Source: Pseudobutyrivibrio ruminis AD2017 (GTDB lineage Bacteria > Bacillota > Clostridia > Lachnospirales > Lachnospiraceae). Taken from it: 64,000 nt of DNA. The stretch lies in the NCBI RefSeq assembly GCF_000424305.1, contig NZ_KE384162.1:1-64000 (forward strand). The letters run 5' to 3'. The position numbers were made by a program, and so were the translations under genes. The notes beneath the pieces were generated by a model. The model saw only the letters and a program-made list of their open reading frames with translations. It did no database searches and was not told the origin of the DNA. Within the stretch, counting starts at the first letter, position 1; the number at the start of each line of letters is the position of its first letter. Positions 1 to 64,000 of the stretch are shown one piece after another.

Positions 1-42
1 CTTTTGAACTAAAAACCAAAAATTAATCTTAGAAAAAAGAAA

Positions 43-80
43 AGGATGCTGCAAAACGGTGTTTTGCAGCATCCTCTTTG
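43..80. terminator. Stem-loop, probable terminator
   Basis: A perfect 15-bp inverted repeat (43-57 and 61-75) closes a 3-nt loop and is followed by a short pyrimidine run. It presumably ends a gene that lies left of the window. The T-tract is weak, so the next hairpin may do the actual termination. Confidence 0.6.
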
Positions 81-91
81 TCTACAGTCTG

Positions 92-124
92 AGACGTGGG
101 AAATAATTCCCACGTCTTTTTTTG
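92..124 (+). terminator. Rho-independent terminator
   Basis: An 11-bp stem (92-102 with 107-117) and a 4-nt loop run directly into a T7 tract. This is a canonical intrinsic terminator and makes a tandem pair with the hairpin at 43-75, insulating the chemoreceptor gene from upstream transcription. Confidence 0.85.
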
Positions 125-201
125 TTGAGGATTTGTTTGTGAAAAGTGTATAAAAAAACTGTGACGCTGGCAATATAGTTGGCATTATGATGATAAAATA
201 A

Positions 202-217
202 TGTTAACACGTTAACA
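202..217. promoter_or_regulatory. Palindrome upstream of chemoreceptor gene
   Basis: TGTTAAC (202-208) and GTTAACA (211-217) are perfect 7-bp inverted arms with a 2-bp centre. They sit 20 bp before the chemoreceptor start and next to a TATAAT (219-224). It looks like an operator, but no regulator is encoded nearby, so its role is inference. Confidence 0.4.
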
Positions 218-236
218 GTATAATTGGAGGGGAAGC

Positions 237-2336
237 ATGAGTTCTAGAAAAGGAATGTCTATCAAATGGAAACTTATTGTTACTATTCTTCCTGTCGTTT
301 TACTTGCTATTGTAGTTATCGCATTGACAATTACAAACATCAGTAGGGGGGTAATTACAACAACTACTGAAGAAAAGATGTTTGCTACATTAGGAGAAAA
401 CATCAATTCCATCGATGGGGGAATGGACGAGATTAAGATGCAGGCCGAAACCTTTGCAAATGCAGTTGCGGGCTGTTATCAGACTGCTTCCTATGATAAT
501 TTCGATGTAATGATTAGAAATATGGTAACGCAGAATGATGCTGTTTTGGGGGCAGGTATCTGGTTCGAACCAAATGTGTACGATCCAGAGCAAAGATACT
601 ATGGTCCATATTGGATGAAGGATATGAACAGTGACGGTACATGGGCTGGTTCTATGAGCGTACTTTGGGATTATTCTAATGCTGAGTATGATTATTTTAC
701 TCAGGAATATTATACCAATGCCAAAAGCCAGGCTGATGTACAGGCTGTAATCACAGACCCTTATTATGATGAAACAACAGGTCTTATGATGGCCAGCTGC
801 TCAGCACCAATCATTGATGCTACAGGTAATTTCTTAGGCTGTGTAACAGTCGACCTACAGTTATCAGATGTTCAGGCAACTCTTTCAGAAGTTAGAGTAG
901 GTCAATCTGGAACAATATGGCTTATAGATAGTGCAGGAAATTATGTTTATCACCCAGCATTTCCAACAGCAGCTCAGGATGGAATGAATATTTCTCAATC
1001 AACTGAGTTGGGAGATTATATTGGAAGAATTCAAGGCGAAGAATCTGGCCAGGGTATTTTCACATTTGAAGGTGATAACAGATTATTATATTGGAACACA
1101 CTTCCTGGATTAGGATGGAAGATGGGGCTTACTATTCTTGAAACAGAAGTTTATGCAGGTGTAAACAGAATGATTAGAATTTCTGTTATTGGCTGTATCA
1201 TAGGTATTATTGTTTGTGCTTTAATTATCATTTTACAGGCTTCAGGAATGGCATCTGCTGTTATTAAGGTTCAGAAGTTTGCTGAAAGATTAGCAGAGGG
1301 TGATTTTACTATTGAGCCTCTTAAGGTAAATCGTTCCGATGAAATCGGCGCTATGTCATCTGCATTAAATGGCATGTATGAGAATAACGCAGATGTTATT
1401 AGAAATATTGGTCAGGGTAGCGAGAAGGTTTCATATTCTTCAAGCCAGCTTTCATCTACAGCAACAGATTTAATGGCTCGATTTGAAGAAGTTGCAAGTA
1501 CAATGTCTAGAGTTAATGATGCAATGACTAACACTGGTGCTGCCACTGAACAGGTTTCAGCTTCAGCCAGTGAGGTTAATACATCTGTTGAAAAGCTTGC
1601 TGAGGAAACAAAGAAGACTAAGGAAGCAGTTGTGGAAATTACAAAGAGAGCTGCTGATATTGAAAGAGATGGACGTGAAAGCTCAGAAGAAGCTCTTAGA
1701 ATTTCAAAGCAGCGTGGCGAGGAATTAGAGGAAGCTGCAGAGCAGGCAAAGGTTGTAGAAAAGATTGGAACCTTGGCAGATTCCATTTCAGATATTGCAT
1801 CACAGATTAACCTTCTTTCACTTAATGCAAGTATCGAGGCTGCAAGAGCTGGTGAACATGGTAGAGGCTTCGCAGTTGTTGCTAGCGAAATCAACAATCT
1901 TGCTGTCGAGACACAGGATGCTGTTTCAGAGATTCAAAACACTGTAGATGAAATCCAAAAGGCCTTTGATAAGCTTAAGAGCGCAGCTTTAGAGCTCGTT
2001 GATTTCATGGAAAACAATGTAACTCCTGATTACCAGAAGTTCATTTCAATTGGTCAGCAGTACGGCGAAGATGCAAATACCTTCGGTGGATTGGCAAATC
2101 AGATATCAGATATGGTAGACTATATATCAGAATCTATGGAGCAGGTTAGCGCAGCAGTTGCTTCTATCGCAGAATCAGCTACCGAAACAGCTACATCATC
2201 TTCAGAAGTAACAGATACTATCTCTGAATCTTCAGAAATGATGAGCAATGTAGCAGGAATGGCTAACGATAGCCAGAAGGTTGCACAAGACCTTGATGTA
2301 ATTGTTAAGCAGTTTAACCTGAAGGAAGAGGACTAA
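237..2336 (+). CDS. Methyl-accepting chemotaxis protein with dCache sensor
   Basis: This is a 699-residue transmembrane chemoreceptor. A short cytoplasmic N-terminus is followed by TM1 (about residues 12-33), a large extracytoplasmic double-Cache-type ligand domain (about 40-305), TM2 (about 311-334), a HAMP linker and a long coiled-coil signalling domain. The conserved hairpin tip (about 524-556) contains [16 protein letters not shown] followed by GRGFAVVA, the CheA/CheW contact region. No C-terminal CheB/CheR tether pentapeptide is visible. A strong GGAGGGG Shine-Dalgarno site precedes the ATG. Family and topology are clear; the ligand cannot be read from sequence. It is followed by the split phosphatase gene. 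Confidence 0.95.
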
Positions 2337-2357
2337 AATAAACTTAGGGAGAATAAA

Positions 2358-2432
2358 ATGACTAGAATATTATTCGTTTGCCATGGCTTGGTACTAACTT
2401 GTAGTCTAAAAGCCCATGAAATCAACGGTTAA
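2358..2432 (+). pseudogene. 5' stub of a low-molecular-weight protein tyrosine phosphatase gene (left junction)
   Basis: An AGGGAG ribosome site precedes an ATG whose product starts MTRILFVCHG, the hallmark opening of the low-molecular-weight phosphatase family up to the catalytic Cys. The frame then turns into 14 unrelated residues and a stop. The break falls at TGCCATGGCT (2379-2388). The same ten bases recur at the same codons of the intact phosphatase gene at 11878-11887. I infer that this is the original host 5' end, cut off by insertion of the 9.5-kb element. Confidence 0.75.
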
Positions 2433-2450
2433 TGTTGCTTGAGAGATAGA

Positions 2451-2469
2451 TTTACAACCTATTTACAAC
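2451..2469 (+). repeat. TTTACAAC boxes, candidate left Int arm sites
   Basis: Two TTTACAAC octamers (2451-2458, 2462-2469) are spaced 11 bp apart, about one helical turn, just inside the left junction. Three copies in the same orientation occur just inside the right junction after int. Such direct repeats at both ends fit the arm-type sites bound by Tn916-family integrase N-domains. Confidence 0.5.
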
Positions 2470-2496
2470 TTTTGGATAGCTGCGATACGATACGAT

Positions 2497-2523
2497 GAGT
2501 CCCCAAATTGGGGACTCTTATTT
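2497..2523 (+). terminator. Stem-loop near the element's left end
   Basis: A 10-bp perfect palindrome (2497-2506 with 2508-2517) is followed by TTATTTATA. It could end transcripts reading in from the chemoreceptor and phosphatase stub. Confidence 0.5.
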
Positions 2524-2546
2524 ATAAGAGTCCTTGACTAAGACAC

Positions 2547-2623
2547 AACAAACCCTTCGGGGTATGTCAAAAGAAGAGAAAATGATCTGTATTTTGACAT
2601 AACCTGCGGAGGGTTTGTTATTT
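2547..2623. repeat. Large imperfect hairpin
   Basis: Outer arms AACAAACCCT (2547-2556) and AGGGTTTGTT (2610-2619) enclose inner arms GGTATGTCAAAA (2561-2572) and TTTTGACATAACC (2592-2604), with a loop of about 19 nt. The whole 73-nt block can fold into one long stem. It ends with ATTTTG on the plus strand, so it may be a terminator or a small palindromic element. The 2337-2711 interval otherwise holds only the phosphatase stub and arm sites. Confidence 0.5.
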
Positions 2624-2711
2624 TGCAATTAAATTTTGAAAAATATAACTAATAGGAATAACTAAAATAGCTCGTGTCTGATATAATATTTTAATGAGTC
2701 TGGATTTTTAA

Positions 2712-3155
2712 GTGGAAAGATATGGACTGAAAATAGATACTTTCAGAATGGTGTTTAATATGTTGGAAAATATAGATGATGTATATTCTGGTGTAGATAA
2801 AAGATGGATTTATTCAAGCAAAGTGGATTGTGAACTTTTAAGTGATTATCTACAGAAAATCAATTTCAGTATTCAGGACTACAATTATAAGATTAACAGG
2901 ATAAATGATAGAGGAGATGTGTGCTATTTAATCTTGCTTGTGACATGGATACAAGAATCTTATAAGTTGATTCAAACTACTGTTAGGGAAGATGTAATGG
3001 CATCGTTTGAATATAAAGAGGAAAGCTTAGTATCTCAATGCAATAAGTATATTAGTGCTTTAAGATCATTTGTTGTGGGGGAACTTTTGGTCCAATGGAA
3101 CCAGAAGTGGATATATGGATACGCAGTACGAAATAGATTCTGGCGGGTGACATAG
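2712..3155 (+). CDS. Hypothetical protein, possibly C-terminally truncated
   Basis: This is a 147-residue soluble, helix-rich frame with a GTG start and no clear ribosome site; an internal ATG at codon 13 is an alternative. I do not recognise the family. The first 115 residues look like ordinary coding sequence of this genome. The last 30 (after about residue 118) turn Trp- and Arg-rich and atypical, suggesting a frameshift or truncation at the 3' end. It is the first gene inside the integrative element and is followed by non-coding, possibly decayed DNA. Confidence 0.45.
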   Translation: MERYGLKIDTFRMVFNMLENIDDVYSGVDKRWIYSSKVDCELLSDYLQKINFSIQDYNYKINRINDRGDVCYLILLVTWIQESYKLIQTTVREDVMASFEYKEESLVSQCNKYISALRSFVVGELLVQWNQKWIYGYAVRNRFWRVT

Positions 3156-3570
3156 GAGCACGGATTTTTGCATAAAGGAATTGTGTACCTTTATGCGTAT
3201 CCTGTTATATTTTTTATTTTTGCTTGTAAAGATGACTGCGGAATAGTCGTAAAACGCAGTGGATATGCGGAAGCCTTTATTTACAAGGGATTCAGAGTCC
3301 GACATTGTTGTTAAAGTGATTATCAGTCCGATATATCCGAAGTTGCATAATTTACTTGCGCCAACGGTTGGTTCGGATATGCCGTAATCGACGTTAACAT
3401 GTTGCAAACATTGATTTTATGCGGTTTGTAGCATTTGATGGTCGAAGTGGTGAGTTTCAGGTGGTCAGGGTGATGAGCCAATCGCGAAGGGGTGTGACAT
3501 AGGCTGGTTCACATAGCTGATCGGCTCCGCAGAGTGGTTGCGTGTAGCCTCAAGAAAAGGCTTAAAATCA
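3156..3570. other. Intergenic stretch with no recognisable gene
   Basis: No convincing gene is visible on either strand; the 113-residue minus-strand frame at 3066-3407 has no ribosome site and no family resemblance. The stretch holds a 9-bp hairpin (3170-3178 with 3188-3196) shortly before a T-rich tract, and an ATATCCGAA/TTCGGATAT inverted repeat near 3340-3380. It is probably decayed cargo of the element. Confidence 0.5.
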
Positions 3571-3599
3571 ATGACTATCAGGGTCCGGTATTGTATAAT
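3571..3599 (+). promoter_or_regulatory. Candidate promoter of the TfoX-like gene
   Basis: ATGACT (3571-3576), a 17-bp spacer and TATAAT (3594-3599) make a plausible sigma-A promoter. It would start transcription roughly 14 nt before the GAGGTG ribosome site of the next gene. Confidence 0.45.
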
Positions 3600-3619
3600 C
3601 ATTGGTAGAGGTGATTGTT

Positions 3620-3934
3620 ATGGCGTCAAGCAAGGAATATTTGGATTTTATATTAGAACAGCTTTCTGAATTGGATGATATATCGTATAGAGCAATGATG
3701 GGCGAGTACATCATCTATTATCGTGGCAAGATTGTCGGTGGAATATATGATGATCGTTTTCTCGTGAAGAATGTGAAAGCTGCGTCAGAATTGATGCCGG
3801 ATGCATCATTGGAACTTCCATATGAGGGCGCAAAGGAAATGTTTCTGGTAGATGATATTGATAATAAGAGTTTCTTGAAGGAATTGTTGGAAGCTATGTA
3901 TGAGGAACTGCCGGAGCCGAAGAAAAAGAAATAA
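3620..3934 (+). CDS. TfoX N-terminal domain protein
   Basis: This is a 104-residue protein with the single TfoX_N fold, seen in the MMGEYIIYYRGKIVGGIYDDRF core and a Lys-rich C-terminal tail. Stand-alone TfoX_N proteins are common accessory genes in Firmicutes and lack the C-terminal half of the Haemophilus competence regulator TfoX/Sxy, so a competence role should not be assumed. The ATG at 3620 is preferred because GAGGTG (3608-3613) sits 6 nt upstream. It lies in the cargo part of the element and is followed by a degenerate copy of the recurrent AAATCG spacer motif (3958). Confidence 0.75.
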   Translation: MASSKEYLDFILEQLSELDDISYRAMMGEYIIYYRGKIVGGIYDDRFLVKNVKAASELMPDASLELPYEGAKEMFLVDDIDNKSFLKELLEAMYEELPEPKKKK

Positions 3935-3970
3935 CTTTTTATATAACTGAGTAAGATAAATCGTAATTGA

Positions 3971-4411
3971 ACGAAGCATAAGAGGAACTTCATACTTCTT
4001 ATCTGCACACTGTGTATTTTAGCCAGTGTTATTTTTTGCGTGGAAAAAAGTGCAATCGAAAGCGTAAATGCATGCCATGACAGGATATCAACATCTAAGC
4101 AGATACCGTTATCATCTGCAAATGCTTCATTAACCACGCTTCGTCCGATACTCAATTATCTGACTGTACCTGAGGTAAAGAATCTTGGTGCTGCCTGCAG
4201 TATCATTGAAAATCATTATAAGAATGCCGAGCAGCGTATAAGCCTGGCATTTCTATTCTTTTTATTCGTTGTATCACTTCTGATATCGATACACCTTTTT
4301 CCTGTTTACCTGTTTGACAGGGTCAATGTGGCTTTTTATCAGAAAGCCATAATCCGGTTTATCCACAGCAAGGATATGGAGGTTCGTGAGAATCTCGGCA
4401 ATGTAAAATAA
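3971..4411 (+). pseudogene. Remnant of a two-TM membrane protein
   Basis: The frame is open from just after a TGA at 3968-3970 with no good start codon; the first usable one is a GTG at 4040. The product would have a hydrophobic segment (encoded about 3985-4040), an extracytoplasmic stretch of about 70 residues, a second TM (encoded about 4235-4300) and a short tail. That topology resembles the sensor part of a signalling protein that has lost its output domain. Its stop codon lies inside the long hairpin at 4397-4460. I do not recognise the family; truncation at both ends is likely. Confidence 0.4.
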
Positions 4412-4466
4412 AGTGCGTAAGTTGATGGTTTCCAACTTACACACTTTATTTTACATTGCCCTTTTC
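4397..4466. terminator. 28-bp bidirectional terminator hairpin
   Basis: Arms at 4397-4424 and 4433-4460 match at 27 of 28 positions around an 8-nt loop, followed by a pyrimidine-rich tract. It lies between a plus-strand remnant and the minus-strand lysR gene, so it can terminate both. The left arm includes the last codons of the remnant. The stem is longer than most intrinsic terminators. Confidence 0.75.
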
Positions 4467-4478
4467 TTTAGATTTTTA

Positions 4479-5366
4479 TTAGGATTTATAACGTTTTAAG
4501 TCTGCACATATTTTTTCGATTTCGTCGGAAAAAACACTGTTTTCTGACCAAAGAAAGGTGAAGTCATGTTGTATTGAAAAGTTATTAAGAGGTATCTTTT
4601 TTAAGCTTCCTTGCTGCAGTTCACGTTCAACAGCAGCTTTATAAAGAAAGCTTATTCCGCAGTCATTTAAGAGAAACTGAATTATGGTATGCATGTTTTC
4701 AACCTGAGTATAGTGGGTAAAACATTCAATTTCGTGATTGTTAATTGCTAAAGAGCGCTCTAAAATGTTTCTGGTTCCTGAACCGGGTTCTCGTACAAGG
4801 AGTCTTTCTGAAAAAAGATCAGAGAGTTGATTTGGCTTTTTTTTAAATATATGCGATGCGGCGCATACAGGTATAAATTCTTCAGTGCGATAGAGCATTG
4901 TATTATAAATTCCTTCTGGAAAATATCCTTCAACCAGCGCGAAATCAATATTTCCGTCTTTAAGATTATTTAAAAGTTCAGTTGTATTTCCAAAATGAAT
5001 TACGAAGTCTGTTTCAGGATGATCTTTGATATAACAGCTAACAGGATATGATATGGCGTATTCACCGATTGTCATAGTTACGCCAAATGATATTTTTTTA
5101 TTAGCTGTATTTGATAATGATAGTTCTCTTTTTAGTATAGCTTCGTCATTTCTTATTTGATTCATCTTCTCAAAAAGCAGTCGACCACTATCTGTTAGTT
5201 CGAGCTTTTTTCCATCTTTTATGAAAAGTTTAGTGTTATATACTTTTTCAAGATAGTGAATATGCTGCGATACAGCTGGCTGTGTTATATTAAGCTCATT
5301 TGCTGCATGAGTATAGTTCATGTTTCTGCATACACATAAAAAAGTGTCAATTCTGAAATCAAGCAT
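4479..5366 (-). CDS. LysR-family regulator of the divergent YeiH exporter
   Basis: This is a 295-residue LysR-type regulator. Residues 1-60 form the winged HTH, with recognition helix around TQPAVSQHIHYLE. A linker helix and a periplasmic-binding-like effector domain (about 90-290) follow, resembling the CysL/YeiE branch. The divergent arrangement with a YeiH-type gene is a recurring one in bacteria, so this is very probably its activator, responding to a small anion or sulfur metabolite (inference). A CATAA-N7-TTATG dyad lies in the shared promoter. The pair may be cargo of the integrative element. Confidence 0.9.
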   Translation of the reverse strand: MLDFRIDTFLCVCRNMNYTHAANELNITQPAVSQHIHYLEKVYNTKLFIKDGKKLELTDSGRLLFEKMNQIRNDEAILKRELSLSNTANKKISFGVTMTIGEYAISYPVSCYIKDHPETDFVIHFGNTTELLNNLKDGNIDFALVEGYFPEGIYNTMLYRTEEFIPVCAASHIFKKKPNQLSDLFSERLLVREPGSGTRNILERSLAINNHEIECFTHYTQVENMHTIIQFLLNDCGISFLYKAAVERELQQGSLKKIPLNNFSIQHDFTFLWSENSVFSDEIEKICADLKRYKS

Positions 5367-5381
5367 GATATTCTCCTGTAA

Positions 5382-5448
5382 CCATAAAGAAAATTTATGG
5401 ATATATTATAATATATAATTTTTGTTTTAGCAAAATGTTTATTATAAT
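5382..5448. promoter_or_regulatory. LysR box and yeiH promoter
   Basis: CCATAAA (5382-5388) and TTTATGG (5394-5400) are perfect 7-bp arms with a 5-bp centre, containing the T-N11-A pattern of LysR-type sites. A good -10 TATAAT follows at 5443-5448 with a poor -35, as expected for an activator-dependent promoter driving the plus-strand transporter. Confidence 0.6.
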
Positions 5449-5477
5449 GGCTTTTGTTGAATAGGAGGATATAGAAG

Positions 5478-6515
5478 ATGAAATCTATAATGAAAAAAAC
5501 AAAAGGTATGCTGATATGCTTATTAATAGCGCTTCCTTCGTGGATGATAGGAAAAAGATTTCCTGTAATTGGAGGTGCTGTAATTGCAATTGTTTCAGGA
5601 ATGCTAATTTCACTTTTTTGGAATGATAAGAAGGATGCAGAAGAAGGAATAAAGTATACTTCTAAAGTGATTTTGCAGACTGCTGTTGTGCTTCTTGGGT
5701 TTGGTATGAATCTTTCTGTGGTGATGGAAACTGGAAAACAGTCACTGCCAATAATTATTTGTACTATATCTACATCACTTATTCTTGCATGGTTACTTCA
5801 TAAGGTGATGAAAATAAAAGGTAATATTTCAACGCTTATTGGGGTAGGCTCTTCTATATGTGGTGGTTCTGCAATAGCAGCAACTGCACCGGTTATAGAC
5901 GCAGATGATGACGATGTTGCTCAGGCAATCTCTGTAATCTTTTTCTTTAATGTACTGGCAGCTATATTATTTCCTGTGCTTGGAAAAATACTTGGTTTTA
6001 GTATAAGTTCAGGCGAGGCTTTTGGAATTTTTGCAGGAACTGCAATTAACGATACTTCATCAGTTACTGCGGCTGCCTCAACATGGGACAGTATGTGGAA
6101 TTTGGGAAGTCAAACTTTGGATAAGGCAGTAACAGTTAAGCTTACCAGAACACTTGCGATAATACCTATTACACTTATACTTGCCTTTTTGAGAGCCAAA
6201 GAAGCTAGAAAAGACGGAAGTCATACGAATGGTTTTAGTTTAAAAAGAGCATTTCCAATGTTTATCATTTATTTTATATTGGCATCAGTAATTACTACGG
6301 TATCTCTAAGTTGCGGGGTATCGCCAGATGTTTTTTCTCCATTGAAAGAACTTAGCAAATTTCTAATCGTAATGTCGATGGCAGCAATAGGGCTAAATAG
6401 TAATGTGATAAAGCTTATTAAGTCTGGTGGGAAACCTATATTGCTTGGAGGTTGCTGTTGGGCAGGAATAACAGTGGTTAGCTTGTTAATGCAGCGAGTT
6501 ATGGGAATTTGGTAA
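5478..6515 (+). CDS. YeiH-family putative sulfate exporter
   Basis: This is a 345-residue polytopic membrane protein of the UPF0324/YeiH family (about ten hydrophobic segments). Family signatures are the [14 protein letters not shown] motif in the middle and the Asp-rich DADDDD that follows it. Members are annotated as putative sulfate exporters, but substrates are poorly established. GGAGGA precedes the ATG. It is divergently paired with a LysR regulator, the usual yeiE-yeiH-like context. The length is normal and the frame intact, in contrast to the degraded genes on both sides. Confidence 0.88.
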
Positions 6516-6946
6516 AAATGCAACTTCAAAACCTTCCTTTTGATGCATGGTTCGTAATAAGATTTATGATGCTTTTTGCAATAAACCTTTGTTTTTTTAT
6601 TTTTTTTTGATAGAATGATAAATCTCAAGTCTAGAAGCAAAAGTGGCTCAATCCTAGATGATGTCTGGGATTGAGCCTTTTCGTCTGTATAGCGAACTAA
6701 CAGTTATTCTTGTATGACATAGATTTTTTCAGACGCTTCCAAGAAGCAACATTAGATGAAAGAAGGAAAGGGTATCCTTTATGTGGTTGATATCTCGCTC
6801 TACGGTAGTTTTCTAGAAAATTGGAATGTTTTACGTTGGATAGAAAAAGCGCATCGTCGATTATATCCGAATATAAATGAGTACGACAATTTCGGTTTGT
6901 AAAGACGAAAAGTATTGGAAAAAAACAGATATAAAGTTGCCACCAG
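6516..6946. other. Intergenic stretch with gene debris
   Basis: No intact gene is visible. Apart from the terminator at 6645-6681, short coding-like fragments on the plus strand (about 6714-6767 and 6789-6901) sit in different frames and are broken by stops. They could be the missing upstream part of the acetyltransferase remnant or of another lost gene. I cannot identify them. Confidence 0.4.
6645..6682 (+). terminator. Rho-independent terminator
   Basis: GGCTCAATCC (6645-6654) pairs with GGATTGAGCC (6668-6677) around a 13-nt loop and is followed by TTTTC. It lies downstream of the YeiH gene. Confidence 0.7.
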
Positions 6947-7234
6947 TTGTGTACAGTAGTCCTGAGCTTTCTACCGTACACAACAGGTAAACAGCAACTA
7001 GATGAAGAAATGCCTCAAATACGGCATTTTTACTTCATTAATCGTTCTCAAGGAGAAAAGATAGGTAGTAAATTATTAAGTTTTGCAACCTCAGACAAAG
7101 GAGCAAAATGGCTTTGGGTTTTAGAACAAAATGAGCGAGGCATTAAGTTTTATAAGAAGAATGGATTTGATTTTACGGGGGAGAGGATGATAGAGGACGA
7201 CTGGATTCCATTAAAGAAAATGTTAATTAATTAA
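6947..7234 (+). pseudogene. GNAT acetyltransferase remnant, C-terminal part
   Basis: From about residue 35 the frame carries the second half of a GNAT fold: the acetyl-CoA loop SQGEKIGSKLL, a strand/helix with NERGIKFYKKNGF (the usual N-x-x-A/G-x-x-F-Y-x-K-x-G-F motif) and a normal C-terminus. The N-terminal substrate-binding half is absent, and the first 30 residues look non-native. It is most likely a 5'-truncated gene. It is followed directly by an 18-nt palindrome (7250-7267) of the recurrent spacer type. Confidence 0.65.
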
Positions 7235-7421
7235 CTTCAGATTAAATGAGACAAATTCCAATTTGTCGGGATGTGGCATAGCCTTTTATATCGCAATATA
7301 AATGATAAAGACAGCTTCATGTTTGCTAGAGTGAATAATTGAATATGTAGCTTTGGGGTAAATGGACCAAAGGCGGTGAATGAAGTCGAGAGCAATCTCG
7401 GCTTTATTTTTTTGCGCAAAT

Positions 7422-7762
7422 TTTAGTAATCAGTACCAACTCGTTCCAAATAGTAGATGTAAGGACAAAAAGTTGGCTTTTGTTTTAGCAACCAAGATAA
7501 AAAGGTACCAAATGAAAGATGAAAGCAGAAATTTTTTTCTTTAATTTTTGGAAATCAAACATCTGGCAACCCAAGTATATGGTGAAGCAATGAGGAAGGA
7601 AAAAAATTTTTCAAAAAAATATTGTCTTCGTTTAGTAATAGGGGGTCAACCCAACCCAAATGTATAGTGAGGGAAAAAATAAGCCAGTTTTTGAAACTAT
7701 TTTTTTCGGCATTTAGTAATCAGTCATTTTTGAACATAAATGCATTGTGAGAGGAAAAAGCT
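7422..7762 (+). repeat. Five-unit iteron-like array, candidate origin
   Basis: Five degenerate direct repeats start at 7422, 7484, 7547, 7631 and 7712 (pitches 62, 63, 84 and 81 bp). Each has an A-core like TTTAGTAATCAGT and, 26 or 27 bp later, a B-core like CCAAATGTATNGTGAGRGG ending in an A-rich run (B-cores at 7448, 7510, 7573, 7658 and 7738). The constant A-to-B offset shows they are one composite unit. The array lies directly upstream of the replication-type genes, as initiator-binding iterons do. It fills the 7235-7856 gap, where no gene is seen. Confidence 0.7.
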
Positions 7763-7856
7763 TTTTTTAGCCTCGGGGCAGACGTGCCCACAACTAGTAA
7801 CAATTGATACCAATTCAGTTGACTGCAGCAATGGCGATTGGGGAAAGGATACTTTT

Positions 7857-8825
7857 ATGGATTTAGTAAACATTGATGAAACATTAAAAAACATAGGGAC
7901 TTACTGGGAAGTATATTGCTTTATAGCCGAAGAGGACCGCACCTTGGATGAAATCAAAAGGTTTTTGATGACGGAGTGCGATAAACCGGAATCGACAGCA
8001 CGAGCACAGGTGTCTGCCTTTAAATCAGCACGGGACAATATTTATGAGTTTTGTGAAGATGGTGAGCATGTATGTATCAGTGTGGACAAGATGAATCGTT
8101 TGGAAGAGCAGATGGATGATTTTCTTGGCTTTACCAAGTACGACTATCGTGCAGTGGATCATCGCGACTATGAAGATGCATTTAATGAGGCGGCAGAAGA
8201 ATGGAAAAAGAATCGAGAGGAATTAACCAATCGCATCAACAAACTCAACAAGGCTGCATGGAATTGTCAAATGGAAAGCTATAAGAAGCAGATTGAATAT
8301 TTAAAAAAGCTTTTGGAACAACCGGTGTTGGTAACTAATGATACTTTCACAGTTGATAGCCAGAAGTATTATGCTAAGGATTTTTCTTTTTATTCGAACA
8401 GACAAGAGATGGAAGACAGGGAATTAAACTGGATTGCATCAAAGCATCGAGTTGAAGTCTCTGCTGAAAAAGATGAGTGGGAAGAAGTTACTAATCTTTT
8501 TAAGAACAAGAGGGTAAAACTGAAGGATAGAATTCTTTTGTTTCCGCTTTGTATGTTAGCTCGCTGGAAGAAACGGAAATATGAGAAGATAGCGAATTCC
8601 ATTATCTATGATGACATAGTAAAGCGATTTGCCAGAGAAATGGTGGAGCAGAAGATATTTATCATTGCTGATTTCAACGGTAAGAAGGAACCATTTAAGA
8701 TCGTTCCGCAGCGTTATTTGGATGACTTAAGAAAACGGGTAGATGACCTTGAAAAACAAATTGAATCCACTTGTGGTCCATTGGACCATAAGCCGGAAAA
8801 TGAGCCTACAGGAAAGGAGGCGTAG
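7857..8825 (+). CDS. Hypothetical protein of the element's replication module
   Basis: This is a 322-residue soluble, highly charged, helix-rich protein. The N-terminal third contains a small folded region around TLDEIKRFLMTECDKPES. A coiled coil spans about 120-165, a basic segment rich in Lys/Arg about 230-265, and another predicted coiled coil lies near the end. I do not recognise a named family. The ATG at 7857 (GGGAAAGG upstream) is preferred over an ATG at 7740, because that upstream stretch aligns with the last unit of the iteron array and so is probably not coding. It is immediately upstream of the initiator-like gene and probably co-transcribed. Confidence 0.7.
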   Translation: MDLVNIDETLKNIGTYWEVYCFIAEEDRTLDEIKRFLMTECDKPESTARAQVSAFKSARDNIYEFCEDGEHVCISVDKMNRLEEQMDDFLGFTKYDYRAVDHRDYEDAFNEAAEEWKKNREELTNRINKLNKAAWNCQMESYKKQIEYLKKLLEQPVLVTNDTFTVDSQKYYAKDFSFYSNRQEMEDRELNWIASKHRVEVSAEKDEWEEVTNLFKNKRVKLKDRILLFPLCMLARWKKRKYEKIANSIIYDDIVKRFAREMVEQKIFIIADFNGKKEPFKIVPQRYLDDLRKRVDDLEKQIESTCGPLDHKPENEPTGKEA

Positions 8826-8828
8826 TTG

Positions 8829-9344
8829 ATGGAGAATCGATATTTACGGAAAGATGACAAATTGAATAACTTCATACCGATTCCGCTTTCTTTGCTGGAT
8901 TCAAAACTCAGTAGCACCACATTGCTTGTATATGGCTGTCTCCTTGGACGTGGCATCTTATCCCAGAAGAATGGCTGGTATGACCAGAATGGGGCTATAT
9001 ACGTCCGTTATACGGCGCCTCAGCTTGCCAGGGATTTGGGCAAGGGTAAATCCACAGTAAAGGCTTCTTTAAAGGAATTAGAGACTGCGGGTCTGATAGA
9101 GAGAAGGCGTATGGGACTTACTATGACAAATATTTATATCAAGGTTCCATGCTCATCTGAAAGCGGTCAGTATTCTGACCACGCAGGACAGAAATCTGAC
9201 CTGCCTAAGCCGGAAAACAAGACTTACAGCGGTCAGAATTCAAGCCCATCCGAGGTCAGAAAACCGGACCCAAGTAAATATAACAGAATAAATAATGGAA
9301 CATACCATAAAGAATATATCGTGAGAGAGGGGGAGAGCTTTTGA
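8829..9344 (+). CDS. RepA-N-type replication initiator-like protein
   Basis: This is a 171-residue protein with the N-terminal winged-helix domain of RepA_N initiators. The family pattern is visible as F-IPIPLSLLD, LLVYGCLLGRGILSQKNGW, a Tyr-rich turn, then a second helix-turn-helix ending in an LIERRRMGL wing. The C-terminal 55 residues are polar and probably flexible. A perfect AAAGGAGG lies 8 nt before the ATG at 8829; the preceding TTG is not needed. Such proteins sit in plasmids and integrative elements and bind iterons, consistent with the repeat array upstream. It overlaps the next gene. Confidence 0.8.
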   Translation: MENRYLRKDDKLNNFIPIPLSLLDSKLSSTTLLVYGCLLGRGILSQKNGWYDQNGAIYVRYTAPQLARDLGKGKSTVKASLKELETAGLIERRRMGLTMTNIYIKVPCSSESGQYSDHAGQKSDLPKPENKTYSGQNSSPSEVRKPDPSKYNRINNGTYHKEYIVREGESF

Positions 9345-10147
9345 TGAAGAATCAGGATTTAGAAAATGAAACTTATGTTGGCGAAGATGGATTGCTTTAT
9401 TGCGCTAAGTGCCACACACCTTGCGAAAAGGCTCTCCCACATCCTTTGGAGAAGGGGAAGCTCTGGAGAGTTCATGTAATGTGTCGATGCCAGCGTGAGG
9501 CCTATGAAAAGGAGCAGGCCGAACGTGCTAAGCGTGAGTTTGATGAGATGGTAGAGCGTAACCGTATGGTTTGTTTTCACGAAAAGCAGATGTATGCCAT
9601 GACCTTTGAGTCTGATGATGGCAGTGTGCCGGCCATGAAAAAAGCCAAAGCTTATGTAAACCATTGGGATGAGGTAAAGGCTAAGAACGTCGGCTTATTA
9701 CTCTATGGCGACGTTGGTACAGGTAAAACCTATATAGCGGCGGCAATAGCAAATGCACTTCTTGATCAAGGTAAGAGAGTTTTGATGCGTGACTTTACTG
9801 AGATAAGCAATATCTCTACTTTTGACTCGGATGAATATGTTCGCTCGTTATCTGCTTATGATTTATTGGTTTTGGATGATTTGGGAGCGGAGCGTACCAC
9901 AGAATTTGCGATGCAGAATGTATTTAATGTAGTCAATCGCAGGATGGAGTCCGGAAAGCCACTCATCGTCACGACAAATAAGTCTATGGATGATTTGAAG
10001 AATCCTAAGGAACTTACAGATAAGCGTATTTATGATCGCATCCTTGCCATGTGCACGCCGGTCTTTGTCGGTGGTAATAGCAAGCGAGAAAAGATTGCAT
10101 CCGATCATTATCAGAATTTAAAAGATATTTTTGGAAAGGAGGAATAG
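9344..10147 (+). CDS. DnaC/IstB-type AAA+ helicase loader
   Basis: This 267-residue AAA+ ATPase starts with a Cys-rich N-terminus (CAKC near the start and CRC about 30 residues later) resembling the zinc-binding end of some Firmicute helicase loaders. The ATPase core has Walker A GDVGTGKT (about residue 122), Walker B LLVLDDLGAE, and a sensor I segment PLIVTTNKS. In elements of this type it loads the replicative helicase DnaB onto the origin opened by the initiator. The ATG at 9344 overlaps the stop of the initiator gene. With the previous two genes it forms a replication operon. Confidence 0.85.
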   Translation: MKNQDLENETYVGEDGLLYCAKCHTPCEKALPHPLEKGKLWRVHVMCRCQREAYEKEQAERAKREFDEMVERNRMVCFHEKQMYAMTFESDDGSVPAMKKAKAYVNHWDEVKAKNVGLLLYGDVGTGKTYIAAAIANALLDQGKRVLMRDFTEISNISTFDSDEYVRSLSAYDLLVLDDLGAERTTEFAMQNVFNVVNRRMESGKPLIVTTNKSMDDLKNPKELTDKRIYDRILAMCTPVFVGGNSKREKIASDHYQNLKDIFGKEE

Positions 10148-10150
10148 TTT

Positions 10151-10366
10151 ATGGCTGAATTACAAACTTATAGTGGCGTTCCTCTTTGGAAGAAATATTC
10201 CTTAAACATTCAGGAAGCTGCAGAATACTACGGAATTGGCGAAAAACGACTCAGACAGATTATTTCTGAAAATCGTGACGCAGCATTTGTTCTTGAGGTG
10301 GGAAGTCATACCAGAATTAAGAGGGAATTGTTTGAAAAATACTTGGATGAATCGACTGTGGTTTGA
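10151..10366 (+). CDS. xis: Tn916-type excisionase
   Basis: This is a 71-residue, basic, winged-helix excisionase of the Tn916 Xis family. The N-terminal part SLNIQEAAEYYGIGEKRLRQII is the helix-turn-helix and the C-terminal ...RIKRELFEKYLD is the typical ending. Xis bends the element ends and steers integrase toward excision. It follows the helicase loader by 3 nt with a strong AAAGGAGG site and precedes int, the standard order in this family. Confidence 0.9.
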   Translation: MAELQTYSGVPLWKKYSLNIQEAAEYYGIGEKRLRQIISENRDAAFVLEVGSHTRIKRELFEKYLDESTVV

Positions 10367-10415
10367 GTGAGTTTTGAATGCAATTAGTGATGGTTGAAAA
10401 CTATAACTTATAGAG

Positions 10416-10466
10416 AAAAAGCCGCGTTTATGGTATGATAGGGCATATCGTATCGTGGCTTTTTTC
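10416..10466 (+). terminator. Hairpin between xis and int
   Basis: AAAAAGCCGCG (10416-10426) pairs with CGTGGCTTTTT (10454-10464), one pair being G-T, around a 27-nt loop that can fold further. It ends in a T-run on the plus strand. It would terminate or attenuate read-through from the replication/xis operon into int, and so could set the Int-to-Xis ratio (inference). Confidence 0.65.
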
Positions 10467-10494
10467 AGAAGTTATGTCGTAGAAAGGAGACGTA

Positions 10495-11691
10495 ATGAGT
10501 GAAAAAAGACGAGATAATAAAAATCGCGTACTTCGTAATGGAGAAAGCCAACGAAAAGATGGAAGATATATGTACAAATACAACAATGAAAATGGTGAAG
10601 CAAAGTACTTTTACAGTTGGAGACTGGATAAGAATGACCCGACACCGGTAGGAAAGAAGCGTGAGTTATCTTTACGAGAAAAGATTAGGAAAATGGAAGA
10701 AGATAAGCTTGCAGGACTTCTTCCCGGGGCAAGTAATACAACAGTCCTTGAACTCGTTGAGAAGTATGTTTCTTTGAAAACCGGAGTAAGGCATAATACG
10801 GAAGCAAATTATCGATTTGTAATCAATATTATTAAAAAGGAACCGTTTGGGAAGATGCGTATCGATCGGGTGAAACAATCGGACGCGAAGGCATGGCTTA
10901 TCAAACTCCAAAAGGATGGCCGTGGTTATAGCACTATTCATACGGTGCGTGGTGTTGTAAGACCAGCATTTCAAATGGCGACAGATGATGATTTGATAAG
11001 AAAGAATCCGTTTGAGTTCCAATTAGCAACTGTAGTTGTAAATGATAGTGTTACCAGAGAAGCTATTTCCAGAGCAGATATGCGTAAGTTCCTTAAGTTT
11101 GTTGAAGAGGATAAGCATTTTAGCAGATACTATGAAGGGTTTTATATTCTCTTTCATACGGGACTTAGAATATCTGAGTTTGTTGGACTTACGATAAATG
11201 ATATTGATTTTCGTGAAATGAAGATTCATGTCACACATCAGCTTCAGCGAAAGCGAAATATGGAATATATCATTGAAGATACCAAGACTTCCAGTGGTAC
11301 CAGAGATATTCCGATGACTTCCGAAGTGGCAGAGTGTTTTCGTAGGATTATTGACAAGAGACCGAAAGCAAAAGTTGAGCCGATGATAGATGGCTATAGT
11401 GGTTTTTTGTATCTTGATAAAAATGAAAAGCCTATGGTTGCTCTACATTGGGAGAAATATTTTCAGCACGTTGTAGAGAAGTATAATGGCATTTATAAAA
11501 TTCAGATGCCTAAGATTACACCGCATGTGTGCCGCCATACATTCTGTTCAAACATGGCAAAGTCGGGAATGAATCCGAAAACTCTTCAATACATAATGGG
11601 ACATTCGGATATAGGAGTTACGTTAAATACATATACGCATTTAACGTTTGACGATGCAAAGGAAGAGATGGAAAGATTAGCAAAGGCATAA
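10495..11691 (+). CDS. int: Tn916-family tyrosine integrase
   Basis: This is a 398-residue tyrosine recombinase of normal length. The N-terminal 70 residues are the arm-binding domain of Tn916-like integrases, followed by a SAM-like core-binding domain (about 80-165) and the catalytic domain. The catalytic set is complete: Arg225, Lys264, His344, Arg347, His370 and nucleophile Tyr380. AAAGGAG precedes the ATG. It sits 187 bp from the right core repeat with three TTTACAAC boxes between, which places its att site at the phosphatase gene. Tn916 itself prefers AT-rich, loosely defined targets; here the gene-specific position suggests a more selective integrase (inference). Confidence 0.95.
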   Translation: MSEKRRDNKNRVLRNGESQRKDGRYMYKYNNENGEAKYFYSWRLDKNDPTPVGKKRELSLREKIRKMEEDKLAGLLPGASNTTVLELVEKYVSLKTGVRHNTEANYRFVINIIKKEPFGKMRIDRVKQSDAKAWLIKLQKDGRGYSTIHTVRGVVRPAFQMATDDDLIRKNPFEFQLATVVVNDSVTREAISRADMRKFLKFVEEDKHFSRYYEGFYILFHTGLRISEFVGLTINDIDFREMKIHVTHQLQRKRNMEYIIEDTKTSSGTRDIPMTSEVAECFRRIIDKRPKAKVEPMIDGYSGFLYLDKNEKPMVALHWEKYFQHVVEKYNGIYKIQMPKITPHVCRHTFCSNMAKSGMNPKTLQYIMGHSDIGVTLNTYTHLTFDDAKEEMERLAKA

Positions 11692-11717
11692 TAATAGCGA
11701 GTTGTAAGAAACTCAGA

Positions 11718-11758
11718 TTTACAACTATTTTTACAACTTTTGATGGCAATTTTACAAC
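11718..11758 (+). repeat. TTTACAAC boxes, candidate right Int arm sites
   Basis: Three TTTACAAC octamers (11718-11725, 11730-11737, 11751-11758), 12 and 21 bp apart, lie between int and the right core. The spacing is close to one and two helical turns. Two identical boxes lie at the left end of the element. Confidence 0.55.
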
Positions 11759-11856
11759 AAATTATGCAAAGATATGCCATAAAACGGCAGGAAAGAATCT
11801 GTCACTGAATTGCCTTAAAGCCTGTAAAATAGCGAAAATATAAGGAATTAAAGACT

Positions 11857-12309
11857 ATGATAAATATACTTTTCATCTGCCATGGCTCAATCTGTCGCTC
11901 ACCAATGGCTAAATATGTAATGCAGGATATGGTAGATAAAAGAGGCATAGCTAAGGAGTTTTTTATCGATTGCGCTGCTATGACCTATGAGGAGATTGGA
12001 AATCCGGTTTATCCACCTGTTAGACAGCTTTTAAATGACAAAGGAATAGATTGCAGTGGCTATGGTGCACGCCATATCAGAAAAGATGAATATAGAGATT
12101 TTGACTATATCATAGGTATGGATGCAGAAAACATGCGTGACCTTCATTATGAATTTGGTGAGGATAGGGATAATAAGATATACAGGCTGTTAGATTTCAC
12201 TGATAGACCACGTGATATAGACGACCCTTGGTACACTAGAAAGTTTGATGTATGTTATGAGGATGTATTAAGAGGCTGTGAAGGCCTTCTAAAGGAATTA
12301 GGATACTAA
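11857..12309 (+). CDS. Low-molecular-weight protein tyrosine phosphatase (chimeric 5' end)
   Basis: This is a 150-residue cytoplasmic phosphatase with the P-loop C8-HGSIC-R14 followed by SPMAKYV, and the acid-loop DDPWY near residue 122. It hydrolyses phosphotyrosine or similar phosphomonoesters. The body from Gly10 on appears to be the host gene. The first ten codons, upstream of the TGCCATGGCT core at 11878, appear to come from the element, because a second, different set of ten codons ends in the same core at 2388. The element thus supplies a new start, and the enzyme should still be made. An AAGGA site lies 10 nt before the ATG. Confidence 0.92.
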   Translation: MINILFICHGSICRSPMAKYVMQDMVDKRGIAKEFFIDCAAMTYEEIGNPVYPPVRQLLNDKGIDCSGYGARHIRKDEYRDFDYIIGMDAENMRDLHYEFGEDRDNKIYRLLDFTDRPRDIDDPWYTRKFDVCYEDVLRGCEGLLKELGY

Positions 12310-12322
12310 TAGAGATGTAATA

Positions 12323-12369
12323 AAGCTCCTAAATGCCAATTGTTATTGGTGTTTAGGAGCTTATTTTTT
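12323..12369. terminator. Bidirectional terminator
   Basis: Arms 12323-12340 and 12345-12362 pair at 16 of 18 positions around a TGTT loop, with a T-run on the plus side and an A-run on the other. It lies between the convergent phosphatase and EAL genes and overlaps the EAL stop codon. Confidence 0.8.
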
Positions 12370-14250
12370 GTATTTTGCTATGAATTCATCAACTGGTAGA
12401 GGAGGGGAGAAGTACATTCCCTGCAGGTAGTTGCATCCAATCTCTTCCATGGTAGCTGCCATTTCTTTTGTTTCAATACCTTCGGCGGTGATAGTGTAAC
12501 CTGACTGCCTAAAGGTTTTAACTAATGTAGGAAGAATGATATCTGGCTGCTTACAATAATCCCAAATCAGACTCATATCAATTTTGACATTGTGGAATGG
12601 GAAATGCTTTAATCTGCTTGCATTTGAATAGCCAGTTCCATAATCATCAAGTGATAATTCAAAGCCCTTTAGCTTAATCTTATCTAGTTGGTCCTTCATT
12701 ATTATTTCATCTGTGATGGAAGCTTCTGTGATTTCCAAATGTATTTTCTCAGGTGAAATATTGTATTCATTTATTAGTTTTTCAAAGGATTCGGCCAAAT
12801 CCTTTTTCATGAACTGGGCAGTTGATAGATTTACATTAATCCATTTAAGACCAAGGGCATCTAGGTCATTATCTCTTATAAAGATACAGGTTTTTTCAAA
12901 TACCTGGGCACCTAGATTATAGATTCGACCATTGCTTTCAGCGATTGGAATGAATTTATCAGGAGGTATTAATTCTCCGGAATCATTAAAAATTCTACAA
13001 AGGCTTTCTGCCCCAACTAGCTCATGAGTATTAGCATCCACAATAGGCTGTAAGAATATTGCAACGCTATGGTCTTCAGTGGCTCTTTCTAATGCCTTCT
13101 TTATAAGGATATTTTTGTGATTTTCTATGAATGAGCGGTCATCAATATCTAATATAGTTCGGTTGTTATTACTGCTGGCTTTTTCTAACGTACTGCTTAT
13201 AACATTAAGAATGCTGTCTGAAGAATACCCCTTATAATCACATATGATTCTAGCGAAGCTGATATTAAGGTACAATTCTACATCATCAGAAATAAAAGGA
13301 CGCTTAAATCGTTCTATTAGAGTTTCTATAATGCTATCAACCTCTGGTTTATTGTCTACTACAAAAACAAATCTTCCGGAACGGCAGTAGAACATCAGCA
13401 TATTGCCAAATTTCCATCGCAAGTAATTTCCAATCAAGCCTAAACCGGCATCCATCTGTTTGTTACCATATATTTCACTTGTTTCTGTGTAATGGTCTAT
13501 TACAAAAGCAAATATGTAATGTCGCTTAAAGTAGTTTTCATCTAGATATAATCGAATTCCATCGCGGTTGAACAGGCGTGTTTGTCTATCAATATAAAAG
13601 TCTGGATTCATGAAAATAATATTAATGGTCAGTATTGCCATTATGCAGAAGGTATCCATTAACAAATACTTAGGCAATATTACTCTTAAGGTGAGTCCAA
13701 TCAAAAGGATATTAAGATAAACCAAAGCACCATAGAATTCTCTGCGTCTTTTAAAAAACTTTCGTAAAGATAATACCATCACTATAGAGAACAGAATGTA
13801 ATATAGGAAGGTAAAAGTTATTAAATGATAAGCATAACTTCTTACATATCCATGGTCATCTACTGTAAATATTGCTTTTAACCAAGGAGTTGCTAGAACA
13901 ATTCCCTCGGTGAAAATAAGTGGAATATTGCAAGCGATTGTTCTCACAAGATTTGCTTTAAGGTCAAGCTCTAAAATATTGCAGGTGAAAACAAAGAAGA
14001 AAAATCCTCTTAGTAAAAAGAAGACAAAGAATACCATATTAGAAATGTAGACAGCGGATATAGGTAAATCAGAATAATTTTCACAGGCCCAACTACTTAT
14101 GATATCAGAGGAAATAACAACAGTCTCAATTAGCAATAAAATCACAAAGGTCCTATTAATCTTAATAGGCAGTCTTTGCAAGGCAAAATAATTGAGTAGA
14201 AGTATTCCTAATATTAAAAGGCTAGGTATAGCAAAACTGTAGTCCCACAT
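12361..14250 (-). CDS. Membrane c-di-GMP phosphodiesterase, degenerate GGDEF plus EAL
   Basis: This 629-residue protein has about seven N-terminal transmembrane segments (to about residue 215), a GGDEF-like domain (about 225-370) and a C-terminal EAL domain (about 385-629). The GGDEF signature is replaced by SGRFV, so cyclase activity is unlikely. The EAL domain keeps its catalytic set: ESL, NVNLS, EITEAS, DDYGTGYS, KIDMS, AEGIE and QG. It should cleave c-di-GMP under control of the membrane sensor. I chose the second ATG (14250), because a GGAG lies 7 nt upstream; an ATG 21 nt earlier directly abuts its only purine run. Confidence 0.9.
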   Translation of the reverse strand: MWDYSFAIPSLLILGILLLNYFALQRLPIKINRTFVILLLIETVVISSDIISSWACENYSDLPISAVYISNMVFFVFFLLRGFFFFVFTCNILELDLKANLVRTIACNIPLIFTEGIVLATPWLKAIFTVDDHGYVRSYAYHLITFTFLYYILFSIVMVLSLRKFFKRRREFYGALVYLNILLIGLTLRVILPKYLLMDTFCIMAILTINIIFMNPDFYIDRQTRLFNRDGIRLYLDENYFKRHYIFAFVIDHYTETSEIYGNKQMDAGLGLIGNYLRWKFGNMLMFYCRSGRFVFVVDNKPEVDSIIETLIERFKRPFISDDVELYLNISFARIICDYKGYSSDSILNVISSTLEKASSNNNRTILDIDDRSFIENHKNILIKKALERATEDHSVAIFLQPIVDANTHELVGAESLCRIFNDSGELIPPDKFIPIAESNGRIYNLGAQVFEKTCIFIRDNDLDALGLKWINVNLSTAQFMKKDLAESFEKLINEYNISPEKIHLEITEASITDEIIMKDQLDKIKLKGFELSLDDYGTGYSNASRLKHFPFHNVKIDMSLIWDYCKQPDIILPTLVKTFRQSGYTITAEGIETKEMAATMEEIGCNYLQGMYFSPPLPVDEFIAKYKK

Positions 14251-14413
14251 ACATAATCTCCAAAATAACATCTCCCATATTCAATTATATTGCGCTTAAG
14301 GAATTATCTCCAATGAACAATTTGTGTCTTATAAAATATGGGTGTTATCTTTTGAAAATTTTTGTTAGAATAAGCAAGTTGCTGAATAAATTTAAGAAAT
14401 GGATTAATAGATT

Positions 14414-15979
14414 ATGAGTATTTTAAACGTAGAGCATTTATCACATGGATTTGGAGATAGAGCTATATTTGAGGATGTTTCCTTTAGATTGCTTAAGGGC
14501 GAGCATATCGGACTTGTTGGAGCAAACGGTGAAGGAAAATCTACCTTTATGAATATCATTACAGGAAAGCTTCAGCCAGACGAAGGCAAGATTGAGTGGT
14601 CAAAAAAGGTTCGTGTAGGATACCTTGACCAGCACACCGTGCTTGAAAAGGGTATGACTATCGGTGATGTACTTCGTTCAGCCTTTGATTTTCTATATGA
14701 GATGGAGGCGGAAATGAATGATATCTACGCTAGTCTTGGTGATATCACAGATGATAATGAAATGAACAAGCGCATGGAGGAGGCCGGCACTATTGGAGAT
14801 CTTCTTACAATGCATGATTTTTATATGATAGATTCAAAGGTTGAGGAAGTAGCCAGAGCTTTAGGTGTACTTGATTTAGGTTTAGACAGAGATGTCACAG
14901 AGCTTTCCGGTGGACAGCGTACCAAGGTGTTGATGGCAAAGCTTTTATTAGAAAAGCCTGATATCCTTCTTTTGGACGAGCCTACCAACTATTTGGATGT
15001 GGAGCATATTGAATGGCTTAAGAGATATTTGAATGATTACGAGAACGCCTTTATCCTTATTTCTCATGATGTGCCATTTTTGAATTCAGTTATCAATCTG
15101 ATTTATCACATGGACAACAAGAAGCTGGAAAGATATGTTGGAGACTACGATAAGTTCCAGGAAGTGTATGCGATGAAGCAGGCTCAGCTGGAAGCTGCTT
15201 ATAATAAACAGCAAAAGGAAATAGCTCAGCTTAAGGATTTCGTTGCAAGAAACAAAGCGAACGTGGCTACTCGTAACATGGCTATGTCTCGTCAGAAGAA
15301 GCTTGATAAGATGGATAAGATTGAGCTTGCTGCAGAAAAGCCAAAGCCAGAGTTTTACTTTAAAGAGGCAAGAACTCCTAGCCGAGTTATTTTCTCAACA
15401 AAGGATTTGGTAATTGGTTATGATAAAAACGAGCCATTGTCAAAGCCGCTTAATCTTGAAATGGAAAGAAAGCAGAAGATTGTTCTTACAGGAGCAAACG
15501 GTATTGGAAAGACTACTCTTTTAAAGAGTATTTTAGGATTGATTCCACCTATTTCTGGAACAGTTTATCAGGGAGAGTTCCTTGAAATCGGATACTTCGA
15601 GCAGGAGATGGACCAGCATATTTCCACAACCTGTATAGAGGAAATATGGAACGAATTTCCTTCTTATAACCAAAGCGAGGTTCGTGCCTCCCTTGCAAAG
15701 TGCGGTCTTACTACAAAGCACATCGAAAGCTTATGCCGTGTACTTTCCGGTGGTGAACAGGCTAAGGTTCGCTTATGTAAGCTATTAAACAGGGAGACTA
15801 ATTTACTTCTTCTTGACGAGCCTACCAACCATTTAGATGTAGATGCCAAGGACGAGCTAAAGCGTGCCCTTAAGGAATACAACGGTTCAATTCTTATGGT
15901 TTGCCATGAGCCAGAGTTTTATGAGGGCTTGGCAACAGACGTGTGGGATGTAAGTCAGTGGACTACAAAAGTACTATAA
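14414..15979 (+). CDS. ABC-F family ATPase
   Basis: This is a 521-residue soluble protein with two ABC ATPase domains and no membrane segment. Walker A sites are GANGEGKST and GANGIGKTT; signatures LSGGQ and LSGGE; Walker B/D-loops LLLDEPTNYLD and LLLDEPTNHLD. A charged helical linker (about 245-305) corresponds to the P-site tRNA-interaction motif. ABC-F proteins act on the ribosome as translation factors or antibiotic-protection proteins; which of these this one is cannot be read from sequence. It is probably monocistronic. Confidence 0.93.
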   Translation: MSILNVEHLSHGFGDRAIFEDVSFRLLKGEHIGLVGANGEGKSTFMNIITGKLQPDEGKIEWSKKVRVGYLDQHTVLEKGMTIGDVLRSAFDFLYEMEAEMNDIYASLGDITDDNEMNKRMEEAGTIGDLLTMHDFYMIDSKVEEVARALGVLDLGLDRDVTELSGGQRTKVLMAKLLLEKPDILLLDEPTNYLDVEHIEWLKRYLNDYENAFILISHDVPFLNSVINLIYHMDNKKLERYVGDYDKFQEVYAMKQAQLEAAYNKQQKEIAQLKDFVARNKANVATRNMAMSRQKKLDKMDKIELAAEKPKPEFYFKEARTPSRVIFSTKDLVIGYDKNEPLSKPLNLEMERKQKIVLTGANGIGKTTLLKSILGLIPPISGTVYQGEFLEIGYFEQEMDQHISTTCIEEIWNEFPSYNQSEVRASLAKCGLTTKHIESLCRVLSGGEQAKVRLCKLLNRETNLLLLDEPTNHLDVDAKDELKRALKEYNGSILMVCHEPEFYEGLATDVWDVSQWTTKVL

Positions 15980-16107
15980 ATTTGCATTAAAAGATAAATT
16001 TGATTGCACACAATTTATATACTATTAATGTAGCACTTTTTACAATAGTGTGTTAAAATTAACTGTTGTTTAGATAATAAATATTTCTTTGGAAGGAAGG
16101 TTACATT

Positions 16108-17244
16108 ATGACAAAGATTGATATAATTTCAGGTTTTTTAGGCGCAGGTAAGACTACATACATCAAGAAGATGCTTGAAGAAGCATACAAGGGTGAGAAG
16201 GTAGTTCTTATTGAAAACGAATTTGGTGAAGTAGGTATCGATGGCGGTTTCCTTAAGGACGCTGGTATCACTATTTCAGAAATGAACTCAGGCTGCATTT
16301 GCTGTTCACTTGTTGGAGATTTCGACAAGAATCTTCACGAGGTACTTGAGAAGTTCAGCCCAGACAGAATCCTTATCGAGCCATCAGGTGTTGGTAAGCT
16401 TTCAGATGTTATGACATCTGTTATCAAGCTTGAGGAATCTGCTGATGTTAAGCTTACAGGTCTTGTTACAGTTGTAAATGCACTTAAGGCTTCTAAGCAG
16501 ATGAAGGCCTTTGGTGAGTTCTTCAACAACCAGATTGAATTTGCTACAACAGTAGTATTATCACGTTCACAGACAGCTACTGAGGATCAGCTTGAGTTCT
16601 GCGTTAAGCAGATTCAGAAGCTTAATCCAAAGGCTGCTATTATTACAACACCTTGGGATGAAATCACAGGTGAGAAGCTTCTTTCTGTAATGGAAGGACA
16701 GGATAACCTTGCTTCAGATATGAAGCGCCTTGCTGAGGAAGCTCACGAGCATGAAGAAGAGGAACATGAGCATGAGCATCATCATGATCATGACCACGAG
16801 GAGCATGAGCACGAGCATCACCACGACCACGATCATGAGGAGCACGAGCATCATCATGACCATGACCACGAAGAGCATGACCATGAACATCATCATGAAC
16901 ATGGCGAGAATTGCACATGCGGTTGTCATGATCACGACCATGAGCATCATCATCACCATCATGCAGATGATGTATTTACTACATGGGGTAAGGAGACACC
17001 TCACAAGTTCGAGAAGTCTACTATCGAAAATGCTATGAAGGCATTTGCCAACACAAACGATTATGGAACAATCATCCGTTCAAAGGGTATGGTTGAGGAT
17101 GTTAATGGCGGATGGATTTACTTCGACTTCGTTGACGGTGAGTACGAGCTTAGAACAGGTGAGCCTGATTACACAGGACGTCTTGTAGTTATTGGTGCTG
17201 ATATTGACGAGCACAAGATTGAAGAGATTTTTGGCTTAGAGTAA
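16108..17244 (+). CDS. G3E (CobW/ZNG-type) metal GTPase with His-rich insert
   Basis: This 378-residue P-loop GTPase starts with Walker A GFLGAGKTT (9-17), has the ENEFGEVGID switch region and the G3E metal motif C63-I-C65-C66. A His/Asp/Glu-rich stretch of about 75 residues (211-285) made of degenerate HDHDHEEHEHEH-like repeats precedes a C-terminal CobW_C-like domain. G3E proteins insert or deliver metal ions (zinc, nickel, cobalt) to client proteins; the His-rich insert is probably a metal store. GGAAGGAAGG precedes the ATG. The next gene, 12 nt downstream, is a second, divergent G3E GTPase, so the two probably form a metal-handling operon. Confidence 0.9.
   Translation: MTKIDIISGFLGAGKTTYIKKMLEEAYKGEKVVLIENEFGEVGIDGGFLKDAGITISEMNSGCICCSLVGDFDKNLHEVLEKFSPDRILIEPSGVGKLSDVMTSVIKLEESADVKLTGLVTVVNALKASKQMKAFGEFFNNQIEFATTVVLSRSQTATEDQLEFCVKQIQKLNPKAAIITTPWDEITGEKLLSVMEGQDNLASDMKRLAEEAHEHEEEEHEHEHHHDHDHEEHEHEHHHDHDHEEHEHHHDHDHEEHDHEHHHEHGENCTCGCHDHDHEHHHHHHADDVFTTWGKETPHKFEKSTIENAMKAFANTNDYGTIIRSKGMVEDVNGGWIYFDFVDGEYELRTGEPDYTGRLVVIGADIDEHKIEEIFGLE
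16740..16966 (+). repeat. Degenerate tandem repeats coding for the His-rich insert
   Basis: CAT/CAC, GAT/GAC and GAG codons alternate in imperfect units of about 36-45 nt such as GAGCATGAGCACGAGCATC. The repeats also create long false frames on both strands. Such repeats vary in copy number easily. Confidence 0.7.
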
Positions 17245-17256
17245 TAGAGGTTTTAT

Positions 17257-18213
17257 ATGGCAAAAGATATACCAGTTTACGTCTTCACTGGATTTATGGA
17301 TAGTGGAAAAACTACCCTTATCCAGGAGACTTTGTTTGAAAATGATTTCACCCAGGGCGGTGATGATAAAATTCTCATTATTGCATGTGAGGATGGAGAT
17401 GTTGAATACGACATCGAGAAGCTTAAGACAGTTAATGCCAAGGTTACAATGATTGAAAACGAAGAAGATTTCAATCTAGAGAACCTTAACAAGCTTCAGA
17501 AGGAATATGACCCAGATGTTATCTTCCTTGAGTACAACGGTACCTGGGGCGTGGATCATATATATGATGAGCCACTTCCAGAGGGATGGGTTCCAGCCCA
17601 GTCCCTTGCAACTGTTGATGCTACTACATTTGAGAATTACCTTAACAATATGCGCACCATGATGATGGAGCAGTTGTTTAAGGCCGAGGTAGTCATCTTC
17701 AACAGATGTACAGATGATACACCAAAGACTAAGTTCCGCGGTCAGATTAAATCTATGAACAGACCAGCTCAGATTGTTTACGAGAGAGCAGACGGTTCTA
17801 TCGATGATTCTCCAGAGGAGCTTCCATTTGATATTAATGCAGATGTGATAGAGATTACAGATGCTGATTATGCTCTTTGGTTTATGGACTGCATGGAGAC
17901 ACCTAAGAAGTACGATGGCAAGAAGGTTCATTTTACAGGTCTTGTATATAATCCAAATGATGGAAAGCTTCGTCGTGATGTATTTGTTCCAGGAAGATTT
18001 GCTATGACATGCTGCGTTGAGGACATTCAATTCCTTGGCATGAAATGTAAATGGGATAAGGCTTCATCATTAGAGCACAGAAGTTGGATAGATATTACAG
18101 CTCAGATTAAGGTTGAGTTCGCTAAGGAATATAAGGGTAAGGGTCCGGTTCTTTATCCAATCACAGTTGAACCTACAGAAAAGCCAGAAGATGAGCTTGT
18201 ATATTTTAGTTAG
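17257..18213 (+). CDS. G3E-like GTPase fused to a DUF1980-like domain
   Basis: This is a 318-residue protein. Residues 1-195 are a divergent G3E GTPase: Walker A GFMDSGKTT (12-20), but no CxCC metal motif. Residues about 220-318 resemble the conserved C-terminal domain of the YcgQ/DUF1980 (TIGR03943) family, with VHFTGLVYNP, GRFAMTCCVED and RSWIDITAQI motifs. DUF1980 proteins normally pair with a YcgR/DUF318-type permease, absent here. It follows the His-rich G3E gene by 12 nt and ends in a terminator, so the two are probably a metal-allocation operon. The domain fusion call rests on motif resemblance only. Confidence 0.78.
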   Translation: MAKDIPVYVFTGFMDSGKTTLIQETLFENDFTQGGDDKILIIACEDGDVEYDIEKLKTVNAKVTMIENEEDFNLENLNKLQKEYDPDVIFLEYNGTWGVDHIYDEPLPEGWVPAQSLATVDATTFENYLNNMRTMMMEQLFKAEVVIFNRCTDDTPKTKFRGQIKSMNRPAQIVYERADGSIDDSPEELPFDINADVIEITDADYALWFMDCMETPKKYDGKKVHFTGLVYNPNDGKLRRDVFVPGRFAMTCCVEDIQFLGMKCKWDKASSLEHRSWIDITAQIKVEFAKEYKGKGPVLYPITVEPTEKPEDELVYFS

Positions 18214-18222
18214 GATTTAATG

Positions 18223-18259
18223 AAAAGCCTCTAGTAGTTTACGCTAGGGGCTTTTGTTT
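18223..18259 (+). terminator. Rho-independent terminator
   Basis: A 12-bp stem (18223-18234 with 18244-18255, one G-T pair), 9-nt loop and T-rich tail end the G3E GTPase operon. Confidence 0.8.
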
Positions 18260-18345
18260 AATAAAAGCATAATTTAACGCTTTACAGAACTAAAGCGAAC
18301 GGATATAATATCTCATTAAGATGAATAGGGAAGGAGTCTAATTTT

Positions 18346-19236
18346 ATGTATCCAATCTTAAAGAAGGAAAAGCTTTCTGATAAGATTTTCCTAATGGTAG
18401 TAAAGGCGCCTCGCGTTGCTGCAGGTTGTTTACCAGGACAGTTTATCATTGTAAAAATCGATGAAGAGGGAGAGCGTATTCCTCTTACTATCTGTGACTA
18501 TGACAGAAATGAAGGAACAATCACAATAGTATTCCAGACTGTTGGTGCTTCTACAGAAAGAATGGCAGGCCTTAATGCTGGTGATTCTTTCGATGATTTT
18601 GTTGGACCTTTAGGTCAGCCTTCAGAGCTTTGCATTGAAGAGAACCTTGAGGAAACAAAAAAGAAGAATATCGTATTTATTGCAGGTGGTGTAGGTACAG
18701 CCCCTGTATATCCACAGGTTAAGTGGCTTAAGGAACATGGAATCAATTCTACAGTTATTATTGGTGCACGTTCTAAGGACATCCTTTTCTATGAAGAGGA
18801 AATGAGACAGGTTGCTACAGAGCTTTATCTTGCTACTGATGATGGAAGCTATGGCTTCCACGGTAATGGTTGTCAGCAGCTTCAGGCTCTTTGGGACGAG
18901 GGTAAGAGATTTGACCACTGCGTTGCAATCGGTCCTATGATTATGATGAAATTCGTTTGTCTTCTTACAAAAGAACTTGGCATTCCTACAGTTGTATCAA
19001 TGAACCCTATCATGGTTGATGGTACAGGTATGTGTGGAGCTTGCCGTCTTGTCGTTGGTGATGAGGTTAAGTTTGCATGTGTAGATGGTCCAGAGTTTGA
19101 TGGTCACCTTGTTGATTTTGATCAGGCTATGGCTAGAAGTAAGCAGTATAAGACTGAGGAAGGTAGAGCGCTTCTTAAGCTTCAGGAGGGCGATACACAC
19201 CACGGTGGATGCGGAAATTGTGGAGGTGACGAGTAA
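18346..19236 (+). CDS. nfnA: NfnA: ferredoxin-NADP oxidoreductase small subunit
   Basis: This is a 296-residue FAD/NAD-binding reductase subunit of the sulfide dehydrogenase/NfnA family. An FAD-binding barrel comes first, then the NAD-binding domain (FIAGGVGTAPVYP). The [2Fe-2S] ligand set is seen as Asp225, Cys230, Cys233 and Cys245, matching the unusual Asp plus three Cys spacing of Thermotoga NfnA. With NfnB it bifurcates electrons between NADPH, NAD+ and ferredoxin in anaerobes. The C-terminus adds a HHGGCGNCGG tail with a further CxxC. Its stop codon overlaps the nfnB start (TAATG). Confidence 0.9.
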   Translation: MYPILKKEKLSDKIFLMVVKAPRVAAGCLPGQFIIVKIDEEGERIPLTICDYDRNEGTITIVFQTVGASTERMAGLNAGDSFDDFVGPLGQPSELCIEENLEETKKKNIVFIAGGVGTAPVYPQVKWLKEHGINSTVIIGARSKDILFYEEEMRQVATELYLATDDGSYGFHGNGCQQLQALWDEGKRFDHCVAIGPMIMMKFVCLLTKELGIPTVVSMNPIMVDGTGMCGACRLVVGDEVKFACVDGPEFDGHLVDFDQAMARSKQYKTEEGRALLKLQEGDTHHGGCGNCGGDE

Positions 19237-20621
19237 TGGCAGATATGATGGTTAGAGTACCTATTTCTGAGCAGGACCCAAAGGTTCGTGCTACAAATTT
19301 TGATGAGGTATGCTTAGGATATACAGAGGAAGAGGCAGTTGCTGAAGCAAGCCGTTGCCTTAATTGTAAGAAGCCTATGTGCGTAGGCGGTTGTCCTGTT
19401 TCTATTAACATTCCTGCATTTATCGAACAGGTTAAGGAACGCAATTTTGAAAAGGCTTACGAGATTATCTCTGAGTCTTCAGCACTTCCAGCAGTTTGTG
19501 GACGTGTTTGCCCACAGGAGTCACAGTGCGAAGGTAAATGTATCCGTGGCATTAAGGGAGAAGCTGTTGCTATTGGTAAGCTTGAAAGATTCGTAGCTGA
19601 CTGGGCTAGAGAAAACGGAATCAAGCCAAAGAACACATCTACTCCTAACGGACACAAGGTAGCTGTTATTGGTTCAGGCCCTTCAGGTCTTACAGCAGCT
19701 GGAGACCTTGCTAAGCTTGGTTATGACGTAACAGTATTTGAAGCTCTTCACGAGATGGGTGGCGTACTTGTTTATGGTATTCCAGAATTCCGTCTTCCAA
19801 AGGAAAAGGTTGTTAAGGCTGAAGTAGAAAACGTTAAGGGACTTGGCGTTAAGTTTGAAAAGAACGTAATCATCGGTCGTTCAATCACAATTGACGAGCT
19901 TATTGAGAAGGAAGGCTTTGAGGCTGTATTTATCGGCTCAGGTGCTGGACTTCCAATGTTTATGCATATTCCTGGCGAACAGGCAAACGGTGTATTCTCT
20001 GCAAACGAATTCCTTACAAGAAACAATCTTATGAAGGCATTCAAGGAAGGTTACGATACACCAATCGCTCGCGGTAAAAAGGTAGTAGTTGTTGGTGGTG
20101 GTAATGTTGCTATGGATGCTGCCCGTACAGCACTTCGTCTTGGCGCAGAGGTACATGTTGTTTACCGTCGTTCTGAGGCAGAGCTTCCTGCAAGAGCTGA
20201 GGAAGTTCATCACGCTAAGGAAGAGGGCGTTATCTTTGATCTTCTTCAGAATCCAGTTGAGATTCTTGTTAACGAAGAGGGAAGCGTTCGCGGATGCAAG
20301 ATTATTAAGATGGAGCTTGGCGAGCCGGATGCTTCAGGCCGTCGTAGACCAATTGAAATCCCAGGCAGTGAATACGAAATCGAATGCGATACAGTAATCA
20401 TGTCACTTGGTACATCACCAAACCCACTTATCTCTAGCACAACAGCAGGTCTTGAAACAAACAAGAAGGGCTGCTTAATTGCAACAGAGGATGGCGCTAC
20501 AACTAAGACTGGCGTTTACGCTGGTGGCGATGCTGTAACAGGCGCTGCAACAGTAATCCTTGCTATGGGTGCTGGAAAGACAGCAGCTGCAGCTATCGAT
20601 GAATATTTTAAAAATAAGTAA
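19236..20621 (+). CDS. nfnB: NfnB: ferredoxin-NADP oxidoreductase large subunit
   Basis: This is a 461-residue flavoprotein homologous to the small subunit of glutamate synthase. An N-terminal Cys-rich domain carries CLNCKKPMCVGGCP and VCGRVCPQESQCEGKC for two [4Fe-4S] clusters. Two dinucleotide-binding motifs follow, GSGPSG for FAD and GGGNVAMD for NADP(H), and a second FAD contact GGDAVTGA near the end. It is commonly misnamed GltA; no large glutamate synthase subunit is nearby, and the adjacent nfnA supports the Nfn assignment. The operon ends in a strong terminator. Confidence 0.9.
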   Translation: MADMMVRVPISEQDPKVRATNFDEVCLGYTEEEAVAEASRCLNCKKPMCVGGCPVSINIPAFIEQVKERNFEKAYEIISESSALPAVCGRVCPQESQCEGKCIRGIKGEAVAIGKLERFVADWARENGIKPKNTSTPNGHKVAVIGSGPSGLTAAGDLAKLGYDVTVFEALHEMGGVLVYGIPEFRLPKEKVVKAEVENVKGLGVKFEKNVIIGRSITIDELIEKEGFEAVFIGSGAGLPMFMHIPGEQANGVFSANEFLTRNNLMKAFKEGYDTPIARGKKVVVVGGGNVAMDAARTALRLGAEVHVVYRRSEAELPARAEEVHHAKEEGVIFDLLQNPVEILVNEEGSVRGCKIIKMELGEPDASGRRRPIEIPGSEYEIECDTVIMSLGTSPNPLISSTTAGLETNKKGCLIATEDGATTKTGVYAGGDAVTGAATVILAMGAGKTAAAAIDEYFKNK

Positions 20622-20636
20622 TATATAGTTTATGTG

Positions 20637-20668
20637 AAATCCACCCAGGCCTGGGTGGATTTTCTTAT
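20637..20668 (+). terminator. Rho-independent terminator of nfnAB
   Basis: A perfect 26-nt palindrome (20637-20662), with 11-12 bp pairing and a minimal GC-rich loop, is followed by TTCTTATTT. Confidence 0.85.
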
Positions 20669-20731
20669 TTGTGTCACAAATTCATGCTATTATCTTCTCA
20701 CAATCCTTAAGTTTGGTATGGAGGGGATTTT

Positions 20732-21433
20732 ATGGCTTTTGTTGAATTTAAGAATGTTGGCAAGGTTTACAAAACTGGTGACGTGAAGATAGAAGCTTTA
20801 AAGGATGTAAATTTTGAAATTGAAGAGGGTGAGTTTTGCATTATAGTTGGAGCATCTGGGGCAGGCAAGACTACCATTTTAAATATACTAGGAGGTATGG
20901 ATACCCTTACATCTGGCGGTGTTTATCTGGCAGATAGAGATATTTCAGGTTACAGCTCAAGAGATTTAACAAGCTACAGGCGATATGATGTAGGCTTTGT
21001 TTTTCAGTTTTACAATCTGGTTGGTAATCTGACAGCTAAGGAAAATGTGGAGCTGGCAGCACAGATTTGTAAGGACCCAATTGGGGCAGAGGAAATTCTT
21101 ACATCAGTGGGGCTGAAGGATAGAATGAACAACTTCCCGGCACAGCTATCTGGTGGAGAGCAACAACGCGTAGCAATAGCCAGGGCTTTGGCTAAAAATC
21201 CAAAGCTGCTTTTGTGCGATGAGCCAACAGGTGCACTTGATGATGAAACAGGTAGAGCAGTTCTTAAGCTATTGCAGGAGACCTGCAAGAAGAATCATAA
21301 AACGGTAGTGGTTATTACTCATAATCACGCACTTACTGCTATGGCCGACAGGGTAATAACAGTAAAGTCTGGTACGGTATCAAGCATTAGGATGAATGAA
21401 AATCCTAAGAGCGTTGATGAGATTGAATGGTGA
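20732..21433 (+). CDS. ABC transporter ATPase (MacB/LolD-like)
   Basis: This 233-residue ABC ATPase has Walker [10 protein letters not shown], a Q-loop, signature LSGGEQQR, Walker [13 protein letters not shown] and an H-loop. The sequence belongs to the LolD/MacB/FtsE branch that energises FtsX-type mechanotransmission permeases. The permease gene starts 4 nt after its stop, so they form one transporter. The substrate is unknown; candidates in this branch are peptides, lipids and antimicrobials. Confidence 0.92.
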
Positions 21434-21437
21434 ATGT

Positions 21438-24323
21438 ATGTTATTGGTTTCATTATTAAGAGAAATTAAAGAGACCTTTGGTCGCTTTCTGGCACTCCTT
21501 CTAATTATAGGTTTGGGAGTTGGATTTTTTGCGGGATTAAAGGTTACAGATCCTGCCATGCGAACTTCTATGCATGAATATCTGAAAGAGCAGGCGTTCT
21601 TCGATTATCGCCTAATATCATCCCTTGGTTTTGAAGAGGAAGATATTGATTATCTAAAGAATCATATTGAGGCTCGTGATATAGAGCCTTCTATTTCCTT
21701 TGACATTTTAGCGGATTACAACGAAATGTCTCACGCCATAAAGGCAATTAGTATCCCTGACAAAATCAATAAAATAGTGGTTGTAGAGGGCAGGCTTCCA
21801 AAAGAGGATGATGAGTGTCTGGCGGATTCATATCTTTTTGACAGTACATCAATTGGAAGTAATGTCACCATATCCTCAAGCAATGAGACAGAGGATAGCG
21901 ACCATTTTAAATATAAGGAATATAAAATAGTTGGACTTGTGAAATCCCCTTTGTTTATTCAGTACGAGCGCGGCGCTACAGCTTTGGGTAGTGGTGTGTT
22001 AGATGGCTTTATGTACATTAATGAGGGCGGCTTCGATTCTGAGGTTTATACAGACTGCTACGTTAAATTAGACAGCGACCTAGAGCTTTATTCTGATGAA
22101 TACAAGGATTTAATCGATGAAAAAGAGAATATGGTTCAGACAGCCTTAGATGCTGCGGCAAATAATAGATACGATAGGATTATTGCAGATGCTACTGCTG
22201 AACTAAATGATGCAAAAAAGGAGCTAGAAGATAATAAAGAGGAAAAGGGTGGCGAGCTTGCTGATGCAAAAAAGGAATTAGATGATGCAAAGACAAAGCT
22301 AAATGATGCTAAAAAGCAGATTAGCGATTATGAAGCCAAGGAATCAGATTTAAAAAAGGCTCTTGATGAGATGCTTGAAAACATCAATCAAATGGATCAA
22401 TTAAAGGTAGTAGGCTCAGAATACTATGATGAAGTGCAGTATCAAACCTTGGTTGCAACCTATCAGCAGTACTCTGCTAATCTTTATACTCTTCAGTCAG
22501 GTCTTGAAACTGCAAGAAAGGAATATAACAAGGGACTAAAGGAATATGAGGATGGCAAGGCAGAATATGAGGATGGCCTTGAAGAGTTTAATAGCAAGAT
22601 AGCTGACGCAGAAAAGGAAATAGCAGATGCAGAGAATGAGATAGCAGATATTGAGGCAGCCAGTACTTATCTTTTGGGAAGAGATTCTAATGTAGGTTAT
22701 ATCTGCTTTGAAAGTGATTCTACTATAGTTGGTGCTATTGCTAACGTATTTCCGATATTCTTCTTCCTTGTTGCAGCACTTGTGTGCATGACCACCATGA
22801 ACAGAATGGTGGAGGACCAAAGAACACAAATAGGTGTGCTTAAGGCACTAGGCTATAGCAGCACAAGCATAATGGGCAAGTTTGTACTTTATTCAGGAAG
22901 CGCTTCACTTATTGGTGCAACGCTTGGCTTTATAGCAGGTACAATTGCCTTTCCAAAGGCAATCTGGTTTGCTTATCAGATGATGTACAACACTTCCGAA
23001 ATCAGCTATTACTTTAGTCCAGCTATGTTAATTATCAGCTTTATTGTGGCTTTCATCTGTTCTGTTGGTGTGACCATTTTATCCTGCCGTTACGAAATGC
23101 ACGAAATGGCAGCATCTCTAATGCGTCCAAAGGCACCAAAGGCTGGCAAAAGAATCTTCCTAGAATATATAACCTTCTTCTGGAGTAGACTGAAATTCCT
23201 TAAAAAGGTAAGTCTTAGAAATATTTTCAGATATAAGGGAAGACTTTTTATGATGGTTCTTGGTATCGGCGGATGTACAGCACTTCTTGTTGCAGGCTTT
23301 GGTATTTATGATTCTATTGCAGATATCGCCGTGAATCAGTTTACTAACATTTCAAAATACGATATGGATATCACCCTAAAGGATGGAGAAGATAGTCAGG
23401 TGCCATTATTAGAAGAAATGGGCTATACCACAGAGGATTATCTTCTGTATTACCACACATCAGTGGACATGAAGGCAGGCAAATACACAAAGAACGTATA
23501 TCTGAATGTATATGATAATGATGCAAAGCTCGATGAATTTTATGATATGCATGATGAAAAGGGCACTCATATTACTTTTGCTGATTTAAAGGATGGAGAA
23601 ACTATTGTAAATCAAGGCCTAAGTGATAGATATGGAATAAAGGTTGGAGATACCATTACCATTTCTTCTGAGGATATGGAAAAGACAAAGCTTAAGGTGG
23701 TAGCCATAAATGAAAACTTTATTTATAACTATATCTATCTTACAAAGTCAGGCTATGAAAATACTATAGGCCCACTGCCAGAAAAGAAGAATGTGTATTT
23801 AAATGCAAAGGATGGTGAGGACCCTCATGAGATAGGCGCAAAGCTTATGAATGAAAGTGACATTTCTGTTGTGTCTGCGACAGTTGATATGCTAGATAGA
23901 GTAGACAGCATGATGGAAAGCTTGAACATTATCGTCTATCTTGTAATTGGATGCGCTATGGCACTTTCTGCAGTAGTTGTTTACAATCTTACAAATATCA
24001 ATATTGCAGAGCGAGTAAGAGAAATAGCTACAGTAAAGGTGTTAGGCTTTTATAAGGAAGAAACCAGATCCTATGTATTTAGAGAAAACATAATTCTATC
24101 TGTAATGGGTGCTGCGGTGGGGCTTATCCTTGGAAAGCTTTTGCACGCATTTATTATGAGTGAGATAGTGGTTGATTTGATTACCTTTGATGTTCGAGTT
24201 ACACTACCTAGCTACGTCTTGGCCTTTGTGCTTACAGTTGTATTTACATTTATCATCGATTTATTAATGGGAAAGAAGCTAGAGGAAATCAGTATGACAG
24301 AATCGCTGAAAGCGGTAGAGTAG
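21438..24323 (+). CDS. FtsX-type ABC permease with long coiled-coil ectodomain
   Basis: This is a permease of about 961 residues. TM1 lies near the N-terminus, followed by a large extracytoplasmic region with a heptad-rich coiled coil (about residues 240-420, built of LNDAKKELEDAK-like repeats). Three TMs of the first FtsX domain (about 430-565), a second ectodomain, and a second three-TM FtsX domain (about 830-955) follow. Duplicated FtsX halves plus a coiled coil suggest force transmission across the thick cell wall. I start at ATG 21438, right after the ATPase stop, because it begins the signal-anchor helix; the frame is open further upstream inside the ATPase gene. Confidence 0.88.
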   Translation: MLLVSLLREIKETFGRFLALLLIIGLGVGFFAGLKVTDPAMRTSMHEYLKEQAFFDYRLISSLGFEEEDIDYLKNHIEARDIEPSISFDILADYNEMSHAIKAISIPDKINKIVVVEGRLPKEDDECLADSYLFDSTSIGSNVTISSSNETEDSDHFKYKEYKIVGLVKSPLFIQYERGATALGSGVLDGFMYINEGGFDSEVYTDCYVKLDSDLELYSDEYKDLIDEKENMVQTALDAAANNRYDRIIADATAELNDAKKELEDNKEEKGGELADAKKELDDAKTKLNDAKKQISDYEAKESDLKKALDEMLENINQMDQLKVVGSEYYDEVQYQTLVATYQQYSANLYTLQSGLETARKEYNKGLKEYEDGKAEYEDGLEEFNSKIADAEKEIADAENEIADIEAASTYLLGRDSNVGYICFESDSTIVGAIANVFPIFFFLVAALVCMTTMNRMVEDQRTQIGVLKALGYSSTSIMGKFVLYSGSASLIGATLGFIAGTIAFPKAIWFAYQMMYNTSEISYYFSPAMLIISFIVAFICSVGVTILSCRYEMHEMAASLMRPKAPKAGKRIFLEYITFFWSRLKFLKKVSLRNIFRYKGRLFMMVLGIGGCTALLVAGFGIYDSIADIAVNQFTNISKYDMDITLKDGEDSQVPLLEEMGYTTEDYLLYYHTSVDMKAGKYTKNVYLNVYDNDAKLDEFYDMHDEKGTHITFADLKDGETIVNQGLSDRYGIKVGDTITISSEDMEKTKLKVVAINENFIYNYIYLTKSGYENTIGPLPEKKNVYLNAKDGEDPHEIGAKLMNESDISVVSATVDMLDRVDSMMESLNIIVYLVIGCAMALSAVVVYNLTNINIAERVREIATVKVLGFYKEETRSYVFRENIILSVMGAAVGLILGKLLHAFIMSEIVVDLITFDVRVTLPSYVLAFVLTVVFTFIIDLLMGKKLEEISMTESLKAVE

Positions 24324-24416
24324 TTTTACGCAAAATTGTGTAGATATCCACTAGATTTTAACGCTTTAGTGTGTTAATGTATTTGGAAAGAATAAATAAA
24401 GCAGAGAGGAAGAATC

Positions 24417-25907
24417 ATGGGAATCAATTACGTTAGTACAAGAGATATCAATAAAAATGAGATTACTGCTTCACAGGCAATCTTAAAGGGACTTGCAGAT
24501 GATGGAGGATTATTTGTTCCTACATCTGTTCCAAAGCTTGATAAGTCTCTTAAGGAATTGTCTGAGATGAACTATCAGCAGGTGGCTTATGAGGTGCTTA
24601 AGCTTTTCCTTACAGATTTTACAGAAGATGAGTTAAAGCATTGTATTAATAGTGCTTATGATAGCAAGTTTGATACTGAAGAAATCGCTCCTTTAGTATA
24701 TGCAGACGGGGCTTATTACTTAGAGCTCTTTCATGGTGCAACAATTGCTTTTAAGGATATGGCACTTTCAATTTTGCCACATCTTATGATTACTTCCGCT
24801 CGTAAAAATAATATTAAAAATGACATCGTAATTCTTACAGCAACATCTGGTGATACAGGAAAGGCTGCGCTTGCAGGATTCGCAGATGTTGAAGGAACCA
24901 AAATCGTTGTATTCTATCCAAAGAATGGTGTTTCTGCTATCCAGGAGCGCCAGATGGTAACACAGAAGGGTGATAACACTCATGTAGTTGGTATCAAAGG
25001 AAACTTTGATCAGGCCCAGACTGGTGTTAAGAAGATGTTCAATGACAAGGCTTTAGCTGCAGAACTTGATAATGCAGGCTACCAGCTTTCATCAGCAAAC
25101 TCTATCAACATTGGACGTCTTGTTCCTCAGATTGCTTACTACGTATATGCGTACTCAAAGCTTTTGGCTGAGGAGAAGATTGCAGATGGTGACTCAATCA
25201 ATGTAGTTGTTCCAACAGGAAACTTTGGTAATATTCTTGCTGCTTACTATGCAAAGAATATGGGACTTCCAATTGCAAAACTTATTTGTGCATCTAACGA
25301 GAATAAAGTACTTTATGATTTCTTTACTACAGGTGAATACGACAAGAACAGAGAATTCATCCTTACTAATTCTCCATCAATGGATATTCTTATTTCAAGC
25401 AACCTTGAGAGATTGATTTATCACATCGCTGGAAATGATGCTGCAAAGAACAGTGAGCTTATGGAAAGCCTTAAGACAACAGGCAAATACGAAATCACAG
25501 CAGACATGAAGGCAAGACTTGATAGCTTCTATGGAAACTATGCATCAGAGGAAGAGACAGGAGCTGCTATCAAAAAGCTTTACGAAGATACAGGCTATGT
25601 AATTGATACACATACAGGAGTTGCTTCAAGCGTATTTGGTAAATACAAGGCTGCAACAGGTGATGATAAGACAACAGTTATCGCATCTACAGCCAGCCCA
25701 TTCAAGTTCACAAGAGCTGTCATGGGTGCCATCGATTCAGAATACGAAAACGAAGAAGACTTTGTACTTGTAGATAAGCTTTCAGAATTGGCTAAGGTAG
25801 ATGTACCAAATGCCATTGAGGAAATTCGCTCAGCAGCAGTTCGCCACGATACCGTAATCGAGGTTGAGGATATGTGTGCAGAGGTAAAGAAATATCTTAA
25901 CGTATAG
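24417..25907 (+). CDS. thrC: Threonine synthase
   Basis: This 496-residue PLP enzyme converts O-phosphohomoserine to threonine. The pyridoxal-binding lysine lies in HGATIAFKDMALS, followed by the phosphate-binding TATSGDTGKAA loop and the late VPTGNFGNILAAY segment typical of the longer, fungal/Gram-negative-like threonine synthase class. GAGAGGAAG precedes the ATG. It stands alone, not with hom or thrB, and is closed by a GC-rich terminator. Confidence 0.95.
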   Translation: MGINYVSTRDINKNEITASQAILKGLADDGGLFVPTSVPKLDKSLKELSEMNYQQVAYEVLKLFLTDFTEDELKHCINSAYDSKFDTEEIAPLVYADGAYYLELFHGATIAFKDMALSILPHLMITSARKNNIKNDIVILTATSGDTGKAALAGFADVEGTKIVVFYPKNGVSAIQERQMVTQKGDNTHVVGIKGNFDQAQTGVKKMFNDKALAAELDNAGYQLSSANSINIGRLVPQIAYYVYAYSKLLAEEKIADGDSINVVVPTGNFGNILAAYYAKNMGLPIAKLICASNENKVLYDFFTTGEYDKNREFILTNSPSMDILISSNLERLIYHIAGNDAAKNSELMESLKTTGKYEITADMKARLDSFYGNYASEEETGAAIKKLYEDTGYVIDTHTGVASSVFGKYKAATGDDKTTVIASTASPFKFTRAVMGAIDSEYENEEDFVLVDKLSELAKVDVPNAIEEIRSAAVRHDTVIEVEDMCAEVKKYLNV

Positions 25908-25914
25908 TAAATAA

Positions 25915-25952
25915 GAGCCGGTGCCGCTGGCGTGGCGCCGGCTCATTTTTTT
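25915..25952. terminator. Bidirectional terminator
   Basis: GAGCCGGTGCC (25915-25925) pairs with GGCGCCGGCTC (25934-25944) and is followed by ATTTTTTT. Its GC content is far above the surroundings. It serves thrC and the convergent CheX-like gene. Confidence 0.85.
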
Positions 25953-26832
25953 AATAACAGATAATTAAGTGGATGGTTCCGAATGGGTAGGCTACTGGGA
26001 AGTCTACGCATTTGTTAGGTCCACTTAAAACGCCCTCCATGGTAATTTCCGGTGGAGCAAGGGTGATAGTTTCTGAAGTATTGTTAGAAACATTTACGAT
26101 GAATAATCCGTTGTGGAGGTTTAAGAAATCCTCAAGTGCTGCAATAACATATTCATCAAATTCCGTGAATTCCTCGTTTGCATATCGAGAAGCGAATGCA
26201 ATGGCTGTATCTCTGTCACAGTCAATATGTGTTACATAATTGCTGTTGCTTGAGATGGCCTGTGATACTCCAAAGGTTATAGGATATTCGTCTAAAACCA
26301 TAGGAGTGAGAGGAGAAAAATCTTCACCTACGAATCTAATCAAGCTGTTGAACATAAGCTCAAGATACATTGCGTTAGTTTCGTTTGCTGGCATTTCTGC
26401 AAGTAAAAAGAACTTTTTTATAATCGCAGTGATTGTTTCCTGGTTTTCAACATCTAAACTAAGATCGTAAAGCTCAGTATCATTCTGGTATTCGAAGAGA
26501 ATTCTCTCTAAATCTTCATAAGAAAAAACATTGTCTTCTACTAAGTTTTGACCAAGAAGAATGTAGTCAGGTGTTTGCAAAGATAGCAATTCGTTTACCT
26601 GATCCTCTGTCAGATAACCGCGTTCTACCGCAATCTCACCAAAACGCTTGTCTTCTCTAGACTGAACATAAAGGCATTCGTCTACTTCCTTTGCAGTCAT
26701 TAGACCTTCCTTTATGGCGATTGTTCCAAGCTTAATGTGAGTTTGAGACAATCTGGTCATAGCTTTAAATAATTGCTCTTGATTTACAATTCCTCGTTGA
26801 AGTAAGTAGTTGCCCAAGAACTGTGTATACAT
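25951..26832 (-). CDS. CheX-like protein with MshEN-type N-terminal repeats
   Basis: This is a 293-residue cytoplasmic protein. The first 130 residues contain several repeats of the form L-G-x-I-A-x-x-x-G-x-(L/M)-(T/S)-x-x-(E/D)-V-(D/N)-E (as in GEIAVERGYLTEDQVNELL). This resembles the c-di-GMP-binding MshEN/T2SSE-N motif. The C-terminal half (about 150-293) resembles the CheX/CheC-type phosphatase domain, ending in a YPFGTIHLIIC-like strand. The gene overlaps by one base with a CheY-like gene upstream. I infer a phospho-CheY phosphatase or an output module tied to it. Domain calls are by eye. Confidence 0.6.
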   Translation of the reverse strand: MYTQFLGNYLLQRGIVNQEQLFKAMTRLSQTHIKLGTIAIKEGLMTAKEVDECLYVQSREDKRFGEIAVERGYLTEDQVNELLSLQTPDYILLGQNLVEDNVFSYEDLERILFEYQNDTELYDLSLDVENQETITAIIKKFFLLAEMPANETNAMYLELMFNSLIRFVGEDFSPLTPMVLDEYPITFGVSQAISSNSNYVTHIDCDRDTAIAFASRYANEEFTEFDEYVIAALEDFLNLHNGLFIVNVSNNTSETITLAPPEITMEGVLSGPNKCVDFPVAYPFGTIHLIICY

Positions 26833-27215
26833 TAATTTTTTCCTCCGAGACGAAGCTCAATTATTTCTTTAATCTGATTTTTTTCAAAAGGTTTCTGAAT
26901 GAAATCCTTTGCCCCAAGCTGAATAGCTTTTTTAAGCTGTTCTTGAGTACCAACAGAAGATACGATAATAATGGTTGCGTCTTTATCGAAATCCCTAATT
27001 TCAGAAAGGGCTGCATTGCCATCTTTCTCAGGCATCACAATATCCATAAAAACTAAATCAGGTTTTTCGCTTTTATATAATTCGATTGCTTCGGTGCCAT
27101 TTTTACCTTCGATAAATACAGCACCATCGGAAACTTCCTTGACAGCATCCATGAGTTGTTTTCTTGCAAGTACTGAATCATCGCATACTAATATCTTTTT
27201 GCCTGTAATATCCAT
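26832..27215 (-). CDS. CheY-like single-domain response regulator
   Basis: This 127-residue receiver domain has no output domain. It shows the acidic pair in LVCDDS, the phospho-acceptor Asp in LVFMDIVMPEKDG, the Thr/Ser switch (IVSSVG) and Lys in QKPF. GGGAGG precedes the start on the minus strand. It is translationally coupled (TAATG overlap) to the CheX-like gene, suggesting kinase-receiver-phosphatase control of motility or a related output. No cognate kinase is adjacent. Confidence 0.92.
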   Translation of the reverse strand: MDITGKKILVCDDSVLARKQLMDAVKEVSDGAVFIEGKNGTEAIELYKSEKPDLVFMDIVMPEKDGNAALSEIRDFDKDATIIIVSSVGTQEQLKKAIQLGAKDFIQKPFEKNQIKEIIELRLGGKN

Positions 27216-27419
27216 ACGTCAAACCTCCCTGCATTGTATAGAATAATAATACAATAACCTGTTACAATATTCAAATGAATTAACTGAAAACAGTATCGAA
27301 AATATTAAAATGCAGCAATATTTAGATATTTCAAAAGTCTCATTTTTATGGAAATGGAGCAAAATAATGAGTATAATTATTGGAGTAAAATAAGTAATTA
27401 TTATTGGAGGATTTTTGTT

Positions 27420-27770
27420 ATGGATATGAGCTTTATGACTGTTTTTGACATTATTATTGGGATTCTGGGAATATATTTGCTATTCATCGGAATAAAAGGT
27501 TTTAAGAAAAATGAAGTAAATGCAATGCTTATTACATCAGACGAGCTTCTTAAATGTAAGGATGTAAAAGCACTTTCAAAGGAATTGATGCCAAAGACAG
27601 CATTATTTGGTGCTTTCTGTATTTTGTTTGGTATTCAAGGCCTATTAAATGATACAGGCAGGATTGCATTTTCTAAGCCTGTTAATGCAGCATTTTTAAT
27701 TGCATTTGTAGTGATTTATGTGTTATTTTCGTATTCATTACACTCTGCCAAAAAGAAATATATTCAATAA
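27420..27770 (+). CDS. Small membrane protein, unknown function
   Basis: This 116-residue protein has three hydrophobic segments (about residues 6-24, 60-78 and 88-106) and a Lys-rich end. The start at 27420 follows a perfect GGAGG (27406-27410); an in-frame start at 27348 lacks a ribosome site. I do not recognise a named family. It lies upstream of a two-component system in the same direction with a 77-bp gap, so co-regulation is possible but not shown. Confidence 0.7.
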   Translation: MDMSFMTVFDIIIGILGIYLLFIGIKGFKKNEVNAMLITSDELLKCKDVKALSKELMPKTALFGAFCILFGIQGLLNDTGRIAFSKPVNAAFLIAFVVIYVLFSYSLHSAKKKYIQ

Positions 27771-27847
27771 AGAGTAAGATTATCATCACCTAGAATACAC
27801 ATTAAAGTGTAAGATAAAAATAAGAGAGATTCCATTCGGAGGTTAAT

Positions 27848-28522
27848 ATGAAGAAGATATTAGTTGTAGATGACGAGGAGAAGATTCGTTCAATAATTCG
27901 TAAATACGGAGAGTTCGAAGGCTATGAAGTATCTGAAGCCTGCGATGGAATGGATGCCATCGAAAAGGTAAAAGCAAATGGCGATTACGACGTTATAATT
28001 ATGGATGTTATGATGCCAGAGCTAGATGGCTTTTCAGCATGTAGTGAAATCAAAAAGATAAAGGATATTCCGGTCATCATGCTTTCTGCAAGAGGCGAGG
28101 AATATGATAGAATTCATGGCTTCGAGGCAGGCGTTGACGATTATGTAGTTAAGCCTTTCTCACCAAAGGAACTTATGATGCGCGTTAATGTTGTAACCAG
28201 CAGAAGCAGATCAGAATCATCAGGTGAGGCTGATATTTTTAGATACGAGGGTCTTGAGATTAATTTTACAGCACGAACAGTTTCGATTGATGGAAAACGT
28301 GTTGAAATGTCACCAAAGGAATATGAATTACTATTCTATTTAGTAAGAAATAAAAATATTGCTCTGGAAAGAGAAAGACTAATTACTGAGGTTTGGGGCT
28401 ACGATTATTACGGAGATGATAGAACATTGGATACACATATCAAGCTTCTTCGAAATAGTCTTGGTGAATACCGAAAGCTTCTTGTCACACTACGTGGTGT
28501 AGGCTACAGATTTGAAGCGTAA
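27848..28522 (+). CDS. OmpR-family response regulator
   Basis: This is a 224-residue regulator: a receiver domain (DDEE acidic pocket, Asp in IMDVMMPELDG, Lys in VKPFSPKEL) followed by an OmpR/PhoB winged helix (MSPKEYELLFYLV ... RTLDTHIKLLRNSLG ... GVGYRFE). A GGAGG site precedes the ATG. The partner kinase gene starts 15 nt downstream. The target genes are not evident; the neighbouring pyr genes are on the other strand. Confidence 0.95.
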   Translation: MKKILVVDDEEKIRSIIRKYGEFEGYEVSEACDGMDAIEKVKANGDYDVIIMDVMMPELDGFSACSEIKKIKDIPVIMLSARGEEYDRIHGFEAGVDDYVVKPFSPKELMMRVNVVTSRSRSESSGEADIFRYEGLEINFTARTVSIDGKRVEMSPKEYELLFYLVRNKNIALERERLITEVWGYDYYGDDRTLDTHIKLLRNSLGEYRKLLVTLRGVGYRFEA

Positions 28523-28537
28523 TATTTGGAGGCTAAA

Positions 28538-30163
28538 TTGAAAAAAAGTCAAATAAGTGTTAAATGGAAAACATTTTTTATATTCTTGATTTTTGCCATA
28601 GTACTGCTTGGAGTACTATGGTTTTTTCAGATTGTTTACTTGGATGATTTCTATAAAATCATAAAGCGTAAGGAAACAGAAGCGGTCCTTACGGATGTTG
28701 AGAATTTGCTGTATTCATCTGATAATCCTACTGACGATATTGAAAAAATAGCAGCATCTAACAACCTGGGAATCTACATTACAGATAATAATGGGGTTGC
28801 TTTATACAATGCGGAATACATTTCCAATTCACAGATGTCTTCATTGCCACAGTTCATGTTTGGATTGTTCTATGACCAGGCAGTTGCTAATGGCGGTGAG
28901 GCTGTTATTGAATTCAAAGGAAATGTAATGCAAAGAAAGGTAGAAAAGGAGCGCTTCCAATTTGGAGAAAATGGAGAGCCTATTCCTCCTGCAGAATCAG
29001 AGGACTCTCAGTCAGAAACAGATTCTGATGATACTGACAGTGCTACAGATGAGACTGAAGATGAGACTGAAGAGGAGACTGAGCCACAAGGCAAAATCGC
29101 ATATACAATACCTGAGGAGAAAAAAGAAGAGGTCTTCAGACAGAACATCGGAAATGATATGGCTGAATCAGTTATCTACGTTCGTATAATCGATGTGGAT
29201 GGAGCAGAAGAGGTCATTATGATTAATTCCGTGCTTACTCCTGTTGATGCTACAGTATATACCCTTAAGGTCCAGCTTAGATTTATATCTGCCATAATGA
29301 TTGTTGTTGCCTTTATACTGGCAGCCGCATTATCAAACAACATCTCTCGTTCAATCATTAGAATAAACGAAGGTGCAAAGAAGCTGGCAGATGGAGATTA
29401 TTCTGTTAAGTTTAACTCCAGAGATTACATGGAGGTGGCAGAGCTTTCTGACACACTTAACTATACAGCAACGGAGCTAGGCAAAACCGACAGCTTCCAA
29501 AAGGAACTGATAGCAAATGTTTCTCACGATTTGCGTACTCCACTTACCATGATTAAGGGTTACGCAGAAGTAATGCGAGATATTCCTGGGGAAAACACTC
29601 CTGAAAACGTGCAGGTAATTATTGATGAGACAGAACGATTAACAAGCCTTGTTAATGACATGCTTGATATTTCAAAGCTAAAGGCTGGAACCATTACAAT
29701 TCAGCCAGAGGAATACAATATTACAGAAAGTATCCGCCACGTACTAGAAAGATATAACAAGCTTCGAGAGGTGGAAGGCTACACCATTGATTTTGTTTAT
29801 GATGCTGAGGTTATGGTTTATGCTGATGAGCAGAAGATGTATCAGGTACTCTATAATCTGGTAAATAATGCAATTAATTACACTGGAGAAGATAAAAAGG
29901 TAACTGTAATACAAAAGGTTCTTGGGGACACTCTAAGGATTGAGGTTAAGGACACTGGAGAAGGTGTAAAGCAGGAAGATATCCCTTACGTTTGGGATAG
30001 ATATTACAAAGATAAAACAGCCCATAAGCGAGCCATTTCTGGTACAGGCTTAGGACTGTCTATCGTTAAAAACGTATTAGAATTGCATGGCGCCAAATAT
30101 GGAGTTTCCTCTATACAAGGCCAAGGCGCCACCTTCTGGTTTGAAATACCGCTGGATTTGTAA
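28538..30163 (+). CDS. Sensor histidine kinase with acidic extracytoplasmic insert
   Basis: This 541-residue kinase has TM1 (about 11-33), an extracytoplasmic domain (34-247), TM2 (248-268), HAMP, HisKA (phospho-acceptor His in NVSHDLRTPL, about residue 329) and HATPase_c with N, G1 (KDTGEGV) and G2 (GTGLGLSIVK) boxes. Between about residues 150 and 185 lies an almost uninterrupted Ser/Asp/Glu/Thr tract, unusual for a sensor loop. I favour the TTG at 28538, 5 nt after GGAGG, over an in-frame TTG at 28526 that would swallow that site. It pairs with the preceding OmpR-type regulator. Confidence 0.92.
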   Translation: MKKSQISVKWKTFFIFLIFAIVLLGVLWFFQIVYLDDFYKIIKRKETEAVLTDVENLLYSSDNPTDDIEKIAASNNLGIYITDNNGVALYNAEYISNSQMSSLPQFMFGLFYDQAVANGGEAVIEFKGNVMQRKVEKERFQFGENGEPIPPAESEDSQSETDSDDTDSATDETEDETEEETEPQGKIAYTIPEEKKEEVFRQNIGNDMAESVIYVRIIDVDGAEEVIMINSVLTPVDATVYTLKVQLRFISAIMIVVAFILAAALSNNISRSIIRINEGAKKLADGDYSVKFNSRDYMEVAELSDTLNYTATELGKTDSFQKELIANVSHDLRTPLTMIKGYAEVMRDIPGENTPENVQVIIDETERLTSLVNDMLDISKLKAGTITIQPEEYNITESIRHVLERYNKLREVEGYTIDFVYDAEVMVYADEQKMYQVLYNLVNNAINYTGEDKKVTVIQKVLGDTLRIEVKDTGEGVKQEDIPYVWDRYYKDKTAHKRAISGTGLGLSIVKNVLELHGAKYGVSSIQGQGATFWFEIPLDL

Positions 30164-30167
30164 CAAA

Positions 30168-30605
30168 TTACTTAACACCAGTGTATTTCTCTTCGCAGTA
30201 TTTACAGCGATATACTTCGTTGAACTCATCTGTAAGGATAAATATTTGATCTAACTCTTGTTCCACGGTGCTTATGCATCGTGGATTTTTGCATTTAATA
30301 ACGTTTTTGATTTCCTTTGGAAGCTTCAATTGTCTCTTCTCAACTATCATATCGTTTTTGATGATGTTGCATGTAATATTGTGATCAATGAAGCCTAAGA
30401 TGTCCAAATCAACTCGTTCTATTGGACATTCTATTTTTATAATATCTTTGCGACCCATCTTATTTGATTTTGCATTCATTATCATGGCGATTGTGCAGTC
30501 ACAGCCTAAGTCTTCTAAATGTAGGTCACGATAAATAGTCATAGACTCGCCGGCTTTAATATGATCCAACACAAATCCTTCGTGTATTCCGCTTATATTA
30601 AGCAT
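30168..30605 (-). CDS. pyrI: Aspartate carbamoyltransferase regulatory chain
   Basis: This 145-residue regulatory subunit has an allosteric nucleotide-binding N-domain and a C-terminal zinc domain with four Cys (C-N-P-R-C and C-K-Y-C pattern at 109-140) that contacts the catalytic chain. It gives nucleotide feedback control to PyrB in UMP synthesis. A GGAGGAAAT site precedes the start. It lies downstream of pyrB on the minus strand, separated by a 180-bp repeat-rich spacer, and ends 4 bp from the convergent histidine kinase gene. Confidence 0.93.
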   Translation of the reverse strand: MLNISGIHEGFVLDHIKAGESMTIYRDLHLEDLGCDCTIAMIMNAKSNKMGRKDIIKIECPIERVDLDILGFIDHNITCNIIKNDMIVEKRQLKLPKEIKNVIKCKNPRCISTVEQELDQIFILTDEFNEVYRCKYCEEKYTGVK

Positions 30606-30623
30606 GTCATTTCCTCCTTGGTT

Positions 30624-30780
30624 TTGGCTCGCCTGTTACGCAGACAATAATTAGTTATTGGCTCGCCTATTACGTATACAATCATAAATAATCCTTCGTC
30701 GACTGATGTCTCCTTCGGAAACATTTATGATTGTCTACTATAGGCTATTTGAACATATTGAATTGTCTACTACAGGCTAC
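30624..30780. repeat. Composite direct and inverted repeats between pyrB and pyrI
   Basis: TTGGCTCGCCT followed by a TTACG-containing tail occurs at 30624 and 30658 (34 bp apart). ATTGTCTACTA followed by AGGCTA occurs at 30730 and 30762 (32 bp apart). The two families are inverted relative to each other, and ACAATCATAAAT (30678-30689) pairs perfectly with ATTTATGATTGT (30723-30734). In pyrBI mRNA this can fold into a long branched hairpin that may tune pyrI expression or mRNA stability (inference). Confidence 0.65.
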
Positions 30781-30785
30781 TTGTA

Positions 30786-31700
30786 CTAGATTAATTCGAG
30801 TAGCGTTAGGATTAACGCCATACGGATGTAGACTCCGTTTTGGGCTTGGGTGAAGTACATGGCTCTTGGGTCATCGTCTACGTCTACGGATATTTCGTTT
30901 ACACGTGGTAGTGGATGAAGAACCATCATATCTTTTTTAGCAAGCTGCATCTTCTCAGGTGTGAGGATGAAGAAATCCTTTAAGCGGATGTAGTCTTCCT
31001 CGTTGAAGAAACGTTCCCTCTGAACACGTGTCATGTAAAGAATATCAAGCTCGCCCATAACATCATCTAAGGAATCAACCTCTTTGTATTCGTAGCCATT
31101 CTTCTCTAAAACATCTTCTCTTATATATTCAGGAACTCTTAGCTCTTCAGGAGATATAAGAACGAATTTAATTCCAGGATAGCGCACAAGTGCATTAATC
31201 AAAGAGTGAACTGTACGGCCGAATTTTAAATCGCCACAAAGTCCGATAGTAAGGTCTTTGATTTCTCCACGTAAAGAGCGGATAGTAAATAAATCTGTAA
31301 GTGTTTGTGTGGGATGTTGATGACCGCCATCACCGGCGTTAATAACTGGAATACGTGAACGTTGCGAAGCAACAAGTGGAGCGCCTTCTTTAGGATGACG
31401 CATAGCGCAAATGTCTGCGTAAGAAGAAATGACACGAATAGTATCGGAAACACTTTCGCCTTTAGCTGCTGATGAAGAATCAGCGGAAGAGAAACCAAGA
31501 ACAGACCCGCCAAGATTAAGCATGGCAGCCTCAAAAGAAAGTCGTGTACGTGTACTTGGTTCGTAGAAACAGGTAGCAAGCTTTTTGCCGTGGCATTTTT
31601 CGGAATAATTAGCTGGATGATTTCTGATATCATCTGCTAAATCCATAAGCTGCTCCAATTCCTCTCTAGAAAAATCTAGAGGGCTCATTAGATGTCGCAT
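30786..31700 (-). CDS. pyrB: Aspartate carbamoyltransferase catalytic chain
   Basis: This 304-residue catalytic subunit condenses carbamoyl phosphate and aspartate in the first committed pyrimidine step. The carbamoyl-phosphate site STRTRLSFE is present, with the HPTQ segment and the aspartate-site HPLPR motif near the C-terminus. GGAGG precedes the start. It is divergent from priA with about 90 bp between starts. No PyrR-type attenuator was recognised upstream. Confidence 0.96.
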
Positions 31701-31792
31701 TGATTATCCTCCCTATGAAATTAGTTTTCAAAATCAATTTATTCTACCACATTGAATTTAAAATAAAAGCCTTTTATGATAAAATATTTTTC

Positions 31793-34024
31793 ATGAAATA
31801 CGCAGATATTATTATTGATATTTCTCATGAGAGATTAGATAAGACATTTGAATATATTGTTCCAGCAGATTTGGAGGACGTTATTACTGAAGGAGTCCAG
31901 GTGGTTATTCCTTTTGGCGCAGGTAATCGTGCCATTACAGGATATGTAGTGGACTTGCATGACACTCCTAAGTTTGATGTTACGAAGCTGAAGCCTATTG
32001 CAAGGGTAGTACAGGACAGTATTGCTATAGAGTCTCAGCTTATTTCTTTGGCTGCTTTTCTGAAACGTAATTACGGTAGCACTATGAATCAGGCTCTTAA
32101 AACTGTAATCCCTATCAAAAAGCGTGAAAACGAAAAGCTTAAAAAAGAAATAAGTCTTGCCGTATCAATTGACCAGGCAAGAATAGAGCTCAACGAGCTA
32201 CTCACTAACAAAAGACATGCCGTTGGCAAGGAACGACTTCTTAGAGAATTGCTTACAGTGGATGTGTTAGATTGGGAGCTTGCTACTAAAAAGCTTCAGA
32301 TTCCAACAGCTAACATCAGAGATTTGGAATCAAAGGGAATCATAAAAATAGATTCCGTTAGAACCTTCAGAAATCCTCATATGAATGCAGATGCTGATGC
32401 AAAGCAAATCACTTTAAATGAGGAGCAGGAGGCTGCGGCAGAACAGATAAAAGCCGATATAGATACTGGCAGACACAAAACCTATCTTATCCATGGAGTT
32501 ACAGGCTCAGGTAAGACAGAGGTTTACATGGATGTTATGGATCATGTGATTAAAATGGGCAAGCAGGTTATCGTGCTTATTCCTGAAATAGCTCTTACCT
32601 ACCAGACAGTAATGCGCTTTTATACCAGGTTTGGAGATTCAGTTTCAATCCTAAACAGCCGCATGTCACCAGGTGAGCGATTTGACCAGTTCGAAAGAGC
32701 TAAAAGCGGTGAAATCAGCATTATGGTTGGCCCTCGTTCAGCCCTATTTACTCCATTTCCAAATCTAGGATTAATCATCATAGATGAGGAGCATGAACCT
32801 AGCTACAAATCGGAGGTTGTGCCTAGATATCACGCCAGAGAAACAGCAGTTTACAGGGCAGGTCTTACAGGCGCTACTGTTATTTTAGGTTCAGCTACCC
32901 CTAGCCTGGAGGCTTATTCCAGAGCAGTATCAGGTGAATATAAGCTTATCACCTTAAATAAACGTGCTAAGGGCCAGGATATGGCTACCTGCGAAATAGT
33001 TGATTTAAGAGCGGAGCTTCAATCCGGTAATCGTTCCATGCTTAGCCGTAGGCTAAAGGAATTGATGGCAGACAGGCTTGAGAAACATCAGCAGATAATG
33101 CTGTTTTTGAATAGAAGAGGACTTATGGGCTTTGTTTCATGTAGAGCCTGCGGTCATGTACTGAAATGTCCTCACTGCGATGTGGCGCTACATTTACATT
33201 ACGGTGGCGTTATGAAATGCCATTATTGCGGCTACACAACGAAGGCAGCCAAAACCTGTCCAAACTGTGGCAGCAAATACATCGGTAGCTTCAAAGCCGG
33301 TACTCAGCGTTTGGAGGAAATCGTTAAAGAAGCCTTCCCAACAGCAAGGGTACTTCGAATGGATGCGGATACCACATCTGGCAAAAACGGACATGAAGAG
33401 ATTTTATCAGCCTTTGCAGACCACGAGGCAGATGTTCTTATCGGAACACAGATGATTGTTAAAGGTCACGATTTTGGAAAAGTCACACTTGTTGGTATAA
33501 TAGCAGCAGATATATCTCTTAACGAATCGGATTTTCACAGTGGTGAGAGAACCTTCCAGCTTCTTACACAGGCTGTGGGACGTGCTGGAAGAGGAGATGA
33601 ACCAGGAATTGCTGTTATCCAGACATATCAGCCTGAAAATTACGCAGTTGTATCATCTGCAAATCAGGATTATGACAGCTTTTTCAAACAGGAATTTGCC
33701 TATAGAAGATTGCTGCAATATCCACCTTGCTCACATATCCTTGGAATACAGGTAAGCAGTGAAAAACAGGCAGATGCAATCGCCCAGGCAGACATTCTTG
33801 CAGGAGTTATAAGATCAGTAGACCCTGAAATCATAATAATGGGTCCTGAGGATGCCTACATAGGCAAATTAAAGGATATTTATCGAAGAGTAATCTATGT
33901 AAAGGCTGACGAATATGATAGACTAGTAAAGGTTAAGGATGAAATAGATAAATTCCTACTTGAACAAAAACAATATCGAAGCACCAGTACCTGGTTCGAC
34001 TTCGACCCAATATCAACAATTTAG
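31793..34024 (+). CDS. priA: Primosomal protein N' (replication restart helicase)
   Basis: This 743-residue PriA has an N-terminal DNA-binding domain, superfamily 2 helicase with Walker A GVTGSGKT (about 235) and DEEH box, and the inserted double zinc-finger cluster (CRACGHVLKCPHC, then CHYCG and CPNCG, about 451-500), followed by motifs V-VI. It restarts stalled replication forks. The ATG at 31793 opens the conserved N-terminus (KYADIIIDI); the frame is open up to 93 nt earlier but without family resemblance. It is followed by def, the usual Firmicute order. Confidence 0.95.
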   Translation: MKYADIIIDISHERLDKTFEYIVPADLEDVITEGVQVVIPFGAGNRAITGYVVDLHDTPKFDVTKLKPIARVVQDSIAIESQLISLAAFLKRNYGSTMNQALKTVIPIKKRENEKLKKEISLAVSIDQARIELNELLTNKRHAVGKERLLRELLTVDVLDWELATKKLQIPTANIRDLESKGIIKIDSVRTFRNPHMNADADAKQITLNEEQEAAAEQIKADIDTGRHKTYLIHGVTGSGKTEVYMDVMDHVIKMGKQVIVLIPEIALTYQTVMRFYTRFGDSVSILNSRMSPGERFDQFERAKSGEISIMVGPRSALFTPFPNLGLIIIDEEHEPSYKSEVVPRYHARETAVYRAGLTGATVILGSATPSLEAYSRAVSGEYKLITLNKRAKGQDMATCEIVDLRAELQSGNRSMLSRRLKELMADRLEKHQQIMLFLNRRGLMGFVSCRACGHVLKCPHCDVALHLHYGGVMKCHYCGYTTKAAKTCPNCGSKYIGSFKAGTQRLEEIVKEAFPTARVLRMDADTTSGKNGHEEILSAFADHEADVLIGTQMIVKGHDFGKVTLVGIIAADISLNESDFHSGERTFQLLTQAVGRAGRGDEPGIAVIQTYQPENYAVVSSANQDYDSFFKQEFAYRRLLQYPPCSHILGIQVSSEKQADAIAQADILAGVIRSVDPEIIIMGPEDAYIGKLKDIYRRVIYVKADEYDRLVKVKDEIDKFLLEQKQYRSTSTWFDFDPISTI

Positions 34025-34048
34025 TTTTAAAATGAAAGGATTTATGAA

Positions 34049-34537
34049 ATGGCAGTTTTAGAAATTAGAGAATATGGAAAAGATGATGTTCTTCTTAAGG
34101 TTTGTAAGCCAGTAAAGGAACTTACACCTCGCCTTAAGACATTAATCGAGGACATGTACGAAACAATGTATGATGCAGACGGTGTTGGTCTTGCAGCACC
34201 TCAGGTAGGCGTACTTCGTCGCATCTGTGTTATTGATATAGGTGAAGGCCCTGTTACACTTATCAACCCAGAGGTTCTTGAAACATCTGGCGAGCAGACT
34301 GGTAACGAAGGCTGTCTTTCAGTTCCAGGTAAAACAGGAATGGTTACACGCCCTAATTACGCAAAGGTTAAGGCTCTTAACGAAGATATGGAAGAATATA
34401 TTGTTGAAGGAGAAGGCCTTATGGCTCGTGCTCTTTTACATGAAATCGATCATCTTGATGGTCACATCTACACAGAAAAGGTAGAGGGTGAGCTTTATAA
34501 CGTGGAAGATCTCATGGAAGAATATGAGGAAGAATAA
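34049..34537 (+). CDS. def: Peptide deformylase
   Basis: This 162-residue metal hydrolase removes the N-formyl group from nascent proteins. All three motifs are present: GVGLAAPQVG, EGCLSVPG (metal Cys) and HEIDHLDG (two metal His and catalytic Glu). GAAAGG precedes the ATG, 25 bp after priA. In most Firmicutes the next gene is fmt; here fmt lies 19.3 kb downstream at 53880. Confidence 0.97.
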   Translation: MAVLEIREYGKDDVLLKVCKPVKELTPRLKTLIEDMYETMYDADGVGLAAPQVGVLRRICVIDIGEGPVTLINPEVLETSGEQTGNEGCLSVPGKTGMVTRPNYAKVKALNEDMEEYIVEGEGLMARALLHEIDHLDGHIYTEKVEGELYNVEDLMEEYEEE

Positions 34538-34556
34538 AATAGGCTAGATTAATGCT

Positions 34557-36125
34557 ATGAATAATGATTATGAAAAAATAGAACGTGTAGCTAGCAGAAA
34601 TAGAAAAAGAAGACAGCTACAACGTAGAAGGATAATTCTAGCATCCATTGCGGGAGTGGTTGCATTAGTATTTATCATTACAACAGTTGTTATAGTTAAA
34701 AGGAATCATTCTAAGAATGAAGAGCCTGTAGAGATAGCTGAGACTCAAGAAACACCTACTGAAGAAGATGAGGATGCCAAAATAGAGGTAGTTTATCCTG
34801 AAGAGGATGAAACTACAAAGACAGGCGAAGCTGATCCAGAAAGCACTGTTAAAAAAGAATCAGGCGCTGCTGTAAATGTAGTAGACATTGTTAACGCCAG
34901 TAACGTTGGTGAGAATTCTAACATTACTTACGGAATAGATGTTTCCAAATTCCAGGGCACTATCGACTGGGCTCAGGTAGCAGCATCAGGTATCAACTAT
35001 GCGATGGTGCGAGTAGGCTACAGAGATGCCGTAACTGGTGAAATCAAGGCAGACACCAATGCCAAGTACAACATGCAGGAAGCTGAGAAAAACGGAATCA
35101 AAATCGGTGCTTACTTTTTCTCTACTGCAGTAACTTCTACTGAGGCAGTGGAAGAGGCTGATTGGGTAGCAAATTATATTAGTAAATATGCCATCACATA
35201 TCCTGTTGGTTACAACTGCGAAGGCTTTGAAAACAGCAACAGTCGTCAATACAGCCTTACTAAGGATGACAGAAGTAATTTTGCTGTAGCCTTTCTTAAC
35301 GAGATTTATAAGAAGGGATATACACCAATCTTTTACGCTTCCAAAAATGAAATGGCAAATGATGCCAAATGGAATACATCTACTTTAGGTTCCAAGTTCA
35401 AGATTTGGATGGCTTGGTACAATCAGGACACATCCAATCTGGCTGCAGGCCCATCAGCAGGGTTCAAATATGATATGTGGCAGTACACTAATCAGGGAAC
35501 TATCCCAGGTATATCAACAAAGGTTGACGTTGATGTAGCTTACTTTGGATATAATGGAACAGAAAGTGCTAAGGATACATCAGCACGTGAGGTAGCTTCT
35601 GCTGATGTGGAAGCACTTATGAAGTTTACTGAGGTTAACGAGACTGTAACTGCAAAGAGTAAGACAAATCTTAGAAACAAGCCAAGCCAGGGTGCTGATA
35701 GCACAGTAATGGCTACTCTTGTTAATGGAGATACTGCTACACGTACTGGAACTAGCACTAGTGGTTGGTCCAGAGTAGTATATAACGGAGCAACATATTA
35801 TGCAGTTTCCAGCTATTTAACAACAGATACATCTGCGCCAGCTCAGACAGCGACCCAGCCAGCCGCTGCTCCAGCAGAAGCACCAGCAACATCAGGCTTT
35901 AAAACAAAGTTCACTGATGTTAACGAAACGGTTACCGCAAAGGAAATGGTTAACCTACGAAGTAAACCAAGTGTAACTGATGCTGATTCAGCTGTTGTTG
36001 TTACTTTATACAACGGCCAAAACGCCGTTCGAACAGGTGTCAACAACGAGTACGGCTGGTCTAGGGTAGAATACAATGGACAAGTACTTTACTGTGTAAG
36101 CAGTTATTTGAAGGTAGTTCAATAA
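34557..36125 (+). CDS. Membrane-anchored GH25 muramidase with two SH3b domains
   Basis: This 522-residue protein has a basic N-terminus and one TM anchor (about 26-48), then an acidic Glu/Thr linker, a GH25 lysozyme domain (about 123-330) and two bacterial SH3 domains (about 357-425 and 450-522) joined by an Ala/Pro-rich linker. GH25 landmarks are GIDVSKFQG, YFFSTAV and MWQYTNQG. The usual D-x-E catalytic motif reads YNCEGF, so the first Asp is Asn while the Glu remains. It is predicted to trim peptidoglycan at the outer membrane face. It starts 19 bp after def. Confidence 0.9.
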   Translation: MNNDYEKIERVASRNRKRRQLQRRRIILASIAGVVALVFIITTVVIVKRNHSKNEEPVEIAETQETPTEEDEDAKIEVVYPEEDETTKTGEADPESTVKKESGAAVNVVDIVNASNVGENSNITYGIDVSKFQGTIDWAQVAASGINYAMVRVGYRDAVTGEIKADTNAKYNMQEAEKNGIKIGAYFFSTAVTSTEAVEEADWVANYISKYAITYPVGYNCEGFENSNSRQYSLTKDDRSNFAVAFLNEIYKKGYTPIFYASKNEMANDAKWNTSTLGSKFKIWMAWYNQDTSNLAAGPSAGFKYDMWQYTNQGTIPGISTKVDVDVAYFGYNGTESAKDTSAREVASADVEALMKFTEVNETVTAKSKTNLRNKPSQGADSTVMATLVNGDTATRTGTSTSGWSRVVYNGATYYAVSSYLTTDTSAPAQTATQPAAAPAEAPATSGFKTKFTDVNETVTAKEMVNLRSKPSVTDADSAVVVTLYNGQNAVRTGVNNEYGWSRVEYNGQVLYCVSSYLKVVQ

Positions 36126-36158
36126 AAAACGCCGGCAGTTTTCTGCCGGTGTTTTTTT
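36125..36158. terminator. Bidirectional terminator
   Basis: A 14-bp stem (36125-36138 with 36143-36156, one G-T pair) and TTTT loop have an A-run on one side and a T-run on the other. It separates the muramidase gene from the convergent NarL-type operon. Confidence 0.85.
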
Positions 36159-36798
36159 ATTCATGCTTTAAATAGAATATGGCAAGTTGAGTTCTGTCTC
36201 TTAGGTTTAGCTTTTCAAGGATTGAGGATAGATAGTTTCTAACTGTTCCTTCTGATAAGAAAAGCTTCTGGGAGATTTCTTTGTTTGAAAAGCCTTCGGC
36301 TACCAGCTGGATTACTTCGTATTCCTTTTCAGAAATATCGTATTTGCGATAATCGAAGCCATTATCTTCAGCGTTGTTCTGAGACATGAGAGTAGGCAGC
36401 TTGTCTATGACAGCGCCGCCAAATACACTTTGGCCGTTTATTGCAGCATGGAGGGCTGCAGGCAGAGATTTGTAATCCTGCTTTAAAAGATAGCCTTTAA
36501 CACCAAGCTTTAATGCCTTAACTATGTATTCATCATCAGAAAAGGTTGTTAAAAAGAGGATAGTAGCATTCTTATGTTTTGATAAGATTTCTTCAGCTGC
36601 TTCAAGTCCGTTCATATCCTCCATACGGATGTCCATAAGAAGCAGATCTGGATGAAGCTCATCGAATAGAGCTACGGCTTCGCGGCCACTTCCACCTTTT
36701 CCAACTATTTCAAATTCTGGTTCTGCAGAAATTATCATCTCAAGTGACATTGTAATTAGTTCATCATCATCAACTAGTAAGATTCGTTTCTTTTCCAT
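36157..36798 (-). CDS. NarL/LuxR-type response regulator
   Basis: This 213-residue protein has an N-terminal receiver (VDDDE acidic pocket, phospho-acceptor in LLMDIRMEDMNG, Lys in LLKQDY) and a C-terminal LuxR-type HTH (EVIQLVAEGFSNKEISQKLFLSEGTVRNYLS). It is the last gene of a five-gene minus-strand operon: ATPase, two permeases, kinase, regulator. It probably controls that exporter through the inverted repeat at 41152-41169. Confidence 0.93.
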   Translation of the reverse strand: MEKKRILLVDDDELITMSLEMIISAEPEFEIVGKGGSGREAVALFDELHPDLLLMDIRMEDMNGLEAAEEILSKHKNATILFLTTFSDDEYIVKALKLGVKGYLLKQDYKSLPAALHAAINGQSVFGGAVIDKLPTLMSQNNAEDNGFDYRKYDISEKEYEVIQLVAEGFSNKEISQKLFLSEGTVRNYLSSILEKLNLRDRTQLAIFYLKHE

Positions 36799-36801
36799 AA
36801 T

Positions 36802-37812
36802 CTATCCTCGTTTATTATTAAATGGTAATCTGGCGAATACTGTAAAGCCATCGTTAATATAAAAGTAGGCTTCGCCGCCAAGTGAATTTGCTCTGTTTCT
36901 AATATTTGTAAGACCGATTCCATCATAATCTTCAATGGAAATCTTTTGTTTTTGCTCTAATGAAAGTGTTCCATTGTCAGTAATTGATATAGTGCAGAAA
37001 CTGAAATTTTGATGTAGAATCACTGAAACTATATTTCCGTTTGAATGCTTTATAATATTCGTCACAGCTTCCTTTAGGATTCCTATTATTGAAAGTTTCA
37101 CATCAGTTGGCAAATTCTCATCCAAATCCAACTCCGTATTTACGGTAAAGCCATTTAGTTCATTAAGAATCTCATTTATATTTTTCTCTAAATCAATGGA
37201 ATCATCATGCAAATCGTGTACTGAGCTTCGCATCTTTTCCATGGATTCATCCAAGGTGTCCGACAGCATCTTTAGCTGAGGGGCAATTGCTTCATCTTTA
37301 TTTACAGTGGAGATAGCACCAAGAAGTAGGATAGCTCTAGAAAGAAGATGTCCTACGTTGTCGTGGATTTCTCTGGCAATTCGATTCCTCTCAGCTAGGG
37401 TGGCTAGGTGAACCTGTTGATCCTGCTCCATGAGAAGCGCTTTGTTTTTATTTTTTAGAATTTCTTCAAGCTCAATGCTATCATCACGGGTGCGGTGAAG
37501 CTGGTTTTTATAAATAATCATTTTGTCAAAAAGTGAAATGGAAATGATTGTAAAGGAAGCTATGATAATTAAAGCAATAATCTTAATCATCATATTAGTA
37601 GATCCAGCTGTAATCATGTAAATGATTGCTAATGCAAAAGGAATAGCTGTGAGAATAAAGTTGGCTAACTTCGTATTTACGATAACACCAATTTCCATAA
37701 ATAAAAAAACGCAAAGAGACATTACCACAGTGCCTGTGGTAATGCCATTTGCGATAATAAGAATTGTTAGACCAGCGGCTGAAAGAAGCCTGATGATTAT
37801 GTCATACAGCAT
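36802..37812 (-). CDS. NarL-partner sensor histidine kinase
   Basis: This 336-residue kinase has five or six N-terminal TMs (to about residue 95) with almost no extracytoplasmic domain, a coiled coil, HisKA_3 with the phospho-acceptor in AREIHDNVGHLLSR, and a HATPase_c domain with DNGT and GIGLTNIRNRA. Intramembrane-sensing kinases of this design often sense cell-envelope stress or peptides together with a neighbouring ABC transporter. The start overlaps the end of the permease gene, and the regulator gene follows after 3 nt. Confidence 0.92.
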   Translation of the reverse strand: MLYDIIIRLLSAAGLTILIIANGITTGTVVMSLCVFLFMEIGVIVNTKLANFILTAIPFALAIIYMITAGSTNMMIKIIALIIIASFTIISISLFDKMIIYKNQLHRTRDDSIELEEILKNKNKALLMEQDQQVHLATLAERNRIAREIHDNVGHLLSRAILLLGAISTVNKDEAIAPQLKMLSDTLDESMEKMRSSVHDLHDDSIDLEKNINEILNELNGFTVNTELDLDENLPTDVKLSIIGILKEAVTNIIKHSNGNIVSVILHQNFSFCTISITDNGTLSLEQKQKISIEDYDGIGLTNIRNRANSLGGEAYFYINDGFTVFARLPFNNKRG

Positions 37813-38965
37813 ATTGCTCCTTTTTCTTAGAGATAATTAATCCGGCTGCGAAGAATATGCCAGCAAATAATATCTCTATTAGCAAATATTCATAGAATGT
37901 TTTTCCAAGAATTCTATCTGCAGGTGTGTCATTAATAAGCCTAATGGCAGCTGTGTACCAGTATAGTGGTAAGAAGTGTGCAAACTTCACAATAGCTGGC
38001 GATAAAAACTGAATATCAATAAATACTCCACAGAAGAAGCTCATTGAAAGCACTAACATATTTGTAACCATGTTGATAATGTTTTCGTTGGTTGTGATGG
38101 CGCTAATCATATAGGCCATACCAAGGCCAACCAGCATTAGTGCAATTACATCAATACAGTAGAATATGAACTTTCCGTTGGTATCGGATAATCCCATCAA
38201 GCCAACTACAACAGTGACTGCAGCGGTGATAACAATGCCGATACAAAATACAGCAGCTATAATTGCAAAATTTCTGGTTTTAAAATGCATTCCACTGACA
38301 CTAATACGATTTTTAACGTCAACATCCTTTGTAAAGCTCAGTACTGAGCTAATGGAAATGCAAAGTATCATCATTAACGTATATCCGTTAAATGTAAACA
38401 TTCCTGTGTAGAAGGAACGATGGTTTTCGTCTGCGTTGTCCATGATGCTGGCCTTAGTGTCTGAAAGCTTAATCATGTTTTGATTCGTTAAAGCAATAGC
38501 ATCTTCCTCTGAATAACCACTATTTAAATATACCATAACATCTTGCATATAGGTACGTATTTTCTCGGTCAGTAGATATTGTGGAGCGGTGGCACCAGGT
38601 GCAACGAATTCCAACAAATCCTCAGTTTCCCCTTTTTTTACCCTTTCAGAGAAATCATCAGGGATAATTAATGCATAATCATATATGAGAAAACGTACAT
38701 TATCGTTCATCTCTTTTATAGATGTAGTTTGAGGGTCTACCACATCTTCAGTTTCATTTAGATATTCTATTAGTCCACGGCTTAAAGCAGAATTGTCGTT
38801 ATCAGTTATGGCTACTTTAACAATGGAATCCTCAAACATGGTATCTTTAGTGGTAGCAGTTGCCTTTGCTGAGATGTTTCCAAAGAGTACAAAAACTGAA
38901 AAGTAAACTATTATTGTTACAATGCATGCCTTTGTAGATTTTAGTATTGCATTAAAGACTGACAT
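37802..38965 (-). CDS. ABC-2 type permease, subunit 2
   Basis: This 387-residue permease has an N-terminal TM, a 150-residue extracytoplasmic domain, and five C-terminal TMs (about 195-380), the ABC2_membrane layout. It overlaps the upstream permease gene by 14 nt and the downstream kinase gene by 11 nt, showing tight translational coupling. With the sister permease it should form the membrane channel of an exporter. Confidence 0.9.
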   Translation of the reverse strand: MSVFNAILKSTKACIVTIIVYFSVFVLFGNISAKATATTKDTMFEDSIVKVAITDNDNSALSRGLIEYLNETEDVVDPQTTSIKEMNDNVRFLIYDYALIIPDDFSERVKKGETEDLLEFVAPGATAPQYLLTEKIRTYMQDVMVYLNSGYSEEDAIALTNQNMIKLSDTKASIMDNADENHRSFYTGMFTFNGYTLMMILCISISSVLSFTKDVDVKNRISVSGMHFKTRNFAIIAAVFCIGIVITAAVTVVVGLMGLSDTNGKFIFYCIDVIALMLVGLGMAYMISAITTNENIINMVTNMLVLSMSFFCGVFIDIQFLSPAIVKFAHFLPLYWYTAAIRLINDTPADRILGKTFYEYLLIEILFAGIFFAAGLIISKKKEQYAV

Positions 38966-40097
38966 ATTTTCTCCTCCTTAGGAATAATGTACTGACGATG
39001 AGACAACCTACAATCATTAAGCACATGATAAAAGTGTCCTGGTAAAATTCATCTGTTGGTCCGTAGGTTGATCGGATATACATAGCATCAGTGAGAAGTG
39101 CTGCAGGATTTATTTTGTTAATGATTGGGCAGTTATATTGAAGCAGCTGCTTAATCTGTCCCCACATAAGTCCACTAAAGAATGAGCAGATCATTGTGAA
39201 AAATAGTGGGACTGTGACAAGTAGTCTTTCATTTCTAATCATTGAACCCATCAGTGTTCCAGCGGAAATACCAAGTCCGCTACCTATACTGCAGAGGATA
39301 ATCATAGTGCCCATTGGAACTCCTAAATTTATTCCAAGTATGTATTGAATGTAAATAACAACTATAATGTTGGATACTATTTGTAAAAGAGTTCCAGCCA
39401 AAATTCCAGCTGAAATGCTAAGGAATTTGGAAGCAGGAGAGCACTCCACTCGCTTTCCACGTTCCGACATATTTGCGCACATACCTTCTAGCATGGAAGT
39501 GCTTATCCATGAACTGAAGAGAGACGTCATGGCTAGCAGTGCGTAGAAATATTGTAGGTATTGACTGGTGTTTTGTCCAAAGCTATGTTCAGAAATAAAG
39601 CTGTTATTTGAGCTGATTGCATCCATCGCCGCTGGTACTTTCTCAGGATGCTTTTTCGCAATATCATTAATCACATCAGTGTAATTATTATATTCACGAA
39701 CGATTTCGTTCATGATGGTGGAAACGTAGCTGTTTGACCGGACAACTGTTTCAATTCCATCTTGGGATTCTAGATAAAATCCGAAGATTATATCAGAATT
39801 CATATCCTCAACAGCTTCATCTTTAGATGAATAGGTGTGTAGGTTTAGAAGAGTAGTTCCTTCATCATTTTCTTTTGAAAGGTCTTTTAGCACCTGTTCA
39901 AATCCAGCAGATTTATCTAATTGGTTTACATAGCCAACATCGATGGTTTGAAGAGTGTCAGGATCTTCCTTTATAAGATTTCCAAATCCTAAGAAAAATG
40001 CTGTGGCAAGAACTAGTGGGAAAACAAAGTTCCAGCCCACTAACCAATATTTCCTAGATAATTCTTTTAGTTTATATACGAAAATTCTTAAAAACAT
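38952..40097 (-). CDS. ABC-2 type permease, subunit 1
   Basis: This 381-residue permease has the same layout as its neighbour: one N-terminal TM, a large ectodomain (about 45-175) and a cluster of TMs at the C-terminal end. The two are diverged paralogues and probably heterodimerise. The gene overlaps the ATPase gene by one base. Confidence 0.9.
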   Translation of the reverse strand: MFLRIFVYKLKELSRKYWLVGWNFVFPLVLATAFFLGFGNLIKEDPDTLQTIDVGYVNQLDKSAGFEQVLKDLSKENDEGTTLLNLHTYSSKDEAVEDMNSDIIFGFYLESQDGIETVVRSNSYVSTIMNEIVREYNNYTDVINDIAKKHPEKVPAAMDAISSNNSFISEHSFGQNTSQYLQYFYALLAMTSLFSSWISTSMLEGMCANMSERGKRVECSPASKFLSISAGILAGTLLQIVSNIIVVIYIQYILGINLGVPMGTMIILCSIGSGLGISAGTLMGSMIRNERLLVTVPLFFTMICSFFSGLMWGQIKQLLQYNCPIINKINPAALLTDAMYIRSTYGPTDEFYQDTFIMCLMIVGCLIVSTLFLRRRKYVSL

Positions 40098-41038
40098 TAG
40101 TCTCTAAGCTCCTTTCCTGTAATCTCCAAGAATACATCATTTAGAGTAGGAAGCTCTGTGGTTACATGACCGAATGGGATGTTATTGTCTGTAAGGTAGC
40201 TAAGAATATGAACCAGATTGTGCTCGCCACCATCGCATTTGATAATCACATCATCACCATCTTCCTTAACCTTATATACATGGTTAATTTCCTTAAGGCC
40301 TGCAAGAATCTCAGGGGATTTGTTTGGCAATCCTATTCGGATTTTCTCACGGCTGATAAGTGAAGATTTCAGTTCATTTGATGTACCATTTGCAATGTTT
40401 TTGCCGTGATCCATTATGACGACTCTGCTGCAAAGCTCCTCAACCTCTTCCATGTAGTGAGATGTGTAGATGATTGTTGCACCTGCTTTATTCATTTTTT
40501 TGATGCCTTCAAGGATTGCATTTCTACTTTGTGGATCAACGGCAACTGTTGGTTCATCAAAGATGACTAGCTTTGGCTTGTGAGCAATTCCGCAGGCGAT
40601 GTTTAGTCTTCGAAGAAGTCCACCGGAAAGCTTCTTTGGTTTTTGTTTTTTGTATTCTGTCAGCCCTGTGAATTCCAATGCTTCCTCTACATATTGTTTT
40701 CTAAGCTTTTTATCATTTATATATAGTCCACAGAAGAAATCTACATTTTCATATACATTCAATGTATCGATGACGGCCACATTTTGCATGACCACACCAA
40801 TCTGGGACTTTATGTCGTAGGCGCTTGGGCTCATTTCCTTGCCCCAGATTTTGATATCGCCTTTGTCAAAAGAAAGAAGAGAGAGCAGGCAGTTGATTGT
40901 TGTGGTTTTGCCTGATCCATTTGGTCCTAAGAGACCAAGTATCTCACCTTCTTCGATTTTTAGAGAAAAGTGATCTACAGCTACGTTTTCTCCATATCTC
41001 TTTACTAAGTTGTCTATTGATACTACTGTTTGACTCAT
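40097..41038 (-). CDS. ABC transporter ATPase of the ABC-2 exporter
   Basis: This 313-residue ATPase has Walker A GPNGSGKTT, signature LSGGLLRR (variant of LSGGQ), Walker B KLVIFDEPTVAVDP and H-loop YTSHY, followed by the C-terminal extension of drug/bacteriocin-exporter ATPases. The start at 41038 follows AAAGGAG; the frame is open 129 nt further but without ribosome site. It heads the operon with two permeases, kinase and regulator, a typical resistance or self-immunity module. The substrate is unknown. Confidence 0.92.
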   Translation of the reverse strand: MSQTVVSIDNLVKRYGENVAVDHFSLKIEEGEILGLLGPNGSGKTTTINCLLSLLSFDKGDIKIWGKEMSPSAYDIKSQIGVVMQNVAVIDTLNVYENVDFFCGLYINDKKLRKQYVEEALEFTGLTEYKKQKPKKLSGGLLRRLNIACGIAHKPKLVIFDEPTVAVDPQSRNAILEGIKKMNKAGATIIYTSHYMEEVEELCSRVVIMDHGKNIANGTSNELKSSLISREKIRIGLPNKSPEILAGLKEINHVYKVKEDGDDVIIKCDGGEHNLVHILSYLTDNNIPFGHVTTELPTLNDVFLEITGKELRD

Positions 41039-41099
41039 TTTCTTTCTCCTTTGTATTTGTTTTACAGCCGCCGCTGTTTGTCTTTTGTTTTGTTCTGAG

Positions 41100-41169
41100 A
41101 TTATAATACCGAAACTTTTGTCACATATGAAGTGAACTGTGTCATAAGTGTACATGACAAATGTCATGT
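41100..41169 (-). promoter_or_regulatory. Promoter and operator of the ABC-2/NarL operon
   Basis: On the minus strand a -10 TATAAT (41105-41100) lacks a good -35. About 50 bp upstream lies ACATGAC-AAAT-GTCATGT (41152-41169), a perfect 7-bp inverted repeat. Such half-sites fit dimeric NarL/LiaR-type regulators, and the operon encodes one, so positive autoregulation is likely (inference). Confidence 0.55.
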
Positions 41170-41254
41170 TGTTGTAGGAATGTATATATGCTATATTCTA
41201 CGTAATGATTATTATGAGTCGGTAGTGTGCCTTTGTAGCTATACATTTGAACAG

Positions 41255-41440
41255 TTACTATCTGAGGCGTGAATTATTCCACAGGAAGTAATCGAATCCG
41301 CTAAAACTACTATCTACGGCGCAAAATATCCTGTGGATAGTAGTCGGTTTACTATCTGTAAGAAAAAATGGTGCATAGGTAGTAAAAAAAGCAAGCACGG
41401 TTACTAGCTGTAAATTAAAATGGAATATAGATAGTAATTA
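41255..41440. repeat. 186-bp four-hairpin repeat, copy 1
   Basis: Four successive stem-loops start at 41255, 41307, 41349 and 41401. Each opens with a TTACTATCTG-like arm and closes with an AGATAGTAA-like arm about 20 nt later. A second copy with the same length and the same 52/42/52 spacing lies at 43695-43880. The repeat fills most of the 41170-41570 gap; no gene is seen there. A T-rich tract follows the last hairpin. Confidence 0.75.
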
Positions 41441-41570
41441 CATTTTTTAATATTATCAAGGACAGCCCTGGCACTTACAAATATTGGAATATATAGACTG
41501 GGGTGGCATAGGAAACTGATAAATAGTAGGTGAAGCAGGCAATATATATAGCAGGAGATTATCAAATAAT

Positions 41571-42269
41571 ATGGGTAGAATTGTAGCAATAGGTGGTGGT
41601 GAATTGGATACCACCCATAAAATTAATAATTATATTGTGGAGATGACTGAAAAGAAAAATCCTAATATGCTTTTTGTCGGAACTGCTAGCCATGATGCTG
41701 AAGGTTATATATCAGCTATAAAAAATGAATTTGAGGGCTTGGGTTGTACAGTAAATGCTTTGCGGCTTATAACTGAGAAGTATACAGATGAAGAAATTGA
41801 CAACATTATGAATCAAGCGGATATCATCTATGTTGGCGGAGGAGATACATCATTTATGATGGAGATATGGAAAAAGCATAGGATTGATATTAGGTTGAAA
41901 CAAATATATAGAAATAAACAGACTGTGTTAGCAGGCCTTAGTGCTGGTGCCATTTGTTGGTTTTCTCTTGGACATAGTGATAGTTCTTGTTTTGAAAAAG
42001 ATGGTCATGCAGGATATGGTTGGGTAAATGGGCTACTTGAACTCCATAGTTATGCTTTTTGTCCACATTATAATGAGAGAAGAGAAATCGTAGATAGGAT
42101 GATTAGTGATGCGCCAATTCCATGCATAGCACTTGATAATAATGTTGCCTTTGTAGAGCAAGATGGGAATGTTATTTTTATTACGTCAGATATTTCAGCA
42201 AAAGCTTATGTCATTAGAAATATTAATGATAGTTTGGATAAGCAGGAGCAGAAAGTGACAGTATTATAA
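41571..42269 (+). CDS. Peptidase E-like (S51) protein
   Basis: This 232-residue protein of the S51/class I glutamine-amidotransferase-like fold has an N-terminal GRIVAIGGGEL strand, YVGGGDTSFM, and nucleophile Ser124 in GLSAGAICWF, the family's GxSAG elbow. Classical peptidase E cleaves Asp-X dipeptides; many accessory homologues are uncharacterised. The ribosome site (GCAGGAGATT) is 12-15 nt upstream. It is the first of three genes between the two 186-bp hairpin repeats. Confidence 0.88.
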   Translation: MGRIVAIGGGELDTTHKINNYIVEMTEKKNPNMLFVGTASHDAEGYISAIKNEFEGLGCTVNALRLITEKYTDEEIDNIMNQADIIYVGGGDTSFMMEIWKKHRIDIRLKQIYRNKQTVLAGLSAGAICWFSLGHSDSSCFEKDGHAGYGWVNGLLELHSYAFCPHYNERREIVDRMISDAPIPCIALDNNVAFVEQDGNVIFITSDISAKAYVIRNINDSLDKQEQKVTVL

Positions 42270-42297
42270 ATCGGAGTTTTTAAGGATCACGGAGATA

Positions 42298-42840
42298 ATG
42301 ATTGAGATCACATACTTTCAACTTTTTCTATTTATAACGATAATATGGATAATCACTCGATGTTTCATAGCGATAAAATCGAAGATATTTTCAGTAAAGC
42401 GTGAATGTCGGCAACTTTTGGTTTATGTGTGTATTGTTGTTATTTGCAGATTTGTATACTTCGGATTCCATCTTGAGAATGGAAAGATACCGACATTAAA
42501 GATAGGCTTTGAAGATGATATCCGTGATATGATCAGTTTCATCCCATTTTATTTTCTTGTAGACCGATATGATGGTTGGAAGATGAACATTATTGGAAAT
42601 ATCACAATGTTCATACCGGTTGGGATCGTATGGCCGATTTGTTTTAGCAGACTTGATACGGTTAGAAAAACCATATTTGCAGGGGCCGGGTTTACTCTAC
42701 TTATCGAAATGACTCAGCTCTTTTGCCTCGGAAGACATACGGATGTAGATGATTTGATCTTAAATACGATCGGTGTAGTAATTGGCGCATGTATTGTATT
42801 CCTGATTCGGGGAAAGCAGAAGAAAAACAGTTCTTTATAG
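42298..42840 (+). CDS. VanZ-family membrane protein
   Basis: This 180-residue protein has about five TMs and the VanZ pattern: NIIGNITMFIPVGIVWP in the middle, then LLIEMTQLFCLGRHTDVDDLILNTIGVVIG. VanZ proteins are linked to low-level glycopeptide resistance and other membrane roles, but most are uncharacterised accessory genes. ACGGAG precedes the ATG. It follows peptidase E after a 28-nt spacer carrying a variant of the recurrent AAATCG motif. Confidence 0.9.
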   Translation: MIEITYFQLFLFITIIWIITRCFIAIKSKIFSVKRECRQLLVYVCIVVICRFVYFGFHLENGKIPTLKIGFEDDIRDMISFIPFYFLVDRYDGWKMNIIGNITMFIPVGIVWPICFSRLDTVRKTIFAGAGFTLLIEMTQLFCLGRHTDVDDLILNTIGVVIGACIVFLIRGKQKKNSSL

Positions 42841-42905
42841 ACAGTTGAATCCAAGTATGCCGGGATGATGTGATAGTAAGTTGTTCCGGAATTTTATAGA
42901 CGATG

Positions 42906-42921
42906 ACAAATCGAAATTTGT
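42906..42921. repeat. Spacer palindrome, 16-nt example
   Basis: ACAAATCGAAATTTGT is an imperfect palindrome directly before the CPBP gene's ribosome site. Variants recur at 3958, 7250, 42268, 43655, 44455, 45284, 46511, 48690, 50729 and 51290, nearly always between a stop codon and the next start in accessory DNA. The clearest perfect forms are AAATCGCGATTT (50729-50740) and the 18-nt form at 7250-7267. Confidence 0.6.
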
Positions 42922-42938
42922 ATAAAGGGAGAACATCA

Positions 42939-43589
42939 ATGGAAAAGACAACATATACAAAGTGGGATGGTTTTAGAGCGATAATATTATATGTAGTAGG
43001 TTGCATCATTCCAGTTATTTGCTGCGGAATACTGCCACAAACGAGAATCAGCTATGACACAATAAACATATTGCTATTTACATTAGATTATATACCGATA
43101 TTGCTATGTCTAATGTTCGTAAAATATGAAAAACGTGGCTTATCATCAATTGGAATAAGATTAACAAAATCATGGAAACACATCATTATACTATTGATTG
43201 GAACAGTGATAATGGTCTCTATTAATGGAGTGTTCAGCTGTATATTTATGGAGAAAACGCATATTACAACATTGTTTGGTTCTTATATAAATATATTGAT
43301 ATTTCTTCCAGGGGCAATTGAAGAAGAGCTTACCTGTAGAGCATATTTACAGACCCGATTAAGAGGTTTAATTGATAATGAAAAACTTGTTCTTTTTATA
43401 GGAGCATTTTTGTTCCTTCTATCACATTATCCGGTAAAGTGGTGTGTGGGAAAGTGGTTTCTACCAATTGATAGTGTGATTTTATTAATAATCTTAGGTT
43501 TAGTTTGTGGAATTCAGTATAACAAAACAAATAATGTTTGGATTCCAATAATTACGCATTTTATTTATAACATGGTACAGTTTGTATAA
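42939..43589 (+). CDS. CPBP-family intramembrane protease
   Basis: This 216-residue protein has about seven TMs and the CPBP (Abi/Rce1-like) active-site motifs: EEELTCRAYLQTRLRG in the middle and a C-terminal H-F-I-Y-N (THFIYNMVQ). Members process or confer self-immunity to bacteriocins and prenylated peptides in some bacteria. The ATG at 42939 is preferred because AAAGGGAG lies 8-14 nt upstream. It is the last gene before the second 186-bp repeat. Confidence 0.9.
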   Translation: MEKTTYTKWDGFRAIILYVVGCIIPVICCGILPQTRISYDTINILLFTLDYIPILLCLMFVKYEKRGLSSIGIRLTKSWKHIIILLIGTVIMVSINGVFSCIFMEKTHITTLFGSYINILIFLPGAIEEELTCRAYLQTRLRGLIDNEKLVLFIGAFLFLLSHYPVKWCVGKWFLPIDSVILLIILGLVCGIQYNKTNNVWIPIITHFIYNMVQFV

Positions 43590-43694
43590 ATCGTTGTTGC
43601 CCGAGCTCTTTAGAGCGAGGGATGCTTCTTGAACGTCAGTTCAAGAAGATGGGCATGTCGACAAATTCCTATTTATTGACAAGCATTTAATACA
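43590..43694. other. Spacer with nested hairpins
   Basis: CTTCTTGAAC (43625-43634) pairs perfectly with GTTCAAGAAG (43639-43648). A smaller GCTC/GAGC hairpin precedes it, and GCCC/GGGC can close both. A degenerate spacer motif (GACAAATTCC...) follows at about 43655. No T-run follows, so it is a structured spacer rather than a classical terminator. Confidence 0.5.
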
Positions 43695-43880
43695 TTACTA
43701 TCTGAGAGGCAGATTGCTTTATAGGTAGTAGTGGAAATTGCAAAAATTACTATCTGTGATAAATAATATCCTGTAGATAGTAGTTGGCTTACTATCTGTG
43801 AGCAATAATAACCTACAGATAGTAAAAAAAGCAAGTGCGGTTACTAGCTGTAAATAAAAATGGAATATAGATAGTAATTG
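43695..43880. repeat. 186-bp four-hairpin repeat, copy 2
   Basis: Stem-loops start at 43695, 43747, 43789 and 43841, the same 52/42/52 pitch as copy 1. The last about 70 bp (from a run of seven A's through the fourth hairpin) are nearly identical between copies. The first hairpins have diverged with compensating changes in both arms. It lies in direct orientation relative to copy 1, 2.25 kb apart. Confidence 0.75.
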
Positions 43881-43967
43881 TTGTTTATGAAGACACTTAT
43901 AATGGTAAGATGTTTAAAAGAATGCTTATTGAGAGCAAAAAAAATTTTAAAGGGAATGAAGATTGAC

Positions 43968-44456
43968 ATGATTACAGAGAGATTAGAAATTAACCGAATC
44001 ACTCCTAATGATAAGGAGGATTACTTTAGAAATATTTCAAATGACAAAAAAGTTTTGGAAACCTTTGTATGTACATACGCAGAATCTCTTGAGAAATTTG
44101 ATTTTGACCCATATTTAAAAATGGAGAATCTCTTTGCTATACGTATAAAGGAAACAGGGAAGCTTATAGGAATTATATTGTATTTTGATAATAATGGAGA
44201 ATCATGCGAAATAGGTTATGGGATTGGTTCTGAATATTGGAACAAAGGATATGCTACTGAAGCTGTTGCTGCTTTTATAGAGTATTGTTTTTATGATTTG
44301 AACCTAAAAAAGGTATATGCATCATATTTTACAGGAAATGATTCATCCAAAAAGGTTATGAAAAAATGTGGTATGACTTATGACCGATTTGTTGAAAAAG
44401 AATTTGAATATCTAGGAGAAGAGCGTGATTTAACGTATTATGTCATAGAAAGATAA
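43968..44456 (+). CDS. GNAT acetyltransferase, RimJ/RimL type
   Basis: This 162-residue N-acetyltransferase begins MITERLEINRITPNDKEDYF, the typical opening of the RimJ/RimL branch, and carries GYGIGSEYWNKGYATEAVAAFI (acetyl-CoA loop) and the NDSSKKVMKKCGM motif. The substrate may be a protein N-terminus, an antibiotic or a small amine. The frame is open further upstream, but that part lies against the hairpin repeat and lacks family resemblance. AAAGGGA lies 12 nt before the ATG. It is followed by the AAATCGGGATTT spacer. Confidence 0.85.
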   Translation: MITERLEINRITPNDKEDYFRNISNDKKVLETFVCTYAESLEKFDFDPYLKMENLFAIRIKETGKLIGIILYFDNNGESCEIGYGIGSEYWNKGYATEAVAAFIEYCFYDLNLKKVYASYFTGNDSSKKVMKKCGMTYDRFVEKEFEYLGEERDLTYYVIER

Positions 44457-44514
44457 ATCGGGATTTTTAGAGGCAAATTATATTCCAGTAAAACTTTCCA
44501 TGGAGAGAAAAAGA

Positions 44515-45261
44515 ATGAAGTTTCATTCATATGGAGATAAAAAGAATAAGACGATACTGGCATTGCACGGAATGCTTTGCGACTGGCAGAAATTCCGGGA
44601 ATTGCTTAAACCGTTGGAAGAAACATATTATGTCATATATCCCGCAATGACCGGATGCTATGACGGTTCAGAGAATTTTGTTTCTTTTGCAAAAGAAAGT
44701 GAGCAGATTGAGGCCTATGTTACGGAGAATCTTGGCGGCGAACTCTATGCCGTTTGGGGCGCTTCTCAGGGTGCAACCGTACTGACAGAGCTTCTTGCAA
44801 GAAACAGGATTAGTATAGAAAAAGCAATCCTCGACGGAGTATATCTGGCGCATCAGGGGAAAATATGTGCCAAGCTGGGGCTGAAGGCATTTCTGAAGAT
44901 GCAGAAAAACGGCGGACAGATTTCAAAACGAATGCAGGTCGTGAGTAAACTTATGGGACTTGGCAAAGAAGATCTCGCTGAGTTTTCGTTACTGTACTGG
45001 GGAAGTAGCAAAGAGTGTATGCAGGCTAATCTTATCGAGAATTATACGTATCGAGTGAATGAAGATATCAGCAAGACTGAAACAAAAGTATATCTCTGGT
45101 GTGGCAGCAAGGAACCTTATGCCATAAAATCCCATGAGATTTTGAAAAAGTACTTAAAGAACTATGAAGAACATATTTGGCCGAATGTCGGTCATGGAGT
45201 CATGCTGTATTTTCATACGGATGAGTATGTTGATGCAGTAAGAGAAAAATTGAAGGAATAA
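44515..45261 (+). CDS. Alpha/beta hydrolase
   Basis: This 248-residue protein has an alpha/beta-hydrolase fold: oxyanion strand ILALHGMLCDW, nucleophile elbow WGASQGATV (G-x-S-x-G), an acid in the YLWCGSKEP region and catalytic His in WPNVGHGVMLYF. The substrate is unknown. GGAGAG lies 7-12 nt before the chosen ATG; an upstream in-frame ATG includes the ribosome site itself. Codon use is richer in G/C third positions than the chromosome flanks, suggesting recent acquisition. Confidence 0.85.
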   Translation: MKFHSYGDKKNKTILALHGMLCDWQKFRELLKPLEETYYVIYPAMTGCYDGSENFVSFAKESEQIEAYVTENLGGELYAVWGASQGATVLTELLARNRISIEKAILDGVYLAHQGKICAKLGLKAFLKMQKNGGQISKRMQVVSKLMGLGKEDLAEFSLLYWGSSKECMQANLIENYTYRVNEDISKTETKVYLWCGSKEPYAIKSHEILKKYLKNYEEHIWPNVGHGVMLYFHTDEYVDAVREKLKE

Positions 45262-45307
45262 CTTACAGGATAATGAAATAAGCAAATCGGGATTAGTGGA
45301 GTAGAAC

Positions 45308-46510
45308 ATGGATAAAAAAAAGGCTTTGTCTGGCGCCATAACATTTATAACCCTGATGGGAATCGTAAGTCTGTTTTCGGACATGACTCATGAAGGCGCA
45401 AGAAGCATATTGGGCGAATATCTGAACCTCGCAGGGGCATCCGCTGCAACCATCGGATTTGTGTCCGGTATAGGAGAATTGTGCGGGTATTCACTAAGGC
45501 TCATATCCGGATTTATAGCAGATAAAACGAAGAAATACTGGACATTTGTTATCACAGGCTATGTAATACAGGCTCTGGCGATTCCTGCACTGGCACTCGT
45601 ACCTGAACATGGCTGGATTTGGGCCTGCGGTCTTGTGATCCTGGAGCGTATCGGAAAAGCGATAAAAAAGCCTGCCAAAAACACATTGGTAAGCTTTGCG
45701 GCAAGCGAGATCGGAACCGGAAAAGGCTTTGCCTATCAGGAGTTTCTGGATCAGCTTGGCGCGTTTCTCGGACCTGTACTGCTTTTTGTAACAGCTCTTG
45801 TAAAAGGTATAGACGACCTTTTTACAACGTATAGGATCTCTTTTGCGATACTGCTTGTTCCTGCAATGATCACCATAGCTCTTGTTTTGGCAGCAAAGAT
45901 AAGATACCCTGATCCGGAGATCTTTGAAAAGCAGGAAGATAAACCTGCAAGCTTTGAATTCAGGAAGTCATTTGTTCTGTTCATGGCGGCCATCTGCTTT
46001 TTTGCTTTTGGCTTTGCAGACTTCACCCTGATCACACTTCATTCGGCTAATACCGGAGCATTTAATGAATCCATGCTCAGTCTGCTATATGCTGGGGCAA
46101 TGGCTGTGGATGCCTTTGCTGCACTATTCTTTGGCTGGCTTTATGATAAGGTCGGGCTGAAGGCTCTGATCATTTCCACACTATGCAGCACATTCTTCTC
46201 ATGTTTTGTTTTTATGACTGAAAATGCCTGGTTGATCGGAGCTGGGATAATTCTGTGGGGGATTGGAATGGGGGCGCAGGAAAGTATTATGAAAGCAGCT
46301 GTCAGCGGAATCGTCCCGCGTTCTATGCGAAGCACCGGTTTCGGAATATTTGAGACAGGATTTGGTATTGCGTGGTTTCTGGGCAGTTGGCTTCTCGGTG
46401 CCCTGTATGATTTGAATCCTGTGTATCTTGTCACTGTGTCTGTGGTATCACAGTTTCTGGCGATTGCATTTTATGCTTTATGCCTCCGGTGCAATAAGAC
46501 AGAGTGCTAA
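45308..46510 (+). CDS. MFS transporter
   Basis: This 400-residue major facilitator has twelve hydrophobic segments and a central cytoplasmic loop (about residues 195-215). The first loop shows the GFIADKTKKYW variant of the MFS A-motif, and FGWLYDKVGLKA repeats it in the second half. It is probably a drug or metabolite exporter. GTGGAG lies 9 nt before the ATG. Like the hydrolase before it, its base usage differs from the chromosome flanks. Confidence 0.9.
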   Translation: MDKKKALSGAITFITLMGIVSLFSDMTHEGARSILGEYLNLAGASAATIGFVSGIGELCGYSLRLISGFIADKTKKYWTFVITGYVIQALAIPALALVPEHGWIWACGLVILERIGKAIKKPAKNTLVSFAASEIGTGKGFAYQEFLDQLGAFLGPVLLFVTALVKGIDDLFTTYRISFAILLVPAMITIALVLAAKIRYPDPEIFEKQEDKPASFEFRKSFVLFMAAICFFAFGFADFTLITLHSANTGAFNESMLSLLYAGAMAVDAFAALFFGWLYDKVGLKALIISTLCSTFFSCFVFMTENAWLIGAGIILWGIGMGAQESIMKAAVSGIVPRSMRSTGFGIFETGFGIAWFLGSWLLGALYDLNPVYLVTVSVVSQFLAIAFYALCLRCNKTEC

Positions 46511-46570
46511 CAATTCGAATTTATCGAGATGAACGGTGGAACGTTATCTTGGAAGTTATGATATGTGTGC

Positions 46571-46620
46571 TTGACAAAAATACTCCTATATCGTAGTATA
46601 AAACTACGATATAGGAGTAT
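46571..46620 (+). promoter_or_regulatory. Promoter and 18-bp-arm palindromic operator of the MarR operon
   Basis: TTGACA (46571-46576) and TAGTAT (46594-46599) are spaced 17 bp. A perfect inverted repeat with 18-bp arms (46580-46597 and 46603-46620, 5-nt centre) covers the spacer, the -10 and the start site, ending 6 nt before the MarR ATG. Binding of the MarR dimer here would block transcription, so autorepression is the obvious reading. Confidence 0.85.
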
Positions 46621-46626
46621 TAAATT

Positions 46627-47064
46627 ATGAAGACAAATGGTGGATTTCTTGTTACAAAAATAAAACAGCTGGGTGATCGTATATTTGAAAGGATACTGGC
46701 AGAAAAAAACATTGATGCATTTAACGGAGCTCAGGGAAGGATTCTTTATGTCTTATGGCAGGAAGATGGTGTTCCTATTAAAATTATTTCCGAGAAAAGC
46801 GGACTTGCAATTACTTCACTTACAACCATGCTTGAGCGGATGGAAAAAAACGGACTGATAAGCCGCAAAACTGATGAAGCTGATAAGAGAAAAACTCTTC
46901 TGTTCCTCACAGATAAAGCCAAAGAACTTAAAGAAGCTTATGACTCCGTATCAAATGAGATGGGGAATATTTATTATCGTGATTTTACGGATAAAGAGAT
47001 TCTTCAGTTTGAAGAGTATCTTAACCGCATCAGGGTAAACCTTGAGGAATGGAGTGACAAATGA
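46627..47064 (+). CDS. MarR-family regulator of the radical SAM pair
   Basis: This 145-residue winged-helix repressor has the MarR layout: an N-terminal dimer helix, HTH (PIKIISEKSGLAITSLTTMLERME), a wing with the conserved D-x-R pattern (ISRKTDEADKRKTLLFLT) and a C-terminal dimer helix. It sits at the head of an operon with two radical SAM genes; the next start overlaps its stop (ATGA). This set matches the recurrent 'radical SAM mobile pair' system with its own MarR regulator. Confidence 0.9.
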   Translation: MKTNGGFLVTKIKQLGDRIFERILAEKNIDAFNGAQGRILYVLWQEDGVPIKIISEKSGLAITSLTTMLERMEKNGLISRKTDEADKRKTLLFLTDKAKELKEAYDSVSNEMGNIYYRDFTDKEILQFEEYLNRIRVNLEEWSDK

Positions 47065-47759
47065 GTATTTGTATTAAAGATCAGATTCAGAACATGAATC
47101 TTGTTATAGGGTGCACTGTTGGATGTCCGTACTGCTATGCTAGAAACAATACGAGGCGTTATCACATCATAGATGATTTTGAAAAGCCACAGTTTTTTCA
47201 AGGCAAGCTTCGTATGATGGAAAAGAAAAAGCCGCAGAATTTTCTGCTGACCGGTATGAGCGATCTCTCGGGCTGGCATGAGGAATGGAGAGAGGAAGTC
47301 TTTAAAAAGATAGCAGAGAATCCTCAGCACCAGTTTCTTTTTCTTACCAAACGACCGGATCTTCTGTCTTTTGAAACAGATCTTGATAATGCATGGTTTG
47401 GCGTTACAGTTACGAGAAAATCTGAGTTATGGCGTATTGATGCACTGCGGAGCAATGTGAAAGCAAAAAAATATCATGTTACCTTTGAGCCATTGTTCGA
47501 TGATCCGGGGAAGGTTGATCTTACAGGCATTGACTGGATTGTGGTGGGAACCATGACAGGTGCAAAGAGCAGGACTGTTAAAACAGATCCCGGGTGGGCT
47601 TATTCATTGACAGAACAGGCTCATGAACTGAACATTCCTGTATTCTGGAAAGAAGATCTTGTTCCGATTATGGGAGAAGAAATGATACAGGAAATGCCGG
47701 ATGCTTTTAACAAAGTGCTGGAGGAACAGAGGATATGGAACAACCAGAAATCAAAGTAA
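47061..47759 (+). CDS. Radical SAM mobile pair protein A
   Basis: This 232-residue radical SAM protein of the DUF5131/Gp37-Gp68-like group has the [4Fe-4S] motif C18-x3-C22-x2-C25 in IGCTVGCPYCYAR, FLTKRPD, WFGVTV and a VVGTMTGAKSR segment near the end. It overlaps MarR upstream and protein B downstream (25 nt), so it is strictly coupled. The family pair is known from mobile regions of Firmicutes, but its reaction is not established. Confidence 0.88.
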   Translation: MSICIKDQIQNMNLVIGCTVGCPYCYARNNTRRYHIIDDFEKPQFFQGKLRMMEKKKPQNFLLTGMSDLSGWHEEWREEVFKKIAENPQHQFLFLTKRPDLLSFETDLDNAWFGVTVTRKSELWRIDALRSNVKAKKYHVTFEPLFDDPGKVDLTGIDWIVVGTMTGAKSRTVKTDPGWAYSLTEQAHELNIPVFWKEDLVPIMGEEMIQEMPDAFNKVLEEQRIWNNQKSK

Positions 47760-48658
47760 ATCATATAGAAACAAAAAGTGTAATGACAAAATCGAATACA
47801 CCTATTGGAGGATATTCGGTGAATCCCTATGTGGGGTGTCCCCATGCCTGTAAATACTGCTACGCATCTTTTATGAAACGCTTTACAGGGCATACGGAGG
47901 AATGGGGAACTTTCATGGATGTGAAAGACTGGCCTGAAATAAAGAATCCAAAGAAGTATGCCGGCCAGAAGGTAATCATTGGAACAGTTACGGATGGTTA
48001 TAATCCGCTAGAGGAAACATATAAAAATACAAGAAGACTTCTGGAAGAACTAAAGGACAGTGGTGCGGACATACTTATCTGCACAAAGTCAGACCTTGTA
48101 CTAAGAGATCTGGATCTGCTAAAAGATATCAATGAAAATAGCAGACTTACAGTATCATGGTCAATCAATACTCTCGATGAAGAGTTTAAAGATGATATGG
48201 ATGCGGCAGTAAGCATAGAAAGAAGGCTTGCTGCAATGAAAGAGGTATATGCGGCAGGCATTCGTACAATTTGCTTCATTTCACCCGTGTTCCCGGGGAT
48301 TACGGATATAGAAGCAATCATAGACAGGACAAAAGATCAGTGTGACCTTGTATGGCTTGAGAATCTGAATCTTCGCGGAGGGTTTAAGGCAGATATCATG
48401 AAATACATTTCCGATAAACATCCGGATCTGGTGCCGCTGTATGACGAAATTTATAACAAAAAGAACCGCAGCTATTTTGAAGCGCTGGAAAAGAAAGCAG
48501 AAGAGCTGGCTAAAAAGTATGATTGCAGGTTTGTTGATAATGAAACTCCGTATGAGAGAGTAGAGAAAGGACATCCAACAATCGTAGATTACTTTTACCA
48601 CGAAGAAGTAAGAGGAACTGCCAATAGTGGAAAGAGAAATGTAATACATAATTCTTGA
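47735..48658 (+). CDS. Radical SAM mobile pair protein B (SPL-like)
   Basis: This 307-residue radical SAM enzyme resembles the spore-photoproduct-lyase-like group. The cluster motif is C35-x3-C39-x2-C42 (GCPHACKYCYASF), followed by VIIGTVTDGYNPLE and ICTKSDLVLRDLDLL. It lacks the C-terminal region of true SplB. The two radical SAM proteins are co-transcribed under one MarR operator and probably act together; substrate unknown. Confidence 0.88.
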   Translation: MEQPEIKVNHIETKSVMTKSNTPIGGYSVNPYVGCPHACKYCYASFMKRFTGHTEEWGTFMDVKDWPEIKNPKKYAGQKVIIGTVTDGYNPLEETYKNTRRLLEELKDSGADILICTKSDLVLRDLDLLKDINENSRLTVSWSINTLDEEFKDDMDAAVSIERRLAAMKEVYAAGIRTICFISPVFPGITDIEAIIDRTKDQCDLVWLENLNLRGGFKADIMKYISDKHPDLVPLYDEIYNKKNRSYFEALEKKAEELAKKYDCRFVDNETPYERVEKGHPTIVDYFYHEEVRGTANSGKRNVIHNS

Positions 48659-48906
48659 TGGAAGAATAAATTGGAAGTTAATCGCACAACTTCAAATTTG
48701 TCGACCTAATTGAATAAATAATGACACGCATAGACGTTTTCTTTTTCCGGAGAAGATTGTAATAAAGGTTTATTTAGTGTTGAGGATCTTAGGATCCTCT
48801 ATTTTTTGTAAGCGGAGATTCGTCCACAGTCTGTGGACGATTTTGAGATTGATATAGTGAATCATCAACAAGCTGTTTACGAATTGGGAGAAAGATATGA
48901 TTTGTC
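48659..48906. other. Spacer with two terminator-like hairpins
   Basis: No gene is seen. GAAGTT/AACTTC and a half copy of the spacer motif (about 48672-48700) follow the radical SAM genes. GAGGATC (48782-48788) pairs with GATCCTC (48793-48799) before a T6 run, a good terminator. CGTCCACAG (48821-48829) pairs with CTGTGGACG (48831-48839) before ATTTTG. Confidence 0.65.
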
Positions 48907-48969
48907 TTGATTTTAGGCATTAAAAGTGCTAATTTTATTTTGTAACATAAATTACGTTACAAAATAAAA
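48907..48969 (+). promoter_or_regulatory. Promoter and palindromic operator of the AbiE-like pair
   Basis: TTGATT (48907-48912), a 17-bp spacer and TAATTT (48930-48935) form a promoter. A perfect inverted repeat with 14-bp arms (48933-48946 and 48956-48969, 9-nt centre) starts at the -10 and ends just before the GAGG ribosome site. The antitoxin of AbiE systems binds such repeats to repress its own operon, so this is the likely autoregulatory site. Confidence 0.75.
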
Positions 48970-48981
48970 AGAGGTTTGAGT

Positions 48982-49929
48982 ATGAAAGAATTTCTAGAGA
49001 AGAGCATTGGGATGGAAGTAGATATTAAAGATGTAGACTATAATGGAAAACTTCCAATGCTCTATTCTTCATTATATGATTTCAAAATTGCAAGTATGCA
49101 TAATATAGAGTGGTTAATAGCAATTCCAAAGGAAAAAATCAATTTGGCTCAGTTACGAAAGAACCATAGACAGATTGAAAAGCTTTTGAATATGCGTTGT
49201 GCTTTGTATATAAAGAATACCAGCACTTACTCTAAGAATGCAATGATAGCAGATGGAATTCCTTTTATTGTAGAAGATAAGGAAATATATCTTCCATTTT
49301 TAGGTATCCTTCTTAATTCTGCTCGTGAAAGAACTATAAAGCCAGTTCAAAGAATATCATTTTTAACTCAAAAAATGATTCTTACAGCAATTTATGAAAG
49401 ATGGAATGAGGTTACAGTTACAAAAGCGGCAGAACAACTAGACATTACAAAAATGTCTGCCTCTAGGTGTTTCGATGAGATAGATTTTTTTGATATGCCA
49501 ATTCTTGGAACCAAGGGCAAGTCACGTGTAATTAATGTACCGGATGATATAAAGGAACTGTGGAGTAGTATTGAAGTTTATATGAGAAATCCGGTGATTA
49601 ATATCTTTTATATTAATGATAATTTGAATCTTCCTGTCTTTGGTGGAATGTCAGCGCTTGCTGAATATTCGATGATATCTGATAATAAATATCCGACTTA
49701 TGTCGTGGCAAAGAAAGATATAAAAGATTTGGCACTGAAGGATAGGTTGGTTGATATAAAAAAAGACGAACCTGGCTGTATCATACAGGAGGTAGGTTAC
49801 GTGACTTCATTCGGTAAAGGTGGTGCTATAGATCCATTGTCACTTTTACTATCATTAACAGATGATGAAAAAGCGGATGAAAGAATTGAAATTTCTATAA
49901 GAGAAATGCTGGAGGAATATGTATGGTAG
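48982..49929 (+). CDS. AbiEi-like antitoxin/repressor
   Basis: This 315-residue protein has a central winged-helix region (ITKMSASRCFDEIDFF, about residues 155-175), flanked by an N-terminal part typical of nuclease-like or regulatory folds and a C-terminal alpha/beta part. It is encoded directly before, and overlaps by 7 nt, a nucleotidyltransferase of AbiEii type. Its position, size and promoter palindrome fit the antitoxin of a type IV AbiE/MenAT-like system, though it is longer than many AbiEi proteins. GAGG lies 7 nt before the ATG at 48982. Confidence 0.68.
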   Translation: MKEFLEKSIGMEVDIKDVDYNGKLPMLYSSLYDFKIASMHNIEWLIAIPKEKINLAQLRKNHRQIEKLLNMRCALYIKNTSTYSKNAMIADGIPFIVEDKEIYLPFLGILLNSARERTIKPVQRISFLTQKMILTAIYERWNEVTVTKAAEQLDITKMSASRCFDEIDFFDMPILGTKGKSRVINVPDDIKELWSSIEVYMRNPVINIFYINDNLNLPVFGGMSALAEYSMISDNKYPTYVVAKKDIKDLALKDRLVDIKKDEPGCIIQEVGYVTSFGKGGAIDPLSLLLSLTDDEKADERIEISIREMLEEYVW

Positions 49930-50672
49930 CGGGGTTGCTGAAATTTAAAGAGTACTTCAAAGACTACGCAGATAGTTATGTATTAATAGGTGGTGCCGCA
50001 TGTGATATTTTATTCACAGAGAATGAGGCAGACTTTCGAGCAACAAGAGATTTGGATATGGTGCTTATTGTAGAGGCACTTACACCAGAGTTTGCCGGAA
50101 TCTTTTGGGATTTTATTAAAGATGGTGATTATAGGCATATAAGTGGAAGTACGGGAAAGCCACAGTTCTATCGTTTTGATAAACCGCAGGTAGAAGGCTT
50201 TCCAAAAATGATAGAGTTATTTTCTCGAACAGATTTTGAGCTTAAAAGTCACATTGGTATAACACCACTTCATGTGAGTGATGATATTTCAAGTCTATCG
50301 GCCATTCTTTTGGATGATGATTATTATCAGGTCCTTTTGAATGGACGAGTGATAGAGAATGGATTTTCTGTTTTAAGACCAGAGTATTTGATTCTATTTA
50401 AGGCTAAGGCATATTTGGACATGAGTTCACGAAAAGCACAAGGAGAAAAGGTGGACTCTGCGGATATTAAAAAGCATAAGAAAGATGTTTTGAGATTGGC
50501 GGTTGAGATGGTTTTGAATCCTGTATCGGATTTGCCAGAATCTGTCAAGGAGGATATTCATCATTTCATTAAAAATCTTCAAGAAGATGAATTCGACCAG
50601 AATAGTTTGAAGATGTATAGAGTTACAAATAATCAGGTGGTGAGTCGCTTGGTAAGTGTCTTCGAAGCTTGA
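49923..50672 (+). CDS. AbiEii-like nucleotidyltransferase toxin
   Basis: This 249-residue protein has the nucleotidyltransferase start of AbiEii/MenT-like toxins: VLIGGAACDIL (G-G motif), then RATRDLDMVL with the metal-binding D-x-D, and a later Lys-rich helix containing FKAKAYLD. Such enzymes add nucleotides to tRNA ends or similar targets and stop growth; the neighbouring protein neutralises them. Its ATG lies inside the end of the antitoxin gene, giving coupled translation. Phage defence is a plausible role by family, not shown here. Confidence 0.75.
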   Translation: MVAGLLKFKEYFKDYADSYVLIGGAACDILFTENEADFRATRDLDMVLIVEALTPEFAGIFWDFIKDGDYRHISGSTGKPQFYRFDKPQVEGFPKMIELFSRTDFELKSHIGITPLHVSDDISSLSAILLDDDYYQVLLNGRVIENGFSVLRPEYLILFKAKAYLDMSSRKAQGEKVDSADIKKHKKDVLRLAVEMVLNPVSDLPESVKEDIHHFIKNLQEDEFDQNSLKMYRVTNNQVVSRLVSVFEA

Positions 50673-50755
50673 GGCTACTTGTAAGAGTTTGAAATTTATA
50701 TTATCACCATATATACAAGTGATAAGATAAATCGCGATTTGTTGGAGAGAGTGTG

Positions 50756-51286
50756 ATGATTAGACTAAGACCATATAAGCCTTCTGATGCAAAAAGTATC
50801 GTATCGTGGTGTAAGGATGAGAAGACATTCTTGCAATGGGGTGGTGACCACTTTGGGACTTTCCCCATTTCGGAAGATATAATGAACCATAAGTATTTAC
50901 GTGAGAATGGGGATTGCATAGAAGAAGATAACTTCTATCCGTTTACTGCGTTTGATGATGAGGGGATTGCTGGGCATTTTATCATCCGCTATCTACATGG
51001 GGACAATAAGATTCTTCGATTTGGATGGGTTATTGTTGATGATACTAAACGTGGACATAAGTATGGGCAGAATATGCTCCGTTTGGGATTGATGTACGCA
51101 TTTGAAATCATGCAGGCTGACGTGGTGACGATTGGCGTATTCGAAAACAATATTTCTGCGTATAAGTGTTATCTATCTGCGGGTTTTCATAGATCAAAAG
51201 ATCAACCGAATGTGACCGAGAATATCCATGGAGAATCATGGAAAATTATTGAGTTGGAATTATCAAAGAAAGAATATATGTCATAG
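50756..51286 (+). CDS. GNAT acetyltransferase
   Basis: This 176-residue GNAT protein starts IRLRPYKPSDAKSIVSW. Its acetyl-CoA loop region reads VDDTKRGHKYGQNMLRLGL, followed by IGVFENNISAYKCYLSAGF, the standard motif B. The substrate is unknown. GGAGAG lies 7-12 nt before the ATG at 50756. It is preceded at 50729-50740 by the perfect AAATCGCGATTT spacer palindrome and followed by another variant. Confidence 0.88.
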   Translation: MIRLRPYKPSDAKSIVSWCKDEKTFLQWGGDHFGTFPISEDIMNHKYLRENGDCIEEDNFYPFTAFDDEGIAGHFIIRYLHGDNKILRFGWVIVDDTKRGHKYGQNMLRLGLMYAFEIMQADVVTIGVFENNISAYKCYLSAGFHRSKDQPNVTENIHGESWKIIELELSKKEYMS

Positions 51287-51363
51287 GGGCAAATTCAAGT
51301 TTGTAGGGCTCTTTAAGAACAGGAGTGCGATGACTTCAAATCTGGATACAGGAGGAAATTATA

Positions 51364-51966
51364 ATGAAAATTAATGCAAGTTCAATGGAATGGATAAGAA
51401 AACCAAAATCTTGTCAGTTTAAAAAGGATAAGGTTGAAATCGTTACCGAACCTCATACGGATCTTTGGCAGAGGACCTATTATCATTTTAGAAATGACAA
51501 CGCTCCAGTCTTGCAAATGAAAACAACAGAACAATTCTTTTCGTTTGTGGTACGGACAGATTTTGATTCTAAGGTACGTTACGATCAAAGTGGGATAATC
51601 ATGTACTTGGATAGTGAAAATTGGCTTAAGGCTGCAGTTGAGTATGAAAACGATAAGATTCAAAGATTAGGAAGTGTCGTAACAAATAACGGCTACTCTG
51701 ACTGGGCATCTACAGATGTTGATGCATCAATAAAATCTATGTGGTTCCGTCTGAGCCGCAGGGAGGATGATTTCTGTGTTGAAAATTCCCTAGATGGAAT
51801 AAACTTTAAGCAGATGAGGATATGTCATATGTTCAATGCTCCAATGGAGATTAGTTTTGGTATCTATGCCTGCAGCGCTGAAGAATCCTCTTTTTTGGCA
51901 ACCTTTACAGATATGGAAATCACAGAATGTGTATGGAAAGCTCATGACGGTCAGCAACCAGATTAA
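51364..51966 (+). CDS. DUF1349 protein (concanavalin-like fold)
   Basis: This 200-residue protein of the DUF1349 family is predicted to be a beta-sandwich. Family features are the YDQSGIIMYLDSENWLKAAVEYEND strand pair (broken by a turn) and the WFRLSRREDDFCVENSLDG and FGIYACS segments. No signal peptide is visible. The family is found in Firmicutes as single-copy accessory genes; function is not established, although carbohydrate binding is a common guess. AGGAGG lies upstream of the ATG. Confidence 0.85.
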   Translation: MKINASSMEWIRKPKSCQFKKDKVEIVTEPHTDLWQRTYYHFRNDNAPVLQMKTTEQFFSFVVRTDFDSKVRYDQSGIIMYLDSENWLKAAVEYENDKIQRLGSVVTNNGYSDWASTDVDASIKSMWFRLSRREDDFCVENSLDGINFKQMRICHMFNAPMEISFGIYACSAEESSFLATFTDMEITECVWKAHDGQQPD

Positions 51967-52019
51967 AAGATGGTGCGAGAATCGAGAATGTTTTATCAAT
52001 TAGATGAGGAGGTATAGTT

Positions 52020-52433
52020 ATGTGGTTTTGGTTAGCTCTTGGTTCGGCAGTGTTTGCTGCATTAACATCAATACTGGCAAAAGTAGGAATTGAAGGCGTT
52101 GGCTCAAATCTTGCCACGGCTATCCGCACCATGGTTGTTGTAATAATGGCATGGGGGATGGTATTTATTACTAATCAGCAGGATGGCATCAGGTCAATTA
52201 GCCAGAAGAGTTGGATTTTCCTTATATTGTCTGGACTTGCAACGGGAGCATCATGGCTTTGCTATTACAAAGCACTACAAATAGGAGATGCTTCCAAGGT
52301 TGTACCAATCGATAAGCTATCCATAATTATTACATTGGTGTTGGCGTTTGCTTTCCTGCACGAAGATTTTACTGTAAAGTCAGCTATTGGTTGCATCCTG
52401 ATTGGAGCAGGCACATTGTTTATGGTACTGTAA
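52020..52433 (+). CDS. EamA-type small membrane transporter
   Basis: This 137-residue protein has one EamA domain (four or five TMs), half the length of typical drug/metabolite transporters, so it should work as a dimer. Recognisable segments are [19 protein letters not shown] near the start and a [17 protein letters not shown]...FLHE pair before the last helix. The substrate is unknown. GAGGAGG precedes the ATG. Confidence 0.88.
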
Positions 52434-52476
52434 GATATATGATAATCGAGCAAAAATTAAATTTACGGAGGCGAAG

Positions 52477-52722
52477 ATGCAAGAATTAGTTTTACACAGA
52501 GTATATAAGCACTTTAAGGGGGATTATTACCTGGTGGAAGATATCGCAAGAGATTCTGAAACTCAAGAAGAGATGGTAGTGTATCGTAAATTATATGATG
52601 ATGGTTCGCTTTGGGTAAGACCAAAAGAAATGTTTTTGTCTGAAGTAGACCATGAAAAGTATCCTGAGGTAAAGCAAAAGTACAGATTTGAATTACAGGA
52701 AATTTCAAGTAAAAAGCATTGA
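52477..52722 (+). CDS. DUF1653 protein
   Basis: This 81-residue protein has the DUF1653 pattern: [16 protein letters not shown], then [24 protein letters not shown]. Proteins of this family are small, soluble and of unknown function, often beside acetyltransferase or hydrolase genes. ACGGAGG lies 6 nt before the ATG at 52477, which decides the start over an in-frame upstream position inside the previous gene. Confidence 0.85.
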
Positions 52723-52765
52723 GAAACTATGTCTATGCAGCTACAAGAAGGGAAAATATAGACTA

Positions 52766-53770
52766 ATGTATAGAAAAAATATAGCTTATATATTATGTGC
52801 GGGAGTATTGCTTTTTACAGGCTGTGGGCAAACTATTAGCACTCAAGACACAAAAGCTGAAACGCAAGAATCAAATAAAGAGTTAGTTGAGTTTGAATAC
52901 AATACTTTCAGAGACGCATATTACAATCATACTTTTGATAAAATTGATTTTACAAAATTCGCTGATTCTACCAACAATCTGGATACTCGAGAAGCTGATG
53001 GAGATTTGTGGTATAGCTATTATATTTATTTTAGCTATGATGATATTTATTATTGGATACAAGCTAGTTATAACGAAAATAATCAGTTGGATGCAGTATA
53101 CATTAATAATGATATTAATGGTGATACCGTCATACTTTATGATAATTATGTATACAAAAATGATTTGGATGAATTTGTGTCAAGAAGAGAATCGCTGGAT
53201 AAGTGGCTCACTGTGAAACTTCCAGAAAAATATACAATTGGAGAATTGAATTTTAACCAAGGGATTAGTGGCGGAGCAGTTATTCTGCCGGAAGTCTATC
53301 CTATGTCACAGGAAATATACGATGTGATTAAAGAAGATATAGCAGGCTCTGAATTAGATGCTACAACTCATTATGATGAATGGAGATGTGCAGGATTTAT
53401 AGGAAGGATTTTGGCTACTAATAATGATGTAAATATTGAATTTTTGGATGGCGTTCCACAACCATATGGTTTACCTACAGGTAATCATTTCGAAAAGAGA
53501 ATTCAAGATGTAATCCCATCAGAAAAAAACGATGGTTGGTATATTATGGAAGCTACATCTTTAAATGAATTTTACACATTTGCTTTAGAAGAAGAATTAA
53601 AAGATGCTGGGGTTGAGCTAAAAGAAGATGATACATTTTCTGAATACTGGGAATTCTATTATTTAAAAGAAGGAAATGAAAAGTATTATTATTTGGCATT
53701 AGCTAAAAAAGAATTCTCATTTGAGCAGGCGGAAGAAATAGCGAAAAATGTTACGATTATAGATAAATAA
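52766..53770 (+). CDS. Hypothetical lipoprotein
   Basis: This 334-residue secreted protein has a signal peptide ending in a lipobox (LLFTGCGQ, Cys about residue 20), followed by a Thr/Gln/Glu-rich linker and an acidic, aromatic-rich body. I do not recognise the family. The ATG at 52766 starts the signal peptide; the frame is open 78 nt further upstream, into the DUF1653 gene, without support. It is the last gene of the accessory stretch before fmt. Confidence 0.78.
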   Translation: MYRKNIAYILCAGVLLFTGCGQTISTQDTKAETQESNKELVEFEYNTFRDAYYNHTFDKIDFTKFADSTNNLDTREADGDLWYSYYIYFSYDDIYYWIQASYNENNQLDAVYINNDINGDTVILYDNYVYKNDLDEFVSRRESLDKWLTVKLPEKYTIGELNFNQGISGGAVILPEVYPMSQEIYDVIKEDIAGSELDATTHYDEWRCAGFIGRILATNNDVNIEFLDGVPQPYGLPTGNHFEKRIQDVIPSEKNDGWYIMEATSLNEFYTFALEEELKDAGVELKEDDTFSEYWEFYYLKEGNEKYYYLALAKKEFSFEQAEEIAKNVTIIDK

Positions 53771-53801
53771 AAAATGGATGTAATCTTGTAAAAGTTGTAC
53801 G

Positions 53802-53850
53802 AAACGCCTTAAAATGGTACACTAAAGTGTAGCCTTTTTAGGCGTTTTAT
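53802..53850 (+). terminator. Terminator-like hairpin before fmt
   Basis: AAACGCCT (53802-53809) pairs with AGGCGTTT (53840-53847), with an inner TACACT/AGTGTA stem, followed by TATTTTG. A TTGTAA/TAAAAT promoter-like pair (53786-53791, 53810-53815) overlaps it. The junction therefore looks like the end of the accessory block, with fmt possibly transcribed from its own promoter. Confidence 0.55.
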
Positions 53851-53879
53851 TTTGCGTTTGTTAGAAAGGATTGATATAG

Positions 53880-54812
53880 ATGAAAGTAGTTTTTATGGGT
53901 ACACCGGATTTTGCGGTGGAGACACTTAAGGCAATATATGAAGCTGGACATAAGGTTATCCTCGTTGTTAGCCAGCCAGACAAACCAAAGGGACGCAGTG
54001 GGAAGCTTCAGCCTACCCCTGTTAAGGAGTTTGCAGTAGAGCACGACATTCCAGTTTATCAACCAGTTAAAATCAGGGCTGAGGAGTCAGTGGAATATCT
54101 TAGCCAGTATAAGGCGGATGTATTTGTAGTTGCTGCCTTTGGACAGATTCTTCCAAAGGTGATTCTTGATATGCCACGTCTTGGCTGTGTTAATGTTCAC
54201 GGCTCACTTCTTCCAAAGTACCGTGGTGCAGCACCTATTCAGTGGGCTGTTATTAATGGGGAAAAGGTCTCTGGAAATACAACAATGCTTATGGGACCAG
54301 GTCTTGATGATGGAGATATGCTTCTTAAATCTGAGATTGAGCTTGCCGCTGATGAGACAGGTGGAAGTCTGTTTGATAAGCTGGCAGTTGATGGTGGTAA
54401 GCTTGCAGTTAAGACTATCGAAGCACTTGAAAAAGGTGAGATTACTCCAATCCCTCAGGATGAATCAGAAGCTACTCACGTAGGTATGATTCATAAGGAT
54501 ATGGGAAATATCGATTGGAATAAATCGGCAGAAGAGATTGAAAGACTAATTAGAGGACTTAATCCTTGGCCATCTGCATTTACATTTGTAAATGGTAAAC
54601 AGCTTAAGCTATGGAAAGCTACAGTTGTTGATAAATCAGGTGAGGCAGGCACAGTCATCGATGTTAATAAAAACGTATTTACGATAGCATGTGGCAATAA
54701 AGCACTTGAGATAAATGAACTTCAGTTAGAAGGCAAGAAGCGTATGGCTACAGGTGATTTCCTAAGAGGATATCAGCTTGAAGCAGGTACTGTTTTTTCA
54801 TCTAACAGATAG
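53880..54812 (+). CDS. fmt: Methionyl-tRNA formyltransferase
   Basis: This 310-residue enzyme formylates initiator Met-tRNA using 10-formyl-THF. The hydrolase-type fold has the VNVHGSLLPKYRGAAPIQWAVINGE active site (Asn/His region) and the HVGMIHKDMG segment opening the C-terminal tRNA-binding domain. AGAAAGGA precedes the ATG. Normally it follows def directly; here a 19.3-kb block intervenes, yet the downstream gene order is intact. Confidence 0.96.
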   Translation: MKVVFMGTPDFAVETLKAIYEAGHKVILVVSQPDKPKGRSGKLQPTPVKEFAVEHDIPVYQPVKIRAEESVEYLSQYKADVFVVAAFGQILPKVILDMPRLGCVNVHGSLLPKYRGAAPIQWAVINGEKVSGNTTMLMGPGLDDGDMLLKSEIELAADETGGSLFDKLAVDGGKLAVKTIEALEKGEITPIPQDESEATHVGMIHKDMGNIDWNKSAEEIERLIRGLNPWPSAFTFVNGKQLKLWKATVVDKSGEAGTVIDVNKNVFTIACGNKALEINELQLEGKKRMATGDFLRGYQLEAGTVFSSNR

Positions 54813-54833
54813 ATAATAATTGTGAGGTAGTAA

Positions 54834-56105
54834 ATGGCAGGGATTAATATCAGAGAAATATCAGCTGATACCTTGATTGAGATTTTGGAGCATGGCCAGT
54901 TTTCTCATATTTATTTAAAGGCAGTTTTAGATAAATATGGATATTTAGAAAAAAGTGAAAGAGCTTTTATTACTCGTCTTGTTAATGGAACTGTTGAACG
55001 AGAAATCGAGCTCGATTACATTATAAACAGCTACTCCAAAACAAAGGTCAAAAAGATGAAACCACTTATTCGCACAATTATGCGAATGGGTACATTTGAA
55101 ATATATTACATGGATGCAGTACCAGATTCTGCTACCTGTAATGAATATGTAAAGCTCGCTAAAAAGCGTGGGTTCGCAGGGTTGTCAGGGTTTGTTAATG
55201 GAGTTTTGCGTAACATTTCTAGGGACAAGGGCAATCTCAACATTACAGATTTAAGTGTTAAGTATTCTATGCCTCAGTGGATTGTAGATAAGTGGAATAC
55301 TGATTATGGTATAGATAAGACTAAAGAGATTCTGAAGGGATTTTTCGAGCCAGAGGAGCTTTGCATTAGAGTTAATTTAAGCAAGATTACAAGAGAAGAG
55401 CTTATGAATAAGCTTGAAGCGCAAGATATATCAGTTCGTATATGCGATAGTATTCCTAGTGCACTTTATATAGCAGGCTTTAATGTGATTTCATCAATAC
55501 CAGAATTTAACGAAGGCCTTTTCTATATTCAGGATTATTCATCCCAGTTGGTTCCATACAAAGCTGGTATCAAGGAAGATGATAAAGTTATTGATTTATG
55601 CGCTGCACCAGGAGGAAAGGCACTGCATGCAGCTGAGCTTGCTTCAAAAGGCACAGTATTTGCAAGAGACCTTACTGATATTAAGGTTGCGCTCATCAAT
55701 GAAAACATTCAAAGAACTGGGGCTACAAATATAACAGCCCAGAAGTTTGACGCAACAGAATTTGATGAGACTTGCGAAAACAATTATGATGTTGTAATTG
55801 CTGATTTGCCATGCTCAGGTCTTGGCATAATCAGAAAAAAGCCTGATATTAAATACAACCAGACAAAAGAATCTTTAGATGAACTGGTTATTCTTCAGGC
55901 AAAGATACTTAAAAACGCTGCAAGGTATGTTAAGGCAGGTGGAACACTTTGCTACAGTACCTGCACAATAAACAAAGATGAAAACGAAAATCAGGTAGAA
56001 AACTTCTTAAGTTCACATAAGGAGTTTACAATTGAGACTATGGAACAGTTGTTACCTGATAAAGAACATGATGGATTTTTTATATGTGTAATGAAAAAGA
56101 ACTAG
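54834..56105 (+). CDS. rsmB: 16S rRNA (cytosine-967-C5) methyltransferase
   Basis: This 423-residue protein has an N-terminal NusB-like domain (about 1-140) and a C-terminal Rossmann methyltransferase domain. SAM motif I is VIDLCAAPGGKALHAAEL, motif IV DLPCSGLG (Pro-Cys) and motif VI YSTCTI with the catalytic Cys. It methylates C967 of 16S rRNA. It overlaps rlmN by 22 nt. Confidence 0.94.
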   Translation: MAGINIREISADTLIEILEHGQFSHIYLKAVLDKYGYLEKSERAFITRLVNGTVEREIELDYIINSYSKTKVKKMKPLIRTIMRMGTFEIYYMDAVPDSATCNEYVKLAKKRGFAGLSGFVNGVLRNISRDKGNLNITDLSVKYSMPQWIVDKWNTDYGIDKTKEILKGFFEPEELCIRVNLSKITREELMNKLEAQDISVRICDSIPSALYIAGFNVISSIPEFNEGLFYIQDYSSQLVPYKAGIKEDDKVIDLCAAPGGKALHAAELASKGTVFARDLTDIKVALINENIQRTGATNITAQKFDATEFDETCENNYDVVIADLPCSGLGIIRKKPDIKYNQTKESLDELVILQAKILKNAARYVKAGGTLCYSTCTINKDENENQVENFLSSHKEFTIETMEQLLPDKEHDGFFICVMKKN

Positions 56106-57154
56106 TAGACATTAGGTCGCTTAATTTAATAGAACTAACAGATTATATTACAAAGGATTTAGGTGAGCCTAAATTCAGATCAAAGCAGCTTTATGAGTGG
56201 ATGCATAAGCATTTGGCCCTCAACTATGATGAGATGAAAAACATTCCTAATTCTCTCAAGGACAAGCTTAAAGCTAATTGTAATTACAGACCACTTAAGC
56301 AAATCGATTTGCAGGTTTCCAAAATCGACGGTACCAGAAAATATCTTTTTGAGCTGTTTGATGGTGAAATGGTAGAAAGTGTTTGGATGAGCTATAAGCA
56401 TGGTAATTCTGTTTGCATCAGCTCACAGGTTGGCTGCAAAATGGGATGCCGATTCTGCGCATCTACACTTGATGGCTGGGTTAGAAATCTTACTCCTGCG
56501 GAAATGCTTGGACAGATTTATGCCATCCAAAGAGATACAGGTGAGCGAGTATCAAATGTTGTAGTTATGGGCACTGGGGAGCCAATGGATAACTATGATA
56601 ATATCGTAAAATTTGTTAGACTATTATCTGATGAGAATGGACTAAACATTTCTCAGCGTAACATTACGGTTAGTACATGTGGAATCGTACCAAAGATTAA
56701 GCAGCTTGCAGATGAGGATTTGACAATTACTCTTGCAATTTCTCTTCATGCTCCTAATCAGGAAAAGAGAAAGGAATTGATGCCTGTTGCGAACAAGTAC
56801 GAGATACATGAGCTGATAGAAGCCTGCGAATATTACTTCAATAAAACAGGTAGAAGAATTACCTTCGAATATTCACTTGTTTCCGGTGTTAATGACAGAG
56901 ATGTGGATGCAGAGGAATTAGGCAAGCTGATAGGACATTTGAACTGTCATGTTAATCTTATTCCAGTCAATCCTATCAAGGAAAGGGATTTCGAATCACC
57001 TTCTATGGACAGGGCTTATTCCTTCCAAAAAAAGATTGAAAAATATGTGAATAATGCTACTATTAGAAGGGAAATGGGTCGCGATATAGACGGGGCCTGT
57101 GGACAACTGAGAAAGCGACATGCAGACATGGACGCTTTGAAAGGGACTATTTAA
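56084..57154 (+). CDS. rlmN: Dual-specificity 23S rRNA/tRNA adenine-C2 methyltransferase
   Basis: This 356-residue radical SAM methyltransferase has the cluster motif C-x3-C-x2-C in GCKMGCRFCAST, the GTGEPMDNYDN segment and the C-terminal catalytic Cys region (DIDGACGQLR). It makes m2A2503 in 23S rRNA and m2A37 in tRNAs. Its start lies inside rsmB, and its stop overlaps the phosphatase gene start (TAATG). Confidence 0.95.
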   Translation: MCNEKELVDIRSLNLIELTDYITKDLGEPKFRSKQLYEWMHKHLALNYDEMKNIPNSLKDKLKANCNYRPLKQIDLQVSKIDGTRKYLFELFDGEMVESVWMSYKHGNSVCISSQVGCKMGCRFCASTLDGWVRNLTPAEMLGQIYAIQRDTGERVSNVVVMGTGEPMDNYDNIVKFVRLLSDENGLNISQRNITVSTCGIVPKIKQLADEDLTITLAISLHAPNQEKRKELMPVANKYEIHELIEACEYYFNKTGRRITFEYSLVSGVNDRDVDAEELGKLIGHLNCHVNLIPVNPIKERDFESPSMDRAYSFQKKIEKYVNNATIRREMGRDIDGACGQLRKRHADMDALKGTI

Positions 57155-57873
57155 TGATAAGCTATGAAAAGACAGATGTCGGAATTAAGAGGCGTGTCAA
57201 TCAGGACTGTATCTTTTCTTCTGACAAACAGGTTGGTAAATTGCCAAATCTTTACATAGTCGCAGATGGTATGGGCGGTGAACTGGCAGGAGATTATGCT
57301 TCCGCTAAATGCGTCGAGATTATTGTAGACGAAATTAAAAATTCTACAGAGTTGGAGACAGTTAGAATTTTTGAAAAGGCAATTCAACTTGCAAACAATA
57401 AAATCTATACCGAATCGCAGTCGGACCCCTCAAAAGCAGGAATGGGTACCACTCTTGTTTTAGCAACTGTGTTTGATGGTCATTTATATGTAGCTAATGT
57501 TGGAGACAGCAGATTATACGTAGCTACAAAGGACAGATTAAAGCAGATTACAAAGGACCATTCAGTAGTTGCAGAATTAGTTCGCACAGGCGAATTAGAT
57601 GCAATTGATGCTAAATACGATAAGCGTAAGAATATGATTACAAGGGCCATTGGAGCCGAAAGCTCTATAGCTGCAGATTATTTCGATGTGGCTATAAACG
57701 GTGGTGAGCACATTCTTATTTGTTCGGATGGATTAACTAATATGGTGGAGGATGATGAAATCTATTCAGTTATTACATCTGACAATACCATTGCAAATCG
57801 AGGTAATAGATTAATTGAACTTGCTAACGCACATGGTGGCAAGGATAATGTATCAGTAATAATTATTGAGTAG
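57154..57873 (+). CDS. prpC: PP2C-type Ser/Thr phosphatase
   Basis: This 239-residue PPM phosphatase opens with KTDVGIKRRVNQD, has VADGMGGELAGDYAS, VGDSRLY, the late SDGLTNMVEDDE and C-terminal GGKDNVSVIII motifs, all metal-site Asp residues included. It reverses phosphorylation by the kinase encoded next. The two form the conserved Stp/PrpC-PrkC pair that regulates the cell wall and translation. Confidence 0.95.
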   Translation: MISYEKTDVGIKRRVNQDCIFSSDKQVGKLPNLYIVADGMGGELAGDYASAKCVEIIVDEIKNSTELETVRIFEKAIQLANNKIYTESQSDPSKAGMGTTLVLATVFDGHLYVANVGDSRLYVATKDRLKQITKDHSVVAELVRTGELDAIDAKYDKRKNMITRAIGAESSIAADYFDVAINGGEHILICSDGLTNMVEDDEIYSVITSDNTIANRGNRLIELANAHGGKDNVSVIIIE

Positions 57874-57888
57874 TTAAAAGGAGAATAA

Positions 57889-59862
57889 ATGATAACACAA
57901 GGCGTATTTATTGCAGACAGATATGAAGTTATTGATAAAGTTGGCGCAGGCGGAATGTCAGATGTATACCGTGCCAAGGATCATATTTTAGGAAGAGAAG
58001 TTGCAATCAAAATCTTAAAGCAGGAGTTTTCAGAGGATGCAACCTTCGTAGCAAAGTTTAGAACAGAGGCTCAGTCGGCAGCAGGTCTTGAGCATCCAAA
58101 CATCGTTAACATTTATGATGTAGGTTCTGAAAATGGAATGTATTTCATCGTTATGGAATATGTTGAAGGAATCACTCTTAAGACATACATTGAAAAGAAG
58201 GGACAGCTTAACTTTAAGGAAGCTATCTCAATTGCAATTCAGGTTGGACGTGGTATTGAAGCCGCTCATCAGAAGGGCATTATTCATAGAGATATCAAGC
58301 CTCAGAACATTATTATTTCCACAGAGGGAAAGGTAAAGGTTACAGATTTCGGTATCGCAAGAGCAGCTAGCTCAAACACAATTCATGCAGATGTAATGGG
58401 CTCAGTTCATTATTCATCACCAGAGCAGGCTAGAAACGGATTTGTAGATGGCAAGAGTGATATTTACTCTCTTGGTATTGTAATGTACGAAATGGTTACA
58501 GGACGTGTTCCTTTCGATGGAGATAACACAGTTGCCATTGCTATCCAGCATCTTCAGGAAGAAATGGTTGCACCTAGTGCATACGCACCTGACCTTCCTA
58601 TTTCATTAGAGAAAATTATCCTTAAGGCTACAATGAAGTCTCCAGACAGAAGATATGGAACTATCTCTGACATGCTTATGGATTTAAAGAAAGCATTAGT
58701 TAGCCCTAATGAGGATTTCGTTGTTATTTCTGAATCTGAGCTTGGCCAGACAAAGGTTATGCCTCGTATCACTCCAGAGCAGGAGGATTCACTTACAAAG
58801 AAGGCTGCACAGGCACTTATCTTTGATGATGAGTACCAAGATGAAGAAGAGTACTACGATGATGACGAGTACTATGATGACGAATATTATGATGATGAAT
58901 ACTATGATGAAGACGAGGAAGAGGATGATGGTAAGATGGATAAAATCATCACAATCTCTGGAATCGTTGCAGGTATTGCAATCGTAGTTATCCTTGTTGC
59001 TATATTTGGCTCACGCGTTGGATTATTTAAGTTTGGTTCTAAGAAGGTAACAATGATTAATGTTGTTGGTACTCAGTACGAAGAGGCTAAGACACAGCTT
59101 ACAGACTTAGGCCTTGAGGATGACAATATTTTAGTTTCTTACGAAGATAGTGATGATTATGAAGACGGCGTAGTTATGAGCCAGTCTACAAAAGAGGGCG
59201 ATGAGTTCTCATTAAACGATACACTTAGACTTACAGTTGCTGGTGATGAAGAAAACGGTGATTCAAGCGCATCTGATTCTAGCAACCAGTCTGAATCAAA
59301 AGATAGCAATAGTAGCAGTAACAGCAGTAACTCATCAAGTTCTTCTTCAAACAAGAACAACACAACCACTCAGCAGACACCAGCTGCAAACACAGATAAT
59401 AAAACAGAAACAGATGGTAAGGCAACTGTTGCAGTACCAAGCGTAGTTGGTCTTACACAGGCAGAAGCAACAACAGTACTTGATGCTAAGAATATCGTAG
59501 TAACAAGCACATCATCAGATTACTCTGATACAGTTCCATCTGGTCAGGTTATTAGCCAGTCTATTGCACCAGGTGAAATGGTTGCTGCTAATACTACAAT
59601 CACACTTGTAATTAGTAAGGGTTCTAAGGAAAAGACATATAACTACACTATTCCAAATCCTTACGAGGGTGAGTGTACATATTCAATTGCAGAATTAAAT
59701 AAGTCAGGCACAATTCCAAAGAGTGGTGCAATTAATATTTCTGATGTTACAAAGGCATCACTTACAGTTACTCTTACATACACACCAGCAGGTGCTGATG
59801 GTAACCCTGATTCTTCACAGACTCAGACACAGACACAGACTGTACAAGGAACAGCCAATTAA
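57889..59862 (+). CDS. prkC: PASTA-domain Ser/Thr protein kinase
   Basis: This 657-residue membrane kinase has a cytoplasmic kinase domain (about 10-270: GAGGMSDVY, VAIKILK, HRDIKPQN, DFGIA). An unusual acidic/tyrosine juxtamembrane tract of about 35 residues (about 318-350, DDEYYDDEYYDDEYYD-like) precedes a TM (about 353-375). Outside are a PASTA repeat (about 387-450), a long Ser/Asn-rich linker, a second PASTA repeat (about 513-580) and a Thr/Gln-rich tail. PASTA domains sense muropeptides. Family members often have three or four repeats; two with a long linker is a variation. It is coupled to prpC (15-nt gap). Confidence 0.94.
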   Translation: MITQGVFIADRYEVIDKVGAGGMSDVYRAKDHILGREVAIKILKQEFSEDATFVAKFRTEAQSAAGLEHPNIVNIYDVGSENGMYFIVMEYVEGITLKTYIEKKGQLNFKEAISIAIQVGRGIEAAHQKGIIHRDIKPQNIIISTEGKVKVTDFGIARAASSNTIHADVMGSVHYSSPEQARNGFVDGKSDIYSLGIVMYEMVTGRVPFDGDNTVAIAIQHLQEEMVAPSAYAPDLPISLEKIILKATMKSPDRRYGTISDMLMDLKKALVSPNEDFVVISESELGQTKVMPRITPEQEDSLTKKAAQALIFDDEYQDEEEYYDDDEYYDDEYYDDEYYDEDEEEDDGKMDKIITISGIVAGIAIVVILVAIFGSRVGLFKFGSKKVTMINVVGTQYEEAKTQLTDLGLEDDNILVSYEDSDDYEDGVVMSQSTKEGDEFSLNDTLRLTVAGDEENGDSSASDSSNQSESKDSNSSSNSSNSSSSSSNKNNTTTQQTPAANTDNKTETDGKATVAVPSVVGLTQAEATTVLDAKNIVVTSTSSDYSDTVPSGQVISQSIAPGEMVAANTTITLVISKGSKEKTYNYTIPNPYEGECTYSIAELNKSGTIPKSGAINISDVTKASLTVTLTYTPAGADGNPDSSQTQTQTQTVQGTAN

Positions 59863-59865
59863 TCT

Positions 59866-60753
59866 ATGACAGGAAAGATAATCAAAGGAATTGCGGGCTT
59901 CTATTATGTTTACGTTGTAGATTTTGGAATCTACGAATGTAAAGCAAAAGGAGCCTTCAGAAAAGAAAAGATAAAACCTTTAGTAGGAGATGACGTTGAA
60001 ATAGACGTCATCTCTGAAGAGGAAAAAACGGGCAATGTAGTAAAGCTACTGCCTCGCAAGTCTGAGCTTATCAGACCTGCTGTGGCGAACGTAGATCAGG
60101 CATTGCTCATTTTTGCTACTAAGAATCCTGAGCCAAATCTTAATCTTTTGGACAGATTCTTATGTATGATGGAAGAGCAGGAACTTCCAATTGTTATCTG
60201 TTTTAACAAGGAAGATATTGCAGATGATGGTTTTGAATTATTAATGCGTAATACCTATGAAAGAGCAGGATACAAGGTAATCTTTTGTTCCGCAAAGCAG
60301 AATAATGGTATTGATGAAATCAGGAAAGTGTTACATGGTAAAACATCAACCGTTGCCGGACCATCAGGTGTTGGAAAAAGCTCAATTGTAAATATGCTTA
60401 CAGAAGGTCATTCCATGGAGACTGGAGAAGTTTCTGAGAAGATTGGCCGAGGAAAGCATACAACCAGACATTCAGAGCTTTTGTATCTTGGTGAAGATAC
60501 ATACATTATGGATACACCTGGGTTCTCGTCTTTATTTGTTCCTAAAATGGAACCGGTTGATTTATATACGCTATTTCCAGAGTTTATTGAACCGGCTTCT
60601 AACTGTAAGTTTACAGGTTGCGCCCATGACAAGGAACCAAAATGTGGGGTTAAGGATGCTGTTACAAATGGAGAAATAGCAGCAAGCAGATATGAAAACT
60701 ATTTGCAGATTTATGGGGAAATGGTAAACGAAAGGAATAACAAGTATAGGTGA
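59866..60753 (+). CDS. rsgA: Ribosome small-subunit-dependent GTPase
   Basis: This 295-residue circularly permuted GTPase has an OB-fold N-domain, G4 (CFNKED) before G1 (GPSGVGKSS) and G3 (DTPGF), and a C-terminal zinc motif (C-x4-C-x-H-x5-C pattern in NCKFTGCAHDKEPKCGV). It checks 30S maturation. The gap to prkC is 3 nt. Confidence 0.95.
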   Translation: MTGKIIKGIAGFYYVYVVDFGIYECKAKGAFRKEKIKPLVGDDVEIDVISEEEKTGNVVKLLPRKSELIRPAVANVDQALLIFATKNPEPNLNLLDRFLCMMEEQELPIVICFNKEDIADDGFELLMRNTYERAGYKVIFCSAKQNNGIDEIRKVLHGKTSTVAGPSGVGKSSIVNMLTEGHSMETGEVSEKIGRGKHTTRHSELLYLGEDTYIMDTPGFSSLFVPKMEPVDLYTLFPEFIEPASNCKFTGCAHDKEPKCGVKDAVTNGEIAASRYENYLQIYGEMVNERNNKYR

Positions 60754-60758
60754 TTAAT

Positions 60759-61412
60759 ATGGAAAAATGCTTAGCACCATCAATTTTATCGGCTGATTTC
60801 GGGGTATTAAAGGAACAGCTTGAGCTTATCGATGAGGCTGGCGCACAATATGTTCATTTTGATGTAATGGACGGGGTTTTTGTGCCAAGTATCAGCTATG
60901 GAATGCCAGTACTTAAGAGCATTCGTAAGTACACTGACAGGTTATTTGATGTTCATCTAATGATAGTTGACCCAGAAAGATACATTAGGGAGTTTGCTGA
61001 GGCAGGGGCTGACATTATTACAGTTCATGCAGAAGCATGCAAGCATCTTGATGCTACTATTGATTTGATTAAGTCATGTGGCGCCATGGCAGGCGTTGCA
61101 CTTAATCCTGCTACACCAGTTTCTACAATCAAGCACGTTCTTGATAAGGTAGATATGGTTCTTATTATGACAGTTAACCCTGGCTTTGGAGGCCAGAAGC
61201 TTATACCTTATACTATTCATAAGGTTCGTGAGCTTACAGACCTTTGTAATCAGGTTGGAGCAAAGATTGATATTGAGGTTGATGGTGGAATTAATATCGA
61301 CACTATCGATGCTGCCCTTGATGCAGGCGCCAATATTATCGTTGCAGGCTCAGCCGTATTCAAAGGAGATGTTAAAGCTAACGCCGAAGCACTATTGGAG
61401 AAAATGCGATGA
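60759..61412 (+). CDS. rpe: Ribulose-phosphate 3-epimerase
   Basis: This 217-residue TIM-barrel enzyme interconverts ribulose-5-P and xylulose-5-P. Signatures are APSILSADF, HFDVMDG, HAEA, MTVNPGFGGQ and VDGGIN with the metal-site residues. I chose ATG 60759 (MEKCLAPSI) with AGGTG upstream; an upstream GTG would overlap the rsgA stop. Confidence 0.96.
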   Translation: MEKCLAPSILSADFGVLKEQLELIDEAGAQYVHFDVMDGVFVPSISYGMPVLKSIRKYTDRLFDVHLMIVDPERYIREFAEAGADIITVHAEACKHLDATIDLIKSCGAMAGVALNPATPVSTIKHVLDKVDMVLIMTVNPGFGGQKLIPYTIHKVRELTDLCNQVGAKIDIEVDGGINIDTIDAALDAGANIIVAGSAVFKGDVKANAEALLEKMR

Positions 61413-62071
61413 TAGTTTTTATAATTGCAGGAGGCACGCTTAATCCTGACTTTGCAAAGGGATTTATAGCAGACCACTCATTTGATAAGACTTTATTTAT
61501 TGCTTGCGACAGTGGTTTTGAATCCTGCTTATCGCTAGGAGTTAATCCAGATATTGTTGTAGGCGATTTTGATTCTATTTCAGATGATGCATACAAGAAA
61601 ATAGAAGACACAGGCGCTGAAGTGATAAAGCTTAATCCTATCAAGGATGATACAGACACCGAATTTGCTTTATGCCTGGCTATTAAACGTACTAAAAATA
61701 CTGATGAAATATACATCTTAGGAGGCACCGGCGCTCGTATTGACCACACCCTGGGAAACATCAACCTTCTTGGTCTTGGCCTAAAGCACGACCGTGATGT
61801 TATCCTTGTGGACGAGCGCAACTACATCCTAATGCTTGCCCCAGGTTGGACTCTTGAACTGGAAAAGGGCAACCAATTCGGCAAATACATATCCGTATTT
61901 CCATACGCAGGCATAGCAGATGGTGTCACCATGAAGGGCTTCAAATACCCACTTCATCGTGCTACCCTTGAGGGCTTCAACACCCTCACAGTCAGCAACG
62001 AAATCGTAGACGACTTCGCCACCATCCACGTGGCCGAGGGCTACCTAATCGTATGCGAGTCTAGAGATTAA
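61409..62071 (+). CDS. thiN: Thiamine pyrophosphokinase
   Basis: This 220-residue kinase makes thiamine diphosphate from thiamine. Landmarks are CDSGFE, VGDFDSIS, the DDTDTEFAL acidic patch, GGTGARIDHTLGN and the C-terminal beta domain. It overlaps rpe by 4 nt (ATGA) and is the last gene of the conserved operon. Confidence 0.95.
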   Translation: MIVFIIAGGTLNPDFAKGFIADHSFDKTLFIACDSGFESCLSLGVNPDIVVGDFDSISDDAYKKIEDTGAEVIKLNPIKDDTDTEFALCLAIKRTKNTDEIYILGGTGARIDHTLGNINLLGLGLKHDRDVILVDERNYILMLAPGWTLELEKGNQFGKYISVFPYAGIADGVTMKGFKYPLHRATLEGFNTLTVSNEIVDDFATIHVAEGYLIVCESRD

Positions 62072-62072
62072 A

Positions 62073-62113
62073 AAAACACTATGTAGGTTTTATGCTACAT
62101 AGTGTTTTTATTT
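62073..62113. terminator. Bidirectional terminator between thiN and argG
   Basis: A perfect 15-bp stem (62073-62087 with 62096-62110) and 8-nt loop are flanked by A- and T-runs. It serves both convergent genes. Confidence 0.88.
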
Positions 62114-63327
62114 TACTTATTTTCCTGAAGCTTGAGGGCACGAACCTTTAGTGGGAGGCCCCAGAGTGTGATGAAGCCTTCTGCGTCGTGGTGGTCGTAA
62201 AGGTCACCAGTTGTGAAGGATGCAAGTGACTCTGAGTAGAGTGAGTATGGTGAAGTAGTGCCTGCTTTGATGATGTTGCCCTTGTAAAGCTTGATTTTTA
62301 CTTCTCCAGTAACGTATTCCTGGGTTGATTTTACGAAGGCCTGGATAGCATCACAAAGTGGTGTGAACCATTTGCCTTCATAGCAAACCTGTGCAAGCTT
62401 AGCACCCATTTCTTTCTTAACCTCTAATGTCGCGCGGTCGAGGATAAGCTCTTCAAGCTGTTCGTGAGCTTCCATAAGAATAGTTCCGCCTGGTGTTTCG
62501 TACACGCCACGTGACTTCATACCAACAACACGGTTTTCTACAATGTCTATGATGCCGATTCCGTTGCGGCCACCAATAACATTAAGCTCTTTGATAATAT
62601 CACTTACCTTCATTTTCTTTCCGTTTACAGATGTAGGAACACCCTTTTCAAAAGTGAGTGTAACATATTCAGGTGTTTCAGGAGCTTTCTCTGGTGGAGT
62701 AGTAAGTACAAGAAGGTGATCGTAGTTTGGCTCCACAGCTGGGTCTTCAAGCTCAAGTCCCTCGTGGCTGATGTGCCATAAGTTTCTGTCACGGCTGTAG
62801 GACTGGTCTGCAGAAAATGGTAAGTCAATGCCATGAGCCTTGCAGTAGTCAATCTCATCCTGACGTGACTGAAGAGTCCACTTGTCACTACGCCATGCAG
62901 CAATAATCTTAATATCTGGAGCAAGTGCTTTGATACCAAGTTCGAAACGAATCTGGTCGTTTCCTTTACCTGTAGCACCATGGCAGATTGCAGTGGCGCC
63001 TTCTTTTCGGGCAATCTCTACAAGCTTTGCTGCAATACCAGGTCTAGCCATTGCAGTACCAAGTAAGTATTTGTTTTCGTAAACAGCTCCTGCCTGTACA
63101 CATGGAACGATGTAGTTATCACAGAAATCATCAACAATATCTTCAATATAAAGCTTTGATGCTCCCGAAAGCTTAGCTCGTTCTTCAAGTCCGTCCAGTT
63201 CGTCGCCCTGACCGCAATCAATACAGCAGCAGATAACTTCATAATTGTAGTTTTCCTTGAGCCATGGAATGATGGCTGTTGTGTCGAGTCCGCCTGAATA
63301 AGCTAAAATTACTTTTTCTTGTGCCAT
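62113..63327 (-). CDS. argG: Argininosuccinate synthase
   Basis: This 404-residue ATP-dependent ligase joins citrulline and aspartate. The N-terminal P-loop-like [10 protein letters not shown], the [14 protein letters not shown] and the [11 protein letters not shown] segments are complete. AAAGGAG precedes the start. It is divergent from argC across a 276-bp control region; argH is not next to it in this window. Confidence 0.97.
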
Positions 63328-63603
63328 TTTTTATCTCCTTTATTTATGTTTTATAAAAATCTCCCTGTAAGCCTTTCGACTTGTTGATACATACTTTACT
63401 ACATTAAAGTTTGAAATTCAAGTGCAAATATATGCAAAATATATGCATAAAAATGATATTTGTTAAAATTGACATCGATTTACATGGAATCACGGTGTAT
63501 ATTTATGCAAATTTAATTTATAAAATTGCGTTGCAACACTTTACTTCGTGAAAGTGTTGTACTACAATTTACTCATGACATTTCATTTGGAGGACAATTC
63601 GCT
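63328..63603. promoter_or_regulatory. Divergent argG/argC control region
   Basis: The region is AT-rich and carries repeated ATATGCA/TTATGCA motifs (about 63427-63450 and 63503-63510), candidate ArgR contacts, though no perfect ARG box is visible. A TTGACA (63469-63474) is a possible argC -35 without a clearly spaced -10. AACACTTT (63536-63543) and AAAGTGTT (63551-63558) form a hairpin in the argC leader. GGAGGA (63589-63594) is the argC ribosome site. Confidence 0.5.
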
Positions 63604-64000
63604 ATGATTAAAGTTGGAATTATTGGAGCGACTGGATACGCTGGAGCGGAAATTGTAAGACTACTTTATAGTCATCCAGAAGCTGAGATAGTGTGGTACG
63701 GTTCTAAATCTTATGTAGATGAAAGATTTGCTTCTATATACAAGAACATGTTTACACTTGTTGAAGATAAGTGTTTGGACGATAACATTTTAGAGCTTTC
63801 TAAACAGGTTGATGTGATTTTCGCAGCAACACCACAGGGATATTTGGCAGGGGTTCTTACTGAAGAAATACTGAATAATTGCAAGGTTATTGATTTGTCA
63901 GCGGACTATCGTATAAAGGATGTTTCAACATATGAAAAGTGGTATGGCATCAAGCATATGAGTCCACAGTTTATAGATGAAGCAGTCTATGGACTTTGCG
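63604..64000 (+). CDS. argC: N-acetyl-gamma-glutamyl-phosphate reductase, 5' part
   Basis: The first 132 codons are present; the gene runs off the window. The N-terminal NADP-binding motif is GIIGATGYAGAEIVRLL, with ATPQGYLAG and DLSADYRI following. It reduces acetylglutamyl phosphate in arginine synthesis. GGAGGA lies 9 nt before the ATG. Presumably it starts an arg operon continuing to the right. Confidence 0.94.
   Translation, partial: MIKVGIIGATGYAGAEIVRLLYSHPEAEIVWYGSKSYVDERFASIYKNMFTLVEDKCLDDNILELSKQVDVIFAATPQGYLAGVLTEEILNNCKVIDLSADYRIKDVSTYEKWYGIKHMSPQFIDEAVYGLC

What the first reader, a model, noticed from the sequence alone, without database searches (positions are those of the whole stretch)
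2358..12309. Integrative element that splits a tyrosine phosphatase gene and supplies a replacement 5' end
Both junctions encode a phosphatase opening ending in CHG at the same ten bases (TGCCATGGCT at 2379 and 11878). Left: host-like start, then nonsense after 14 codons. Right: a different start joined to an intact body. The element thus swaps the first ten codons and keeps the enzyme working but under a new start and promoter region. This parallels SXT in prfC, but I know of no described element using this phosphatase gene.
Basis: partly seen in the sequence, partly recalled or inferred. Interest (0 to 1): 0.75.

Follow-up and report, generated by a model that had tools for sequence, protein, structure and literature searches.

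The report
Mobile element re-heads a phosphatase gene
A small mobile DNA element inserts at the catalytic-loop codons of a bacterial phosphatase gene and gives the gene a new start, and many related elements in Clostridia do the same.

Summary
A 9,499-bp element lies between two copies of TGCCATGGCT (2379, 11878) in the first codons of a low-molecular-weight tyrosine phosphatase (LMW-PTP) gene. The left copy is the displaced host start; the right joins an element-borne start to the intact body. Congeners G011 (filled) and G019 (empty) confirm this. Lachnospiraceae bacterium AC2012 carries the same element (6 mismatches in 9,361 columns) in a PTP gene only 48% identical in protein. It recurs: of 79 integrase loci kept by a capped scan, 67 run into a PTP body and all 79 end in PTP start codons. 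On the tree these need one change of target, though one member (L062) is placed without support. The 58 sampled lack the Arg and Tyr aligned with Tn1549 R153/Y160, but so do 15 of 17 outgroup rows. The start cassette is exchangeable: it differs between the two near-identical elements, the break lying at the integrase arm repeats. New 5' ends are known from SXT/prfC and dusA islands. Eight full-text searches (some lists capped) showed nobody describing this target. New variant of a known kind.

The parts
2358..2388 (+). displaced host 5' end of the LMW-PTP gene (MTRILFVCHG), attL; frame runs on to TAA 2430-2432
   Evidence: same logic in the empty/filled pair
2379..2388 (+). left copy of the core TGCCATGGCT (Cys-His-Gly codons plus one base)
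2389..11877 (+). element body; 2389-11748 is 99.9% identical to the copy in AC2012
2451..2469 (+). left repeats TTTACAAC at 2451 and 2462 (probable integrase arm sites)
2712..3155 (+). ORF, no family match
3602..3934 (+). TfoX N-terminal-domain protein (cargo)
4479..5366 (-). LysR-type regulator (cargo)
5478..6515 (+). Cons_hypoth698 membrane protein; YeiH-type by a match below the curated NCBIfam cut-off (cargo)
6947..7234 (+). short GNAT acetyltransferase ORF, probably truncated
7740..8825 (+). 361-aa ORF, no family match
8826..9344 (+). RepA_N-type replication initiator
9341..10147 (+). DnaC/IstB-like AAA+ protein (helicase-loader-like)
10151..10366 (+). Tn916-type excisionase
   Evidence: PF09035, E 4.5e-30
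10495..11691 (+). Tn916-type tyrosine integrase of the PTP-specific group
11718..11758 (+). right repeats TTTACAAC at 11718, 11730, 11751; breakpoint of the right-end exchange
11749..11877 (+). start cassette carried by the element: leader, Shine-Dalgarno-like AAGGA, start codon and codons 2-7
11857..12309 (+). hybrid LMW-PTP gene, 150 aa: element-supplied start, host body
11878..11887 (+). right copy of the core TGCCATGGCT, attR

Best explanation
It is a small integrative element whose Tn916-type integrase recombines site-specifically at the codons for the catalytic loop (Cys-His-Gly) of chromosomal LMW-PTP genes. The attP site of the circle would be [leader, ribosome-binding site, start codon and codons 2-7 of a PTP] - 7-bp overlap - [element left end]. 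Integration displaces the host's own start to the left and puts the element's start in frame on the host body, so the enzyme stays whole but has another 5' region. Shown: junctions, an empty site, the same element in another host gene, the recurrent target, open frames. Inferred: excision and integration activity, expression from the element's leader, and selection on the element to keep the host gene working. Inferred with less certainty: homologous recombination between arm repeats exchanges the start cassette and makes gene-less mini-elements.
For: Empty/filled pair G019/G011. Near-identical element (6 mismatches, 2 gap openings in 9,361 columns) in PTP genes 48% identical in protein, with no blastn match at E 1e-5 between the flanks. 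67 of the 79 integrase loci kept by a capped scan run in frame into a PTP body; in 10 of the other 12 the PTP start is followed by other DNA (8 with an arm pair, seen by eye), and in 2 (L105, L137) the start codons join other sequence. In an order-wide sample I fetched 33 loci covering 35 of 52 match rows: 6 of 6 complete integrases of 58-70% identity precede a PTP, 0 of 26 others do, 1 ends with its contig (a seventh, G050, was seen). One change of target on the tree; the 57-row node has SH-aLRT 96. ATG or TTG start in 74 of 76 right ends, pN/pS 0.18 over element-supplied codons 2-7, 61 unique sequences. Outermost cores share the 7-bp overlap in 8 of 10 loci. Near-identical right ends in different hosts first differ at the third base of the His codon in L069/L157 and L093/L096; over 12 such pairs mismatches rise from 0.09 per base before Cys to 0.35 in the body.
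Against: No excised circle or expression data. The window element has no relaxase match, so its route between cells is unknown. No sigma-70-like promoter on the + strand of the right end. No empty-site strain of the window's own species was available, and the chemoreceptor neighbour is not conserved. Two of 10 outer core pairs differ in the overlap (L122 one base, L031 two), and 5 of the 8 matches are the common CACGGCA, so agreement there is weak evidence. The tree branch that brings L062 to the rest of the PTP group has almost no support (SH-aLRT 2). pN/pS read in frame +1 is also below 1 (0.35), so part of the conservation may be integrase binding.
Confidence: 0.92

Rival explanations
1. 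Ordinary promiscuous Tn916/Tn1549-like insertion that happens to lie in a PTP gene, the flanking similarity being a coupling-sequence effect.
For: Integrase and excisionase are of the Tn916 type, and Tn1549 Int accepts varied 5-7 nt crossovers (PMC5871717, passages).
Against: 67 of 79 related loci sit at the same codons of the same gene family and all 79 carry the PTP start.
Confidence: 0.03
2. The body gene at 11857 is native with its own start, and the short left reading frame is a chance or pseudogene fragment unrelated to insertion.
For: The left repeat is 31 nt long and 74% identical, and one search lists unrelated pairs as good.
Against: In G011/G019 the left remnant is exactly the empty-site gene start and the DNA between is an integrase element. 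AC2012 shows the same left boundary with another host start.
Confidence: 0.02
3. Site-specific element as in the best explanation, but the different right ends of the window and AC2012 copies arose by ordinary recombination or replacement, not by arm-to-arm exchange with a resident relic.
For: Right ends of the family look homologous to each other, so a crossover anywhere there could swap them. The direct match between left and right ends exceeds the best of 100 shuffles in only 4 of 11 loci.
Against: Near-identity breaks off at the third arm repeat, 11748-11751. L067, L130 and L155 show an element followed by a gene-less mini-element with the same arm type, the intermediate that arm-to-arm deletion would use.
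Confidence: 0.35

Closest known systems
dusA-specific genomic islands (PMC4482086 and PMC8409611; passages read)
   Same: [quoted passage not shown] the frame is restored; the islands recur in many hosts.
   Different: Other integrases and another gene. Here a Tn916-type integrase, hosts in Clostridia, crossover at catalytic-loop codons, about 7 codons supplied (that paper compares the first 35 residues).
SXT in prfC (as stated in PMC8409611; original not read)
   Same: [quoted passage not shown]
   Different: A self-transmissible element with an unrelated target. The window element has no relaxase match.
Streptococcal ICEs in the 5' end of rbgA, ebfC, ftsK (PMC4701971; passages)
   Same: Some change the sequence upstream of the target gene, promoter included.
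   Different: Other targets; 'phosphatase' does not occur in that main text.
Tn916/Tn1549 integrase family (PMC5871717, passages; PDB 6emy matched at E 8.1e-85; that 6emy is Tn1549 Int is recalled)
   Same: Tn916 N-terminal DNA-binding domain, catalytic domain, Tn916-type Xis; arm repeats.
   Different: One target gene, while the paper says that Tn916-like transposons insert into diverse sites; R153 aligns with Gly and Y160 with Gln/Glu/Lys/Arg in 58 of 58.
Integrative and mobilizable elements (review PMC5704250; passages)
   Same: Size and modular content; relatives at this site carry a MobA/VirD2-type (L035) or MobA/MobL (L107) relaxase.
   Different: 'phosphatase' does not occur in that main text. 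The window element itself has no relaxase match.

Membership tests
Site-specific integrative element with 5'-end replacement (SXT/dusA kind) | Empty site shows an uninterrupted target gene; filled site shows a remnant start and a new start | tested here: met
   G019/G011, (congeners with a related element, not the window's own species)
Site-specific integrative element with 5'-end replacement (SXT/dusA kind) | Same target in many hosts | tested here: met
   67 of 79 loci; 10 of 40 fetched PTP loci have an integrase within 500 bp upstream
Site-specific integrative element with 5'-end replacement (SXT/dusA kind) | Target gene is expressed from the element's promoter | not testable with these tools
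   No RNA data; no sigma-70-like site on the + strand
Tn916-type integrase family | Integrase_DNA (PF02920) plus Phage_integrase (PF00589), Tn916-type Xis | tested here: met
Tn916-type integrase family | R153/Y160 base-flipping residues, reported as strongly conserved in Tn916-like elements | tested here: not met
   Gly and Gln/Glu/Lys/Arg in 58 of 58, but 15 of 17 outgroup rows lack them too; an invariant Arg sits at 152 and might substitute
Tn916-type integrase family | Insertion into diverse genomic sites | tested here: not met
Integrative and mobilizable element (IME) | Own integrase | tested here: met
Integrative and mobilizable element (IME) | Relaxase or oriT for mobilization | tested here: inconclusive
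   No relaxase match in the window element; oriT not tested; relaxases in relatives L035 and L107
LMW protein tyrosine phosphatase | PF01451 and the C-X5-R catalytic loop | tested here: met
   PF01451; CHGSICRS; best solved match YfkJ 4etm. That C-X5-R is the catalytic loop is recalled.

The most novel reading that the evidence does not exclude
A group of Tn916-type integrases exchanged promiscuity for one target, the catalytic-loop codons of LMW-PTP genes, perhaps with loss of the base-flipping residues. Its elements (IMEs of several backbones, defence-like cargo, gene-less minis of 150-170 bp) share an exchangeable 'start cassette'. Arm-to-arm recombination at tandem insertions swaps that cassette, so that leaders and first codons of a chromosomal phosphatase are shuffled between genera of Clostridia.
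Probability: 0.45. Interest if true: 0.68.

Novelty: new variant of a known kind. Interest (0 to 1): 0.57.

Why it matters
It names a widespread insertion site in Clostridia, at codons that are conserved because they encode a catalytic loop, and so gives an exact way to delimit many elements. The pair of near-identical elements in two distant hosts is a natural experiment on the crossover point. The group offers a test of what makes Tn916-type integrases promiscuous or specific, and candidate site-specific integrases for gut anaerobes. It also means that the 5' region of a chromosomal phosphatase is repeatedly replaced by mobile DNA.

Tried and rejected
Chemoreceptor-phosphatase synteny as the empty site: no DNA match spans both in 28 congeners. 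Chemoreceptor-type matches exist in G001 and G007; in G001 it is followed by other sequence, in G007 I did not look.

A profile of the 70 bp before the start, to find scars of lost elements upstream of unoccupied PTP genes: poor separation (L059 22.1, L031 16.2, L070 12.5 bits; best of 3,000 random segments 16.2). Not used, although L059 looks like a scar.

Sigma-70 promoter scan of both ends: nothing on the + strand.

Exceptions: L105 runs into an IS3-like transposase (named by eye), L137 into other coding sequence; a secondary site, an IS insertion or a deletion cannot be told apart. L114 and L123 are unclear: I saw no arm pair by eye.

Arm repeats, control: the longest direct match between left and right ends is 9-13 nt, shuffled means 7.3-8.7. 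It exceeds the best of 100 shuffles in 4 of 11 loci (L040, L079, L118, L122), equals it in 5 (window, L031, L088, L107, L117; in L031 the match is not the arms) and is below in L035 and L055. The arms are therefore read mainly from the repeated octamers; in the window 5 of the 6 forward TTTACAAC in 64 kb lie at the two ends.

Rows dropped: L049 is a chance match (SLG); inner cores of L040, L067, L130, L155 (CWG against CHG) were not counted as outer pairs; L117 was not assessed there. L053 and L067 were left out of the 76 right ends. The tree took every second locus of the 79 plus all 12 exceptions, 8 loci, and fetched outgroups, rows over 330 aa only (75 rows, quick method). One search used 40 of the 85 non-own match rows, the best by E-value.

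Papers: eight searches ran. I saw titles and abstract starts only; searches list 20 of 26, 24, 227 and 622 papers. Passages were read from PMC4701971, PMC12884075, PMC5704250, PMC4482086, PMC6907783, PMC10763512, PMC12904643, PMC8409611 and PMC5871717; no paper was read whole.
Full report
Observation. The core TGCCATGGCT occurs at 2379 and 11878, within a 31-nt imperfect repeat. The left copy follows ATG 2358 and encodes MTRILFVCHG, after which the frame runs through 14 codons of element sequence to a stop. The right copy follows ATG 11857 and encodes MINILFICHG, in frame with a complete LMW-PTP of 150 aa (PF01451; best solved match YfkJ). One search lists unrelated repeats of equal length and identity, so the repeat alone proves nothing. 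Between the copies lie cargo (TfoX_N, LysR, a Cons_hypoth698 membrane protein, a short GNAT), a RepA_N initiator, a DnaC-like ATPase, a Tn916-type excisionase and a Tn916-type integrase, whose stop is 165 bp before the right start. ARAGORN finds no tRNA gene in the window.

Empty site. I searched 99 genomes, the own one included, with the phosphatase (78 have a match, many weak) and fetched the 40 best other loci of 85 with up to 17 kb upstream. Congeners G011 and G019 form a filled/empty pair: G011 matches G019 (93-95%, one small indel) up to the tenth codon of the phosphatase gene, then carries 8.3 kb with Xis and Int, then matches again (86%) from the phosphatase start. The left remnant in G011 equals the start of the uninterrupted G019 gene over ten codons, while the start now used in G011 differs. 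The uninterrupted reading MTRILFVCHGSICRSP is found in G006, G018 and G025, without the chemoreceptor gene in front.

The same element elsewhere. The genome scan returned Lachnospiraceae bacterium AC2012 (JNIN01000002.1) with the same element: 6 mismatches and 2 gap openings in 9,361 columns. Its host gene is a PTP with 48% protein identity to ours, whereas the 21 good congener hits are 81-93% identical, and blastn at E 1e-5 finds no match between the flanks. So one element entered two distant hosts recently, at the same codons. On the left, identity starts at the base after the core. On the right it stops at 11748-11751, in the third arm repeat; from there to the Cys codon 96 of 138 aligned columns are identical (22 gap columns, five of them from my cut). 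The start cassette of one copy was therefore replaced. Upstream of the displaced AC2012 start lies sequence like another element's right end (profile score 15.4 bits, below the best random 16.2), so that start may itself be second-hand (inference).

One target. Of the 79 loci kept by the capped scan of 84,980 genomes, 67 run directly and in frame into a PTP body. The other 12 also end in PTP start codons. In ten of these the start is followed by other DNA; in eight I see by eye a pair of arm repeats as in the left end of another element, i.e. tandem insertions; L114 and L123 are unclear. In L105 and L137 the start is joined to other sequence. Record titles give 42 Lachnospiraceae, 11 Oscillospiraceae, 2 Clostridiaceae, 2 Eubacteriaceae, 1 Christensenellaceae and 21 resolved less far. 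In an order-wide sample of 117 genomes, 34 have a match at E 1e-20, 52 rows; I fetched 33 loci covering 35 rows. Six complete integrases of 58-70% identity precede a PTP start; one of 57% ends with its contig; 26 others do not, among them four C-terminal pieces of 49-79% identity over 53-124 residues, and a few with under 450 bp downstream. On a tree of 75 integrases the 58 with PTP starts need one change of label. The node that holds 57 of them has SH-aLRT 96. L062 (51% identity, PTP) and L165 (51%, not PTP) sit next to it; the branch that would put L062 with the 57 has support 2.

Crossover. Outermost left and right cores share the 7-bp overlap in 8 of 10 loci: CATGGCT (window), CATGGTT (L035), TGGGGCA (L055) and CACGGCA (L040, L079, L088, L107, L118). 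L122 differs by one base; L031, with integrase remnants only, by two. As CACGGCA is the common form, the first three carry the weight. Among 12 pairs of nearly identical right ends, L069/L157 and L093/L096 first differ at the third base of the His codon; in most other pairs a few differences occur earlier too. The rate is 0.09 per base in the 27 nt before Cys and 0.35 in the body. So codons 1-7 come with the element; the overlap varies between hosts of near-identical elements. Tn1549 integrase accepts different crossover sequences (PMC5871717, passages).

Integrase features. The paper reports R153 and Y160 as needed for base flipping and strongly conserved in Tn916-like elements. I mapped them on the 6emy chain by the offset that puts Arg and Tyr at these numbers. 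All 58 PTP-start integrases have Gly at 153 and Gln (50), Glu (3), Lys (3) or Arg (2) at 160. Of the 17 other rows only L166 and L167, close outgroups, keep Arg and Tyr. So the loss is not a marker of the PTP group, and an invariant Arg152 could take over the role.

Start cassette and minis. Right ends share an A-rich leader with an AAGGA-like ribosome-binding site and a start (by eye). The start codon is ATG in 73 and TTG in 1 of 76; codons 2-7 have pN/pS 0.18 over 61 unique sequences, against 0.35 and 9.7 in the shifted frames. Arm repeats lie about 60-90 bp inside the left core and 100-160 bp before the right start, in the same orientation; their octamer differs by element (TTTACAAC, TTTATACC, TTTACTAC, TTTACCAA, TTTACCAT, read by eye; shuffle control in Tried and rejected). 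Four loci hold gene-less units of about 150-170 bp between two cores with one arm pair (L040, L067, L130, L155), whose arms look like those of the neighbouring element. Deletion between left and right arms would make them; a second such event between an element and a neighbouring mini would swap its start cassette, which fits the window/AC2012 pair. This step is inference.

Mobility. The window element has no relaxase match. Relatives at the site carry a MobA/VirD2-type relaxase (L035), a MobA/MobL relaxase (L107), a Mob_Pre match below the curated cut-off (L040), an HerA/FtsK-like ATPase (L118), a Rep of the Viral_Rep family (L117), and in L055 a TOTE-primase/helicase protein with only an integrase remnant (remnant read by eye). 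So the att module is shared by several backbones.

What is known. Replacement of a gene's 5' end with a new promoter is described for SXT in prfC and for dusA islands (PMC8409611, PMC4482086, passages), and changed upstream sequence for some streptococcal ICEs (PMC4701971). Eight searches of the held library showed no element in an LMW-PTP gene in what they listed. Verdict: real, well supported, new variant of a known kind.

Noticed in passing
L055 (G032:C7), about 5 kb upstream of its PTP: A PTP-site insertion with only an integrase remnant carries a TOTE-conflict primase/helicase/PLD protein and a second large ORF that I did not scan: defence-like cargo at the same codons.
   Followed up: partly
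L117, -2772 to -1684 from the PTP start: A PTP-site element encodes a Rep of the Viral_Rep (PF02407) family; the layout of L118 and L122 looks similar by eye, though the L118 ORF in that place had no Pfam match.
   Followed up: partly
L067, L130, L155 (just upstream of PTP) and L040 (about 8 kb upstream): Gene-less mini-elements of about 150-170 bp with two cores and one arm pair, arms like those of the neighbouring integrase element.
   Followed up: partly
L079, 1650-1890; left flank of L117: The displaced starts may themselves be older right ends: TTTATACC-type arms in L079; the L117 left flank scores 22.7 bits with the right-end profile. Layered insertions at one gene.
   Followed up: partly
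window 2451-2469 and 11718-11758; L035, L088, L107, L122: The arm-repeat octamer changes from element to element while its position stays, suggesting co-evolution with the integrase N-terminal domain.
   Followed up: no
window 4397-4460: A 28-bp, 96% complementary hairpin between a 123-aa ORF and the LysR gene, probably a terminator.
   Followed up: no
window 11775-11789, - strand: One terminator-like site just before the start cassette, 0.1 expected from shuffles.
   Followed up: no
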